Assembly (NCBI GenBank): GCA_021234155.1
Contig: JAJEKV010000003.1
Coordinates: 22,287,569-22,351,568, forward strand
Reading direction: 5' to 3'
Origin: Isoetes taiwanensis
Lineage: Eukaryota; Streptophyta; Lycopodiopsida; Isoetales; Isoetaceae
Length of the DNA stretch: 64,000 nucleotides
Shown here: piece by piece, positions 1 through 64,000 of the stretch
Layout: each line of letters opens with the position of its first letter
Numbering within the stretch: position 1 is the first letter of the stretch
The notes under the pieces: model-generated
Told to the model about the DNA's origin: nothing
What the model saw: only the letters and a program-made list of their open reading frames with translations
The model's database searches: none
Translations under genes and position numbers: made by a program

Positions 1-130
1 ACAGGCAGCATAGGACCACATAGTAGCCCTCGTCGGAGATGCTAACTTTTGCGCTATTCATGCCAAGTGTGTTACCATAATGCCAAAAGATGTGCCTCTC
101 GCCCAGAAGATTCGTGGAGATAACTGTTAG
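1..130 (+). pseudogene. Histone H3 C-terminal fragment, copy 1
   Basis: The reading frame from the window start translates to the end of a histone H3 fold, including NLCAIHAK-like and TIMPKDV residues followed by a RIRGE-like ending and a stop. It repeats 8168-8297 almost base for base, with a few substitutions. An in-frame TAG replaces the glutamate of the EAAE region. The 5' part lies outside the window. It ends close to a junction at 170/171 where unrelated sequence begins. A core nucleosome protein cannot work in this form, so this is a relic carried along by the local duplication. Confidence 0.8.
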
Positions 131-170
131 GATAAAGATGGCGTACCTATTTTTGGATGTAACGTTACTG

Positions 171-395
171 CAATGGTTCTATGGCAACATAGAACCATCA
201 TTCTTGGAGAAGACGGGCCCTTTTTTGGAACGTCTATTTTTCCATAAGATCTTTTTTACAGATTATATATCTCATCAGTTCTAGGTTTTCATCATCGGCC
301 TTCCTCTTGAGCGTTCCATCTTTTTGTGTTTTGCCTTCCTACTTTTTGTGTTTCTTGAGCGTTCCATCTTTTTGTGTTTTGCCTTCCTACTTTTT
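171..395 (+). repeat. Left-end repeat of insert block (copy 1)
   Basis: It matches 5717-5915 over the hairpin, the GAAGACGGGCCC stretch and the following T-rich sequence. The two copies diverge after about 220 bases. Confidence 0.85.
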
Positions 396-1790
396 GTGTT
401 TGTAGTTTGTAGACGTAGGCTTCTTTTCATCTAGCAATCTGTAGTTTGTAGATGGGTTGCTTTTTCATTCTGCTTCTAGAAGATGGTCCTTTGCTTTTTC
501 ATGTTTATTTCTAGAAGATTGTTCTCTTTTTTTGCTCTTGCTTTCGCTCTCTCGCTTCTCTCTGGTTTTTTTTTCTTCTTGTACCATTTCGCTTTTGCCT
601 CATGGTTTGTTTCTTCTTATACCATTTCGCTTTTGCCTCACGGTTATCAATTGCTCATGAGATTGTCTCATAAGCATCATGAATTTTACTTAGATCCATT
701 TATCCATTGTGATGCTAAATAGAGTTTGTGAATAGTTTCCTGACATTGCTTTTTCTTACTCTCTAAATCCCGAAAACATGATGTCTTGCCGATCCTCGCT
801 TGTTGCTTTTGTTGCATAATCGCTGACAAATTTTTCTTTAACTGTCTCCCGGCTTTTTATATTTGTACAAATCCAATTTTCTTTGCTTTGAGCCCTCAGT
901 ACTACAACGGTAACAACATATAGTTGGTGTCCAAATTGTGGTTCAAGCTAGTGACCGCTAAAATTTCATCTATCTTGTTAGGCTAAAAATTATTAAGTTA
1001 CTAGGTCGATTTTGCTCCTTCACGCCCACGTATGGATCTCGGAACACCTAATCCGCTTCACCGGCCGTAACGTGGGAAGCCCCGTAGATCCGGGTTATCC
1101 TCTTCCTAAAATCGCCAATTCGTTAGCAAATCTTCCTTCCGATCCGCACCCAAATCGTTTCGCATGCATTTCGCCCCTAGAATGGGTAGTTCATCTTTCA
1201 TGCCACTTTCGGTAATGCCTCCATATCTAAACCCTCGCCGAACAGAGCAAAAGATGCGGTTGTTTTTCCTCTAGCTTTAGTCTTCTAGCTTAATCACCGT
1301 CCTCTAGTTTCTATTTTTCTTCTCGCCATGTTTAGCCTTAGAGCATAATTTAGCAGATTTGGGCCTCAGATCCTGACCGAAGCGATTCACCAGAACCGAA
1401 TTGCATTGGATTTTTATTTCTTTTCCTATTATGAGTCGCTTTTAGCTTTGTCCTTTTTCTTAGCATGAGCTTTTTGTCTCTCCGTACCCGGTACTTACAT
1501 GTCTACTTTTGTGATCTTTCTATTTAGAGCTTTATGTGCAAATCGAGGGTTGAAGCATGAATCTAGAGGCGAGGCCTGCTAGATAATTCTAAGTTTTCTA
1601 TGGACCGATGGTCTTAAGGCCTCAGATATCTTCTCTCGATTACGCGGCATGAGTGTTGTGTTTCAACTCCCACCAGAAGCTTGATGCTACTCATGTCTAT
1701 GCATCCAATTATCTCGCACCTTTCTTAAAGAGCAAATCGTTAAAAATTGGCTATGCATGCTTTGAAAGCATCATCCGTAATCGTCTGATT
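395..1790. other. T-rich stretch without a recognisable gene
   Basis: This stretch is pyrimidine-rich on +, with many TTCTTC and TCTAG words. Short open frames here show no recognisable domain. It may be decayed coding sequence on the - strand like the stretch that follows. Confidence 0.5.
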
Positions 1791-1799
1791 GCTATGTTC

Positions 1800-3700
1800 C
1801 ATGCCTTCCGCATGCACTTAGAGTTTCGTGCAAGCCATGGCAAAGAAGGCACCGGTTCTCCATTTTAATACTTTCAAGGGTAGCTTTATAAGCATCCGCT
1901 TCAGCTTTTAGAAGCTCGTTTTCTAAGACCTTCATTCTCATGTCCTCATTCTCTTCTCGCCAGCCTTCTTCTTCTCCCTATTAATAATCTTAAGTCGCTT
2001 CAATGCCATATCCACCCGTGATTCCCAACTTTTCTTTCTCTCCGAGGCTGCTTTTTTCTCCTCCATATATTTTGTTGTCGGGCCACACCGCTCATCTTCT
2101 AGCCTTCTCGCAATCATTTAGATAATCTTGAATCCTAGCATCACATTCTACTTTCATGGATCTCACCAAGAAGTCCGCTTCCTCAACTCTTTGTTCCATG
2201 TTGATAAGTTTACCATCCCATTCTTTCTTTCCAAATTAAAATTTTTATAGCTTTTGCCTGTGCCTCTAAGTATAGCCTTTCCTTTTTATCATGCATGAGT
2301 GAAATTTGTTGCATTAGATGCTGTATTTTATTCTCTAGTTGGTGACATAGCCTAGTTTTTCCACACATGTCCGCTCATGGAGTCGTTCAAACTTTGCAGC
2401 TTTCTATTGCCTCATTCAAACATGTGTTCATGTGTCCTCTCTCTTTGTTGTATTCCTCATGTCTCTTGTCAAGTTCTATTTCTAACCTTGAAACCTCACT
2501 TTCAACTTAAGCGAGATGATATCGATGATTCAAATCGGTGATTTGCAACCCATAAGTTCAATCTCCAAGTATTTGCGTGTCTTTAATATGGCCTACTAAT
2601 GCTTTTATGTTTTCAAGATGTCCCCGCGGCTTCATCTTCCATCCGCTTTATCTCCAACTCAAACTTCTCATTTGCTCATTATAGACCTTGCATCTTTCTT
2701 CTAAATCGGATTTCTTGGTTTTCGAGTGCTTCAAGTTCTTTCCTTATATCATTGTTCTTATTAACAAGTTCAATAGCATGGATTCCCAACTCTCCATTTT
2801 TGAACCTTTATGCTTCCTTCTCCTCCATGCAAAGAAATTAGGTGTTAGTATACCAGTGTTCTAAGGTCATCCGCCCCGCTTTTGCTTGTAGAATTTGCAA
2901 TGTCGCTCATCCGCCCCCCTTTGCTTGCTTGTAGAATTTGCAATGTCGTTCATCTTAAACGCTTAAGAGAATATGCCTCCATTAATGAAAGTGCAATTGC
3001 TATTGCATGATAACTAGTCGCAATCTATAAGGTTCATCATATTTGTCAATTTTACAAGAAGTTGTTCGACACATGCAAAAATAATAGTTGGACATGTATT
3101 GCTCATATGGAATACATGTGCCTTTTGCTCAAAGACATGCATATGTCTCATCACCTATTGCAGATTTGAGAATAACCTCTTGCCAAACTCTAGTTTTTTC
3201 TCTCAGAAATATTTTAAATCTCCGACTATCATTTTTGAATCTAGATTCCTCTTCTTTCAGGCTTGCACTATATAGACTTCAAAGAAGGTATTCTTTGTGC
3301 ATACAAACTTCTTCATCATGATCATGCACTATTAGCGTATTTAGGAATTGATAGTTGAACTTTGATAGTTGAACTTTGCTTCACCGCATCACGCCTTCAT
3401 CCCAAAGACCTTATGATCATTTTCTTTATATTTCTCCAAACTTGGTTGCGGCATGTATCTTGAACTCTCCCTGGTCTTGACATCTCATCTCACTTCTTGT
3501 TCAAAGAGCCACAATTTGGTCCATTTGCAATTTGGCCTTCCGAAATTCTCTCCCGATTGCTCGATTGTGCCTCGCACTGACTGCTTTCGTGTTCACTCCG
3601 AGGCAAATACTCTTCGTAGTTTTCTCGTGAGGCAAATGTTCTTCGTAGTTTTCCCCGAGGCAAATGCTTCGCAACTATAATTTCTCAAGATTTTTTGACT
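1800..3700 (-). pseudogene. Decayed coiled-coil protein gene
   Basis: Read on the - strand, the segment gives long charged helical stretches broken by many frameshifts and stops. Examples are EVSRLEIELDKRHEEYNKER near 2450, LENKIQHLMQQISLMHDKKE near 2300, GKLINMEQRVEEADFLVR near 2180 and NELLKAEADAYKATLESI near 1900, followed by a cysteine-containing LLCHGL segment. The E/K/L periodicity is that of a coiled coil. I do not recognise the family. A structural gag-like protein of the surrounding element or a captured host coiled-coil gene are both possible. The sense strand is opposite to the H3 fragments. Confidence 0.45.
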
Positions 3701-5660
3701 TTGCAACCTTCTTTGTACCATTGACACGGAATGCATATTATTGATCCATCATGCCAGATGTTTTTGGCTTTGCGTAAATGTTTCTCTCGCTCTCTCACCG
3801 CACTTGAATCAATTCCTTCTTTAATATCAAGTCCGATGGTTTCTTGAGCATTCTTTTGTGTTTTATCTTCCTATTTTCCTTCTTCTAGATATGTGTAGAT
3901 TATTTGCTAAGTTCTCTAGCTATGATCGGGAATCATTAATACCTTCGATTATTTCTCTTGTCAATCTCGCATGCAGCCTAGTGCTTAAGTAGATTTAAAT
4001 CTTAAATGGGTAAAGAATGTCTATCTAGTCTTTAACACTTTGCATGTTTTCTCGCCTTGCTTGCTTCAGAATTGCTTGTAGAATTGCTCTAGGTTTCGTG
4101 AGCTTTTAAATCTCACGTGTTAACCGACTAAGCTATGCCATTATCGCAATACATATTTCGCCCTGTCTTGTTCATTTATATTATATCATACCGATTTATT
4201 TATTTTTGTCATTTACTTTCTAATGTCTCTTTAGTTTTCTAGTTGGAACCTCGGTTTGTTAACCCAAAGGACCCACTTTTGACTTGTTGGGAACTATAGT
4301 TTTATTCTGGTTCAAAGTTATATGAGACCATAGTTTTATTCTAGATTAGATGTCAAACCATAATTTATATTATCTCTCCTAACGTTTGGCTGGGCATAGT
4401 TTTATTCTAAAATTTTTATCTCTAGAACCATAGTTTTATTCTAGATGTTTTTTTGCTCTTAGAATTTTTTTCTAGACATTTCATAATGTTTTCCATAAAC
4501 CATACCCCATTCATAGAGTTCTGAGACGCTCGAACAAGTGTCTCCCCGGATTACATGGTTGGACCTTAGGTTGTTATCCCATCGACTCAATTCGAACTTG
4601 CCCATGACCATATTTTTTATATTTTGTTCTAATTGACTCAAGTTAGAATTTGCTCAAAGCCATATTTCGTATCTTTTTAGGTTTGGTTTCATTGGGTTTA
4701 GTATTTGCTAATATGTTGAAAATACCTTTGGCAGAATTTGAAGACGCCAAGACGTTATTTTCCTTAAATTCTATTTTCCCTATCTTTTCCATGTTTTCCC
4801 CTTGCATCTTATTTTTTATTGGTTGGGTTTGACCTGTTAAACAATGATGGATTTCTTTTAGCTTTGGAATACGATGTTGAATCGTACTATCAAAAACTTC
4901 TGGTTTTATAAATTTCTATATGTGTTATGCCATCACAAAGCATCTTAGACCCAATATTTTCCCATATATTCTCTTCCTTATTCAATACTAACCGTTTTCC
5001 TCCTTTGATATGCCAAATTCCTCTTTTGATATGCCAAATTCATGCCATCTAGACCCACTAACCCCATCGCTTTCCTTCTTCTCCGCAAAGATCGCCACCA
5101 TTAGGTGATTTTCAATTGGTCCTACTCTTTTATTTGCTAGACCCCTTTTACATAGTGTGGTTCTTACCATTGTTGTTTGAGTTTTCTTTTCAAGTTATGG
5201 ACAAGTTATGGACAATGCCGGAGAAACTCTTGGAGGAGAATTTTTAGAGCATGGAGGAGAAATTTTAGAGTATAAAGGAAAATCTTCTATGCTTCTCAGC
5301 ATAATCGTATACTTCAAATGAACTTAGCCACTACCCAATACACTTGATTAACCCTATCTTTTCTATATATTTCTCCTTTGGCTTTAACATTGCTAGGGTC
5401 TGCATAGTGCTCAAATTTCATGGGTCTTGCTTTTAACTTCTTTGCATTTAAGACGCTTTGAGCTTCTTTCCCTCTTATTCAATTTGACGTAGCATGTTGT
5501 CTCAAAAAGATTTATTTTTCATTTTCTCCTTTTTTCTTTCTTGATGTTTGTTGACTTCTTTTTCTTCTATTGTCTTGTTTGGCATCTCATCTTTTCTTTT
5601 CTCACGAGATTTTCCTGCCATCTACCATTGCACTTAGGATTTATGAGGTGGAGTGTTCCT
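3700..5660. other. No gene recognised; AT-rich
   Basis: No domain was recognised on either strand. A short-period repeat sits at 4290-4445, and small duplications of the type TTTGATATGCCAAATTC occur near 5010. Confidence 0.5.
4290..4445 (+). repeat. Irregular repeats of CATAGTTTTATTCTAGA
   Basis: The motif ATAGTTTTATTCT occurs four times (about 4299, 4331, 4397, 4430), often followed by AGA. Spacing is irregular, so this is a dispersed motif array and not a true satellite. Confidence 0.7.
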
Positions 5661-5716
5661 CTTCTTTCGGTCGTATGTTATTGTTGTTTTTGCTAGAAAA
5701 GTTCTTCCCAAGAATG

Positions 5717-5915
5717 CAATGGTTCTATGGCAACATAGAACCATCATTCTTGGAGAAGACGGGCCCTTTTTTGGAACGTCTATTTTTTCCATAAGATCTT
5801 TTTTTGAAAGATTATATATCTCATCGGTTCTAGGTTTTCATCATCGGCCTTCCTCTTGAGCTGCTCCATCTTTTTGTTTTTTGCCTTCCTACTTTCCCAC
5901 CCTCCCATGCCCTTT
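5717..5915 (+). repeat. Left-end repeat of insert block (copy 2)
   Basis: Second copy of the sequence at 171-395. It is preceded by the same 50-base segment that ends the block at 6916, which shows a tandem arrangement of the inserted unit. Confidence 0.85.
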
Positions 5916-6422
5916 TGCAATATACTTGGAATGCGTGGTCTTTTTTCCTCACTTCATTTGTCTATGTTTCCTTCATTTGTAATTTATGGACGGATGTTCT
6001 TCCCTGCCTTTAGTTGCATTTGATATCTTTCTTCTAGGCGATGTTCTTCCCCGCCTTTGTTTTTCTCGTGGTTGAGTTATTTGACGGATGTTCTTCCCTA
6101 GCGACTAGTTTGCGCTTGTCATTTCCGGCTAGGCGGATGTTCTTCCTCGTCCCTTCGCTTATGCTCATTCTATATGGGTAGCTTGCTCAGTTCTTGCTTC
6201 ATATTGAACGGGAAATATTTTCCCGTATGAATGTTATGGACTTTGACATGACTAATGGTTCCTTAACATGTTTCAGTTTCAAGTTTTCTTTCAGATCTAT
6301 TCAAATCGCATTTGAATTCAGCCATGGCTTCATGACTATGGAGACTACTTCAAGCTGCATTCGGGGTGGAGCCGTGGCTTTATAATTAAGGATGAATTTT
6401 CGATAGCTTCAAGATTCCGTCA

Positions 6423-6597
6423 AGCTATCATGGCCATTTGGAGTTTGCAATTGTTATGTGAAGACTGCGGATGCACAAGGATTATTTGGCTTCATAACTA
6501 TAGATGAATTTTCAATGGCATCTCACTGGCCAAGCTATCATAGCCATTTGGAGTTTGCAATTGTTATGTGAAGACTGCGGATGCACAAGGATTATTG
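6423..6597 (+). repeat. Tandem duplication, about 111-bp period
   Basis: About 65 bases beginning AAGCTATCAT are repeated (6423-6487 and 6534-6597) with one or two differences. They are separated by about 46 unique bases. No coding meaning was seen. Confidence 0.85.
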
Positions 6598-6647
6598 TCA
6601 ATGATGGTTGGATGATACACTTGTATGACTCCTAGTCTGTTATTTAT

Positions 6648-6700
6648 CTCCATGGTTTTCCTCGAAAACCCGAAAGGGCGAGGTTTTTATTCCAGTTGAT
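6648..6700 (+). repeat. Short segment resembling the LINE/SINE 3' region at 38320
   Basis: It shares CCATGGTTTT, CCTCGAAAACCC and a G-rich run with 38320-38365. It may be a fragment of the same non-LTR retroelement family. Confidence 0.4.
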
Positions 6701-6916
6701 AAATCCCTGACTTTGAGATTCATTGTGGCTTATCTCTATTCTTATTGAAACCCTCGGTAATTGTCTACTTCCGGGGTTTATTTAGCTTTCTATCTTCTTG
6801 ACAATCATTTTTACTACTATGCCTTTGTACTTTGATTTTGAACGCTCAATAAGGAAGCCACTTCACATCGGTCGTATGTTATTGTTGTTTTTGCTAGAAA
6901 AGTCTTCCCAAGAATG

Positions 6917-7322
6917 TATATTTTGTTGTCTTAAAACAATCTTCTGCACCCTATATATGTTTAAGCTTTTCATGTAGTTTTACCGTTCGATAAAAAAAGA
7001 AAGAGTAAATAAATAAAATAAAATATGCTTATTTAGTACTGATGTCAGCATATTTAAAGTAACTCTCGCTTTAGGGTTTTACTTTCCTTCTTCTCCCCAG
7101 AGCCTTTCTCCCCTCCTGCTCTCTAGCCCTGTTGCATGGATTACTCTGAACGTCTCCGATGTTACATGGATGGAGAGCACTGGGATCCTCATATCCCTTT
7201 TGAGTTTCTCCATCCCCATCTTCTTCAGGAAGTGCACCTCATCTCCAATATGCAGGCTAACATCTGAATATGTCGCTTGGTTGGACTTCTACACACAAGA
7301 AGTTCATTCCCATTGCGCACAA
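6917..7322 (+). repeat. Direct repeat A1: leader and start of an unknown gene
   Basis: This 406-base segment recurs at 8338-8743 with few differences. It contains a CT-rich leader and an ATG at 7136 opening a frame MDYSERLRCYMDGEHWDPHI. That frame runs to a stop after about 42 codons, with apparent continuation in another frame. The copies diverge sharply after the shared GCGCACAA. The CT-rich leader looks like a plant 5' UTR. Confidence 0.85.
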
Positions 7323-7680
7323 AAAAGTTCTTGCACAAGCTTAATGCGATGGGCGAGAACTATACCCTTGTGCAGTTGTCGGACCAAGGTTGGACTCTTA
7401 TTCAGTATTATCCTTTACAGACGGAGGCCATAAGCGTTGAAGAACTCGCAAGGGCAGAAGCACAACGGGTCATGGAGATGGCCATGGTAGTCGACGTCCA
7501 AGAGATAGCAAGTGGGGACCCTAATGTTAGAGGCATTTAGTACCTTTACCTTGTCGATAGAGACTGCATCGTAGAAGGGGTCATCTTCGCTTTACCTTTA
7601 TATTCCTTTGATGAGGCAGGCCAGAAGTATGTATGGAAGGAAATCCTAGGGTACCTCATTTCGACCTCCTATAACCAATT
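7136..7680 (+). pseudogene. Broken reading frame, unknown protein
   Basis: It starts with MDYSERLRCYMDG and stops near 7266. It then resumes in a second frame (about 7277-7540) with an acidic/hydrophobic stretch including LVQLSDQGWTLIQYYPLQT and EELARAEAQRVMEMAMVVD. A further piece (VWKEILGYLISTSYNQL) reaches about 7690. At least two frame changes and one stop interrupt it. I do not recognise a family. Position relative to the H3 fragment suggests a chimeric transcript or an element gag, but the sequence does not decide this. Confidence 0.4.
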
Positions 7681-7991
7681 GAGCACGATATGGTAGCCAA
7701 GCCCGACAGGTGCCAAGCACAGATGGCTAGGAGGAGTGACGTCTGTCAGGCAAAGGAGCGCCATTTCCAATAGCAAGCAGAGGGGGAAGCAGAGCAGCAA
7801 GCCAAGCAAGATGCTGACATGCCACCCCAAGTCCCCGGAAAAAGAAGGCGTAAATATACAGTGCGCAAACTTGGGGATGGTTACAAGGTGCATCTCCAAA
7901 GCTGTTGGTGGGGTGAGTACAGAGACGTCATCAGCTCGATGCGGAGAACGGGTCTAAGTTGCTTGACCTTCTCCAGCCTCAATCGGCTGCC

Positions 7992-8297
7992 CAAAGGAAG
8001 CGCCATAAGTAGAAGCTGGGCATAGTAGCCCTGCAGGAGATCCACAAGTATGAGAAGACCACTGAACTTTTGATATAGAAGTTGCCCCTTCAGTGGTTAG
8101 TCCGAGAGATTGCCCAAGTGTTCAGGATTGATCTCAGGTTCTATACTTATGCCATGCTTGCATTGCAACAGGCAGCATAGGACCACATAGTAGCCCTCGT
8201 CGGAGACGCTAACCTTTGCGCTATTCATGCCAAGTGCGTTACCATAATGCCAAAAGATGTGCCTCTCGCCCAGAAGATTCGTGGAGATAACTGTTAG
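7992..8297 (+). pseudogene. Histone H3 pseudogene, copy 2
   Basis: One frame follows the histone fold from the HRYRPG-equivalent region through [50 protein letters not shown] and TIMPKDV to a stop at 8295-8297. This matches H3 helix aN, helix 1, helix 2, loop 2 and helix 3 in order. The FRIDLRF and RIRGD residues resemble canonical H3 more than the centromeric variant. Three in-frame TAG codons (8010, 8076, 8178) break it, two of them at positions that are normally R and E. The N-terminal tail is replaced by unrelated residues. The last 130 bases are duplicated at the start of the window. Confidence 0.85.
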
Positions 8298-8337
8298 GAT
8301 AAAGATGGCGTACCTATTTTTGGATGTAACGTTACTG

Positions 8338-8743
8338 TATATTTTGTTGTCTTAAAACAATCTTCTGCACCCTATATATGTTTAAGCTTTTCATGTAGTT
8401 TTACCGTTCGATAAAAAAAGAAAGAGTAAATAAATAAAATAAAATATGCTTATTTAGTACTGATGTCAGCATATTTAAAGTAACTCTCGCTTTAGGGTTT
8501 TACTTTCCTTCTTCTCCCCAGAGCCTTTCTCCTCTCCTGCTCTCTAGCCCTGTTGCATGGATTACTCTGAACGTCTCCGATGTTACATGGATGGAGAGCA
8601 CTGGGATCCTCATATCCCTTTCGAGTTTCTCCATCCCCATCTTCTTCAGGAAGTGCACCTCATCTCCAATATGCAGGCTAACGTCTGAATATGTCGCTTG
8701 GTTGGACTTCTACACACAAGAAGTTCTTTCCCATTGCGCACAA
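8338..8743 (+). repeat. Direct repeat A2: leader and start of an unknown gene
   Basis: Second copy of 6917-7322. Here it follows the H3 pseudogene directly with no insert. This junction is the 'empty site' version of the one interrupted at 170/6917. Confidence 0.85.
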
Positions 8744-9935
8744 CATGGGAACCCTGCCAAGTTATATCTCCTCCGTCAGCTTTTGATACCGTCAGCTTTT
8801 GATACAGATGTTACGAGATGACCGCCATGCCTATGATATCCTCTATGGTATCACTTGGAGAGGCAAGAATTTGCCTACCTTCCAGGGGGGCGGCCAGACT
8901 TATTTTGAGGTTCGATTTGCACTGGCCATTTTGATGGACTGATACATAGATGATGAGGATATAGAAGAGGAGAGGAGGAAGATATCTAACCACAGTGCCC
9001 AGGAAGACGATGAGAGAGTGGATTAAGGATGATTTGGTTCAGTGGAAACAGTTGGCCGAGGAGATGCTGCCTCATAAGAGCCAGTGAAGTAAGCTTGTGT
9101 GGCTGGATAGGAGATCCGTCATCAATGTCAATGGGTACGAGTATCTTGCTCAGCGACATCATGTGGACTTATCGTGTTATTAGCAATCTCAATGGAAGAA
9201 AAAGACGCATGTCCTTTACGAATTAGCAGAGTATTGCATGGATGAATTGTTTGACTTCTCCACTCCTGAGCTTCCACCTCCTGAAGCGACTCTTGCAGTA
9301 GCAAGATTTTGACCCCGTCACTACTCTTTTGAAGCTCCGACATCTTACGCTCTAAGAAGTCCCATTTGAACCACCAGAGGAAGCTTTTACCGCTATGGGA
9401 TGTCATGTTCCCAATACCAATGACGTGGATGTTTCCATGAAGCCAGATGAGGAAGAGGGGTATTTGATAGATAACAAGGACTATATTCGAGAAGAAAAAG
9501 AGGAAGTTAAGGAGGAGGAGTTGACAGTAGATCTGGATAAGAAACTTGCCCCTCCACCCTACCCCCCCTCCCCCCTCCCCCGCGACCAAAGCAAAGGACT
9601 TGGGCCACCATGTCGCCCGCTTCTTCCTCTCTACCTTTAAGGAGGACCATGTGTTGCTCGTTGCAAAGGATCTAGCTCCCGAGGCCGAGGCATCCTGGTG
9701 GTGGCCAGTTCGAGTGTTGGAGACACTTGCAGAACACAAGAACATCAAATCCCAACAGCTCACTCTTGCATTGGTGCGGCATGACCTTGCCATTACCGTC
9801 CTGGGCTTGGATGAGCATGAAAATGCTCGTAGCGGTGCCATTGGCGATTTCCTTTCTACCAGAGATTGCGTCAGTAGCTGTCGTCACTGTCAGCTCTGGT
9901 GTCGCCTTGCTTCGTCACCCACAAAAACTGCATGA
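8743..9935 (+). pseudogene. Decayed acidic protein gene, unknown family
   Basis: Reading across frames gives a run of plausible protein: LRDDRHAYDILYGITWRGK, TYFEVRFALAILMD, IDDEDIEEERRKISNHSAQE, WIKDDLVQWKQLAEEMLPHK, VLYELAEYCMDELFDF, an acidic stretch DNKDYIREEKEEVKEEELT (about 9465-9525), then a proline-rich linker and VARFFLSTFKEDHVLLVAKD. At least six frameshifts or stops separate these. No family was recognised. It continues copy A2 and therefore may be what the A1/A2 leader once expressed. Confidence 0.4.
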
Positions 9936-10079
9936 GCCCCCAACTCCTATGCAAGATGAAGCAGAATCAAGCTCTTAAAATAGTCTTTCTGGTATCTATG
10001 ATAGACTCGTAGGGATAGACTGACAGATGGATCTCCAGAAGTCAATGCAGACAGAATTCATGGCAATGGATTGGGCTGG

Positions 10080-10415
10080 TGTTACGCACTATCACCTCTA
10101 AATGGTAACCAACACATCAAATGGGCGGATCCTTCAAGGAAATCATTATCCAATGGGCCTCAACCTTTCCAGGCTTTATCCCATACACCATAGACATATC
10201 AATTCCTCCCCTTCCTCCAGATGCTTGCCCTCAAGCATGTGGAACACACCAATGTTGCCACGAGGAATTGAACCTTGGGCTCTGATACCAAATGTTACGC
10301 ACTAGCACCTCTAGTGGTAACCAACACATCAAATCAACGGATCCTTCAAGAAAATCGTTATCCAATGGGCCCCAACCTTTCCAGGCTTTATCCCAATACC
10401 CCATAGACCATATCA
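10080..10415 (-). mobile_element. Complete TRIM (miniature LTR retrotransposon)
   Basis: Two direct repeats of 122 and 123 bp (10080-10201 and 10293-10415) begin TGATATG and end CGTAACA when read on the - strand. Just inside the 5' one lies a primer-binding site TTGGTATCAGAGCC, the standard plant initiator-Met-tRNA type (10278-10292 as its complement). Just before the 3' one lies a purine run AGGAAGGGGAGGAA. The whole is flanked by a perfect 5-bp duplication GCTGG (10075-10079 and 10416-10420). The internal part is about 90 bp and codes for nothing. These are the defining features of a terminal-repeat retrotransposon in miniature, which must be mobilised by another element. Confidence 0.93.
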
Positions 10416-10420
10416 GCTGG

Positions 10421-11010
10421 CATAAGAACATGTAGTCCACTCCATCTGTCCCTCGAGCTGATAAGTATAGGGGATGTGACCGTAGCCTGCTGGGTGAATA
10501 GTCAGAGGGACTACTCCTAAGTTGCATCTCCCCAGTCCTGATGAGGCAGAAGAGGATCACCCGACTCAGAAGGTCCACGCCAATTACAGGCAACCTAGAG
10601 AGCCACTGCTCGTACACGACTTGAACCCCATTGAGGCCACGCATCACTAGGAGGTGTTGAGCCCATACCTTGCCCACATTCAGTGGCAAGCTATTAGGCC
10701 TAGCCCACAACGCCCTCGGCCGTCCGAATCAATCAGAGTTGAACATGCCCCGCCTAACCCCGCCATTTACTGACCAAAGCGGGGCTCTATCGCGCGGGCC
10801 GCATTAATTGGGTACTAATGAGGCTACCTAGAAACATAATCTATGAAGGCTCTGGGTCTCCATCCCCCTTCCCAATATATAAGAGGTGCGCACAAAGATA
10901 AACTATCATCGTCAAATGAATCTGAGATAATAGACAATATTTCCAAATTGTGGCATCTTTATCAAACGATGAAAAGAGCAAGGTATCATATAAACAATTG
11001 CTGCAATATG
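10421..11010. other. Unassigned sequence, GC-richer first half
   Basis: Open stretches on both strands (for example - strand 10231-10710) show no recognisable domain. The - frame overlaps the TRIM and is probably fortuitous. Confidence 0.4.
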
Positions 11011-11011
11011 T

Positions 11012-11135
11012 AAAACAAATTTTGGCCCATTTATGAACTATTATATATTAGTTTAATATATGGAGGGGCCATTAAAACAAATTTTGGCCCATTTATGAAC
11101 TATTATATATTAGTTTAATATATGGAGGGGCCATT
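11012..11135 (+). repeat. Perfect 62-bp tandem duplication
   Basis: 11012-11073 and 11074-11135 are identical (AAAACAAATTTTGGCCCATT... to GGGGCCATT). The units are directly adjacent. Confidence 0.95.
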
Positions 11136-12426
11136 CTTTTATAAGTATTAAAATCAGTATCTAATGTGAAGATAGCAAGAGCACCTTATGCTTGGCTACT
11201 TAATTGACTTAATGTTTTGTCTACGTTGCCTCACCTATCAACATTGTTATAACGATTTAGCCAAACCATTGAATTTGAAAATTTTCCGTAGTCATAGTGT
11301 TGTAACATAAGGTGTCTAATAACATCATTGTGGTTATGTTTTATAAATTTTTTTGACTTTTATTGGTACAAGGAGCTCTTTGTGAACCTCTATTTAAATG
11401 CCTACGTGAGGTGAACTGTAATGGGGTTCCTATGCTAGCCTAACGTGAAACAATTAAACCTTGGGTATAGGAATTGGGCAAACATCGTCCCTTATCTAAT
11501 CTAACATATACAATTGTGATAGAAATATGCTTTTAGCATATTCTTGATTGATGCTTTCTTCTAAAAATGACACGTAAGTTTTTGAGAAAAAAATAGGGCT
11601 TTAAGAAAATAAGAAAAAGAGAAAAAAAAAAGAATTTGGCAGGCACCCTGTTATTGCCATGTCGTCAGACTTGGCGGATCTGTTTCACGTGATGTTTTGC
11701 CTCTGCAGAATACGGAGATATTAGGTCAAACGCCGTAGAACATGTTTCCATAGAGATGGTTATTGGAGATGAGATTTCGAGCAGATTTGCCTGAAAGGCC
11801 ATGCAACTTTCATGTGCACAAATTTGCCACTGTAAAATGTTGTAATAAGCGATCTTTCAAATATGGCACTGTAATAAGCGGTCTCTTACTTGATGTTTGA
11901 CAAATTTGGGAATGAAGCATAGTACTAGGCCTATCTTTTTGAAAATATTTTTTGCTGCAGCGATTAGAGCCAGATTAATCCGTAACCATGACGGCTATCC
12001 TTGATAGCTTGAACCAAGAAATCTTGCAGAATCTATAATGAAGTTGCCAGTTACAATTTTGAAAGTTCAAAAATAGCTTGAACTGAGAAGCAAAACTTGC
12101 GGCCCTCTGTGTTACTTTGACAGAGTCAGAGAAAATTTTCCGGATCTATGAAAGTCGTATTTAATTAATGTGGGACTCATTCCATTCCCATTTTTTTTTC
12201 GGAACCCTGTTAATTTACACGAAAAGGAGCACCCCGACCCGAAAACTATCTTTAATTCGAATTTTTGTCTAGAACTCTGCATCGAAGCTTTCCTCCAGTT
12301 TTCCCTGGATAGCGAGTCGAGAACAAGAACAATGCAACTGAAATAAAGGAAATTCATTAAAGATTGAAACCAAAGCTCTAGTTGAAAAAGAATTTTTATT
12401 AATAAATTGAATAGGTACAATGTATT
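11136..12426. other. AT-rich DNA, no gene recognised
   Basis: Only short open frames are present. The 102-codon - frame ending at 12112 has no recognisable motif. Confidence 0.5.
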
Positions 12427-12943
12427 TTACATCGGACGCAGAGACCATGGCGGTCTTGCTGTCACTACAGTTACATCATCTTGGTAGGTGGTCCACCTTA
12501 GGGGATTAATTTGCGGCGCTTCTTCACGCCGACAGTAAGCCTTGGGGGCAACCTGAAGAGTGTGGAATGCCTCACGTGGAGGTGCCTCTGGAGCTACCGG
12601 CCGACCTGTCCACCCGACTTCTCCACTCGCCTCCCGCACCTTTTCATCGAATATGCTCCTTCCCCAACCTCCGTGGATGTTATGCAATGCTTGCAAGATG
12701 CTTTGAGCTTCCTGGACTGTCTCAAATTTCTTCGCGTGTTCTTTATCCCCAGGGTGTGCATGGCGTCTGAATTCACGAGCAACCTTATCCCAAAGGCCGG
12801 GCAAGAGTGTAGCGTGAGCGGGATCTGTGCCAGAACGGTATTTCTTCCGCCTTGAGCGGGATCTGTGCCGCCTGGAGCGGTCTCTGTGATGCCTGAGCGG
12901 GATCTGTGCTGGTGTCGGATCTGTGCCTGAACCACCTGGAGCA
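12427..12943 (-). CDS. Exon-like open frame, unknown RS-containing protein C-terminus
   Basis: A continuous - strand frame runs from a plausible splice acceptor (pyrimidine-rich ...CTCCAG) near 12943 to a stop at 12427, about 170 residues. It opens with an Arg/Ser-rich stretch (RDRSRRHRSRSRRKK), then LPGLWDKVAREFRRHAHPGD and KEHAKKFETVQEAQSIL, which faintly recalls helices II-III of a J domain although the HPD motif is not intact. A Pro/Arg-rich tail ends ARPPWSLRPM. The base composition is richer in G+C than its neighbours. I cannot name the gene. It may be a captured or surviving last exon. Confidence 0.4.
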
Positions 12944-13004
12944 AGGAGAGTCTATGATTAACAATTACGGTGCCATTAGTCAAAATGAAGAAAAGAATGT
13001 TGAA

Positions 13005-13370
13005 ATAAAATTATAATGGAGAACATTCATTCCATACAACTGCATCCAATGACGTGGGAAGTAGTGTCTTTCTCGACTCGCGAGTCGAGAAAGGCCCGGA
13101 AAAGTCAAAGTACAACCATTCTCATTAGAATATGGTTGCATCCAATCACACACGGAAGCATACAAATGGTTTCGTCAATGAGACAAGCAGTGCCTTTCTC
13201 GACTCGCGAGTCGAGAAAGGCCCAGGAAACCCAATGTACAACCATTATCATAATAGATTGTGGCTGCATCCAGTCACACAAACAAACATACAAATGGTCT
13301 CATCAACAGAACAAGCATGCCTTTCTCGACTCGTGAGTCGAGAAAGCCAGCGAAAACTCAATATACAAGT
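13005..13370. repeat. Three tandem ~126-bp units, each with a 26-30-bp palindrome
   Basis: Palindromes centred at 13080/13081, 13206/13207 and 13333/13334 have the half-site CTTTCTCGACTCG. The first is 26 bp perfect, the second 30 bp perfect (13192-13221), and the third has one changed centre base. Centres are 126 and 127 bp apart. The sequence between them is also repeated (ACAACCAT..., GCATCCA.TCACAC, CATACAAATGGT) with more divergence. The palindromes are therefore better conserved than the spacers. No flanking gene explains them. Confidence 0.95.
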
Positions 13371-13450
13371 ATATTCATTACAAAATGTAGTACATTTGTT
13401 CACGTTTGTTTACAATATTCACACAATTTGACTATCTGAAAGCAGAGGTC

Positions 13451-13655
13451 ACTCTTCTTGATCACCAAAATATTTGTCGTCCATAGCTTTCATGATCGCC
13501 TTGCTCTCTGGATCGGGTTCCGTGAGGCTAGGATAGTTCCTAATCACATCGGCGACAAGAATGGCAAAAAGGGATTCCGCCAAGACAGGACAAAGTCCGA
13601 AAGACAACCACCTATCTGTCTCATACTCTTCAGGTCGATATGCCTTAGCAAGGAT
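13451..13655 (-). CDS. Terminal-exon-like open frame, unknown protein
   Basis: A clean - frame of about 67 codons ends at a TGA just upstream (on -) of the palindrome array. It includes AYRPEEYETDRWLSFGLCPV, LAESLFAILVADVIRNYP and ESKAIMKAMDDKYFGDQEE. A candidate splice acceptor (TTGCTAAG) precedes it. I do not recognise the family. No upstream exon was found in the AT-rich stretch that follows. Confidence 0.4.
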
Positions 13656-13739
13656 AACATAAATTTTAAATCAACTGCATACATAGAGGCTGTTGTTTTT
13701 TATGAATGCCAAGTTTGGGAAAGTGCATGACTTTTTACC

Positions 13740-14545
13740 ATGTAAGGGGGCTTTCAAGTATGCAGAATACTTACAGAGTTATGCAATATACTTTGAATTG
13801 GTACAATTGGCATTCTATCTCTTTTAGAAAATGCCAGTGCTAGCTATGACCTTCTGAAAGTAATACTATTATTGCATGAGTAAGTTCCATACCTTTTTCA
13901 AAGATGAGGCAGCATGATTCTTGGAGCACTATCATTTCTTCTCATTCTTCTTCATTTCGTTCTATTCTATACTAATGATCTAGCATGAAAGTGAAATGGC
14001 TAAGTGAGAAATGACTCAACCCATCTTTCCTAGCATGAGCCATTTTTTGGTAATCCAGGGTAAGATGATCTTGATCATGTCTTTAAGCAATTAAAGAGTT
14101 CAAATAAAATTCTGAGAGCACAAATTTGAGATTGATTTATTTCCATTTGGATAGTTGAGATGTATTGTTTTCTATTTGGAAGGAAGGGTGCTATGTGCCA
14201 TGTGTGCCCTTTCTACCGTAACTGTAAGTGATACAACATGTAGATACTGTCTAGGAGCAATTCCAAGTTTCATCACAGCTTATAAATTATGCCATACGAC
14301 TCGACAAATTATTCTATTATGATGATCAAAGCTCCCACCAAATTAGTAATTTCGAGTTCATTGCCTACCCATGCCGAGTCTGATGTTCAGTATCAAGATT
14401 ATTCAATGATAAGAAATAGGAGGTGATTTCAGTAACTCCTTTGCATCATGCTTTACTAGCTCTATACTAAAATTTAGAGGGAACGCTAAACGAATATCTA
14501 CTTTCCAATATCTCCGGGTTCCATATCTACCTTGGCATGATTAGA
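13740..14545. other. AT-rich DNA, no gene recognised
   Basis: Nothing recognised on either strand. Confidence 0.5.
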
Positions 14546-14559
14546 TTTATACATATAAA

Positions 14560-14768
14560 GAATCAAGATATACAGGGGCATTAATGGTTACATCAAACAC
14601 TGCGATCTCAATAATAAGAATGGCATAACTAGCTTTATCAACAGTTCTTGCATTATCGTCCTTACAGAACACTATGATATTCACACCTTTAGAACCCAAC
14701 GCAGGACTAATAGGGGGTGCAGGAGTTGCCTTTCCTGCATCTAAAGCCAGCTTCACAATTCCAATAAC
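14560..14768 (-). pseudogene. Ribosomal protein L11 N-terminal fragment (plastid/bacterial type)
   Basis: The - strand encodes [19 protein letters not shown], then [20 protein letters not shown] and [19 protein letters not shown]. This is the N-terminal domain of bacterial-type L11, whose proline-rich loop and GVNI.FCK..NA.T motif bind the GTPase-associated centre of 23S rRNA and its factors. The match is to the organelle-targeted nuclear gene of plants. Only about 65 of about 150 residues are present. The rRNA-binding C-terminal domain and the transit peptide are missing, and the frame ends in unrelated residues. It is a gene fragment, not a functional ribosomal protein gene. Confidence 0.85.
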
Positions 14769-14769
14769 T

Positions 14770-15325
14770 TAAGACCCAAAAAAGAAAATCACTCAATGAG
14801 CGGCTAATTCCATCTGCTTAAACCTTGTGCTTTGCAAATGTTCTGCAGCATACTCTCTATAAAAACCGTGTCCACATGCCTTTCCACATGGCCTCCCGAA
14901 TCTACAACTTGTGATCTTATAAAAACTTTAACCAAGCTTTAGTTTCCTTGAAAATTTGATCCAATATGATCTTATATCAGCAATAAATATGGATGTATAG
15001 CCTTTTTTGCTAAAATATGCTCAAAAAGCCTTTTAACATTATTCTTATCTCCACAGGTAGTATCCTTCAGCTACAAGTACCTCCAGCTTGTGCAAGCTGG
15101 TAGGTTAGTTCGCTTAAACACATATTAACAGAATGAAGGCTTGCATCTGCAAGTTTTGGCTAGAACAAAAGCTTAAATTTGACATTCTAGCAAATAGAGA
15201 TTAAAACAAGGTATGGATTTGCTTTTGCCATTTTACCTTGTTCCATTCTGGACATGGCTGTGATTTAGGCTATAACACCTATTTACATGCATCCTAACTT
15301 ATAGAAATAAGTCAAGTTGCTTATA
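14770..15325. other. AT-rich DNA, no gene recognised
   Basis: Nothing recognised. Confidence 0.5.
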
Positions 15326-15715
15326 TGGCAACGAGAGTTGTCGGATGGGCATATTTGCCCTTTATTCTAAGATCTGGACCGTACATAGCGATCCTCGTTT
15401 GTGGGGTATGCATGTACAAGTTTTTGTATACTGTATATTAAAGTTTGCAAAATACTATAAGATTTGAGAGAATATACTTAATGGTGTTAATTTTGTACAT
15501 GTATTGTAAATATATTTTTGGGGCTCTCGCTGCCCTACGTAACCCCCCGTGTGAATATGCACCCAAACCAAAGGGGGTTTAAGAGGGATTTTAATTTAAA
15601 TGTGTTAAATGCAATAGTTTATGTTAATTATGTTAATGGTAGTTGTGTGTTGATTATTATATTAAACAAAATTTTGGGCCCTTCGGGCCCTAACTAAAGC
15701 AAACATAGGTAAACT
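15326..15715 (+). mobile_element. Half of a foldback/MITE-like element
   Basis: This stretch matches, in reverse orientation, 42806-43195. It contains one arm of the inverted repeat seen complete at 42846-43340, with GTAACCCCCCGTGTGAATAT and the palindrome GGGCCCTTCGGGCCC. The other arm is missing. No coding capacity. Confidence 0.8.
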
Positions 15716-16024
15716 TTATGGGTCTAAACATTAATATCTAGCATTAATTACTAAAAAGCACAATAGACAAACAAATTATTTCCATTGCATACCAAGAGCC
15801 GCCCAAATATACGCAAACACGCTGTTATAAAATGGGTAAAAACAATAATATCATAAGGTTTACTGACAGTAGCCATGGCGCCCAATATAAAGCCAGTACA
15901 ATCCAGCATGGGCATCTTGCAGAGCTCCAGATTTACCATATATCTGAGCAATCTAGTTTCCTAAGAAGCTATCTCGGTCTGGTTGCAGCTGCAAAGCAAC
16001 TAGGGATGAAGAGATGTACATGAT

Positions 16025-16664
16025 TTATGGTTCTTGGACTGCCCCATACTGAAGCCAGATATTGTTGTCTCTATCACTTTTACACCAGTCATTCCAGCCT
16101 TGTGGAGAGACTATGTTTTCCATCCATGTGTAGAGGAACACAACATTAGAGCTAGGGCCCCAAGCTCGCCCTAAATAAGTCATGCCGAGCCACTTATGCT
16201 GCTATGCAAAAATGAAAACCCTAAATAAGTCATGCCAGAGCCACTTATGCTGCTATGCAAAAATGAAAACCCTGTCTGCAAAGATCGTCTGTATCTCCTT
16301 TGGGCAGTGAGTGACAGAACCAACAAAGTTATGTGCCAGCGTATATATTTGACAATTCTGCAGCACAATGCTGTGCATTAGTTTTTTCTTCAAGAAAAGG
16401 ATATGGGGGAATTTCATGTGCTATTACAGTAGAAAGTTCAAAAATGACCTAAACCTGATATAATGATCTCCCATTGCCGAATATAAAATCCACCGTCCCT
16501 TCAATATAGCAATTCTTGAAATAATGGCGACCTCTGTGATCATAAAGCGTGCCTTGGTGGCCCAAGAATATGCAATTCTAAAATGCAGCTTTGTCACCGC
16601 TGATTCTAAGTGCAGCGGCCTGACCTCCACGTTGATCAGGTTTTGGGGCAGGTGCGGAATTCTA
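16025..16664 (-). pseudogene. Pectinesterase (pectin methylesterase) fragment
   Basis: Two - strand pieces match the catalytic domain of plant pectin methylesterase, a cell-wall enzyme that removes methyl esters from homogalacturonan. Exon-like piece 16664-16455 reads [50 protein letters not shown] and [13 protein letters not shown], then a GT donor. The second piece (about 16350-16025) gives TGFSFLHSSISGSG and AWGPSSNVVFLYTWMENIV. The catalytic Asp of VDFIFG is present, but the QDTLYD motif reads QGTLYD. There is an in-frame TAG, and a 50-bp tandem duplication (16169-16269) repeats FSFLHSSISGS. The intron is retained, so this derives from genomic DNA. The N-terminal part is absent. Confidence 0.88.
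16169..16269 (-). repeat. ~50-bp tandem duplication inside the pectinesterase fragment
   Basis: 16169-16218 and 16219-16269 are the same apart from one inserted A. The duplication doubles the FSFLHSSISGS segment of the protein. Confidence 0.92.
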
Positions 16665-17688
16665 AATGTGTATTTTCTGAACTGAAGGTGTAATATTAGT
16701 GATGTCCTTAGACGAAGAACTTATATGACTCCACAAAAGGGCTGCCGTGATCTTACAAAAAGGATTAATGAAACCAGCTACTAGCTTTCGTACCTAGACC
16801 CAATGGCTCTCTGAATTAACAAATTGCTCCCTGATCGAGTGACAATCACAATCAAGCAATACTTCAAAGGTAAAGCTTAAGACTGTAAAGGTTATGCCAT
16901 TCATGCAGCAAAGTCCGTTCTAAGTGGTGTTCATTTTTGACATAGATGCATTGCAAACTTAATAATAACAGAGGGAAGATGTATTCCATGCTCTTCATCA
17001 TCGGGATTTAATTTAAAAGCGCAATGCATAGTTATCTTAGTTGGTAATACATGTGATGATGCATGTCATAATATATTTAACTAATGGTAATATACAAGTG
17101 CTACCATGCATGGCCTTTGAGTCTTTTTAGCAGGTTAAATTAATAAATGTCCCACTTGGTATTTGGAAATGCTCCAAATAGGAAATAGATAAACATGTCT
17201 TGGTTTCTTTTTAGCAAGTTGGATTGATAGGTAAACATATCATGGTCTTTTTTTAACAATTTTGATTGATAAATGGCCGGTGTGAAAACTGGCTAACTGG
17301 CTAGATGCCTCAAATACAGATGTTTCTTGCTCCAAACATGGTTGATCTGTGATCAGGTTTCTAATGCTGTTCTTGATGCTTGTCTGGAGCAAGACCTAGA
17401 CAGCAAGGTAGCTTATGAGACCTTATGCATATCAGTTCTTCAGCAAAAATGCTAAAAATAGTGGAATTCACCTGGAGGTGTCGTTCTTTCAATAACGGGT
17501 AGGTCATTATTTGTTGATTCGCTTATAATCTATCAAGAATCTTATGTAGTTCAATTATAATGTACAATCAGGCGTAGAAGACATGTTTGCAGAGGGCATT
17601 TCAGTGCATTTTCAATACAGGTATATGGTTCAACAATGTTTCCATAAGAATTATCTTCTTATATACATCTCATTATCGCTTCATGCTT
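16665..17688. other. No gene recognised
   Basis: AT-rich, with short repeated phrases such as TTTTTAGCAAGTTGGATTGATA. Upstream exons of the potassium transporter pseudogene may lie here in unrecognisable form. Confidence 0.45.
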
Positions 17689-17689
17689 T

Positions 17690-19108
17690 GTAGCTTGCCT
17701 TCACTGTGGTAGTCTTCCGTGCCTATTATTGGCATACGCGGGCCAAGGGGCATATCTTAGAGTACATTTAAATCAAATGAAGGATGATTTTTATAACTCT
17801 ATTCCAGGTAAACCGTGTTCCTTTTGAAGCAAATGTGCGTATTTAAAGGCAATTATGCAATTACTCGCAACTATCTCTCAAATATGCAGGTCCTGTATTC
17901 TGGCCAATGTTTGTGATTGCAATTCTTGCTGCCATAATTGCAAGCGAGGCAACAATATCAGCAATCTGTTGCACTGGGATGCTTTCTTAGAGTTAAAGTG
18001 ATAAATCACGAGATTTCCTTGTCCAAATTTACATTCCTGAAATAAACTGGCTATTGATGGTTCTTTGTGTGCTAGTTATGGCTGGATTTGGTGAAACAAC
18101 TCAGATTGGAAATGCATATGGTATGCATTTCCAATCCATATGCATATGGTATGGCAAAGCCATCTTATTCTTGTCCTCCGGTGCCTTATTGTGATTGGCT
18201 CCATTGAGTCTGTCTATTTCTCATCCGTTCTGTTCAAGATCACAAGCTGTAGATGGGTTCCTCTGGCATTTGCAGTATTGTTCTCGCTAATCATGTATAT
18301 TTGGCACTATGGTTCAGTAAAACGGTATGAGTTTGAGATGCAAAACAAAGTACCAATAGGGTGGATAATGGGCTTGGGTCCTAGCTTGGGTCTTGTTAGA
18401 GTCCCAGGCATAGGTCTTGTATATACTCATCTGGCACATGGAGTGTCGTCATTATTTTCACACTTTCTAACCCATTTTCTAGCCATTAACTCCATCTTAG
18501 TATTTGTATGTGTAAAATATCTTTCTGTTAGTACAATTCCAAAAGAAGAGCGCTTTCTGATTTAACGAATTGGGGACAATGATTTTTGGATGTTTAGATG
18601 TGCTATAAGATATGGTTACACAAACTTGCATAAAAAGAATGATTGTTTTGACGATCTCTTGATCCAATCCCTTACTTAATTTATTCAAGTTGAATCTTTT
18701 TTCGAGAGACACTCCCAAACAGTTGATTTTAGTCTAGGGACAGTAGTTGTGGGATCAAACCAGAGCACAGTCTCGGATGCAGCATCAGCTGGCTAGTGAA
18801 ATTAAGTCTGTGAACATAGTATCTTCCATCTCTATACAGTCAATCTCCAATGAGGATACATCTACTCCAATGAGGATACATCTACTGAAGATCAGCTAAA
18901 GTTCTTGCAAACAACAAGAGGGGCTGGTGGTGCAATACATATTTTGGGCAACACAATTGTGCAGGCAAGGAAGGGCTCTAGTTTATGACAGAGGATAGCA
19001 ATTAATTATGGCTACATATTTTTGCATATAATTAGCAGAGATACCAGTGTGATTAACCACATACCCCCTGAGGGTCTGTTTAATATGGGCATGGTATATT
19101 ATGTTTGA
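17690..19108 (+). pseudogene. HAK/KUP/KT potassium transporter, C-terminal half, broken
   Basis: Segments on + follow the plant HAK/KUP transporter, a plasma-membrane K+/H+ symporter. In order they are [102 protein letters not shown] and FVCVKYLSVSTIPKEERFLI. The soluble C-terminus follows, ending IPPEGLFNMGMVYYV and a stop at 19106-19108, the usual family ending. An intron with GT...AG borders splits SIPG/PVFWP, so the copy came from genomic DNA. Several frameshifts and stops (near 17990, at 18563, 18676 and 18994) destroy it. The N-terminal membrane segments are missing. Confidence 0.9.
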
Positions 19109-19109
19109 T

Positions 19110-20626
19110 GCAGAAAGTGATTCTTCTCAATGCATTATCTTACTGATTATCTAATTTGTAGGACAAAAGATTTTGTAGTAATGAAGTTTATCTCTATGTT
19201 GCCATGACAAATGATGTTATTCCAGTGCTTGTGGCCTTTGAAGAATATGATGAACGACCTTTGAAGAATATGATAAACTGCATTCATGATTACAGATAGA
19301 CACGTCCTTGTTTGTTATGGAGGAAAACCCCTAAACCTCAAAAAAAAAAAACCCAATGGTTAGCAAAAACAAACTCCCTTAAACGATTTATCAAAATTTC
19401 TTTCTCGTGTTATCTTGCTTTTCAAGGTAGCTTCTATTTGAGTGTAATTGCAAAGGATATAAGTACAAGGTGAATATTCATCAAATTGGTTTCGTGGCGT
19501 ATTCTTGACAAGAAAATGTTGAACATCCTTAGCAGCTTGATTATAGTGAGGTTCTATTCAACTTCTTATAGATTATCAAGTAACCTAGTTCCTGGCTATT
19601 GTAGATAAATTGCTAGCATTTATCCCATTGTAAAGGATGCAAATTGTTGCATAGTATATTTTAACATACCTTATTTCCACTCGTGGTTTCTGTATTCCTT
19701 ACGTACTGCCTGCTTTGGATTAAGTCAGATCTCAGAATTATGCAAACTTTATAGTGAATGGGTATAGCCAGCTTGTTGAAAGGCTCGTACTCTGGTGGTT
19801 ATCTAAACTTTGATTAGACTGTGCTTGTGGCTCTCTACGTGGATCAATCTAATTCAAAAACCATCTAGATTAAAACCCTCAGCTGGCGAAGAAAGCAAGA
19901 AATTCGACAAAAAGATCGAGCTAGACCAAGTAAAAAAGGGTCAGAAATCGTTGTTCTTGAGTTGTGATTAGACCACATCCCACCAGACTGGATAACGATC
20001 AGCCTCTAGCTCAGCTATATAAGCTTTGGCAAGCAAAACCCATAGTAAGTCTCATTTCTAGGCCGCACTCTGCACCTTGCTCAGAAATTAGCTATAGTGG
20101 AATGCCCGATTACTTTGACATCATAAATAAGCATTCTGCTCGATGTCTTAAACATCGTCAATGGCCTGAAACAAAAATATTCAATTCAAGATCCTAATAT
20201 AAGTGCTAGTTTTTGGGTTGCCCGAAGGGCAAATCCCAAGTGAATTTGAAATATACTTTTAATATGCATGATGAATGGCATAGATTAGGATGTAGAAAGG
20301 AATAAGGAGAAAATATCCCAAGTGAAGGGCCATAGATAGTAGAAAAGAAAAAAGATATTGTATTAGCAGTTTATTTCCACATCGGGCTCGCCCGAATATG
20401 CATGGGAAGTCTCAAATTGCATGAGCTGACGCGGTGATCGATTGGAGAGGAGGAGTTCCGGGATGAGAACCCGCGAACCTACGAACTACTGTTCTACATT
20501 AGTTTCCGATAGCCTCTGTGTCTGTAAGGGTTAACTTCAGTTTTTAAGTCGATCTTCTTCTTGAGCCCCATATCTCCCATGCTTTTGGTTAATGGAGTTC
20601 GTGAAAAGTTATACTGGTGCCTCAAT
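19110..20626. other. No gene recognised; one terminus-like hairpin
   Basis: AT-rich. A frame at 19964-20197 contains PDYFDII, as in bromodomains, but too little to call. At 20215-20237 a near-palindrome beginning GGGTTGCCC after a T run resembles the ends of the Helentron-like family at 21090 and 62000. Confidence 0.45.
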
Positions 20627-21415
20627 ATCAGTGTTGCCCCCAAAGGGCAACATACTAACTGTTGGTTCATGTATTGAAGTAGGTCAAATTATTGTGGAAG
20701 AGTTAAATAAAAAAAGAGCTTGGTAGTCAACATTGATATGAAGGTCAAACAATATTAATCTTCAAAGGTCAACTCCTATGGAAGATGCTTTATCTGAGGA
20801 CAAAGGTATTCAAAAGATGCTCTATGATATTCTGGGTTGTGAAGATTGGAAGATGCTTTTTGAAGTTTGGAAGACCCCATGGTATTTGATTCCACCTCCT
20901 AACCATTTTTTATCCATATTCTTACCCCCATTGCAAAATTTTCCTAGTCATATTTCTCTCATGCCTATATCTTCCCATGTTCACTTTTTTGCCAATTGCA
21001 CCATGCTTGCCTAAATCCTTCTTTTTCTAAAGGCCTTTTGTTCACCCCAAAGGATGATCTTCCCATTCCATATCTTTTCTCTCATTTTTGGGTTGCCCCT
21101 AGGGGGCAAACCCTTGTTTATGTGGGTTTATGGCATATCCTAGGTATATGCTAGAATATACCTAGGATATGCTGATGACTGCTCCAAACCTACTATTCGC
21201 TGTAAACTCTCGGTCACCTGCGTTCTGGATCCAGATGCTCCAACCGAGTCCAACCGAGTAACTGGCAGGGCAGACCGAAGATTTTCCTTTCTAAACTGAT
21301 GTAGCCCGTGGAGCTGGTCTGTTACCCGTGGAGCTGATGTGGGATTTGAAACTAATGTTTTTAAGAAGGAGAAGGTTTCGCTTGCCGGGCATGATGAGAT
21401 ATTGGGTGTTATGCC

Positions 21416-22242
21416 GTGAAAATGGGTCTGGCGCAAATGCTTAGAGGTGGGGTTATCATGGATGTTGATAACGTAGAACAGGCAAGGATTGCCGAAGAAT
21501 CTGGTGCTGCTGCAGTCATGGTTTTGGGGCAAATGAAGACTGGAGAATGAAGACTGGACATGTGGAGCGTATGAGTGATCCTGATCTGGTTAAAGAAATC
21601 AAGAAGGTTGTGTCCATCCCCGTTATGGCCAAGGTGGGAATTGGGCATTTTGTTGAGGCTCAAATTTTGGAGGCTATAGATGTGGATTTTGTAGATGAAA
21701 GTGAGGTCTTAAGTATTGCAGATGATGAGAATTTCATTAATAAGCATAATTTTAGGATGCCTTTTGTTTGTGGATATTGTGATCTTGGTGAAGCTTTGAG
21801 AAGAATTGCAGAAGGTGCAGCAATGATGAGGACCAAGGGTGGTTCTGATGGTGGTAACATTATGGAGGCTGTAAAACAGGCAAGATCTTTGATTGGTGAA
21901 GTTAGACATCTGCAGGCTATACATGAGGATGAACTTTTTGCTTTTTCGAAGAGTATTTGTGCTCCTTATGAACTTGTGAAGCTCACCAAACAGCTTGGAA
22001 GAATTCCTGTGGTTAATTTTGCAGCCGGAGGCATCACAACTCCTGCAGATGCTGCAGTGCTCATGCAAGTGGGATGTGATGGCATATTCATAGGCTCTGA
22101 AATTTTTAGGCTTCCTGATCCAAGTGAAAAGGTTCACTCTATTGTACGGGTAGTGTTGAATTACAATGACAGATAAGATACTGGCAGAAGTTAGTGGTAG
22201 AATTAATGAGATCAACCTGGATGGCAGAAATGCAGAGTAATC
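21416..22242 (+). pseudogene. PDX1: PDX1 (pyridoxal 5'-phosphate synthase, PdxS) pseudogene
   Basis: The frame follows PDX1, the barrel subunit that makes vitamin B6 from ribose 5-phosphate, glyceraldehyde 3-phosphate and PDX2-derived ammonia: [100 protein letters not shown], and [20 protein letters not shown]. The lysines of the MAK.. and RTKG motifs, which bind substrate, remain. Lesions: a 14-bp tandem duplication (21532-21559) creates a stop after KTGE, the VPADIRAQGG loop is gone, and a frameshift near 22170 displaces the tail (KILAEVSGRINEINL). The N-terminus is mostly missing. No intron, as in many PDX1 genes. It lies inside the Helentron-like insert. Confidence 0.92.
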
Positions 22243-22244
22243 TC

Positions 22245-23440
22245 AAGCATTGGAAAGGCCTTAAGTTTTGTCAAATCTGTCTAGGATAAGGATCCCACCC
22301 TTTTAAATAGTTTTCATTATATAGTTGTCCACACAATACTTTTGAAAAGCTTGCCAGAGCATTACCATGGCTCAAAAGTGTTACCAATTTTTCTGGATTC
22401 TTCAATATAGCTTGGATTATATTGAATAAGTTATATGATGTTTTCTTTTTTTTTTTGTTATCGTTTCATATTGGCATGTCAAAAATATCCTTTTTTGCTG
22501 ATTTGATGTTGTCACTTGCCTGCAATTGCTTTGGATGACTACTATGCCAATATGCAGACGATAACATGAAGTATATACAACCAAAAGTATTTGCAGGTTG
22601 AAATGCTTCACTGGATGGCTGCTACAACTGTCTATGAATGGTCCATTCTGCTGGATCTTCTGTCCTGTATGGCTATGCAAACCATTGTACCCTTGTAAAT
22701 GCTTAACTGCAGAGAGCACAGACTTATTTATCCTATAAAAGCATAATCCAGCTAGTCTCTTCAACTAAAACTGAAGCACCCGCCATACCTATATGCCACG
22801 GACATGCACAACTCAAAGAAGACAATGGTTTGGCTGTGTCTCCTCAGTTACAGTTTCAGTCCATTTGTTTCCAGTGAAACTGCTACAGAAATTTGTACTT
22901 TACCATGGTTCTAGCCAATTATGAGGCAATTGGAAGATCCCTGAACAAGCATCTTTTGTTATCTCTGCTGATGTTCTTATTGTTGTGGTGTATAACGAGT
23001 TGTCTGGAGCTTCTGCCCAGATCACTGTGATAATTGGAATGTGTGAAACAAAAATACTGGTGTTGAGGCTTTTAAACGGCTATGTTTTTGCAATTTGAAT
23101 CCCAAAGGGGTAATTCGAGAAAGAATCAAACTACTTCTTCATGCATAAGCACAAAGTAAAATACTTGAAATCAATACTTAAACTAAATAGAACTGCCTTT
23201 TTTGAAGGCCAAGAATTGCATCTCCATTAGAAGGTACACTTGCCATTGCTGAATTTCAGCTTGATCATCTCTTCTGCAAAGAGAGTATGTGCAAGCTTTC
23301 ATGTTCTAAGGTCTAGAAGAAGTAGAATTGCTAGAAACATCATGCTACATAATTTTCCATTTAACTAAATATTTTATACTATAATCTTTGCTTGAAGGAT
23401 ACTAGCATGTTAAGATGAAGGCACTTATTTGAGCACGTGG
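22245..23440. other. Interior of the Helentron-like element without a recognised gene
   Basis: AT-rich. A + frame near 22930-23030 reads FVISADVLIVVVYNELSGAS, which I do not recognise. It may be another captured fragment. Confidence 0.4.
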
Positions 23441-23449
23441 CTTTGAATG

Positions 23450-24072
<623 letters not shown>

Positions 24073-25655
24073 TAAACAAATATAAATAGATTTTGTTCCA
24101 AAGTTCAGGGCTATGGTTTTGAATTGGTTGTCAAAACCTTTGAACTATGATTTATGCCACTTCACCCTCCGGCCATGGAGGGCAACCCTCCGTGCGCAGC
24201 ACCTTGTTTCCATATTACATTCTGGCAAATGTCCCTAGCCCAACCCTTATTTGCAAATTCTTATGCTCCCTCACTTCATTTACCAAATGTGCCTAATTAC
24301 CCATGCCACCCAAGTATCCCCCATGGAATATTCCAGTCATGGTATCTACCTAGCATATACCCCAAATTATTAGGGTTGCTATAGACCCAAATGACTTCAT
24401 AATTATTTTTTGATCTCTATTGAACCATGGCCTAGCTTTTCAAAATAGCTAAATATAGCATATTCTTGATTTATACCCCCCAAAATACGGCCACCGTATC
24501 GCGCCAACTCTGGAAAAATACAGTTGAAGAACCCTAAACTTAGAAACTTACTCGAATCACGCCGGAATTGGGGTCTTAAGCTACAAAAACTACCTATTCT
24601 TGGATTCCCGCTCATCAGCATCCTATTAAGCCTATAATCAAGTCCTAAGATGCCAGAATCATTAAATCTAAATCTATATACCGGGGAAAACAATGACAGA
24701 AGTTTTTGAAGGCCCAAACGCATCAAACCTCAACATTGATACATGCTGAGCATGATCTGAAGACGTTCATGAAGTATCTGAGTGTTCCACAGTTCGATTT
24801 GTGAAAATTGGACTGATATTCTTGATTTGATATTATTTATTGACCTCCTAAGCTATCTTGATGATTGATCTATGATCCTAAGACTTTTATTCACCGTGTA
24901 TTACCTTCATTTCAATGAAAATTGCCTGCCAAGTATTTAAAAAGTTGACTGTCATGATCCTTTAGTATTTTTGCATCACAAACATTTTTACAGTGAAGTA
25001 TCCCTTCATTTTTTCTTGCATATGACCATTTGCACTTCCTTTCTCATCATATTTGCACCTGTGTGCACAAAAATTTCGAAAGAAATCCATCCCAAACTCA
25101 AGTTACCATTTTTTGCATTCTGTCTGATACAATTTTAGACTGATATTCACAAAACAGTGCCAAAGAAATAGTTTTAATGATCCAAACTATGATTTGATTG
25201 CGTGTCCCTCACCTTTGGGACCTATACTGCACCTTAGCTTTGGAATCTCTTCAAAATTCTATCTGCAACTCAAGTTATAAAACTCTGAGATCTGTTTGTA
25301 GTTTTGACTGATATTGACCAAAATTTGACCCAACTTTGAGATCGAATATCTTGCAGATTAAAACTCAGACTTGGTCAAGGTTTTCACCCTTGCTTGCCTA
25401 TAACTTTTCTGTACAAGTCACAATCACTTGACCTTGGAAATCAATCCACCTATGAGAGCTACATCGATTTGAGTAAGGGCTCCATATTCTAGAATTGGGA
25501 AAGGTATGAATACTTGATAACTGAGCTTTTCCCCTCAGAAATTCTTGTATAGACTGATCACCTTAAGTGATCTGGAGGTTCTAACCCCAACTTGAGTAAA
25601 AACTCAAGTTGGCTTCTTGTGTTTGACTCTCTAGCCAGGTTGGGGATCAACATCT

Positions 25656-25674
25656 TGGAGGTTCTACCGAGATC
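25656..25674 (+). other. Primer-binding site, probably tRNA-Gln type
   Basis: Three bases after the LTR end, TGGAGGTTCTACCGAGATC would pair with a tRNA 3' end GATCTCGGTAGAACCTCCA. The implied acceptor strand TAGAACC pairs with a 5' GGTTCTA, which I recall as the start of plant tRNA-Gln. The primer identity is from memory; the position is as expected for a PBS. Confidence 0.7.
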
Positions 25675-25693
25675 TTTCTGGATTTCAGAACTC

Positions 25694-27247
25694 ATGGCTT
25701 CAAAGCAAAAATTTCCAGTAGAACAAGAACCATTAGAAGATATTGATGCATCAGATCATTGCAGAGAAAGGCCATTGAATTCAAGTTTCTCAACTAGCCT
25801 GCTTCAAAACATGCCATAACAATTTGAGTTGAATGTTCCTGTTCCTTTGCCTACTTTTGATTCCAGTATGAGTGCTAACAACTTTTTGAGAATATTTGAG
25901 AACTATTACAGGGATTATGGCTTCAAGAAGGGCTGCAAGCTCTCAGAATTTGAAAAATGTTTCAAAGAAGAAAGTGAAGCTGGTGCTTGGTTAACTTATG
26001 AAAAGTTAATGGGTACCACTTCATGGGATAAACTTGTCAAGAAGTTCCTGGACAGGTTTGGTAAGCTAGCTGCTCCAAAAGATTTGGTTAACGAGTTGCA
26101 AGGTTTCTCTATACATGCAGGTGAGAGTGTGAATCAGTACAAGGAGAGGTTTAGTACATTTATGAGCAGGTGTCAAAGAGCACAAGTCACCATCCCAACT
26201 CTGTTTTTAGTTACTGCTTTCATCAATGGTCTGGAAAGAAGACCAGATATCCAAAGGAAGTTGCTCAAGATTCAAGCTGCTGAAGGATTTGATTCTATAT
26301 ACAAAGTTTTTGCCAAAACTACTGACTTGACTCAGATGCTATCTACCTTACCTGACAAGCACCATGTTCCTCACCATAGCCATGACCCGTTTTACCCTGA
26401 TGCTACTGATGCACATTATGATCATCACCCTTCTATTCCAGTTTGTGCCATACAGAAAGAAAAGAAGAAATCTAAAGAGGAAGAAGCAAATTCTCAAGTT
26501 GCAGAGGTGAAGTCAGATCTATCTAAGGTTACTGAAGCTTTAGCAGAAATAACCAAACAATTGGTTGAACTCAAGGCTGCAAGAATAGGTGAAATTTACC
26601 CTGAATGTATTCATTGCAATAGGAATTCTCATCCATCAGAAATTTGCTATTGGCAAGTGTGTCCCAAATGTAATAGAAAAGGCCACTTTGGGAAGGAATG
26701 TCATGTTTGTTCTTTTTGCAAAGAAGTTGGCCATACTGATGCTAGGTGTGCTGTTAAGGAATGTTTTGCCAAGCAGGAAAAAGGAAAGAGACCAGAGCCT
26801 AAACCTCCTATGAGATTTGCTGAACCAAGCACCTCTATAAGGTTTATTCAAGCTACAGAAGCTCCCAAATCTGAAGAAGTTATGGTGGTGCAAACTAGAA
26901 GCATGAATGAAGCTCATGCACATGCTGAACCAAGTAGGCATTCTACTGCCAGGTCTTCACCACCTGTAGTGGAAGCACCTGCTCAAATTATAGCTCCACC
27001 CCCTCAGCAAAAATATGGTAAGAAAGATCAAGACTTTGATGAGGTTGATGTTTTGCTTAAAAATTCCAAGGTGAGTGTGGATCTTTTCACATTGCTAAAG
27101 ATTGCACCTAGCTATAGAAAAAGGGTACTGCAGCAAACTAGTGGCGAGGTATTAAATGCTTGTGTGAATTTCACTGATGCCATTAACCTTGTTCTAGCAC
27201 AGAATGAAGAAGACCCTGGTGCATTCACATGTTCAGCTACAGAATGA
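25694..27247 (+). pseudogene. Gypsy gag (capsid and nucleocapsid)
   Basis: The natural start is probably the ATG at 25694 (MASKQKFPVEQEPLEDIDAS). A TAA at 25817 interrupts the frame, and it is then open from 25829 for 472 codons. The first part is a retrotransposon-gag capsid fold (FLDRFGKLAAPKDLVNELQG, GESVNQYKERFSTFMSRC). It is followed near residues 255-310 of the later frame by three Cys/His clusters (CIHCNRNSHPSEIC, CPKCNRKGHFGKEC, CSFCKEVGHTDARC), which are nucleic-acid-binding zinc knuckles. A linker rich in Pro and Ala leads towards protease. The protein would assemble the particle that packages element RNA. A 40-bp duplication at its end shifts the frame into pol. Confidence 0.9.
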
Positions 27248-27280
27248 AGAAGACCCTGGTGCATTCACATGTTCAGCTAC
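27201..27280 (+). repeat. 40-bp tandem duplication breaking gag-pol
   Basis: AGAATGAAGAAGACCCTGGT and the following 20 bases occur twice in a row. Removing one copy in thought would leave gag and protease in one frame, so the element was probably a single-polyprotein type. Confidence 0.93.
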
Positions 27281-28940
27281 TTTAGGAGGTTATACTTTCT
27301 CAAACGTGTTACTTGATGGGGGATCCCCCCTAAATATTATGCCATATCATATTATGAAAAAGTGTGGTTTCGAGGTGGATAAGAAAGCTTCTATACTATT
27401 GAGATCTTTTTATAATGCTAAGATCACCCCTATTGGTGTGGTAACTAAAGTGCCTGTCAATACAGAGGGCATAACTGTAGCTGCTAATTTTATTGTGGTA
27501 GCTTTTGAAGACATAAGGGATGAATCTGATATCTATGATTTACTTTTAGGAAGAAGGTGGTTAGCCACTGTGGATGCTAGACCAGTCTGGTCTCAAGGGA
27601 GGTGTACCATCTCCAATGGCTCTCAAACTGCTACAATCTATAATCAAGATGAAGAGGTAAACTTTATCAAAGAAATGCTAATTGAAGAACCTTTGGGATT
27701 TTATAGAATAAAAAATACAAGACCAAGGAAGTGTGAAATGGTTCCTCTCATTATGGAATGTGCACTCCCCAGCAAACAAGGGCCATCAGGATTCTTATGG
27801 TTTGATGGAGGTATTTCTAAAAAACTAAATATTGCATCATCTGCTGCTATTCTGAAAGATTCCTCTCATAAACTTTTAGCTAAAGTAGGGAGAATCTTCC
27901 CCCAAATTACATCTAATGTAGCAGAATATAAGGCTTTAATTGCAGGTCTTCAGGAAGCCAAAGCTATGGATATTGCCAACATTCACATTTTTGGTGATTC
28001 ACAATTAATTTGTAGACAAGTTTCAGGAGACTACCAAACAAAAAATGCAGATATGGAGCTCTTAAAAAACCAAGTAATGGGAGTACTTTCGAGTTTTGCT
28101 ACTCACATACCAAGAGAGAAAAATGTGGAAGTTGATGCCCTATGCAGAGAAACTCTTATGTCACACCTAACTGAGGGAGCTATTCCAGAGGAAGACCTTG
28201 ATGCTAGTGAGGTAAAGGCTCTTTGTCCTATTCTAACCATTAATGCATCAGAGGAAAAGGATACTGAAGAGATTACCATCACAAAAAATGGTAAGACTAT
28301 AACCTTGTTTGTTGGAGATCTAATTGAATACCAAAATAGGGAGAATATACAAATGTTCTTTGAAGAAAGGAAAGATGTGTTTGCTTGGGATTATTCTAAG
28401 CTTACTGGTATTAAAGCTGAGGTATGCCAATTTGAAATCAAGATTAAGGAGGGATGTAAACCTGTTTTTCAAAAACTGAGAGGAATTAATGCTTCATTGA
28501 TGGGATTGATTAAAGATGAGTTGGATAAAATGCTAGATGCAGGTGTTATTATTGAAATCATTAATCCAGAATGGGTGTCTTGCATTGTACCTGTAGAGAA
28601 AAAAAGTGGTGCCTTAAGGATCTGCATTGATTATCGAGATCTTAACAAAGCTACCATCAAGGACTGCTATCCCTTGCCTTTTTTAGAAGAAATTTTATAT
28701 GCTGTAGCAGGCAAGAGGTGTACTCATTTCTAGATGGATTTTCAGGATTTAATCAAATTGGCATTAAGGAAGAAGACCAATCCAAGACCTCTTTTATTAC
28801 CCCTTGGGGAACTTATGCAATGAAGAGAATGCCTTTTGGACTAATGAATGCACCTGCTACTTTCCAAAGAGCTATGGATGTTATTTTTAGGCCTATGTTT
28901 CCCCAAGAATTCAGAGTTTATTTGGATGACCTTTGCTTAG
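27281..28940 (+). pseudogene. Gypsy pol, first part: protease, extra RNase H, RT N-terminal half
   Basis: Order of domains: aspartic protease (VLLDGGSPLNIMP, about 27300-27580), then an RNase H of the plant/archaeal type (WFDGGISKKL, NVAEYKALIAGLQEA, IFGDSQLICRQVSGDY, EVDALCRETL, about 27790-28155), then reverse transcriptase (WVSCIVPVEKKSGALRICID, YRDLNKATIKDCYPLPFLEE, SFLDGFSGFNQI, RMPFGLMNAPATFQRAMD, VYLDD). All four D-E-D-D residues of the extra RNase H are present. The conventional RNase H follows RT in the other half at about 49100. A one-base loss near 28715 puts the last RT segment in another frame. The sequence leaves the RT family right after YLDD at the inversion breakpoint. Confidence 0.9.
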
Positions 28941-28942
28941 GA

Positions 28943-31440
28943 TCTCACCCTGCTTAAAATTTTGAACTTCCAATCATATATGGCCCCTCAACACCAACAC
29001 GCAACGTTGTAGAATCACATTGGTTATATCTGAAAGAACAAAAGAGAGATTATTTGGCATGCTAGTAATTTAAAAGACCGTAAAGATACATCATTTATTC
29101 ATCATCTAGGCATCCTCCTAATCTGGGCTGATGTGATAAGCCCTTGCTTGGATTATCTTTTGTCTGTTCCAATAGGAAAATTTCTCATCAAAGCATGAGT
29201 GACTGCTAACAAGCTCCTATGCATGCTGAACCTTCATGTTGAGAGCTTCTTTTCTAATATTCATCATGAGAATGATCATCAGAAATATAATCTCCTAGTT
29301 TCTGTGAAGATGAGAAGTAATAAAAGTTCTAACGTAGAACACACAAATACGGAAGGCAAATTTTTTGCAAACAAACTTCCTACTTTATAACCTATACTAG
29401 AAAAAGTGCCCAGCGTTGCTGGGCTTTTCATTAAGCATAAATTGAAGGCAAATGCTGGATTAGTATTAAAAGAGTAAGGAATGTTAATGTTGGAATTTGT
29501 GCAAATGTTTCTGAGCCTGGATTATATGCAAATGTTTCTGAGCCTGGATTATGTCAAAGTGCCCATAAGCTCTGGTTCAACATTTCTAATGAAAATGCAT
29601 GAAAGGATCCGTGGAACGAAGTAAATGAGTAGCTACATTGCATTCTCTCATTTCACAATGTTTAATCACTTCCCTTACGAACAGATATGAGGGCAAGGAA
29701 TGGATTTTTAGGGAGCCAACATCCAAAAAAAAAAAATGTCAAAAGCTAAGTCCTCGAAGTGCTTTCCATTTTGGTATTTTCTAGCCCTAGACCCAAGAGG
29801 TATGCTGCAACATGGGTTGTATACCACATTGTGTAAATAGGAAAGCCAAATACTGTTAAAATACAATAGATACTCTTATCTTGCCAGTGATAGTCCAATT
29901 GAAAGACCGGGATTTAAATTGCTCAGAACGAATTAGCCTATAAAGATTATGTAAAGCACATTGGGTCTGCATTTACTGCAAAATTGTTCACGTTGCGTCA
30001 AGTATTAACAATAAGAAATTCTAGTCTTTTGTTGTTTTTAAGAGGTCTAAAATGTGATTAAGCCAAACTTTTTTAGATAGCTCGCAAAAAAAATGCTTCA
30101 ATATAAGACATGATTAATAACAAAACCACGACACTTTGAAATTGTCCTCAACTTCATCTAAAATGGCAATTTGGAACAGCTATATAAAAAGCTTTTTATT
30201 AGCTAATCCATGCTCAAGGCTCATCTTCCATTCATCAGGCCCACTCTTGTTTTACAATACATTGCCTATCTGCTTCAAACATATAGATAAGTGTGTTCCC
30301 ATGGACCAAAGGATGTTTGGACAAAGATTGACAACAAAGCTCTTAGAGATTTGCCATGCCTCTTGTGGATTGTTGTAGCTAATCTTATATACATATAAAT
30401 AAACATGCTCTCCAAACCAATTGTTGTTTTGATACATCTCCCAAACTCTATACTGCGCCCATTGTTGCAAGGTTTTAGGATGTTTAAAAATGTAACTTTG
30501 CTTGCACTTATAAGCATGGTGCTAAAACTCGCAGGGTAAGGGGGCCTTCGCCATACTGAATGTAATGCACAAGCGAACTTGGTAAATAGTTGAACATTTT
30601 CCCAACTTGCACGATGTTGCCACAATCGGTCCACACATCCATAATGAAATTTGAATACACCAATCAGGTAAGCTCATTGTTTACAATCTACTTATGGATG
30701 TATCCACCCAATTTCAAGTCTCTTATATTTTGCAGGTTCTTAGAATGCTCAAATTTGTAGATTTGTTTCGCTTTTAGCTACATGCTATGGTAAAGCCTAC
30801 ACTTTAAAGTTCATGTGAACATCATGACAGTGATCATCATTGCCACTCCAAACCATAATCCCTAGTGATTCCATCTTGTGGATGATTAATTCAAGCATTA
30901 GTTCCCGCAGACGAAAGTGGAGATATGAGTCCTTGTGGATGATTAAGTCCTTGATGCAGAGTTTCCAGAGCTGAGAATCTGGAGTAATGCCTTGATATTC
31001 ACTGATTTTTACAAACAGCCAATGGCCTTCCTCAATCAGATTGGCTCGACTGCAAGCAACAAGAACTGGCTCAACCGTATAAAAATCATAGCACTAATCT
31101 GAAACCATTCACTTAAGAGATGTCTCCTTAAACAAAAAGGGCACCCTATGACTGATATGCACAACTCTATTGCTTATGCTTGCACAGACCCTTGTCCGCA
31201 CAAGGGGCCTGTCATAAACACTATATTACAAGAAGGCAATTTTAAATTAGGTAATAAGGAAACTGGATAGTGTAAAGAATCAGAACTTGGATATTAAAAT
31301 TCGAACTGTTGTATTTTACATTGCAGTGCTCTATTTCATCATCTTGCCTTGAGAGTGTAGGTTTGACCAAGTGAATGAACCCTGTGACTCAATGGATCTT
31401 GCTTCCTCTGTGCCCCTCAAACCTGTTATGCTGCTCCTGT
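28943..31440. other. No gene recognised; hairpin motif and small repeats
   Basis: AT-rich. It holds a 27-bp-period duplication at 29501-29553 and the hairpin motif at 29394. Minus frames at 30252-30634 (WAQYRVWEMYQNNNWFGEHV and others) look protein-like but I cannot assign them. Confidence 0.45.
29394..29431 (+). repeat. Conserved hairpin motif, copy 1
   Basis: TACTAGAAAAAGTGCCCAGC followed by GTTGCTGGGCTTTT contains the perfect 7-bp stem GCCCAGC-GTT-GCTGGGC. The same 33 bases occur at 49794. It is probably a mobile-element terminus. Confidence 0.8.
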
Positions 31441-31443
31441 CCA

Positions 31444-33685
31444 TTAGCAGTCCTGTTCTTGACTCTTAAGCTTCTTTGGACGGTCGCTCGCATTCTTCTT
31501 TCGTGGTGCTCTGTGGAATAAGTACAAACCACGTCCTTTGCAGACTAAGAAGTCATATAACTCATAACTAAATTCGTAGCCAGTGTATGTGAAAGAACAT
31601 GACATATGGCATAGTGGGATAACGCATGCCACTGCAATACAGGGCCCAAATATAAGTCAGATAGGATGAGTATAATGATAGAACAAATATACAAGTTCTA
31701 CCTATATTTACTTAACAGCCTGGCAAGCGCGCGTTCTAGTATAGGATCGCTCGAGTCTTGCAGCAACTTTGGCCTGACATAGGAGGCACTACCTGAAATG
31801 GCAAACTATGACTGAAATTTAATACACAGTGATGAACTAAAGGTTCTGTGATGCTTAGCAGCTAAAGCTCCAATCCCCAATTGCTAAACTTTGAAAACAT
31901 GACAACCTTATGGCAGGGATTCAAAAGACAAGGATGAAATAAAGATTCTGTGATGCCTTCGTCTAAAGTTCCCAGACCCCAAAATGTTGAACTTTGAATA
32001 TGCAATGACGTACAAAAACGTAAGCATACAAACTCCTTCAAACTTAAGAAGAAGGTTTTCTTATATGAGAGTAAATATTCAAATCAATGATTGCCGTAGA
32101 AGGTCTGTACAGAATATTCAAATCAGCTAGTCCTGTCGCCATGAGCGCCATTTAATGATGAGCTAGAAACTTAACTAAAATGCACCTTAATAAGAACGAT
32201 AGAGGTTCCCTCAGCATGGTAAATAAAAGAATTGCACCATCACATTAGAAAGGTGAGCATGCAATAGAACAAAGCAAAATCCTATATAAGAAGGCAACCA
32301 AGCAAAGAAGAGTGCAAAAGCTTCACCGTACCATCATCACGTTGTCTTTCTTGCCGCATCACACACAATAAAGAAAAAGGATAATTTCAAGCTACTGCAG
32401 ACGTCCTATCCTTCCATATATATTTAGAATGTACAACCTTGTCAAAATGAAAATGATTCATCAAGATTTTATTTACCAAGAAGCCCCGAAAATGTCTGCC
32501 ATTTTGTTTTCCTTAGATCGCCATTATCTGCCAAACTTAACCGCATATCTATGACATGCACCATGAAGAATGTCAATTCTAAAATATGCAGACCCTTTAA
32601 TAGGCATGACATCCTCAGCAGAGAGGAAACAGCTGAAGCAATTACATCGTCATGATGGTCTTCTCTTATGCCTAGGCCTAGACCACGAAATGAGCCTCCT
32701 AATGAAAATGCTATCAACGATGAGCACGATGTTGCCTGCATAAAATATCACCATCATACATTGACATCATATATAGAGCAAAAGATACAAAATAAAGTAG
32801 ACTTACCAAAATAGCCAGCTCAAAAGTGCCAATGCTTCCAGAATTATCGAGTGCAAGTGTCCTTAGTCCAGCACCCAATCTATGATCAGTGTATATATTT
32901 CCCTAATATCTCCTATACTGGATTCCACTACGGAAAAATCCCCAGGAAAATTCAGCTTATCAAGATGACTTAAAAGAATGCAGTCCAGTTGGAACCATCA
33001 ATTCCAGCTGCAACAATCAGGTTTCCTGCTGCAGCTAGCCCAATCCGAAAGCAACGTTGAAGACTTACTGATCTTGGTGCAGATCTAACATGTAGTGCAA
33101 GAGTATCTGCTACGGATGAAGTTCTGCAAACACACAAATATTACTAACTTGCAGAGAAATTACTTCTCTACATATGATTTTCAAAAATTGCATGTACAAA
33201 TAGATCACAGCATAGAATTCCATGCAAACCAAAAAAAAATAAATCTTGCTGAGTATTTTAGCAACTTACATTTTCTGACAGCCATCCAAATACAGGTATT
33301 CCAATTTCAAATCAGCCAACACACAAGCTACATCGCTATCAGAAATAGAACACACACTTAGATCAAGTGACCTAGGAGAAATCATCTCCAGTCTAATCCC
33401 TGCCAGGGCAGCCCTTTCCCATGAACCAACTGGTTGTGCAGCATATCCGCTTCTAGATAATCCATCTCCTATTGAAATTTTATTTTCTGGTTGCTGCAGC
33501 TTCAGTTGAAATGGCACATGCCCAACAAGAGAACGGAACTGACGGCAAGTACACAAGACGAACGCAATGTGCAAAGGATCCGTAATTGCAGCCAAGATCG
33601 TGATCAATAGTGCAGATGACAGATCAGTCAATTGTATACAAGAAGACCCTTCAACATGATCAAATGTACCTTCTGAACAATCCAT
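31444..33685 (-). CDS. F-box/LRR-like gene, multi-exon, probably damaged
   Basis: The first exon (33685-33270) starts MDCSEGTFDHVEG and holds an F-box-like segment (LTDLSSALLITILAAITDPL, CTCRQFRSL) and a leucine-rich segment (SLDLSVCSISDSDVACVLAD, LEYLYLDGC). It ends at a GTAAGT donor. F-box proteins recruit targets to SCF ubiquitin ligases; LRRs usually bind the target. Further exon-like pieces on -: from 33123; about 33050-32810 (LSHLDKLNFPGDFSVVES, LRTLALDNSGSIGTFELA); 32737-32480; 31794-31703 (YVRPKLLQDSSDPILERALA); and a last exon 31628-31444 ending KKLKSQEQDC. At least one frameshift near 32885 and a stop near 32970 suggest decay, unless splicing differs from my reading. Substrate unknown. 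Confidence 0.55.
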
Positions 33686-33703
33686 TTAATCTACAAAGCC
33701 GTG

Positions 33704-33988
33704 TTAAGTTACAGAATTGAGTGCATCATCGATTGACTCTCTGAACCTTCCCTCCTGAAAGTACATTTCAATAGGATTGCAGAAATGGACTTCTTGCAAC
33801 AAATGGTTCTGCCTATCTTCTGGGATAACTATAACAATGCAACCACTTGCCTCTGTGCAAAGGCAGGAATGCAAGATACGGTTTGGTTCAAACCTAAACT
33901 GCACAAGATCGTCATAGCTGCATTTGTATGTGCACCCGAGAGGCAAAAAGAACTTGGGACATCTTATGGAATGAGCAAAAATACTCAT
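33704..33988 (-). other. Open frame upstream of the F-box-like gene
   Basis: A 94-codon - frame starting MSIFAHSIRCPKFFLPLG shows no domain. It could be leader sequence of the gene that follows on -. Confidence 0.2.
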
Positions 33989-34645
33989 CGAATACTCATG
34001 CGATCAAGACCGACAACACCGAAAAGCTAAAATAGAATCGACACACCTCGGAACATAACCGCTTTGGAAAAACCACATCCCGTCCATCCATTTGATGATC
34101 AAATGCAAGAAGCTACTATGCACACCAGCGCATGTTCGGCAGAGAAAGCAATTAAGAAGCTTATTGTGCGATCCGGGCAAAATGGTTCACGCTGGTTTCT
34201 CTCTTTCTTTCTTCCTATGCATTGACGTAGAACGATGTAGAAAGGCAAAATAATAACTAACTACTTTGAACGGCTTAAAATAAAAGTTGTGAAAAAAAAA
34301 ATTAACGGCCGAGATGCCTTGCACAAACTACATTTTGCTTTTATTACTATATATAGATTGTCCTTTCTTACCTCCAATTGACGTCCGGCCATCCAACGCA
34401 CTCACAGTTTGGGTTCACAGAATAGTATATTATCCGTCGAATCTCCAAGTTAGTCTTCTAAAATGTTTTGAAGAAAATTGTTTGAAGAATATATTGATCC
34501 AAATCTGGAAATAATTGATTCAGATCCTTTTCAAGCAGGATTACCTAACATCCAGTGCCTTGTTACAAGAGTTTAACTTGACATCATCACAGATATATAA
34601 TGCGATGTTTACACAATGAAGAACTAAGAAGCACACAATGAAGAA

Positions 34646-35900
34646 CTAAGAGGCACCACTGTTTCCAACTTCCGTTTGCATCTTTTTAAGCAACCTTGCA
34701 CGCTCAGCTGCCTGACAAGCAAAACATTATTAGTTAGTAAATTAGATCTTTTTTACAACAACTAAATAAAAAAAAAGAAAAAGAATTACCTGCTGCATCT
34801 TCTCAATAACAGAATTTTTATACGACTGATATTTTGCACCTCTGATAGGGCCAGCGACAAGTGGAGCCTTGGCTTTTTCAGTTTGAATGGGACTGGGACT
34901 GTCATTGCCATCTTGTAGAGGCCTGACATGCATAACGAGCAATGGATTTTAAAGATTTCTGCAAAGCCTTTTAGTAGCACGAACCTGAATGTTTAAACAA
35001 AAATGAAACCGAATTAGTTAATAAGAACGAATAAACATGACTTATTGGTGCATCTAAAAACAAACATAAATGACAAGTTTCAAATGCTTACTGCTGCAGT
35101 GTTTGAGGCCATGACAACCAAAGCGAATCCCTTTTTCCGCTTCATAACAACATTCTCGACACCTCCAAATTCCTCGAATATCTCCTTCAGTTTTTCAGCA
35201 GTGTATCCACCATCATCACCGCCTCCAAAGCAAGTCCAAGAAACTTTTAAAATCTTATCTAGCTCTTTGGTTGTGGCAGTAACATTATTAAGAGGCCCAT
35301 CAGCCACGTTGTTGGGAATCAGTCCAGCTTCACGAAACTTTCTTGCACGATTTGCACGTATTCTGGCCATTTCTTCTTGCAACTGTTGTGCTGCAGCATC
35401 CTCTGCTACTTTCTGCTGTTTCTGCAATTCATATGCTTTTTCCCTTTCCCTCAAATCTTGCATCATTTTCTGACGCTTGGAACTATGCTGACTCTCTTTC
35501 TCCAACCTTGCCTTCTTAACCATCAACAGATCATCATAAGCCTTGCGTGCCTTCTCATCAGATAAAACTTCATAGGCACGCTGAAGTCTCGCGAATTCAT
35601 TAGCTGAAAGCACAAAAGCATGTCCCATTCATCAGCAACAATATAAAACACTTGTTTGAATAGCAGACTAGATTTATTACATAACTATTCTAAATCATCA
35701 AGAAACACGGCAATTTCGACCTTCATAGATTGAATCAATAAAGAGAACATGGAAGCCATTCATTTACCTGCAATTGGGTCATCAGGACGTTTGTCAGGAT
35801 GACATAGAAGGGCCCGGTTTCGATAGGCTTTTCGAATTTCTGCGGCCTGGGCTTTGACACCGGAATCCAATCCCAGGAGGAGGTAGAGATCTTCTTCCAT
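34646..35900 (-). CDS. DNAJC17: DnaJ homolog subfamily C member 17-like, four exons, one premature stop
   Basis: Exons on - are 35900-35768, 35603-35092, 34984-34790 and 34711-34646, all with GT...AG borders and compatible phases, total 301 codons plus stop, close to the family's usual length. Residues 1-75 are a J domain (MEEDLYLLLGLDSGVKAQAA, RKAYRNRALLCHPDKRPDDP) with intact HPD, then a long charged coiled coil, then an RRM-like domain (YTAEKLKEIFEEFGGVENVV, RKKGFALVVMASNTAA) and a C-terminal tail (KMQQAAERARLLKKMQTEVG). DNAJC17 proteins act in the nucleus with the spliceosome. Exon 3 has an in-frame TAA (34951-34949) inside the RRM, where relatives have a sense codon. The gene would then give a 226-residue product lacking the end of the RRM. 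It is the best preserved host gene in the window. Confidence 0.88.
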
Positions 35901-36266
35901 GCTGAAGTGTTATAAGTTAGAAGTTAGAATGTAGATTAGGAATATGCAATAAAGACAGCTAAATTACTACTCTGGCCTACTACTTTTGCTGCTACAACCT
36001 AAAGCTGTGGCCCGCAGACAAGAAGATCATTGCAGCAATCTTGCCACGAACTAGACCCATAAACAAGACAACTAACATTGCAGTAATCGTTACCATACCC
36101 GGCTCAGTGCGTCACCCTCGTGGGTGTGATTCTGCCGCAGTGCTGCCGGATGTCCAAGCGCCGCAGTTGCTGTTGTCTCCGTTGTCTCCAAGCACCGGAA
36201 CAATTACATGTGCTAGGCTATACATGGGACTCCACATGGAAATGTGCTAGGAACATTGGTAGGGGG

Positions 36267-36340
36267 TTTCCGGCGGGAAACCGGCTGCCAGCGCCGGCGC
36301 CCCGAGCCGCACCGTCGCCAGCCGGTTTCCTGCCAGAAAC
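36267..36340. repeat. Inverted repeat with 22-bp arms
   Basis: GTTTCCGGCGGGAAACCGGC near 36267 pairs with GCCGGTTTCCTGCCAGAAAC ending near 36340, two mismatches, with a GC-rich spacer of about 30 bases. Confidence 0.85.
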
Positions 36341-36693
36341 GGGTTTATGCACGTGAACCACTGCTATGGCGAAATTCTGTCCCTGTTCTTTTCTTGCCTT
36401 CTCTGTTCTGTGTCTCATTCTCTGTTATGTAGAGCCCTTTTGCCACTTCCAGGAAAGATTTGCCATTTGCATGGCGGATTTCCAGGGCCGATTTGCAAGC
36501 AAGAATACTTTGCAGTTTAGAATGACTCTGCAGGGCCATTGAATGCTTCTTGCAACCAGACATTGAAAACCCAGTTGACGTACTAACAGATGAAGAGAAG
36601 AGACCGAAAGGGCAGGTCCAGGAGGTGGAAGCAGAAGAGCAGGCACTTATAAGCAGTTCTAAAATCCATCAAAGCACAAACATAAAATAGTTC

Positions 36694-36797
36694 AAGTTCT
36701 TGTTTCAATTGTTGTGTTGGATGTCTTTTTCTACCACAAGTAAATAAGTTCTTGTTTCAATTGTTGTGTCGGATGTCTTTTTTTACCACAAATAAAT
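36694..36797 (+). repeat. 52-bp tandem duplication
   Basis: 36694-36745 and 36746-36797 differ at about four positions. Confidence 0.92.
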
Positions 36798-37000
36798 ATG
36801 GCAAAAGAACCACAATCTTACTATGCTCTTGCCTCCTTCAACACAATGTTATTCTTTCCTTAAACCATTGCTAAGGAGAAATTGCTGGTAATAATACGAT
36901 TTCTTCATTTTAGAAAACCTGGATTATACTATGTCTAAGCGGCGCCGCTATAAGCCCGCCAACGAATAATTTTTTTTCTTCAACCTCTGGCTTGAACCTC

Positions 37001-37106
37001 TTTCTTGCTTCGCTCTGGCGTCTTCAACCTCCGGCTATGGCGTCTTTCAACCTTCGGCTTTCTTGCTTCGCTCTGGCGTCTTCAACCTCCGGCTATGGCG
37101 TCTTCA
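37001..37106 (+). repeat. 58-bp-period tandem duplication
   Basis: TTTCTTGCTTCGCTCTGGCG and the following 30 bases recur 58 bases later. Confidence 0.92.
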
Positions 37107-37489
37107 AGTTCTAAGTCGAGGCTCCTGCCATTTTATTTATTTTTTTGCAGCAAAGTCCCCCCTGTTTAGAACAATAAAAGATCAAGCGGATTTTCTTGCT
37201 TTGTTTTCCTTTGTTGTATTTTCCTCAAATCAGTCTCTCCTGCTTCCCCATAGTCCTCTTCTTGTTTTGAAGGTGGAGTATGCTCGATTCCTCGAAACCT
37301 TCTGCGAGGAGAGTGCCTTCTAAGCACCAATCTGCCCATAGGCGTCTTCGACATCCACCATATCTCCTCTTTGATCCTTAAAGAAACTCAAGATACTCTA
37401 AGATCATCAGAGAAAAGAATATTAGAGTCTACTACATTCAAATTTGAAACAAATAAATCAAAGTGACTTCCTGTCATAGTTAGTACCAT

Positions 37490-38140
37490 ATCTTTTTTAT
37501 GAGCAGTAGCAAGAGTTTCAAAGTCAAGTTGAAAATGAAGTTTGATCCAAAAGATAGAAGGCCTCTTATTCCCATATAAGACACGATTTCTTTATTTCCA
37601 TATGTTCCAAAGGGCAGTATGAAGAATGGTATTAACAAATTTGTCATCAGATTAAAGAAAGGATAAGAGATCTTGATTATTGGGAATTCCAAATTTACTA
37701 GAAAACCAAGATCAAAAACCATTTAGCTTATTACAAAAAATCTCATCATGTCCACATAGCATAGGACAGTTTGCCATAATATTAGAGTTTCTTCTCGATA
37801 AGGAACGAAGACTACTCAAACTGCCATTAGCAATAAGCCAAATAAAGTAAGAGATCTTGGGAGGACAATAAGAATTCCAAACATTATGAAATAGGACCCT
37901 TAGCTGATCAGAATTGATTGACCATTTAGTTTAAGCTTTACTCTCACCACCATTAGCAGAAATAGCATTGTAGACATGTTTGACTTTGTACTCCACTTTA
38001 CCATTAATAGTCCAGTCTCCCTTCCCTGAATTTGGAGATAGATTACACAGGAAATCTCTAATATGAATAAAGATTTTCTTATCAGAAGAAGTTCCCTTGA
38101 TGAATCTCATACCCATTAAAGTTGCCCAGCATATGATCAA
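37490..38140 (-). pseudogene. LINE ORF2 C-terminal remnant (reverse-transcriptase zinc-binding region)
   Basis: Frames on - give WTINGKVEYKVKHVYNAISA, FHNVWNSYCPPKISYFIWL, RNSNIMANCPMLCGHDEIFC and NKLNGFWSWFSSKFGIPNNQ, then HTALWNIWK.RNRVLYGNKR. This is the pattern of the zinc-binding region at the end of plant LINE ORF2 proteins (W...W....PPK...F.W, C..C....E, then W..W..RN). Stops and frame changes are frequent. No reverse-transcriptase palm was found upstream. Confidence 0.7.
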
Positions 38141-38149
38141 ATCCGAATG

Positions 38150-38466
38150 CGCTATGCTGAGTTGGTCAGGCCTGGCCAGTCGCTACATGTGACATTGAGC
38201 ACGGCTTCCGTACGGGTGCTGGGATCATACCTTTCAGGAGGTTATGGACATGCGAGATCAACTATGTCCTCGGACACACACTTGACATGTATATATACAT
38301 TTATTTCATGATGATGTACTGCCATGGTTTTTCCCTCGAAAACCCTTCGGGACGGGGTTTTTTTTAACCCGGACAGTAATAAGTTTGTTGCGCTCCTTCT
38401 GGGTCCCATAGACCGATTGGTCTCAGTGGACGATAAAAAATCATTCTTTCTTTCTTTCTTTCTTTC
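38150..38466 (+). mobile_element. Non-LTR retroelement 3' end with (TTCT)n tail
   Basis: A GC-richer stretch ends GTGGACGATAAAAAA followed by TCA and (TTCT)5. The same GTGGACGATAAAAA end with a different simple tail, (TATTC)n, forms the small insertion at 46141-46177. It has no coding capacity. It could be the 3' UTR of the adjacent LINE family or a SINE sharing that tail. Confidence 0.65.
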
Positions 38467-38469
38467 AAC

Positions 38470-39675
38470 TTAGTCCAAGAGATTATGCTATTCCCTAAGA
38501 AAAGATCCTTGATATATATTCTTATGCCACAAAAGATGCTTGAAATTATTGCTATTCTTGTTGTTTGTTTACCTCGCCTAGTAAGACATGTGATGTGACG
38601 ACAAGCTAATTTGGTGTTGACTGTTATTGACATGTCTGTTACTTCATACATATGTCATACACTTCATTTTTGGTAATTATAACTGTATAAGTTCTAGCCA
38701 CAAAATTTAATATACCTAGATGCTTGAATTGCTTGCAAAGGTATGAAGCGAGCCATCAAAAATGCATGATAACCATATTCTCAAATTAATAGCTAGTTCT
38801 TTATACTAGAGTTTTTGGAATGCAAGTTGCATCTCCATTGTTTGGCATTGGAGATGCATGACATTATCATAAATGCTTGGCTTTATATATTTCTCAATCC
38901 ACTCAATGAGGTGAGACTTGCATTACATACTTTTAAACGCTACTTTGTGTTCAATAAATAGTCTAAAATGGCAATTCAATTGGCTGAATTGTTGCCATTA
39001 TAATGCAAGCTCTCATGAATAGAACTAAAAAACTCTCGATAGGAAGAGAACTTTTAGTTTTATCCACAAGCTAGGTCCAAAGAAAATGCTAGAGGAATTG
39101 TCTGAACATGTGCCAACAATGGTAAGCATGCAAGAAGAAGCCCCTCCCTTCCATAAGATCAAGGAAATAAGAGTAGAGGAATTGCTGAGGGAAGAGAAAC
39201 TGCCAATAGATTCTAGTATAGAAACCTTAAGGTAAGCAGATCTGCTAGAACGATCTATCGACTACAAAACTGCATGCAATGCATGCATGCTATCATGCTC
39301 GGACAGCCCCGGAATGGCAATGAGGTTGCCATGATCGATGCCACTTTATATGGTTGTTAATGCACTTGCAAAATCCAAGAAACAACATAGTGGAAAAAAA
39401 ACATTATTGTAATTTTGAGAACCCCACTCCAAGATCTTTTAATTAAAAGGGATATACCAATGTGTTTTTGTTAAATAGAAAATCCTCAAAATGGTTACTC
39501 ATGGTAGGTACCTCCTTTAGTACCCCTGGTTGCACAGGTAAATGAGGAGTAGTCATTATCTACCCAATTGCCAATACATCTTGCCTCAAAATCTAGAAGT
39601 CAGTGCTCCTGTCAAAGCATAATATATGCCTTCATTGATCTGCTGGCTTCCAGTACCCTTCCGCGCATCAACACG
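38470..39675. other. No gene recognised
   Basis: AT-rich, nothing recognised. Confidence 0.5.
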
Positions 39676-39679
39676 CCTT

Positions 39680-39970
39680 TTATTCCACGATGGTTCCATT
39701 TTTATGAATCCAAACATTTCCATAGTGCCCATGTGTTTTAACCATTGACCTTAGCATTATTCCTGCTAGAAGCCCAACAGTTCCACTTTTAGAGTTTGGC
39801 TTAGTCCTTGGAATGGCCCCAACATATCTCATTCCAGCTTGCCAGAGTTGAGGGACCATTGCATACACTGCCGTGGTTGTGTGATGATGATACACTATCA
39901 TTCTTATCATATTTGCTCTACAGCTTTTGGTCGGGCCACATTTCAAGTAGCCCCTTTTGAAGGTACCACT
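39680..39970 (-). CDS. Open frame of unknown family
   Basis: A - frame of about 95 codons reads RMIVYHHHTTTAVYAMVPQL, WQAGMRYVGAIPRTKPNSKS and VKTHGHYGNVWIHKNGTIVE, then a stop. It looks like real protein (His, Gly and aromatic residues in a non-random pattern), but I cannot assign it. No splice partners or start context were convincing. It may be a captured exon. Confidence 0.3.
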   Translation of the reverse strand, partial: SGTFKRGYLKCGPTKSCRANMIRMIVYHHHTTTAVYAMVPQLWQAGMRYVGAIPRTKPNSKSGTVGLLAGIMLRSMVKTHGHYGNVWIHKNGTIVE

Positions 39971-40340
39971 CCCCTCAAGTGAATCATCTTTCTATCCAAG
40001 GTATAGGGAGCACAAACCCAACCTTCCATAATACCACATACCATATCCAACTCCCCTAAATTGAAAAGCACTCATGCCGCCTTCACCCAATGTTGCAGAC
40101 CCAATTCAATACAAACAACCTTATTATTTGTGTTATCTTTAACCATGAAGGTATTTCTTGTTCCTCATTTGTAGAAGGCAGCAAATATAGGTAGTACACA
40201 GACAAGAGGGAAGTAACTATAACTTTTCAGATCTATTATACCGTAATGTCTTTACAAAAATTTGATATGGTCAATCGACCAGCTTGAAAATGGGTCGATG
40301 CCAACATTTAGAAAATTTGCATACGGGCAGGGGCCCTATA

Positions 40341-40383
40341 TAAACAAGGTGTTGCGCACAGAGGGTTGCCCTCCAGTTTCCTG
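40341..40383 (-). mobile_element. Helentron-like 3' terminus, second copy
   Basis: CAAGGTGTTGCGCAC, then hairpin GAGGG-TTG-CCCTC, matches the reverse complement of 24169-24206 in order and spacing, and is preceded by AAA as there. The element body would extend rightwards over the heat-shock fragment. Its other end was not found. Confidence 0.65.
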
Positions 40384-40768
40384 AGGATAAAGTGGGCTTA
40401 AATCAAACCGTGTGGAATCAAAATTTCTACTTTAAACCCCCCACCAATATGTAGCATAATAACAGGGGGTTTTTTTTTATGTTTTTGTACGACTTTTACT
40501 AAGGTTTTTCTATGATTTTGGTGTTGTATTCGATCAGCTGTACTAAATAGTATTTCTAGAGTGCGCCCATTCTGGACCCTTGATTTTTGTGCCACTTTTC
40601 AGTGGTCACCCATGAATGTTCAATATTATTCCAAATTGAACATGCAGGCTCGGAGTAATATATTTTAGGGTTCTAAGCATCTGTCCCTCTGTTTAGGGTC
40701 TATGGCGGTCTGGCCTGGATCTGTGCTAGGAGGTCTGCAAAGAAACCAAGGAGATGCCAAGGAGGTGT
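40384..40768. other. No gene recognised
   Basis: Probably the interior of the element whose terminus is at 40341. Confidence 0.4.
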
Positions 40769-40769
40769 G

Positions 40770-41076
40770 AAACCAAGGATAATAACTTCATCGACACCTT
40801 TTGGGATCCATTTGGTTACACCAAATTTCTGATCCGTCCAGAATAACCGCTCGGAATGCTCAGAATGGTGCAAATACTTGCGCAGACTGGTTAGAAACCT
40901 CCAGATCTCATGTCTTCAACGTCGACATGCCAGGAGTGAAAAAAGAGGACATGAAAGTGGAGATTGAGGATGGAAAGACTTTGCAGATTAGTGGAGAGCG
41001 AGAACAAGCGCAAAACAACAAGATGGATAAGTGGCACTGGCTGGAACAAGCATTTGGCAGTTTCTTAAGAATGTAA
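40770..41076 (+). pseudogene. Small heat-shock protein (Hsp20, class I type) fragment
   Basis: It begins NNFIDTFWDPFG-like in one frame, then after a frame change near 40830 gives DWLETSRSHVFNVDMPGVKK, EDMKVEIEDGKTLQISGERE and NNKMDKWHWLEQAFGSFLRM. This is the first half of the alpha-crystallin domain of plant cytosolic class I small heat-shock proteins, ATP-independent chaperones. The second half, including the conserved GVL motif, is missing because the frame ends directly after FLRM. A GC-poor, non-coding stretch follows. It is likely a captured fragment, since a Helentron-like terminus lies 390 bp to the left. Confidence 0.87.
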
Positions 41077-41079
41077 CTT

Positions 41080-42800
41080 TGTGGCTGTTGAGTCTCTAAT
41101 TTATAAGTAAGGGGAGTGTATCCTTAAGGAGCAGGGACAGAGATTCGGCTACAGCTTCCTTTTGTTCCATTTTCGTATATGCATTTATAAGAAGGACATC
41201 CAGAGTTTGCACGCAGGCAACCAGGCTGGCTTGTTGCAAGCTAAGGGTTTTGCAGGCATCCAGGCTTTGCAGGTTTAGGAGACTGGGCTTGGGCTATTGT
41301 GGGCTTGAAAAGTGTGGTTGTAATGATGGATGTCTTTTAACTTGCAAATCTAGTATATACGAACTCTTGCAAGCAGCTTAGGACAGGGCAACAGCAGCCA
41401 TTGTGCACATTTTCAGCTTAGGACAAGGCAACAGCAGCATGTATACAGTGTGCAGCACAGGGAAAGATAATAAGAAATATCTTCTTTTGTTCGAACTGCT
41501 TTCGTTCAGTTGCTTCTTATATTGGCTCCATTGTTGGCACAATTTTCCTTGTCCTCTTCATGATCTGCATCATTCAACTTCGATTTGGATCAGTGCATTG
41601 TGAAGATACTTGGGCTACTTATTGCACAAACATTCTATTTATCCATGCCCAGGAGGGTCCAAGAGCATTTTTCCTGCATAAGGATTCTATTTATCCATGC
41701 TCAGGAGCATTTTTCCTGCGCCTATGTCTTGCTTCGATGCTACAACAAAACGAATTCTCACCAGGGTAAGGCTTTCACTATTGGAAGATGCATATTTCTC
41801 TTTTTCTTTTTAAAAGTTCTTAATGCTTGCATCCCAGCATAGCATACCTTTGCCCATCCTTATTGTAGGTCTGCTATTTTGGATAATAATATATTTCTAA
41901 TTTGGATGGTAATGTATGGCAGTCATCAACAGATCATGTCACCCTGATTTCACTTTGCCATTCTTATATGCCAACTACATTGCAGCTGATTGGAGTCCGT
42001 TCTTGTCATTTCGAAGATCAAATGGCAACAATCTATGCCATTGACCTGCATAAACATTTTTTATCAGGTATATATGGCCTTAAATTTTTCTTGAATGACA
42101 AGTCGTACGAGGACATGATGGGTTAATTCCCGTAAACATGCTCTTATTATCTTTCTACAGTGCTCTTGTTATCTTCCTGATGCACAGTTTATGAACATCT
42201 AGACTTAAGAATGGCTACTAGTGTCTTCATGATATATTCTTGTTTTCTCACCATTCAAAATACCTTTGTTGATGTGTAGTATAAAGGCGCAAGTGCCATT
42301 TATTAAATGGTTTTCAACTTAAGTATGATTAGAAGATGTTTAATTGTGCTAAGGCAGTTAGTTGTTTACTGAGCTAAGACCGTGCCATGCATAAAAAAAA
42401 GGAGGTAAAATTCCCATCTTATACTATTGTGTAATGCTAATATCTAGCATGTATACTTGGATCATGTTCTCATATATGCATTTTCAGATTTGTACCATTT
42501 CTCATGTGGAAAACCTTATCCGAGCTTTGATACTATCCGAGCTTTGATACTGTCAAATTCTAGCACAACTTGTTTATGTATTCACCATGCTTAAGCATAG
42601 CAAGCTCCACATGCACCAAACAAACCATAAGAGCACTGACTTTGCTTTGAAAAGAAAAATATCATCGACATTGTTGTTGCAAGATTTCGATGTGTTCAAT
42701 TCCGAGAACGTGTTCTTGTCCTAATGATTACGCAAAACATACTCATAGTTGTTTGCATTGGAAATAATTTGTTTGTCTTGATGTTATTGTGCTTCTTAGT
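41080..42800. other. No gene recognised; short duplications
   Basis: Duplicated phrases occur at 41376-41440 (CAGCTTAGGACA.GGCAACAG) and 41626-41720 (TTCTATTTATCCATGC). A frame at 41902-42126 is unassigned. Confidence 0.45.
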
Positions 42801-42845
42801 AATGAATATTTAGGCCCATAAAGTTTACCTATGTTTTCTTTAGTT

Positions 42846-43340
42846 AGGGCCCGAAGGGCCCAAAATTTTTTTTAATATAAGAATCAACAAACAACTACCA
42901 TTAACATTATTAAAACAAACCATTGCATCTAACACATTTAAATTAAAATCCCCCTGAAACCCCCTTTGGTTTGGGTGCATATTCACACGGGGGGTTACGT
43001 AGGGCAGCGAGAGCCCCAAAAAATTTATAATACATGTACAAAATTAATACCATTAAGTACATTCTCTCAAACCTTATAGTATTTTACAAACCTTAATATA
43101 CAGTATACAAAAATCTGTACATGCATACCCCACAAACGAGGATCGCTATGTACGGTCCAGATCTTGGAATAAAGGGCGAATATGCCCATCCGACAGCTCT
43201 CGTTGCCCGGAGTAACCCCCCGTGTGAATATGCACCCAAACCAAAGGGGGTTTCAGGGGGATTTTAATTTAAATGTGTTAGATGCAATGGTTTGTTTTAA
43301 TAATGTTAATGGTAGTTGTTTGTTGTTTGTTGAGTAATCA
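42846..43340. mobile_element. Foldback/MITE-like element with long inverted arms
   Basis: The left arm (to about 43015) and right arm (about 43185-43340) are inverted copies of each other: TTAAATTAAAATCCCCCTGA and CACGGGGGGTTAC pair with GTAACCCCCCGTG and TCAGGGGGATTTTAATTTAA. Arms are about 150 bp with few mismatches; the loop is about 170 bp. GGGCCCGAAGGGCCC sits at the outer side. A half copy is at 15326-15715. No transposase is encoded, so it would need a helper. Confidence 0.85.
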
Positions 43341-43344
43341 GGAT

Positions 43345-44558
43345 TCATATCTTTGCATATGATAGAAAATGTGGTTTATCTGATAGCTTGTTCAGTTTTT
43401 TGGAAATGGAGAGAATAGAAAATAGCAGTAACCAGGCTCCTCAAAATTGTAATCACAAATTCCTTGAGAGGGCAAAATCACTTGTTTGTCAGGATTTCAA
43501 TTAAATTTAGAATTTTCAATAGTCTTAAGTCTGAGGCTTGAAGTCCCTGTATATCAGGTTCAAAGAGTCAAGTGCCTCATTGGTTTGGGAATTTATAGCA
43601 TAGCGTCAAGTGCTGGTATCAGTGGCGAAGCTGTTCTCTCAATTTTTTTTTTATCAGATCCTTGTCCATGAGCTGTAATACAAGTACTCTTTCTGTGGTA
43701 CGACTTTTGATGTACGTGACACAAAGTATACTCAATGCCTCAATGCCTAAGTAGGGCTACAACTTGTTGTAATATACTATTTTCCAATACACCATTTTTG
43801 CTGTTTGGTGGGACTTAAGTTGTTGTGGTAGGTGTTTATTCTAAGAGACAAGTGACAGTGTGCAAAAGCACAAATTGAATGGCAAGAACAATGTTTGTTT
43901 GTGCCATAATTTGCAGCTTCTATATATATAATGTAAGATTGCAGAGATAGCCTGCCCAGACAAGGTATTGACGTATGACTGCTCCAGCCATATCTTCTTA
44001 GCATGCAGTTATTGAAGTCGTTTCTCTTGGTAATTAGATAATGCATTCCTAAAACAAATGCTTTATAGCTCAATCAAAGTTATCCATACAACATGGAAAA
44101 TCATTGTTTTATCTTTTTAACCTGAGGTCTGTTGAAGATGGAAGTTGGAAAGCAAATTCGTCTCCATCTTCAAATGCAAGATTGGCTCCTTGTCCAAGGG
44201 AAAGAGATATAGCATATACAACATCTAAGATGCAAGAATATTGACTGCTTGCTTGTCAAGAAAAGGAACACATTTAGCATATATTTTGATACCTCCCAAA
44301 ATCACTACAGAACTTTTATACCTCTGAGAAAGCACGGGCACATCAAGCACTCTCCTTTTAAGCATCAACTTTGGTTCCGTGGCCTAGTAAACAATTGAGT
44401 AGATTGTCATTAGGTTCAACCAAATAAATTAGTGGGGAATAAGAGACCTGGATTATTTGATTTGTAAGTTCTCATTTCTTGAAGGCATTCGGCAGCCTCT
44501 GCTTGGCCTCTTGAGATTCCTTTGATCTTACATTTGCAGCAGTTCCACCATGTCTATC
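43345..44558. other. No gene recognised
   Basis: AT-rich. Pre-insertion flank of the inverted gypsy half. Confidence 0.5.
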
Positions 44559-44564
44559 TCTGAT

Positions 44565-46498
44565 TGTTGACCCCCAACCTGGCTAGAGAGTCAAACACAA
44601 GAAGCCAACTTGAGTTTTTACTCAAGTTGGGGTTAGAACCTCCAGATCACTTAAGGTGATCAGTCTATACAAGAATTTCTCAGGGGAAAAGCTCAGTTAT
44701 CAAGTATTCATACCTTTCCCAATTCTAGAATATGGAGCCCTTAGTCAAATCGATGTAGCTCTCATAGGTGGATTGATTTCCAAGGTCAAGTGATTGTGAC
44801 TTATATAGAAAAGTTATAGGCAAGCAAGGGTGAAAACCTTGACCAAGTCTGAGTTTTAATCTGCAAGATATTCGATCTCAAAGTTGGGTCAAATTTTGGT
44901 CAATATCAGTCAAAACTACAAACAGATCTCAGAGTTTTATAACTTGAGTTGCAGATAGAATTTTGAAGAGATTCCAAAGCTAAGGTGCAGTATAGGTCCC
45001 AAAGGTGAGGGGCACGCAATCAAATCATAGTTTGGATCACTAAGACTATTTTTGTGGCACTGTTTTGTGAATATCAGTCTAAAATTGTATCAGACAGAAT
45101 GCAAAAAATGGTAACTTGAGTTTGGGATGGATTTCTTTCGAAATTTTTGTGCACACAGGTGCAAATATGATGAGAAAGGAAGTGCAAATGGTCATATGCA
45201 AGAAAAAATGAAGGGATACTTCACTGTAAAAATGTTTGTGATGCAAAAATACTAAAGGATCATGACAATCAACTTTTTAAATACTTGGCAGGCAATTTTC
45301 ATTGAAATGAAGGTAATACACGGTGAATAAAAGTCTTAGGATCATAGATCAATCATCAAGATAGCTTAGGAGGTCAATAAATAATATCAAATCAAGAATA
45401 TCAGTCCAATTTTCTCAAATCGAACTATGGAACACTCAGATACTTCATGAACATCTTCAGATCACGCTCAGCATGTATCAATGTTGAGGTTTGATGCGTC
45501 TGGGCCTTCAAAAACTTCTGTCATTGTTTTCCCCGGTATATAGATTTAGATTTAATGATTTCGGCATCTTAGGACTTGATTATAGGCTTAATAGGATGCT
45601 GATGAGCGGGAATCCAAGAATAGGTAGTTTTTGTAGCTTAAGATCCCAATTCTGGCGTGATTCGAGCAAGTTTCTAAGTTTAGGGTTCTTCAACTGTATT
45701 TTTCCAGAGTTGGCGCGATACGGTGGCCGTATTTTTGGGGGTATAAACCAAGAATATGTTGTATTTAGCTATTTCGAAAAGCTAGGCCATGGTTCAATAG
45801 AGATCCAAAAATAATTATGAAGTCATTTGGGTCTATAGCAACCCTAATAATTTGGGGAATATGCTAGGTAGATACCATGACTGGAATATTCCATGGGGGA
45901 TACTTGGGTGGCATGGGTAATTAGGCACATTTGGTAAATGAAGTGAGGGAGCATAAGAATTTGCAAATAAGGGTTGGGCTAGGGACATTTGCCAGAATGT
46001 AATATGGAAAAAATGAGAGAAAAGATATGGAATGGGAAGATCATCCTTTGGGGTGAACAAAAGGCCTTTAGAAAAAGAAGGATTTAGGCAAGCATGGTGC
46101 AATTGGCAAAAAAGTGAACATGGGAAGATATAGGCATGAGAATAGAATAGAATAGAATATGTTTTTATCGTCCACGGAGGCATGAGATAAATATGACTAG
46201 GAAAATTTTGCAATGGGGGTAAGAATATGGATAAAAAATGGTTAGGAGGTGGAATCAAATACCATGGGGTCTTCCAAACTTCAAAAAGCATCTTCCAATC
46301 TTCACAACCCAGAATATCATAGACCTTTGTCCTCAGATAAAGCATCTTCCATAGGAGTTGACCTTTGAAGATTAATATTGTTTGACCTTCATATCAATGT
46401 TGACTACCAAGCTCTTTTTTTATTTAACTCTTCCACAATAATTTGACCTACTTCAATACATGAACCAACAGTTAGTATGTTGCCCTTTGGGGGCAACA
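44565..46498 (-). repeat. 3' LTR
   Basis: 1934 bp, with termini TGTTG and CAACA. It matches 20632-21089 plus 24207-25652 without the 3.1-kb insert. It contains a 37-bp retroelement tail at 46141. Confidence 0.93.
46141..46177 (-). mobile_element. 37-bp truncated retroelement tail with 9-bp target duplication
   Basis: AGGCATGAG flanks it on both sides (46132-46140, 46178-46186) and occurs once in the other LTR. The insert reads on - CCGTGGACGATAAAAACATA followed by (TTCTA) repeats, the same 3' end as at 38425-38440. It is an extremely 5'-truncated non-LTR insertion that happened after the gypsy element integrated. Confidence 0.88.
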
Positions 46499-47360
46499 TC
46501 TCGCCAAAACAAGAAAATGGTTGGTCCCCTCAGCCATAAGGGGTCTTCATATTTGCTCCAAAGTGTCTAAGTGAGAATTATGGTAAAGAGAAGGTGTAAA
46601 GTGTACGTGTTGATGAAATAGAAGTGAGTAGGGTGGTGTGAGGATGTAAGTGAGTGAGAAAAGGTGAGAATGAGTGTGAATATGATAAGGAAATGATGGA
46701 AATGGAGTGTATGAGATGAGATGAGTGGGTAAATGTTGAAATCTCGCCAAAACAAGAAAATGTGTGTGAAAAAAGGTAAGAATGCGTGTGAATATGGTCA
46801 AGTGGTGATGGAAAGGAAGTGTAGAAGGGTGAAGTGAATGTGCAAAAATTGAGATCTCGCCAAAACAAGAAAATGTATGCCTCCCTGATCCTTAAAAATG
46901 CAACTCTGCCATGATGGTGAAGCTGAATTGCAGAGTGCTTTCTTTTGGGAATGAAAACAAGAATAAGGAGTTTAGATGGATAGCAGGACCACTTATGGCA
47001 GATGAATAAAGGTGGAAAAAGGATGCGCCTGTCATGGAAACATACAAACAAGTTAATCTTGATCTTTGCAACTCTGCTATAATGGTGAAGCTGAATTTGC
47101 AGAGTGCACATTTAGGGAGATAAAATGAGAGTGCATAGCTGAATGGAGGGCAGGACCACAATGAGACAGATAAATGAAGATGGAAAAAAGGGTGCTCCTG
47201 CAAATGACACTTGGCAATTAATAAAAATCCTTGTTCTGAAGCTGTTTGATAGCTCATCCTTCATACTGGCTAATCTGCAAATATAAACTCAATGAGGACA
47301 TCAACAAAGTGAAATCTAATCCAACCTATCTAATATTTAATTTTAATTCTAACTTGTCTA
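46499..47360 (-). other. Gypsy 3' untranslated region with repeated motif
   Basis: ATCTCGCCAAAACAAGAAAA occurs three times (46499, 46741, 46857), one copy touching the LTR where a polypurine tract would be on -. Two further paired segments (46895-46960, 47065-47130) also resemble each other. Confidence 0.7.
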
Positions 47361-47364
47361 GGTT

Positions 47365-48312
47365 CTAGAACATAAAAAGAGACAAACATATATGCTGATC
47401 CCAGTACCTTTTCAGGTGAATAGTGTTAATAGGATTTGGAAGTGGCATTCCTGAAGTTAATTCCTTTAACCAATAAGAATTGGTGCCTGCAGGTTCCAAC
47501 ACCTCATAGGGACCTTCCCAGAGGTTTTCAAACTTACTAGCTGAGTCTTCCCTTGACTTATTCCATTTTAGAACTAACTCTCCAGTTTTGAAAGTTCCCT
47601 GTATTTTATGAGCAGCTTTGAAAGCAGCCAAATCTTTCGCTTTTTTAAGCAGATTAGCATTCTCAGGTTCCATTCTATACTCCTCTAAATGTAAAAGGGT
47701 ATCCAATCTTTCCTGCAAAGCATATTCAAAAGGCAAACATAACTTATGGGCTAACCTCAGAGATGGAAGCTCAAGTTCTACTGGAAGTACAGATTCAATG
47801 CCATATACTAGATTGAAGGGTGTGTGAGTGGTTGCTGCTTTAATGGTGACTCTATAAGCCCATAGAGCATCCACCAGTTTGACATGCCAATCTTTTTTAT
47901 TATCATCCACTGTCTTCTGCAAAATGCTTTTCAAAACTTTATTAGTAGCTTCTGCTTGACCGTTACCTTGGGGATAGTAGGAGGAGCTCTTGGTATGTTT
48001 GACCTTAAGAATGGTCAATAAATTAGCAATAACTTCATTCACAAAAGGAGTACCTCTATCAGAATGCAATTGTAGAGGAATACCAAACCTTGCACAAATA
48101 TACTCATGTAAGAACTTTGTTTGTTGTAATGGCATTAGCCCTGTCTTAAAGGAATTGCCTCTCAATTTGGTAAAATAATCAGAGCCACAATAATGTGCTG
48201 ATGTTGTCCCTGTAAGGGGGTTAATAGGGCCAATATAATCTAATCCCCATATTTGGAAAGGTCCCGAGAAATAATGGGGTTTAATGCACCGGGAGGAGGA
48301 TCCTTTTGCCAA
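47365..48312 (-). pseudogene. Gypsy integrase core and C-terminal part
   Basis: 315 open codons hold the rve-type catalytic core: GLDYIGPINPLTG (first D), LQLHSDRGTPFVNEV (second D), YPQGNGQAEATNKVL (E). An Alu-like helical region LWAYRVTIKAATTHTPFNLV follows, then a C-terminal domain with LWEGPYEVLEPAGTNSYWL and a tail after TIHLKRYW. The enzyme inserts element cDNA into the genome. It is separated from the zinc domain by a frameshift near 48280. Confidence 0.9.
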
Positions 48313-49010
48313 ATATTTGACACTTGTGGCGTGGTTTTATAGCAAGATAAACAATCTTTGAATATTGTAGGCCAATAATAACCTGACCTCGAGAATTTTC
48401 TTGGCGAGAGTATCTCCAAAAAATGGCCTCCACATACTCCTTCGTGCATTTCTCTAATGATCAAGGCAGACTCCTCTTCATTGACACACCTCAGTAATAG
48501 TCCATCCCTGTTGACTTTACATAAAACATCATTAATCATTTTAAATTGCCTACACTTTTCCTTAAATCTCCTTTGCTGGCTCGAGGTCAGCCCTGAGGGC
48601 ATTTCCTTGAATTGTAGAAAATTCTTTATAGGTAGCTGCCAATCCTGTTGGTCCTGTTCTTTATCATCTGCCTGCAGATAAGCTAAGGCATCCACAAAGT
48701 CAACAACTTCTACTGCATCCTCATGATCAAAGAAAATGTAAGGTAAATAAAGACTGGGACTCTTCACCTGATGTAACTCTTTTATGGAAATATCAAAGGT
48801 TTGTAGCTTGCAAGCCCACCTTTGAATTTTTGGTTTAGAGGTAGCCTTACCAAATAACAAACCTGTTGGATTTTGCTTCATATAAACTTGAACAGAACTC
48901 TTCAATAGTAAGTGACCTTGTCTGTCAATGAGGAACATAAGAGCAAAGCAGACACTCTTCTCCATTCGATGTATTTTTCTTCGCTTGAACTCCACTGCTT
49001 TCTTTGGCAA
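48240..49010 (-). pseudogene. Gypsy RNase H C-terminal part, linker and integrase zinc domain
   Basis: The frame begins in RNase H (MEKSVCFALMFLIDRQGHLL, KIQRWACKLQTFDISIKEL). It passes an acidic linker (HEDAVEVVDFVDALAYLQAD) and reaches an integrase N-terminal zinc domain (MHEGVCGGHF, SGYYWPTIFKDCLSCYK). The HHCC pattern is recognisable. It continues the product of the frame ending near 48925. Confidence 0.88.
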
Positions 49011-49485
49011 AAGCTATGGTGTGCTTGTCCTGCAGAATAGCTAGGCCTATGGCTTTTTTAGTGATGGTAATATAGACCTCAAATGGCTTGTTCAAATCAG
49101 GTTTTTTAAGAAGAGTAGCCTCACAAATGGACTTTATAAGCAACTCAAAAGACTCTTGGCAATCTGATGACCATGCGACAGGGACATACTTGCTCTCAGA
49201 TTTGGAAATCCTGCCTATCCTTGTCAACTTGGAAATAGGACTTATAATGTGAGCAAAATTAGGAATATACATCCTAAGAAAACTAGTCATGCCAATAAAA
49301 CTTTTGACCTGTTTCAGATTTTTGGGGGGTACCAGTGTATACCATTGTTGGATACCTCATGCCCCAAAAGTTGCCCTTTGGATGCAAAAAAAAACACATT
49401 TCTTTGGGTTAAGATTGACTCCAGATTCCCTGCACAAAGAGCATATTTTTTCAAGCAATTCCAAATGATTAGTACAGTCATGAAA
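48925..49485 (-). pseudogene. Gypsy RT thumb/connection and RNase H N-terminal part
   Basis: From 49482 on -: HDCTNHLELLEKICSLCRES, GVNLNPKKCVFFASKGQLLG, HEVSNNGIHWYPP, then QVKSFIGMTSFLRMYIPNFA, the RT region that follows YxDD, then PFEVYITITKKAIGLAILQD, where RNase H normally has Asp in the position of the first T. Small frame changes occur near 49330 and 49010. The first residues continue directly from the protein lost at 28940. Confidence 0.88.
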
Positions 49486-49555
49486 ACGCCTTCAAGAGTT
49501 GTATTTCCACAAACATAATTTGAACTGCTGGATCTTGTTCATTCCTTGTCGTGGG

Positions 49556-49657
49556 GTCAGATAAGAGGTTGAACGAGCTTCAAAATCAGATAATGAAGGT
49601 ATGTGATGCAGTCAGATAAGAGGTTGAACGAGCTTCAAAATCAGATAATGAAGGTAT
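49556..49657 (+). repeat. 55-bp-period tandem duplication
   Basis: GTCAGATAAGAGGTTGAACG and the following 27 bases recur after 55 bases, just outside the right inversion breakpoint. Confidence 0.92.
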
Positions 49658-49793
49658 ATAATGCGTGGTGTAGTGATATTGGTTGTATTCTATCTCCATT
49701 TGGACATGTCATTCAATTTGCAGGTTTACCCAATTTAGTGCTCTTCAATAATAGTCGCCTAGTTTTTGCTGTTATAGAGATTGGCTTCTAAAA

Positions 49794-49829
49794 TACTAGA
49801 AAAAGTGCCCAGCGTTGCTGGGCTTTTAT
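49794..49829 (+). repeat. Conserved hairpin motif, copy 2
   Basis: Same 33 bases as 29394, same orientation, about 300 bp outside the right inversion breakpoint. Confidence 0.8.
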
Positions 49830-50934
49830 TGGGATTAGATTCAAACAAGATACTAACGCATCAATGGGTTGCCCTTTAAAGGAGCCATTCACGCATGCAC
49901 AATTACAGACTATTGTGATAAGAGACAATGTTATACTTCCGATTAAATAGATTAAATAGAGCGTAAAATGCTTTTGTTTTCGTGATTATGTATTCAATCG
50001 TTTAGTGGAGGGTTGCTTTATGGATTGCTTTGGCATGAATGTTTGTTATTTGTATAACATTAGGTTCCTAATTGCTTTTATTTCCACTACTACGGTCTGT
50101 CGTATAGTTGTTTCTTTCAATAACAAGCACATTGAGAACTAGTATTGTCCTATCCAATGCCTTCAACTTTGTTATTGCAATGCCAGAAGTTTTTAAAGGG
50201 AAAAGGATGCGTTTGAGCTTGTGTAGACACTCTAAAAAAGCTTTTGCTTTTAATGCATTTCTTTTTCCACGTCTTAAAGATAAGAATTGGAAGATCTTTA
50301 TGTTAATTTGCAGAAAGATCGGTTGGAATTCTTGGAAAATTACGAGTGTCCAATGTTGCAAGTAAGACATAATGTTGGTCGTGATTGGCAGAATTTGGCA
50401 ATTGTTGAGCAGCTAACCAGGAAAATTGGACCAGTTAGCTCACTCCTACAATATCATAAAAGGGAATTTTTTTTTAACGCTTTCTTTCTCGATGCAGTTC
50501 TTTTCTGATCAATCTGGCCTCCAAGAACTTATGAAGATCGGCTATGGTGCTCAGATTTGCGTGATTTTTGTGCAGAATTTGTTACAAAATCCCCTGTTTC
50601 TCTCTGTAAACCGAGTAATTCTTATGACTTTTGCTCAAATTTAGGTTGCATCTCATGTTTCTGTCTCTAAATGGAGCTTTTCTTCTCCTTTTTAGCTTGC
50701 TCTAGCCCCAACCTTCATCGAGCTGTTGCAAATCATGCTAAAGCAAGTTATCTATTGAACAGGTAACCCGGAATTAGATGACTCAACTACTTTTCCTTAA
50801 ATTTGGGATAGGCGACGTGAGAGCACGAAAATACACCACCCAACAGAAAAACGATCCTATTATGATATTGTGTCCATATTATGATGTACTTGTCTACAGA
50901 GAGAAAATGCTTGAAATTGCTTCAAAATAATCTT

Positions 50935-51742
50935 TAAGACAATCCAAACAAATCCTGAAGTCATCATGTTCAACTCATATGCTTTGGCTAGAAGCATTTT
51001 TGCCATGTTAGGATGCATGTGGATCACATAAATCTTTGATCCCAATTCAAGCATTTCGGATAATGCGTCAATAATATTGTTAGAAGTAAAAGAAGAATCG
51101 AGTGCTGCTCGAAAGACAATAGTTATCCCAAGCCCTTGAAGAGTATCTGCAAGTGCATTGATGCCATTGACTCCAAAATCATCGTCAACATATATGGCCA
51201 CAACTTCCCGCCAACCAAATGATGCAATGACACTGAGAACTATCACTTTGTGCAACTCACAAAAAATATGGATACTGATGCTCTGCAAGACTTGGATCTG
51301 TTGCACAAAATGATACAAGAGGTATTTGCGTAGCTGTTGCCATGTGTGATACAAAGTGAGACACTACAGAAGTTTGTGGCCCTATCACGGTCACCACTTC
51401 TTCTCCAATCATTTCCATGGCTGTATGTAGGAAGAAACATTAGATATACAAACTCTCCAAAATGAAGCTATACAAAGTAAAGAACAGTACACTGCAAAGA
51501 AAAGAAAACATATAATGCATCATGATACCTGCAGCTGCACGTTGGAAGGCAGAGCAGTTCTCATCAAAAGCAATAAGATCCAATTGGATGCCATTAAGCG
51601 GACTGACATCCCTGCTTATGTCTTCAAGTGCAAGCTTCATAGCCGAAAGTGCAATCATACCAATGCTCATATTTAAGGCTAAGAGAGTGCCAATTTTCAC
51701 ACTAACTGTGTGAGGTACGTAAGCTTGTAAGCTTGCAAGCAC
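50935..51742 (-). pseudogene. Glutamate receptor-like (GLR) ligand-binding domain fragment
   Basis: On - the first piece starts at 51742 and gives NMSIGMIALSAMKLALEDIS, LNGIQLDLIAFDENCSAF. After an intron-like gap the next gives MEMIGEEVVTVIGPQTSVVS, QIPLVSFCATDPSLAEHQYP, then ASFGWREVVAIYVDDDFGVN and YELNMMTSGFVWI. This is the periplasmic-binding-like amino-terminal domain of plant GLR cation channels. A TGA replaces an Arg after YPYFL near 51260, and a frameshift follows. The second ligand domain and the channel are absent. GT...AG introns are retained. Confidence 0.88.
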
Positions 51743-51759
51743 ATCGAGAACAATATGAT

Positions 51760-52110
51760 CATGATTAATATACTAGGTTCCTCATCCGTTAACACTAAAG
51801 TGAACAATAAGCTGCCTGAAAACAAGGATATTGCACTATAGATGTCTGAGTCTTTCAAAGAAAGCCAGTGGATACATCTTTTAAACGCACTCAAAATAAA
51901 CATCATCCCAGCCAGATGCATCACGTTTTAAATGAGCACAACAAAGAAACCACAAAATAGAGTCCATAACCAATGAGTCGGAATTCACTTTAGATAGACA
52001 TTCAATTCACTTTGATGGTGTAAGAATGTTGATCTTAGGTAAAAAGGTGCAGAATTTATGACGATGTAGGTTTTCCTATAGATTAATGTGTAAGTCTTCA
52101 TATAGATTAA
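51760..52110. other. No gene recognised
   Basis: AT-rich flank of the copia element. Confidence 0.5.
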
Positions 52111-52119
52111 TGTGACCTA

Positions 52120-52430
52120 TGTTGAAGATAGCAGTAATTACAGGAATCTCATCAAACAAGAAGTAGTTAGAATCATTAGATTCTATTGTTTGTTTCTATT
52201 TTCAGTATCATTAGAAGGTCAGTCACTTAAGAGTCAGTTAAGGGAAGCACTACTTAATGACGAGTCTTGAGGACACAACGTATCCATTTGTGTGTACCCT
52301 TGATCATCTTTCTTGTTTTCATGACCTCAGGCGCAGATCACTGAGAGCTCGCCTGCTTGTGTCTCTGTTGTATTTCCTCTAATATCAATCTAGTCTTCTA
52401 TTCATTTCTTACTAGATTCATATTCCAACA
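52120..52430 (+). repeat. Copia 5' LTR
   Basis: 311 bp, TGTTGAAGAT...ATTCCAACA. Confidence 0.96.
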
Positions 52431-52499
52431 GGTTATGGGCCCACGAATCGCTTGAAGTAGCCGCCTCAGCCGCAAGCAAGAATCTCTGTTTTCTAACTC

Positions 52500-55400
52500 A
52501 TGGATCCCGCAAATGTTCTCTCATTGCATGCCACTTTCAGGATGATTCCGAAATTTAGTGGCAAAGATTTCCAGATGTGGAAATGGCGAATTCGCATGCT
52601 GTTGGAGGATCATGACCTATGGGAGGTCGTGGATCCTCAAGAGCCGTTCAATGGTGAAGGGCCAGTTGTAGATTTAGCCTTTAATCCTGAGAAGCATCGA
52701 AAGGCAAAACTATGGCTCTGTCAGGGATTGGACGATACTCCAGCCCGTCTCGTCAAAGGTGCCCAAACAAGCAGGGAAATCATGCGCTTGCTTGAGCACC
52801 ACTATGCATCACGAAATGCGTCCCAACGGGTTCTTCTCTGCAATCAATTGTATGGATTGAAGCTGGCAGAAGATGGTGACGTGACTGAGCATATTTGCAA
52901 AATGAAGGAGCTTGTTGACGATCTTGATGCAACAGGCACCCAAGTCACAGAGGATGAGAAGGTTTGCCTCCTCATCAACAGCCTGCCCGATTCCTTTTCA
53001 AGCTTGGTTGTCAATCTCCAAGGAAGCATTGATAATCATACATTTGAAGCAGCCTTGGATCGTGTTCAACAAGAATCTCTTCGGCAGCAACAAGCAAAGT
53101 CAAAGGTTAAAGCTGATTCTTTAATGGTTGCTACTCTTTCCTCTCAGACAGATCAACTCATGATTGCTGATTCCAAAAGGGAACCCAAGAGATCCAATAC
53201 TAGGCGATCTAGGCCTGACAAGAGCATTGTTCGTTGTCACAGATGCCATGTGACAGGACACTATGCCAAAGAATGTCCTGCTCCCAGTCCAGTTCCTGAA
53301 TCACGCTCCTCAACGTCAGAACAAGGCAATCTAGTTGAAGATGAAAATTGTATGGCTGAAGATGTTCACATGGATTTTCTATATGCAGTTCAAGACACCT
53401 TATCTGGTCATGTTCCTGCCTGGTTTCTCGACTCTGGGGCCACCAGCCATATGACCCCCATTCGCTCCAATTTTGTTACTTACAATCCTTTGAGCATTGC
53501 TAGGCCTGTCAAAATGGGAGACCATTCTCAGCAATTTGGTATTGCTACTGGCACTGTGGCAATCCAACTTCCCTCAGGAATGACAAAGTATATCCGAGAC
53601 GTTCTTTATGTACCAGGCTTACAAAAGAGTCTTCTATTTGTTAGCCGTCTCACAGATGCAGGCCTGTTGGTGCAATTTACACAAGATGTTTGTCATGTTC
53701 GCAATGCCTATGACAAAATCCTACTGTCTGGACGTCGCTTGGGCAACTTGTATCAAGTCAGTGGATTTCCTTCAATTCCCGAATCTGCAAATCTTGTGAC
53801 CTCTGATGTTCATCCAAAGTCTTTGTGGCACTACCGTCTTGGGCATCCTGGGATGTCTCGTGTTCAACACTTAGTCCAGAAAGGCCTCCTCAAGGACATG
53901 CCTCCTCATATACCATGCAATGTCTGTCTCACTAGCAAGAACCCTCGTTCATCCTTTGCCAACTCTTCCTCTCAAGCTTCCCACCGCCTTGCACTTGTCC
54001 ACACAGACATATGTGGCCCAATTCGGCCTGCTACCGTAGGAGGAGCTCAATACATCATCACCTTCCTTGACGACCATAGCAGACGCCTTTCTGTCCAACT
54101 GTTGCAGCGCAAATCTGAAGCCTTCTTGGCCTTTACCCATTTTGTATCAGAAATGGAAAGATACACGGCCTCCAAACTGATCACCCTCCGGAGTGATGGC
54201 GGAGGGGAGTTCAATTCCAAATCCTTTGCTGACTTTTGTTCTACACAGGGGATCAAACATGAAGTCTCTTCCCCTTATTCTCCAGAGCAAAACGGACGAG
54301 CAGAACGTATCAACCGCTCTCTCTTGGATATAGCCCGTTCCTTATTGCTTAGCATGCATGTCCCAAATTATTTCTGGGGTGAAGCCATTCACACTGCAGC
54401 CTACTTGCTGAACCGCATGCCCCATTCCAGTCTTGATTTCCAGATTCCAGAAGAGATATGGACCGGACAGCCTGTTTCTATCAACCACTTGCGTGTGTTT
54501 GGATGTAAGGCTTTTGCCCACATATCTTCTGCTAAAAGATCCAAGCTCGATGCTCAAGCTGTCACCTGCATGTTCCTTGGTTATTCAATCACCTCCAAGG
54601 CCTACCATCTGTACCACCTGGAAGCAAAGAAGTTACTTGTCACATGCCATGCCAAGTTCAACGAATTTGAACCATGCTTTCCTCATCCTTCTGCACCCAT
54701 TTCATTGCCTCTGCATGAATTCTCCATTGATGTTTGCCTTCCAACTCCTGCTCCTAGAGAATCTGCACCACTTGAATCTACACCACTTCCCCCCTCTGAT
54801 GATATGCCCCAGCCTCCTGCTGTCCCCAATGCATCTTCTCTTACTGAACCTCCCTCTACAGTCACAGATCTTCCTCCTGCAACTCGACCATCTCGCATCA
54901 AAAGACCTCCGGTTTGGGCATCAGACTATGACTTCTCTGTTGAAGAACACCCTTTGGAACCTCACACCTTTTCCCAAGCCATGAATAGTGCACACCGTAA
55001 AGAGTGGTTACAGGCAATGCGTGCAGAACTTGACTCTATCCATGAGACCAACACTTGGTCACTAGTTCCCAGGCCTCCTAATCGTGCAGTCATTGGTAGC
55101 AGATGGGTCTTCCGCATCAAGTATACTTCTAATGGAGAAATTGACCGATTCAAAGCCCGCTTGGTGGCTAAAGGCTTCACTCAAATCGAAGGCCTTGACT
55201 ATGAGGAGACTTTTGCTCCAGTTGCTAAAATGCCTTCTATTCGACTAATCCTTGCTTTTGCAGTGCTGAATAAACTCCACATTCATCAAATGGATGTCAA
55301 CAACGCCTTTTTTCATGGAGATGTTCAAGAAAAAATATATATTGAGCAGCCCCAAGGTTTCATTGATTCCCTTGCTCCGCAAAAAGTATGTCGCCTTCAC

Positions 55401-56060
55401 AAAGCACTCTACGGCCTCAAGCAAGCTTCGAGATCCTGGTATGCCAAACTTGATCAGACCCTGCTCAACCTTAAATTCTCCCGCTGTCCTTCTGATCCCA
55501 GTGTCTATCGATCCTCATCTCCGCATCTTCTCATCATCCTAGTTTATGTTGATGACTTATTGCTTCTGGCAGCAGACCTCAATGACCTCATTACTCTTAA
55601 ATCCCAACTCCAGTCTCAGTTTTGCATGAAAGACATTGGCCCAGCTTCTTATTTCCTCGGTATGTCTCTGAATTATGACCGTGCCAAAGGAACTCTCCAT
55701 TTGCATCAGAGCCGATACATTCAAGACATTCTCCGCCGCTTTGCCCTCATCAATTGCAACCCCGTAGCCACACCACTTGAACCTGGAGTCTCTCTACTCA
55801 ATTCTGATCCACCATGCTCCTCCTCCATTCAGCACATCCATACCAATTACCGCACCATTCTCGGATTACTCAATTTTGCTGCTACTTGTACCCGTCCAGA
55901 CCTCTCCTTTCTTGTGTGCAAACTCAGCCAATTCAGTCTAAGATCCCAAACATTCTCATTGTGTCTCTCTGAAATGAATCCTCTGCTACCTTGCTGGCAG
56001 TTCATCCCATGGCCTTCTCTACCAAGCCACTGCCTCTCCCCTTCTAGTAGGATACTCTGA
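52500..56060 (+). CDS. Copia gag-pol polyprotein, truncated in RNase H
   Basis: 1186 open codons. Gag: MIPKFSGKDFQMWKWRIRML at the start, zinc knuckle CHRCHVTGHYAKEC near residue 245. Protease WFLDSGATSHMTP near 308. GAG-pre-integrase LWHYRLGHPGMSR near 443. Integrase core: HTDICGP near 499, RSDGGGEFN near 563, SPEQNGRAERIN near 592 (D-D-E). RT: WVFRIKYTSNGEIDRFKARL near 870, MDVNNAFFHGDV near 930, YVDDLLLLA near 1015. About residue 1145 the frame shifts, so the last 40 residues are spurious and RNase H is read in other frames to 56516. Gag, protease, integrase and RT are otherwise intact with all catalytic residues. Confidence 0.95.
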   Translation: MDPANVLSLHATFRMIPKFSGKDFQMWKWRIRMLLEDHDLWEVVDPQEPFNGEGPVVDLAFNPEKHRKAKLWLCQGLDDTPARLVKGAQTSREIMRLLEHHYASRNASQRVLLCNQLYGLKLAEDGDVTEHICKMKELVDDLDATGTQVTEDEKVCLLINSLPDSFSSLVVNLQGSIDNHTFEAALDRVQQESLRQQQAKSKVKADSLMVATLSSQTDQLMIADSKREPKRSNTRRSRPDKSIVRCHRCHVTGHYAKECPAPSPVPESRSSTSEQGNLVEDENCMAEDVHMDFLYAVQDTLSGHVPAWFLDSGATSHMTPIRSNFVTYNPLSIARPVKMGDHSQQFGIATGTVAIQLPSGMTKYIRDVLYVPGLQKSLLFVSRLTDAGLLVQFTQDVCHVRNAYDKILLSGRRLGNLYQVSGFPSIPESANLVTSDVHPKSLWHYRLGHPGMSRVQHLVQKGLLKDMPPHIPCNVCLTSKNPRSSFANSSSQASHRLALVHTDICGPIRPATVGGAQYIITFLDDHSRRLSVQLLQRKSEAFLAFTHFVSEMERYTASKLITLRSDGGGEFNSKSFADFCSTQGIKHEVSSPYSPEQNGRAERINRSLLDIARSLLLSMHVPNYFWGEAIHTAAYLLNRMPHSSLDFQIPEEIWTGQPVSINHLRVFGCKAFAHISSAKRSKLDAQAVTCMFLGYSITSKAYHLYHLEAKKLLVTCHAKFNEFEPCFPHPSAPISLPLHEFSIDVCLPTPAPRESAPLESTPLPPSDDMPQPPAVPNASSLTEPPSTVTDLPPATRPSRIKRPPVWASDYDFSVEEHPLEPHTFSQAMNSAHRKEWLQAMRAELDSIHETNTWSLVPRPPNRAVIGSRWVFRIKYTSNGEIDRFKARLVAKGFTQIEGLDYEETFAPVAKMPSIRLILAFAVLNKLHIHQMDVNNAFFHGDVQEKIYIEQPQGFIDSLAPQKVCRLHKALYGLKQASRSWYAKLDQTLLNLKFSRCPSDPSVYRSSSPHLLIILVYVDDLLLLAADLNDLITLKSQLQSQFCMKDIGPASYFLGMSLNYDRAKGTLHLHQSRYIQDILRRFALINCNPVATPLEPGVSLLNSDPPCSSSIQHIHTNYRTILGLLNFAATCTRPDLSFLVCKLSQFSLRSQTFSLCLSEMNPLLPCWQFIPWPSLPSHCLSPSSRIL

Positions 56061-56516
56061 TGTAGATTGGGCCAGTGATCACAATGACCGTCAGTCCGTT
56101 TCTGGATTCGTTTTTGCCTTGCAGGAGCTGCCATAAGCTGGAGCAGCAGCAAGCAAAAGTGTGTTGCTCTCTCCACCACTGAAGCGGAATACATTGCTCT
56201 TGCTCTTGCTCATGCTAGCAAAGAAGCCATTTGGTTACAATGCCTCAGCAGTGAACTCAGCATCAGCTCCCATATTGGCTTGACCATTCATGTGGACAAT
56301 CAAGGTGCCATTGCAGTTGCCAAAAATCCTGTTCTACATCGACGCATGAAGCACATAGATATCAGGTTTCATTTTATTCGTGAGCTGCTTGAACAAGGTA
56401 TCATCACTCTCAAATATCTGTGTACTGAAGAGATGCCAGCCGACATGCTCACTAAACCATTGGCACGTCCCAAATTTGCCAAGTTCATCAACTTCATTCA
56501 GTTGGTATGCCTCTAA
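55935..56516 (+). pseudogene. Copia RNase H region, frameshifted
   Basis: In two frames: HCVSLK*ILCYLAGSSSHGL, VGYSDVDWASDHNDRQSVSG, then CVALSTTEAEYIALALAHAS, IHVDNQGAIAVAKNPVLHRR, MKHIDIRFHFIRELLEQGI, ending at 56516. Catalytic D (DVDWA), E (EAEY) and D (DNQGA) are visible. Lesions: frameshift near 55935, TGA in LK*ILCYL, frameshift near 56125. The last frame is open from 56280 to the stop. Confidence 0.9.
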
Positions 56517-56573
56517 GTGGGGGATATTCTGCAACAGAGCCACACCAAGATTCCTCCAATTACTGAGTGGGGG

Positions 56574-56884
56574 TGTTGAAGATAGCAGTAATTACAGGAA
56601 TCTCATCAAACAAGAAGTAGTTAGAATCATTAGATTCTATTGTTTGTTTCTATTTTCAGTATCATTAGAAGGTCAGTCACTTAAGAGTCAGTTAAGGGAA
56701 GCACTACTTAATGACGAGTCTTGAGGACACAACGTATCCATTTGTGTGTACCCTTGATCATCTTTCTTGTTTTCATGACCTCAGGCGCAGATCACTGAGA
56801 GCTCGCCTGCTTGTGTCTCTGTTGTATTTCCTCTGATATCAATCTAGTCTTCTATTCGTTTCTTACTAGATTCATATTCCAACA
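56574..56884 (+). repeat. Copia 3' LTR
   Basis: 311 bp; A/G and A/G differences from the 5' LTR in the last 60 bases. Confidence 0.96.
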
Positions 56885-56889
56885 ACCTA

Positions 56890-58170
56890 GAGAGCATTCA
56901 AGAGGATGAATGAGAGTTTCTCACAATGTCGCCCCTGCCATTCCGACTCTAAGGCACCTGGCATTGCTTGACATCTTAATAGTAAGCTTTGAAATCTTAA
57001 TAGTAAGCTTTCAAATTCCAGGTTTTGAGATCTTCCAAAACTATAGCTATTATAACTTAAACGAGAATGATCATCTTGCTTGCAGTAAAAAAACACGTTA
57101 TCGAAGTCATGTCATGTCCATCTAGTGAACCTGGCATGCAATAGAAAAACGTTATTGAAATTATGTCATCTCCATCTAGTGTTGTAACTTAAATGAGAAT
57201 GAAGATCATCTTGCTTGCAGTAGGAAAACGTTATCGAAGTTATGTCATGTCCATCTAATGAACCTCACATGCGATTGGAAATAACATCTGCTAAGAAATA
57301 GAGAACCTTCATTCTCGACCTCCAAAGACCAGGCAAGATAAATATAACTTTGATACTCTTGTTATGATTGGCAAGCATTGCATTCTAAACATGTTAACTG
57401 TCATTGAGGACACACGCGTCATCTAAAGTAGCATTCATCTCTTTATAAGTATGCAGTTTCCCTACGAATAGATCCTACTATGGCGCATAGGGCATGATCG
57501 GCAACAAAATCTTCAATCTGTTGAACACAACAATGGGAAGCAGTATAATCTGCATAAGTAGGAAGTTCTGTGAATAAAATAATGCCACAGAGAGAACCCT
57601 TGCGAAAAAGCAAATCTAGAAGCAGATTCAAAATCAGAGCTTTGTTCTGGCTCAATAATGCAAGCTAAAATAAGCAAGTTTAGAGGGGTATGACATTGGT
57701 TATACGTGCAGATGTATATGCTTTGTATTGAACATCACAACCATGGATGTGATATCTGATGGATCTGATACCTGTTGGAGAAACCTCAGCATGATTGCTT
57801 GATCAAGATGCTCTATATATGCCTTAAGAAACATCATGGCCTTGCTAGGTCGGCTCTGGTACTTTCCCATGACTCTTCTTTTCTCCTAAATTAAATACAG
57901 AAGATAGTTTAGGGATATTGGCTTTACCTCTGACATAAAATCTAGAACGCCTGCATTAGGCCTCCATCATACCAATTCCATGAATAAGCTACTTATTCTG
58001 GAGCCGCAATCTCTGAGCTAGAATCTGCTGAAATCCCGACTCCAGCTTCGTTTTGATTCGGATTAATGTTTCCAAACCCAGAAGCGAGGACCCGAGAGAT
58101 TCTATGCAAGAGCCCAAGTGCGACGATAACAAAATTAAGGCATATATTTAAGACTTATTTGCGCATTTTC
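56890..58170. other. No gene firmly recognised
   Basis: Two - frames look protein-like: 57655-57443 (LCGIILFTELPTYADYTASH, IEDFVADHALCAIVGSIRRE) and about 57880-57770 (SKAMMFLKAYIEHLDQAIML). I cannot assign them. Confidence 0.4.
57044..57270 (+). repeat. Imperfect tandem repeats
   Basis: GATCATCTTGCTTGCAGTA and GTTAT.GAA.T.ATGTCAT.TCCATCTA recur two to three times with small differences and variable spacing (about 60 and 120 bases). Confidence 0.8.
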
Positions 58171-58178
58171 AGGCTAGT

Positions 58179-58360
58179 TTGTACTTTGCGCCCCCCTGTC
58201 CCGGTGAAGGCGACGGCCTGCACCAGGTTGAATAAGAGAAGGGAGGGGTTGGGGTTGTTGGGGTTTATTTTGTCTTATTTGGGCTGTTCGGCTGTTTTTG
58301 TCTTATTAACCTGGAGCACGCCGTCGCCTTCACCGGGACAGGGGGGGCCGCAAAGTACAA
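58179..58360. repeat. Inverted repeat with ~58-bp arms
   Basis: TTGTACTTTGCG...CCAGGTT.AATAAGA (58179-58236) pairs with its inverted copy ending CGCAAAGTACAA (about 58301-58360), with few mismatches and a T/G-rich loop of about 64 bases. Transcripts would form a long hairpin. It resembles a MITE or a small-RNA-producing hairpin; no clear target duplication flanks it. Confidence 0.88.
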
Positions 58361-58524
58361 GTCTCCCCATTTTCATCTCCATGGACGCAGACTGTCTCAT
58401 TGGCTTCTCATGTTCTAAACTGCTTCACTGCCACAAGATACCAGACCAGATTATAGAGTCGGATAGAAGCCTCCAGACCAATATGGAAACAGGGTCGCAT
58501 TAATTCCCTGGCGACCATTCCGAT

Positions 58525-58583
58525 GCTGACACGTGTCAGCCCCCTACAATCCGGAATGGAAGTTGGGTCTTCCAATTCCGGAT
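58525..58583. repeat. Palindrome and hairpin near the left end of the recombinase unit
   Basis: 58525-58540 is a perfect 16-bp palindrome. 58549-58583 folds with 14-bp arms ATCCGGAATGGAAG / CTTCCAATTCCGGAT (one unpaired base) around TTGGGT. Confidence 0.9.
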
Positions 58584-59030
58584 GACTGGTTTAGCAGGTT
58601 TCCCTTATTATTTTTCATTGTTTTCTTCACTGTTGTTTTTTTCACTGTTTTTTTTCCTCACTGCTTTCACTGAAACTTACACTCAAACTTACACAAAATA
58701 AACATTGATTGGCTCAAACACTGAAACTTAAGCATTGATTCAAAATATCAAAACATTGAAAACATCACTGTATTTAACTTTTCACTGTTTTTTGAAGATC
58801 ACTGTAATGAAAGCATCACTGTATTTTCACTGCAAAACTAGATCACTCAAAACATTGCACTGGATCATTGACTAAGATACTGCATATAGTAGATGCCACT
58901 GGATCACAATTCCTGCAACGTCATCTCCTGCAACTTCATCTCCTGCAAGACAATACAATAATATTCAACACCTGGAAAACATAATACTTACAATGAAAAT
59001 ATGGAATAAGGAATAAAGAAAACATAATAC

Positions 59031-61602
59031 TTACAATGATTTTACTAATGATCCTGCCTCACTCAAGCTGCCAACGTTTATAACAAAATTCTCGATCCTG
59101 TTACCTGTGATTGAAACTCTCCCACCACTAGAAAAAACATTTTCATCGTTGAAATACTTCTTCAATGCTGGCTTCTCATTCAACAGATGATCTAGGTCGG
59201 TCATATAGGCATCGTCAATGACGACAGGAGCAAAAACTCCACTAGAAGAACCTGCAATTAAATTAAAAACAATAAATAAAGCAAGAATTCAAAGAAACTA
59301 CAAGAATTCAAAGAAATACAAACCTGCAACTACAAAAATTCAAAGAAACCTGAAACTACAAAAATTCAAAGAAACCTGCAACTACAAGAATTCAAAGAAA
59401 TAGAAAATATTCAAGTACCAGAACTTGCAGCTACATTTCTGACATCTTTTAGCGGAATGGAATTTGAAGAACGCAGACCAGCTGCCTTTTCCGCATTACC
59501 AGATAGGCCAGCATTCAAAGTTTGTACGTTAGCAGCAAAAGATTCGACATACGTCTTACCAGAATTCAAACACTCCATCGCAGATGCCTTTGCTACAATT
59601 CCGCTTTGATCATACCTCTGATAAGATTCTGGATTTTTATGCCCTGTAATTTTCATTCCAATCTCTATCGGAACACCTGAAACTGACATCTGTGTGATCG
59701 CCGTGGTCCTGCAACTTTTATTTGTATAGTTACCTTCTAAATGACAGATTGCTGCCATATCTCTAAACCAAGTACCAATAGTCTTCGAAGACACATGATT
59801 AGTGTTATACCAAATCTCAGATCTAGGACGATTTATGGCCTGCAAGAAGACAAACCTGCCACCAAATTTGTCCTGCACCTCATACTTCGGCAACCTAAAT
59901 TCCAAGTGCTTCCAGCACTCTATGACATCTTCCTCATAGCATCTTACCGGCTCACGAAAATCCTCAGGTTTACATTTATTTATTCCGCCATGCCAATTTT
60001 TACTCGTTGTCTCGCAATACTCAAGGTATTCCCTAACACAATCCTTCCCAATTGCAAACTGGAAATCACGCACCTTACGCAACTCTACGCCGCCGCGAAT
60101 AAGAAATCTGGACATGCAATAAAATGCAAACCTCTTTTGCAAGCCCAAATTATTGGTTACTTGATGTGCTTCATGTCCCAAAATCCGGCATTGATCTTCC
60201 CTGCTAATAATGTCAGACTTCTTCCGCTTTGGAATGCATCCAGCTGCAACAGACTCTTGCATTGCCACCTCCAATGCTTTACGAGCCTTTATAAACTTTA
60301 TATCATGGTACGTATCAATCAACTTCTCTTCTGTCCTATTCTGAATCATTCTTGCATCCTGTGCACGACGCAAGATTCTGTTAAAGCCTCTATACAAATT
60401 CTGCAACCTGCAGAAAAGCAATATAAACATACGTTAAAACTTACATAAATATTAAAAACAAATATAAAAATAAATCAGAACTTACGTATCCGGAGGATAA
60501 CATTTCCCATCAAGTCGCCGCACACACAACATAAATTCTTCCAAATTATCTGCCAGCTCGTCCAAGGGAATTTCTTCAATCGCTTTATCTACTGATTTTC
60601 CAACGTGCAACCTCCATGCATCAAATCGACCCCTGATCCAGTCGTCCTTCGTTTCAGATGGATTTACAAATGGTGCATTCACCCTCTTAACAAGTTCGGG
60701 ATCCAAATCGGTAATCCCACCAATACGTAATGCCTTCTTTCCACCTCTGCCATTTACTACCTCTGCAATACCATTCTCATCTTCTACATCACTGCCATCT
60801 GCCCTATTTTCTACACCATCTCCCATAATTGTCTCATCTTCAAATGGAGTACCAAGAAAGAAAGAAGGACAAGTCTCTTCTAAACTTACACCACCTATAA
60901 GAAACAAAATACAATATGGAATCAGGGTCAAAACTACATACAGCAGAACAGACCTGAAAACCCTACATACTAGCAGAACAGACTTGAAAAATAAATAAAA
61001 GAATGATACATACCAGCACTCGTGGCTCCAGAACTCGTGGCTCCAGCACTCGTGGCTCCAGCATTCGTGGCTCCAGAACTCGTGGCTGCAAAACTAGTGG
61101 CTCCAGAAGCATCTGCATATAAACTCCTGCCTCCAGAAGCATCTGCATTTGAACTCCTCCCTCCACAAGCATCTGCAATAGCAAAGAAATGTTGCATGCA
61201 ACAATAAAGTAATCTTTAATAAGAATAGAACGTACCTGTGCCATCATCAGAACCTAGGGGAGCTAAATCCGAACAAGAAACACCTGAAACATAAAAATAA
61301 AGCTAAGATTCGCTAAAAACTCATAAAGATTAACTAAAAACTCGTCAACATTAACTAAAAACTCGCCAAGATGAACAAATACCTGCATTATTTCGACCTA
61401 CTACTCCAACTTCGCTCAAAGAACCAGCTGCTAAAGCTAAGCAAGAAAGATCAGCTTGCGAAGCCACAAAAAACTCCAATACTGCAAAAATGAAGCCAAA
61501 AATGCCTTGAGCAAGCTTCCTTCTGGCCGTCGCCTTCGCCATTCGAAGAGAAACGCTGCTCGGATGCATAGGCGGCCTCCCTGGGCGCCTCGACGAAGTC
61601 AT
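59031..61602 (-). CDS. DUF3504/Crypton-type tyrosine recombinase-like protein, six exons
   Basis: Exons on -: 61602-61383, 61283-61236, 61172-61014, 60894-60486, 60407-59419, 59251-59031. All have GT...AG borders and consistent phases, giving 682 codons with stop. The N-terminus holds a hydrophobic segment (GIFGFIFAVLEFFV) and a Ser/Gly/Ala/Thr repeat (GATSSGATSAG). Next comes a DUF3504-type core-binding region (LEEFMLCVRRLDGKCYPPDT, FIKARKALEVAMQESVAAGC), then a catalytic part: FLIRGGVELRKVRDFQF (Arg), YTNKSCRTTAITQMSVSGV (Arg; HxxR reads KxxR), KITGHKNPESYQRY (His and the presumed nucleophile Tyr). This matches the recombinase domain of Crypton transposons and ZMYM/QRICH1 proteins. Start uncertain: ATG at 61542 or 61749 is also possible. 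Intact frame suggests recent function. Confidence 0.82.
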
Positions 61603-61651
61603 GCCCGCAGGGGAAAAGGGGGGCAAATTTTGCTCCCCTGTTTCCATATTG

Positions 61652-61728
61652 ATGGGGAAAGGAAATTGGGTCACAATTTCCGGTCCCCGGCTGGACCGGA
61701 AATTGCGACCCAATTTCCTTTCCCCCAT
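61652..61728. repeat. 77-bp palindrome upstream of the recombinase gene
   Basis: ATGGGGAAAGGAAATTGGGT...CCGGTCC and GGACCGG...CCCAATTTCCTTTCCCCCAT are inverted copies of about 35 bases with one mismatch and one extra base, separated by CCGGCT. It abuts the inverted repeat at 61651 and lies where the promoter or leader of the gene should be. Confidence 0.93.
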
Positions 61729-61999
61729 ACAACTTGTAAAAGGGCCCAACTTGCAAGTGAGAGGAAGAAGATGAAAACGGTTTTCTCATTAAAAAAATCT
61801 TACAAATGGGTTGCATCTTTTCACACGTTGCATCTTTTCACATCCATAATCCAATGGACCACAACAAAAGTTTTTTGCCCACAACAAAATCAACGGTCAA
61901 CATCGCGTACAAACTATCATCTTATTTGGGCTTTAGTATTTAGTACTATCAAAATATATGTAATTGTGTTTCAAATTTTTCTTTTTGTTTTTTTTTTTT

Positions 62000-62130
62000 G
62001 GGTTGCCCCTAAGGGGGCAAACCCTTGTTCATGTGGGTTTTAGGCATATTCTAAGTATATGCTGGAATATTCTTAGAATATGTTGGAAACTGCTAAAAAC
62101 CCTTCGTTGCCTGTAAACTGGCGGTTGCCA
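62000..62130 (+). mobile_element. Helentron-like 5' terminus, second copy
   Basis: After a run of T, GGGTTGCCCC and the following about 130 bases match 21090-21220 with scattered substitutions, including the two short inverted TATTCTAAGTATATG-type words. The opposite terminus was not found before the window end. A - frame (62327-62073, MASTNPQILCTGQVLKSILN) overlaps it and could be captured coding sequence of unknown kind. Confidence 0.75.
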
Positions 62131-62329
62131 TCGTTGCTGGGCGGCCACTGTGCAAATGGGCTAACCGGTTGTGCTATTTCTACTGAATCTGAGAGCAGAG
62201 CTCTTCTGTCTATCTCTTCTCGAATCTTGTGTTGCTCTATCACCATAGCTGGATTTGTGTAACTCTCGTTAAGAATGGATTTGAGGACTTGGCCAGTGCA
62301 CAAGATTTGAGGATTTGTCGACGCCATCC

Positions 62330-63735
62330 TTTTGGAGCTCAGCTATGGCGTAGATATTTTCGCAATCAACTATGAGAAGACTCGCAAGGGAGCGTTTTTC
62401 TCCAGCAGGTATAAGTGGAAGGGTAAGGTTTAGAGAAGACAAGAAAGAGGAAAAAGGAAGATTTTTTCACAGAAACAAGGGTTTCTTTGAGGATTGTTTT
62501 TTGTAGAAACAGGGGTTTTTTTGTGGAAGAAAACTCTGGATTTTTGTTTCATTCTCTGCATCATAATTTGTTCCAGATTTAGCATCATTATATGTCTCTA
62601 CGCTCAGCTCCAAGATCGCTATAGTTAAAGCTTGATAATGCAGCTGCTTGGTATTAGAAAACAAGGGATTTTAGTGCAGATACATGGGATTTTTTCCACT
62701 ATTCTTGATTGCATGGGATCGATTCTCTCTTTCATGGTTGATTAGTGTTTTTTTTCCCTTCTCTTCTTCCAGTACTAGGAGTTCTTAAGGCACCGATTTG
62801 TATTATGCAAGAGGGCCAATCTTTTCTATATTGATTCTTGCAGATCGACACTTGTAAAAGGGCCTATTTTTCACAAAAGAACAGAAGGCAAAGAAGCAGG
62901 GGGTTTTTGTGCAGAGACAGAGGATCTTTTACCTATTGATGATTGCAGGCCAATGTTTTCTCTACTGTTTCTTGCAGAGCCCGATTTTTTTCTCCTCAAG
63001 AAGTTCTAACAGGGACTAAGATGGCAAAAATAGGGAAAAAGAAAGGAAAGGACAAGATGACCTGTAAACACCTGTAACATTTGCTGCTTTACTACTTGGA
63101 TTCTTGTCTAAAGAAAGGTTGGCAATTGGAACCCGTAAAGCAATGTTTTGTTAGGTAATGATCAAACCCTGCCCTTATTACAGTCAAACAGTAAGTCAGG
63201 CAATCGCTGAACTGTTACCTGGAGAGGGTTTACTGGCTCTTGTACCTGTCCTAGAGCGTTTTCTGGTGAGAAGATGACTCTATCACCTGTGGAGATTTCT
63301 TTGTTTGTCATATCTTGATTCGAAATCTGTTGAGGTTATCTCTTCTCTTTTTTCAGGCATTTCATTTGTCTTTGAATATGATATCTACTGAGACACACAA
63401 TGCTGTGAAAGATGTGATTGACTCATGCAAGCACTCATCGTGACAATTATTTAGCTCTTCTGGAAGGTCCGAGGACTAATGTTCTTTTTGTAAATCTATT
63501 GGATAACAGCTCATTCTTTTAAGGCCACTATGCCAATCTATTGTACATATGCTTGTGACAGCTAACAAAAGATTGGGTCACGAGCTAATTCAAAACCTAC
63601 AATTGTATTATGTAATTGTAATTGTAATTGTATTGAATCACGCCTGTTAGACCATCAGGTCCATAGACGAGAAAAGTTACATGCATGTTTTTTTGGTCAA
63701 CTGAAGAAAAAGGGAAAAACTAACAAAAAACTAGA
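62330..63735. other. No gene recognised; repeated leader-like phrases
   Basis: Phrases such as GGGTTTTTTTGTG, TTTTTGTGCAGAGACAGAGG and TTGTAAAAGGGCC recur loosely. An AATTGT repeat lies at 63600-63635. It may be interior of the element starting at 62000. Confidence 0.4.
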
Positions 63736-63737
63736 CC

Positions 63738-64000
63738 TTACACATCAAGGTCTTTTGCCATGTCGTAAAGGTCCAGTAGCTCTTTCCTTGACCTGTCATA
63801 ATCTTGAAGATACATACCAAGTTTTATAACTGGTAAATTCAAAAGCTCGTGAAAAGAATCGCACCTGATATCATGCTGTGCCCTTAGGTAGTCAAAAGCT
63901 GAGCAATGGAGAAGAGCATGTCGTTCATCTTCTACTTGAGCATCTAGGCAGCAAGGACAAAAACGCAATTCACGTGGCATATCCTGCTCTCGTCCCACCT
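63738..64000 (-). pseudogene. LINE ORF2 C-terminal zinc-binding region, partial
   Basis: The - frame enters from beyond the window and reads MPRELRFCPCCLDAQVEDER, HALLHCSAFDYLRAQHDIRC, then PVIKLGMYLQDYDRSRKELL and a stop. RFCPCC...VEDE.H.L.HC..FDYLR is the typical ending of non-LTR retrotransposon ORF2 proteins (C..C then E.H...C). Whether the rest is intact cannot be seen. Confidence 0.75.

What the first reader, a model, noticed from the sequence alone, without database searches (positions are those of the whole stretch)
58479..61728. Intact tyrosine-recombinase gene in a unit with inverted-repeat ends
The six-exon frame encodes a DUF3504/Crypton-like recombinase with R, R, H and Y residues kept, in a genome where almost every other frame is broken. 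The flanking perfect 16-bp inverted repeats (58479, 61636) and the hairpins beside both suggest a self-contained mobile unit of about 3.2 kb. Crypton-type recombinases are well known from fungi, animals and stramenopiles; an intron-bearing plant version with inverted ends would be unusual. It could equally be a domesticated gene.
Basis: partly seen in the sequence, partly recalled or inferred. Interest (0 to 1): 0.85.

Follow-up and report, generated by a model that had tools for sequence, protein, structure and literature searches.

The report
Plant jumping gene with folding ends
This 3.25-kb stretch of a quillwort (lycophyte plant) genome is a real mobile element that carries a tyrosine recombinase, and its ends are built so that one DNA strand could fold into a long hairpin holding the two ends side by side, an arrangement that resembles bacterial integron cassettes.

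Summary
Window 58479-61729 is a transposon: related copies share its edges and five insertions have empty paralogous sites. Its six-exon, 681-residue gene is open and encodes a tyrosine recombinase under purifying selection. The host fits Isoetes taiwanensis.

The unexpected part is the left end: a hairpin followed by an inverted copy of the joined right+left ends (the circle junction). Read as one strand, both ends can anneal side by side to this inner copy. Across families with unrelated stems, pairing is kept by compensatory change, while unpaired positions recur at the same places: one or two bases at the crossover, and steps after 16 pairs on one side and 18 on the other, often G.A. Eight loci fetched only by the hairpin tip showed the same left end, 7 of 8 with a matching right end. 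The tip occurs 596 times (reversed control 0).

Best reading: a Crypton-like YR DNA transposon whose att site works as folded single-stranded DNA. That mechanism is inferred, not shown.

The parts
58479..61729 (-). complete transposon (3,251 bp), gene orientation minus; left end at 61729, right end at 58479
   Evidence: edges shared by copies; empty sites of related insertions; no empty site was found for the window's own insertion
61693..61729 (-). left terminus L: TATGGGGGAAAGGAAATTGGG..., outer hairpin arm
61652..61686 (-). inner hairpin arm, complement of L (rcL)
   Evidence: predicted DNA fold z-score -10.35
61636..61651 (-). inner inverted copy of the right end (rcR); with rcL it is an inverted copy of the circle junction R.L
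58479..58494 (-). right terminus R: CCCTGTTTCCATATTG, edge after TTG
58525..58540 (-). right subterminal palindrome H2 (TGACACGTGTCA core; TGCCACGTGGCA in some other families)
   Evidence: alignment A2
58550..58582 (-). right subterminal imperfect palindrome H1 (CGGAATTGG..ACCCAA..CCATTCCG), conserved between families
   Evidence: alignment A2
61383..61602 (-). exon 1 (begins ATG; RPGRPP motif, AT-hook-like by eye only)
61236..61283 (-). exon 2
61014..61172 (-). exon 3 (15-bp tandem repeats)
60486..60894 (-). exon 4
   Evidence: QRICH1 domain E=0.082 at residues 247-293
59419..60407 (-). exon 5, tyrosine-recombinase catalytic domain
   Evidence: Phage_integrase PF00589 E=5.9e-5, below Pfam's own cut-off; conserved residues
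59031..59251 (-). exon 6 and stop codon

Best explanation
It is an autonomous tyrosine-recombinase (YR) DNA transposon, Crypton-like, in a lycophyte genome. SHOWN: related copies insert precisely, without a target-site duplication beyond a base or so; the left end is a hairpin followed by an inverted copy of the circle junction; the pairing is kept across families by compensatory change, with unpaired positions recurring at the same places. INFERRED: the element is recombined as one folded DNA strand. When the strand is exposed (for example at replication), right end R and left end L anneal side by side to the inner rcL-rcR stretch. This builds a duplex recombinase site out of one strand, with one or two crossover bases (TA) unpaired and mismatched steps, often G.A, bounding two arms of about 16 and 18 pairs. 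The recombinase joins R to L (excision as a circle) or exchanges the strand with a W-T-N-T-W-like target (insertion), and replication completes the second strand. Integron attC cassettes work in this way in bacteria. Non-autonomous elements of 1.0-1.3 kb carry the same ends and are presumably moved in trans.
For: Mobility: shared edges (14 of 16 left ends and 15 of 16 right ends printed) and 5 insertions with empty paralogous sites (L005, L008, L013, L014, L016). In L005 and L014, 3 of 3 paralogs each have A where the filled left junction has G, so that G came with the element; in the other three the target already has G. Function: dN/dS 0.04 (6 synonymous, 1 non-synonymous) between the window copy and L003, 0.21 to L005, 0.06 between L021 and L022. 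Inner circle junction: 18 of 19 elements score above the best of 500 shuffles (12 of the 19 belong to the window's own group), and unrelated families do not cross-match (own 52-86, unrelated 11-31). Covariation: R arm positions 1-16 paired in 8 of 8 families (position 14: 7 of 8), up to 3 Watson-Crick types per position; L arm positions 1-18 paired in 7-9 of 9 left ends, up to 4 types. Recurrent unpaired positions: R 17-18 in 7 of 8 (exact G.A pairs in 4), L 19-20 in 9 of 9 (G opposite A at 19 in 8). Hold-out: 8 of 8 loci chosen only by the hairpin tip have the left architecture, 7 of 8 a matching R end 0.97-1.31 kb from L; predicted folds of 6 of these 7 show both flanking loops and the crossover bulge. 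The gene-sense strand folds better than its complement in 13 of 14 left ends. No spliced-RNA route: the exon 4/5 intron is present in 22 of 22 measurable copies of 28 examined. No RT: Pfam scan of the gene frames and of 9 other frames.
Against: No experiment; folding is predicted with ViennaRNA DNA parameters. The window's own copy has a shortened hairpin: it keeps the right-hand loop and a one-base crossover bulge but not the left-hand loop or the conserved tip. Several other copies also have short palindromes. Of 8 cognate junction folds, the right-hand loop is absent in L049 and only 2x1 in L045; the left-hand 2x2 loop is present in 5 (L005, L015, L021, L045, L046). L049/L050 lack the core deletion. 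In L054 the L 19-20 mismatch falls in the hairpin loop itself and so says nothing. Of 11 distant loci fetched, 5 show the whole plan clearly (L045, L046, L049, L050, L054), 3 in part (L052, L053, L055), and in 3 (L047, L048, L051) I did not find it. L014 fails the junction test and L003 is weak. L015 and L026 lack the TG before the left end. Palindromes can homogenise by template switching, which gives complementarity without selection, though that should erase recurrent mismatches. The strand bias in folding is modest (mean 3.2 kcal/mol). H1 in the right end resembles the R arm, which would also fit duplex accessory sites.
Confidence: 0.6

Rival explanations
1. The inner rcL-rcR stretch is an ordinary double-stranded accessory site: the recombinase binds it as duplex DNA to build the synaptic complex, and the hairpin is incidental or acts as a cruciform.
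For: Tyrosine recombinases usually act on duplex sites; the inner copy has both arms, and its core is 1-2 bp shorter in most families placed, so it could be bound but not crossed over. H1 in the right end looks like another pair of arms.
Against: Duplex recognition does not need complementarity to run tens of base pairs beyond the arms to a conserved tip. In L005, L015, L021 and L046 GA stands on the same strand at all four flanks, which breaks the two-fold symmetry of a duplex site but gives symmetric G.A steps when folded.
Confidence: 0.22
2. It is a DIRS1-like splint: the inner stretch lines up the ends of a linear reverse-transcribed or single-stranded product for circularisation, so the element is an RT-less relative of DIRS retrotransposons.
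For: DIRS1 has this logic: inverted terminal repeats, internal complementary regions overlapping at a 3-bp circular junction, and insertion without target-site duplication (PMC3266345, passages). Here the core is also about 3 bp (TTG).
Against: No reverse transcriptase in the frames scanned; introns kept in 22 of 22 measurable copies, so a spliced RNA is not the intermediate. In DIRS1 the complementary regions lie near the 3' end, here beside the left end.
Confidence: 0.13
3. The left hairpin is a structured RNA (or a small-RNA source) in the transcript and is kept for that reason.
For: G.A steps are also stable in RNA (recalled); the hairpin lies 5' of the gene on the same strand.
Against: The covariation continues into the right terminus 1-3 kb away and centres on the insertion point; copies without the recombinase gene keep it. 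No Rfam family reaches its gathering score in the window.
Confidence: 0.04
4. It is a domesticated host gene with coincidental repeats.
For: Open gene, purifying selection.
Against: About 110 dispersed recombinase places and empty sites at insertions of related copies.
Confidence: 0.01

Closest known systems
Cryptons (CryptonA/F/I/S; Kojima and Jurka 2011, PMC3212892, passages)
   Same: DNA element that encodes only a tyrosine recombinase; CryptonS elements are said mostly to share TATGG termini, as the left end here; weak DUF3504/QRICH1-type sequence signal
   Different: In the passages seen Cryptons have no terminal inverted repeats and 4- to 6-bp terminal direct repeats (none in animal ones); the one with 16-bp inverted repeats is a Mariner fusion with TA duplications, which the sites here lack. 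No terminal hairpin or inner circle junction is mentioned there, and the hosts named are animals, fungi and stramenopiles
DIRS1-like retrotransposons (PMC3266345, passages)
   Same: internal region complementary to both termini (circle junction), about 3-bp core, no target-site duplication
   Different: no reverse transcriptase found here; complementary region next to the left end; introns kept
Integron cassettes with attC sites (PMC8946536, passages)
   Same: imperfect palindrome conserved in structure rather than sequence, with unpaired central spacer, constant imperfections and a variable terminal structure
   Different: eukaryotic, self-encoded recombinase; the folded site is made from both ends of the element; dispersed targets instead of attI; no biochemical evidence
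CTXphi folded attP (recalled; abstract start of PMC3089051 in a search listing only)
   Same: a single-stranded genome integrated with a host tyrosine-recombinase system through a folded site
   Different: bacterial phage, host-encoded recombinases; the resemblance is from memory and was not tested

Membership tests
Crypton | transposon encoding a tyrosine recombinase and no RT or DDE transposase | tested here: met
   Phage_integrase in the gene; no RT or DDE family in the gene frames and 9 other frames scanned with Pfam; mobility by empty sites
Crypton | catalytic tetrad R-H-R-Y | tested here: not met
   R113 in 16 of 16, R242 in 15 of 16, Y274 in 15 of 16 (one frame ends before it); the HxxR histidine is lysine (K239) in 16 of 16. 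The later histidine (GHK) is kept in 11 of 16, Q in 5
Crypton | no terminal inverted repeats; 4-6 bp terminal direct repeats | tested here: not met
   16-bp inverted repeats and a terminal hairpin; only G, or TG/TTG where the target matches, stands at both ends
Crypton | DUF3504 / Crypton YR sequence relationship | tested here: inconclusive
   1 of 16 members matches DUF3504 at E=0.002; QRICH1 domain E=0.082; no named Crypton sequences were available for a tree
DIRS1-like retrotransposon | reverse transcriptase / RNase H | tested here: not met
   no such match in the frames scanned; the gene spans 2.57 of 3.25 kb
DIRS1-like retrotransposon | internal region complementary to both termini (circle junction) | tested here: met
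   18 of 19 elements
integron attC-type folded site | structure conserved, sequence not; unpaired crossover bases and fixed imperfections | tested here: met
   with the exceptions told in the Against line
integron attC-type folded site | recombination of the folded single strand only | not testable with these tools
   needs biochemistry or strand-tagged transposition
domesticated DUF3504 gene | single-copy, immobile host gene | tested here: not met

The most novel reading that the evidence does not exclude
A eukaryotic transposon superfamily that moves as folded single-stranded DNA through a tyrosine recombinase: an independent (or ancestral) counterpart of integron attC recombination, and a candidate for the DNA ancestor of the DIRS internal circle junction, present in about eight families and hundreds of copies in one lycophyte.
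Probability: 0.52. Interest if true: 0.95.

Novelty: new variant of a known kind. Interest (0 to 1): 0.86.

Why it matters
How YR DNA transposons of eukaryotes excise and insert is little known; [quoted passage not shown] Here the recombination site can be read from covariation, including the crossover position, the arm lengths and a candidate strand, so the question becomes testable with short oligonucleotides. If the strand-folding reading holds, single-strand recombination by a tyrosine recombinase is not confined to bacteria and phages. A DIRS-like circle junction in an RT-less, intron-bearing element would also bear on whether that feature came before reverse transcriptase was acquired. 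A 2022 review left the YR retrotransposon group DIRS out of land plants (PMC9033089, passages), so an abundant YR element family in a lycophyte is itself notable.

Tried and rejected
Domesticated gene: rejected on copy number and empty sites. Simple TIR (DDE-type) transposon: rejected, because the five empty sites show no constant target-site duplication, the inner repeat is not at the edge, and the protein matches Phage_integrase. Second hairpin at 58191-58346 as part of the unit: rejected, a separate repeat family. Structure prediction: one AlphaFold2 job on exon 5 without an alignment gave mean pLDDT 39 and was not used. PDB sequence searches gave no tyrosine recombinase, so no fold comparison was made. 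Rfam: nothing in the window at gathering scores. PHROGs: the exon 5 protein matches phage integrase families (best E=1.3e-7), which adds nothing on the eukaryotic family. A tree against named Cryptons, DIRS or Starship recombinases was not built: no reference sequences were at hand. MAFFT alignments A3 and A4 of the left ends misalign the unrelated stems, so covariation was counted by register from the crossover, ungapped; the window group was left out of the L-arm table because of a one-base difference at the core, L019 and L024 in it are close relatives, and a one-base shift makes the R 17-18 entries of L045 and L055 read A.A/G.G. In one search the folds printed for L059 and L065 join the right end of a neighbouring element to their left end; they are not cognate and were not counted. 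In one search L001 and L004 were mislocated (start 0) and their low scores are void; one search repeats them. The L009 empty site is seen only in a tandem copy inside its own left flank; genome hits L035 and L036 did not align across the junction, so it is not among the five.

Counts: 12 of 14 joined flank pairs were sent (L021 and L020 were left out, and the last pair, L024, was slightly cut); 5 gave aligned empty sites; the window's own insertion (L001) gave none. Flank logo: 31 left and 32 right ends that could be placed; head-to-tail pairs, the duplicate L007, L015 and L026 (left) and L049-type ends were left out. The junction pattern gave 40 matches (control 2); 10 were fetched, 5 are head-to-tail junctions of two elements (L059, L060, L061, L064, L065; L059 and L060 come from one duplicated region), the other 5 look like ordinary targets or are unclear. 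The hold-out loci are 8 of the 30 perfect tip matches listed; L066, L067 and L072 are close to the L021 family, so they are not all independent.
Full report
Host and element. The source assembly has 1,658,258,908 bases in 1,110 contigs. This matches the published Isoetes taiwanensis assembly of 1658.30 Mb with 204 scaffolds and 909 unplaced contigs (PMC8566536, passages read). The host name is an inference from that match. The finding's interval is one copy of a repeated element. Searching the genome with it gave 77 matches at 69-100% identity, with 40 of 435 candidates scored. Laid side by side in gene orientation, 14 of 16 printed left ends begin TATGGGGG (L004 without the T; L012 truncated, L015 variant) and 15 of 16 right ends finish CATATTG (L002 truncated), with differing flanks except where a host repeat was copied along (L007/L008, L012/L013). 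In the window the element is therefore 58479-61729.

Insertion. I joined the flanks of 12 of 14 insertions and searched the genome. Five gave paralogous empty sites that align across the join (L005, L008, L013, L014, L016); the window's own site gave none. The insertion is precise: target ...WT-N-TW... becomes ...WT-[G-TATGGGG ... CATATT-G]-TW.... In L005 and L014 the empty paralogs (3 of 3 each) have A where the filled left junction has G. Over 31 left and 32 right flanks the target has W (31 of 31) and T (28 of 31) before the G, and T (27 of 32) after the right end. This resembles the element's own junction TTG-TA, as expected if recombination needs some core match. The circle-junction pattern occurs 40 times against 2 for its reversed control. 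Of 10 fetched, 5 are an element inserted exactly behind the TTG of another element's right end (two of them are in one duplicated region).

Gene. The catalytic part matches Phage_integrase at E=5.9e-5, below Pfam's cut-off; 12 of 16 aligned proteins match it, best 6e-8, and one matches DUF3504 at 0.002. Nine other open frames of the element gave no RT or transposase (best E=0.19 to an unrelated family). Of the active-site positions, R113, K145 and K239 are the same in 16 of 16, R242 in 15, Y274 in 15, H265 in 11 with Q in 5. K239 holds the place of the usual HxxR histidine. A protein search of the genome gave 129 matching stretches at 37-100% identity (119 of 2003 candidates scored), at about 110 places by my count, open frames among them. 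Exon 5 is under purifying selection: 6 synonymous and 1 non-synonymous difference from L003 (dN/dS 0.04), 0.21 to L005, 0.06 between L021 and L022, 0.17 between L022 and L029, 0.43 between L046 and L047. The exon 4/5 intron is present in 22 of 22 measurable copies out of 28 examined, the window among them, which speaks against a spliced RNA intermediate.

The ends. The left end is L - spacer - rcL - rcR: a hairpin whose inner arm runs directly into an inverted copy of the right terminus R. So rcL-rcR is an inverted copy of the circle junction R.L. Of 11 more distant loci, 5 show the same plan clearly with different end sequences, 3 in part, and in 3 I did not find it. Aligning each element's own R.L junction to its inner site, 18 of 19 exceed the best of 500 shuffles; 12 of the 19 are of the window's group. 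L014, whose left end is damaged, fails (18 against 26), and L003 is weak (35 against 27). Junctions of unrelated families do not match each other's inner sites (11-31, against 52-86 for their own, where the L001 and L004 entries are void because they were mislocated).

Folding. As one DNA strand, R24 plus the left end folds into a hairpin of about 120-180 nt, -50 to -92 kcal/mol for the eight cognate junctions (L001, L005, L015, L021, L024, L045, L046, L049). Left ends alone have z-scores from -7.3 to -15.8 for 7 tested, with no shuffle folding as well. Counted in register from the crossover, the right arm is paired at positions 1-16 in 8 of 8 families (position 14 in 7 of 8), with up to three Watson-Crick types at one position. 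Positions 17-18 are unpaired in 7 of 8: exact A.G/G.A in 4, A.A/G.G in two that are shifted by a base, another combination in one. The left arm is paired at positions 1-18 in 7 to 9 of 9 left ends, with all four Watson-Crick types at position 14. Positions 19-20 are unpaired in 9 of 9, G opposite A at position 19 in 8; for L054 this falls in the hairpin loop and says nothing. The inner copy lacks core bases: one in the window group, two (TA) in L021, L024, L045, L046 and L054, none in L049/L050. The hairpin tip around CCCGCGACCGGCGGTAGCCGGGAGCGGG holds a third GA/GA step and is shared by several families with unrelated stems. The gene-sense strand is predicted to fold better than its complement in 13 of 14 left ends (mean 3.2 kcal/mol). 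The window's own copy has lost the tip and the left-hand step but keeps the right-hand step and a one-base bulge.

Hold-out test. The tip pattern occurs 596 times with up to 3 mismatches; the reversed control occurs 0 times. I fetched 8 of the 30 listed perfect matches, without having looked at their surroundings. All 8 have L - tip - rcL - rcR, L070 and L071 with damaged stems. 7 of 8 have a matching R end 0.97-1.31 kb from L. None has the recombinase core: two match only the first 35-48 residues of the window protein, the rest nothing at E 1e-3. They are non-autonomous relatives; three of the eight are close to the L021 family. The predicted folds of 6 of these 7 show both flanking loops and the crossover bulge; L071 is degenerate. 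The right ends also carry two conserved palindromes, H1 and H2; H2 varies in concert (TGACACGTGTCA, TGCCACGTGGCA, TGCCACATGGCA).

Interpretation. The covariation shows selection on, or concerted evolution of, a strand that pairs R and L side by side with the inner stretch. Concerted evolution by template switching should remove mismatches, yet mismatches persist at the same places while the pairs around them change. That favours a functional folded strand. The closest working analogy is the integron attC site: an imperfect palindrome conserved in structure rather than sequence, with an unpaired central spacer and extrahelical bases that direct the recombinase to one strand (PMC8946536, passages). 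The closest architectural analogy is the DIRS1 internal circle junction with 3-bp core and no target-site duplication (PMC3266345, passages). Membership is a separate matter. It meets the Crypton definition 'YR only' but not 'no inverted repeats', nor the H of the tetrad. It fails DIRS because no RT was found. I therefore call it a new variant of the YR DNA transposon kind.

Literature. Searches for Crypton with plant terms, lycophyte, Selaginella, bryophyte/land plants, terminal inverted repeats, and palindromic hairpin termini, and for single-stranded YR sites in eukaryotes, listed no paper that by title and start of abstract describes such an element. The main texts of the two Isoetes genome papers hold neither 'Crypton' nor 'DIRS'. 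Supplementary data, Repbase and most subscription papers could not be searched, so this is not proof that it is unpublished.

Noticed in passing
58179-58360: A separate dispersed fold-back repeat (ends TTGTACTTTGCG...CGCAAAGTACAA), 112 matching pieces in the genome with its own included, 118 bp beyond the right end of the transposon.
   Followed up: partly
L003:905-1407: A 503-bp non-autonomous relative with the same left hairpin, inner junction and right end sits just beside the L003 copy.
   Followed up: partly
L059, L060, L061, L064, L065: Elements of different families stand head to tail, one inserted exactly behind the TTG of the other's right end; two of the loci lie in one duplicated region of C1026 (match spacing about 21 kb).
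   Followed up: partly
58550-58582: H1 in the right end (GACCCAACTTCCATTCCG) resembles the terminal R arm (GACCC..TTTCCATATTG) and by eye seems to change with it in some families, as if it were a second recombinase-binding site.
   Followed up: no
L007 and L008: Two copies share the same flanks on both sides, so one insertion was copied along with a larger host repeat; both right ends hold a partial tandem duplication.
   Followed up: no
L049-L052: A distant family (37-40% protein identity) has glutamine for the GHK histidine; L049 lacks the right-hand mismatch step yet keeps the hairpin and inner junction.
   Followed up: partly
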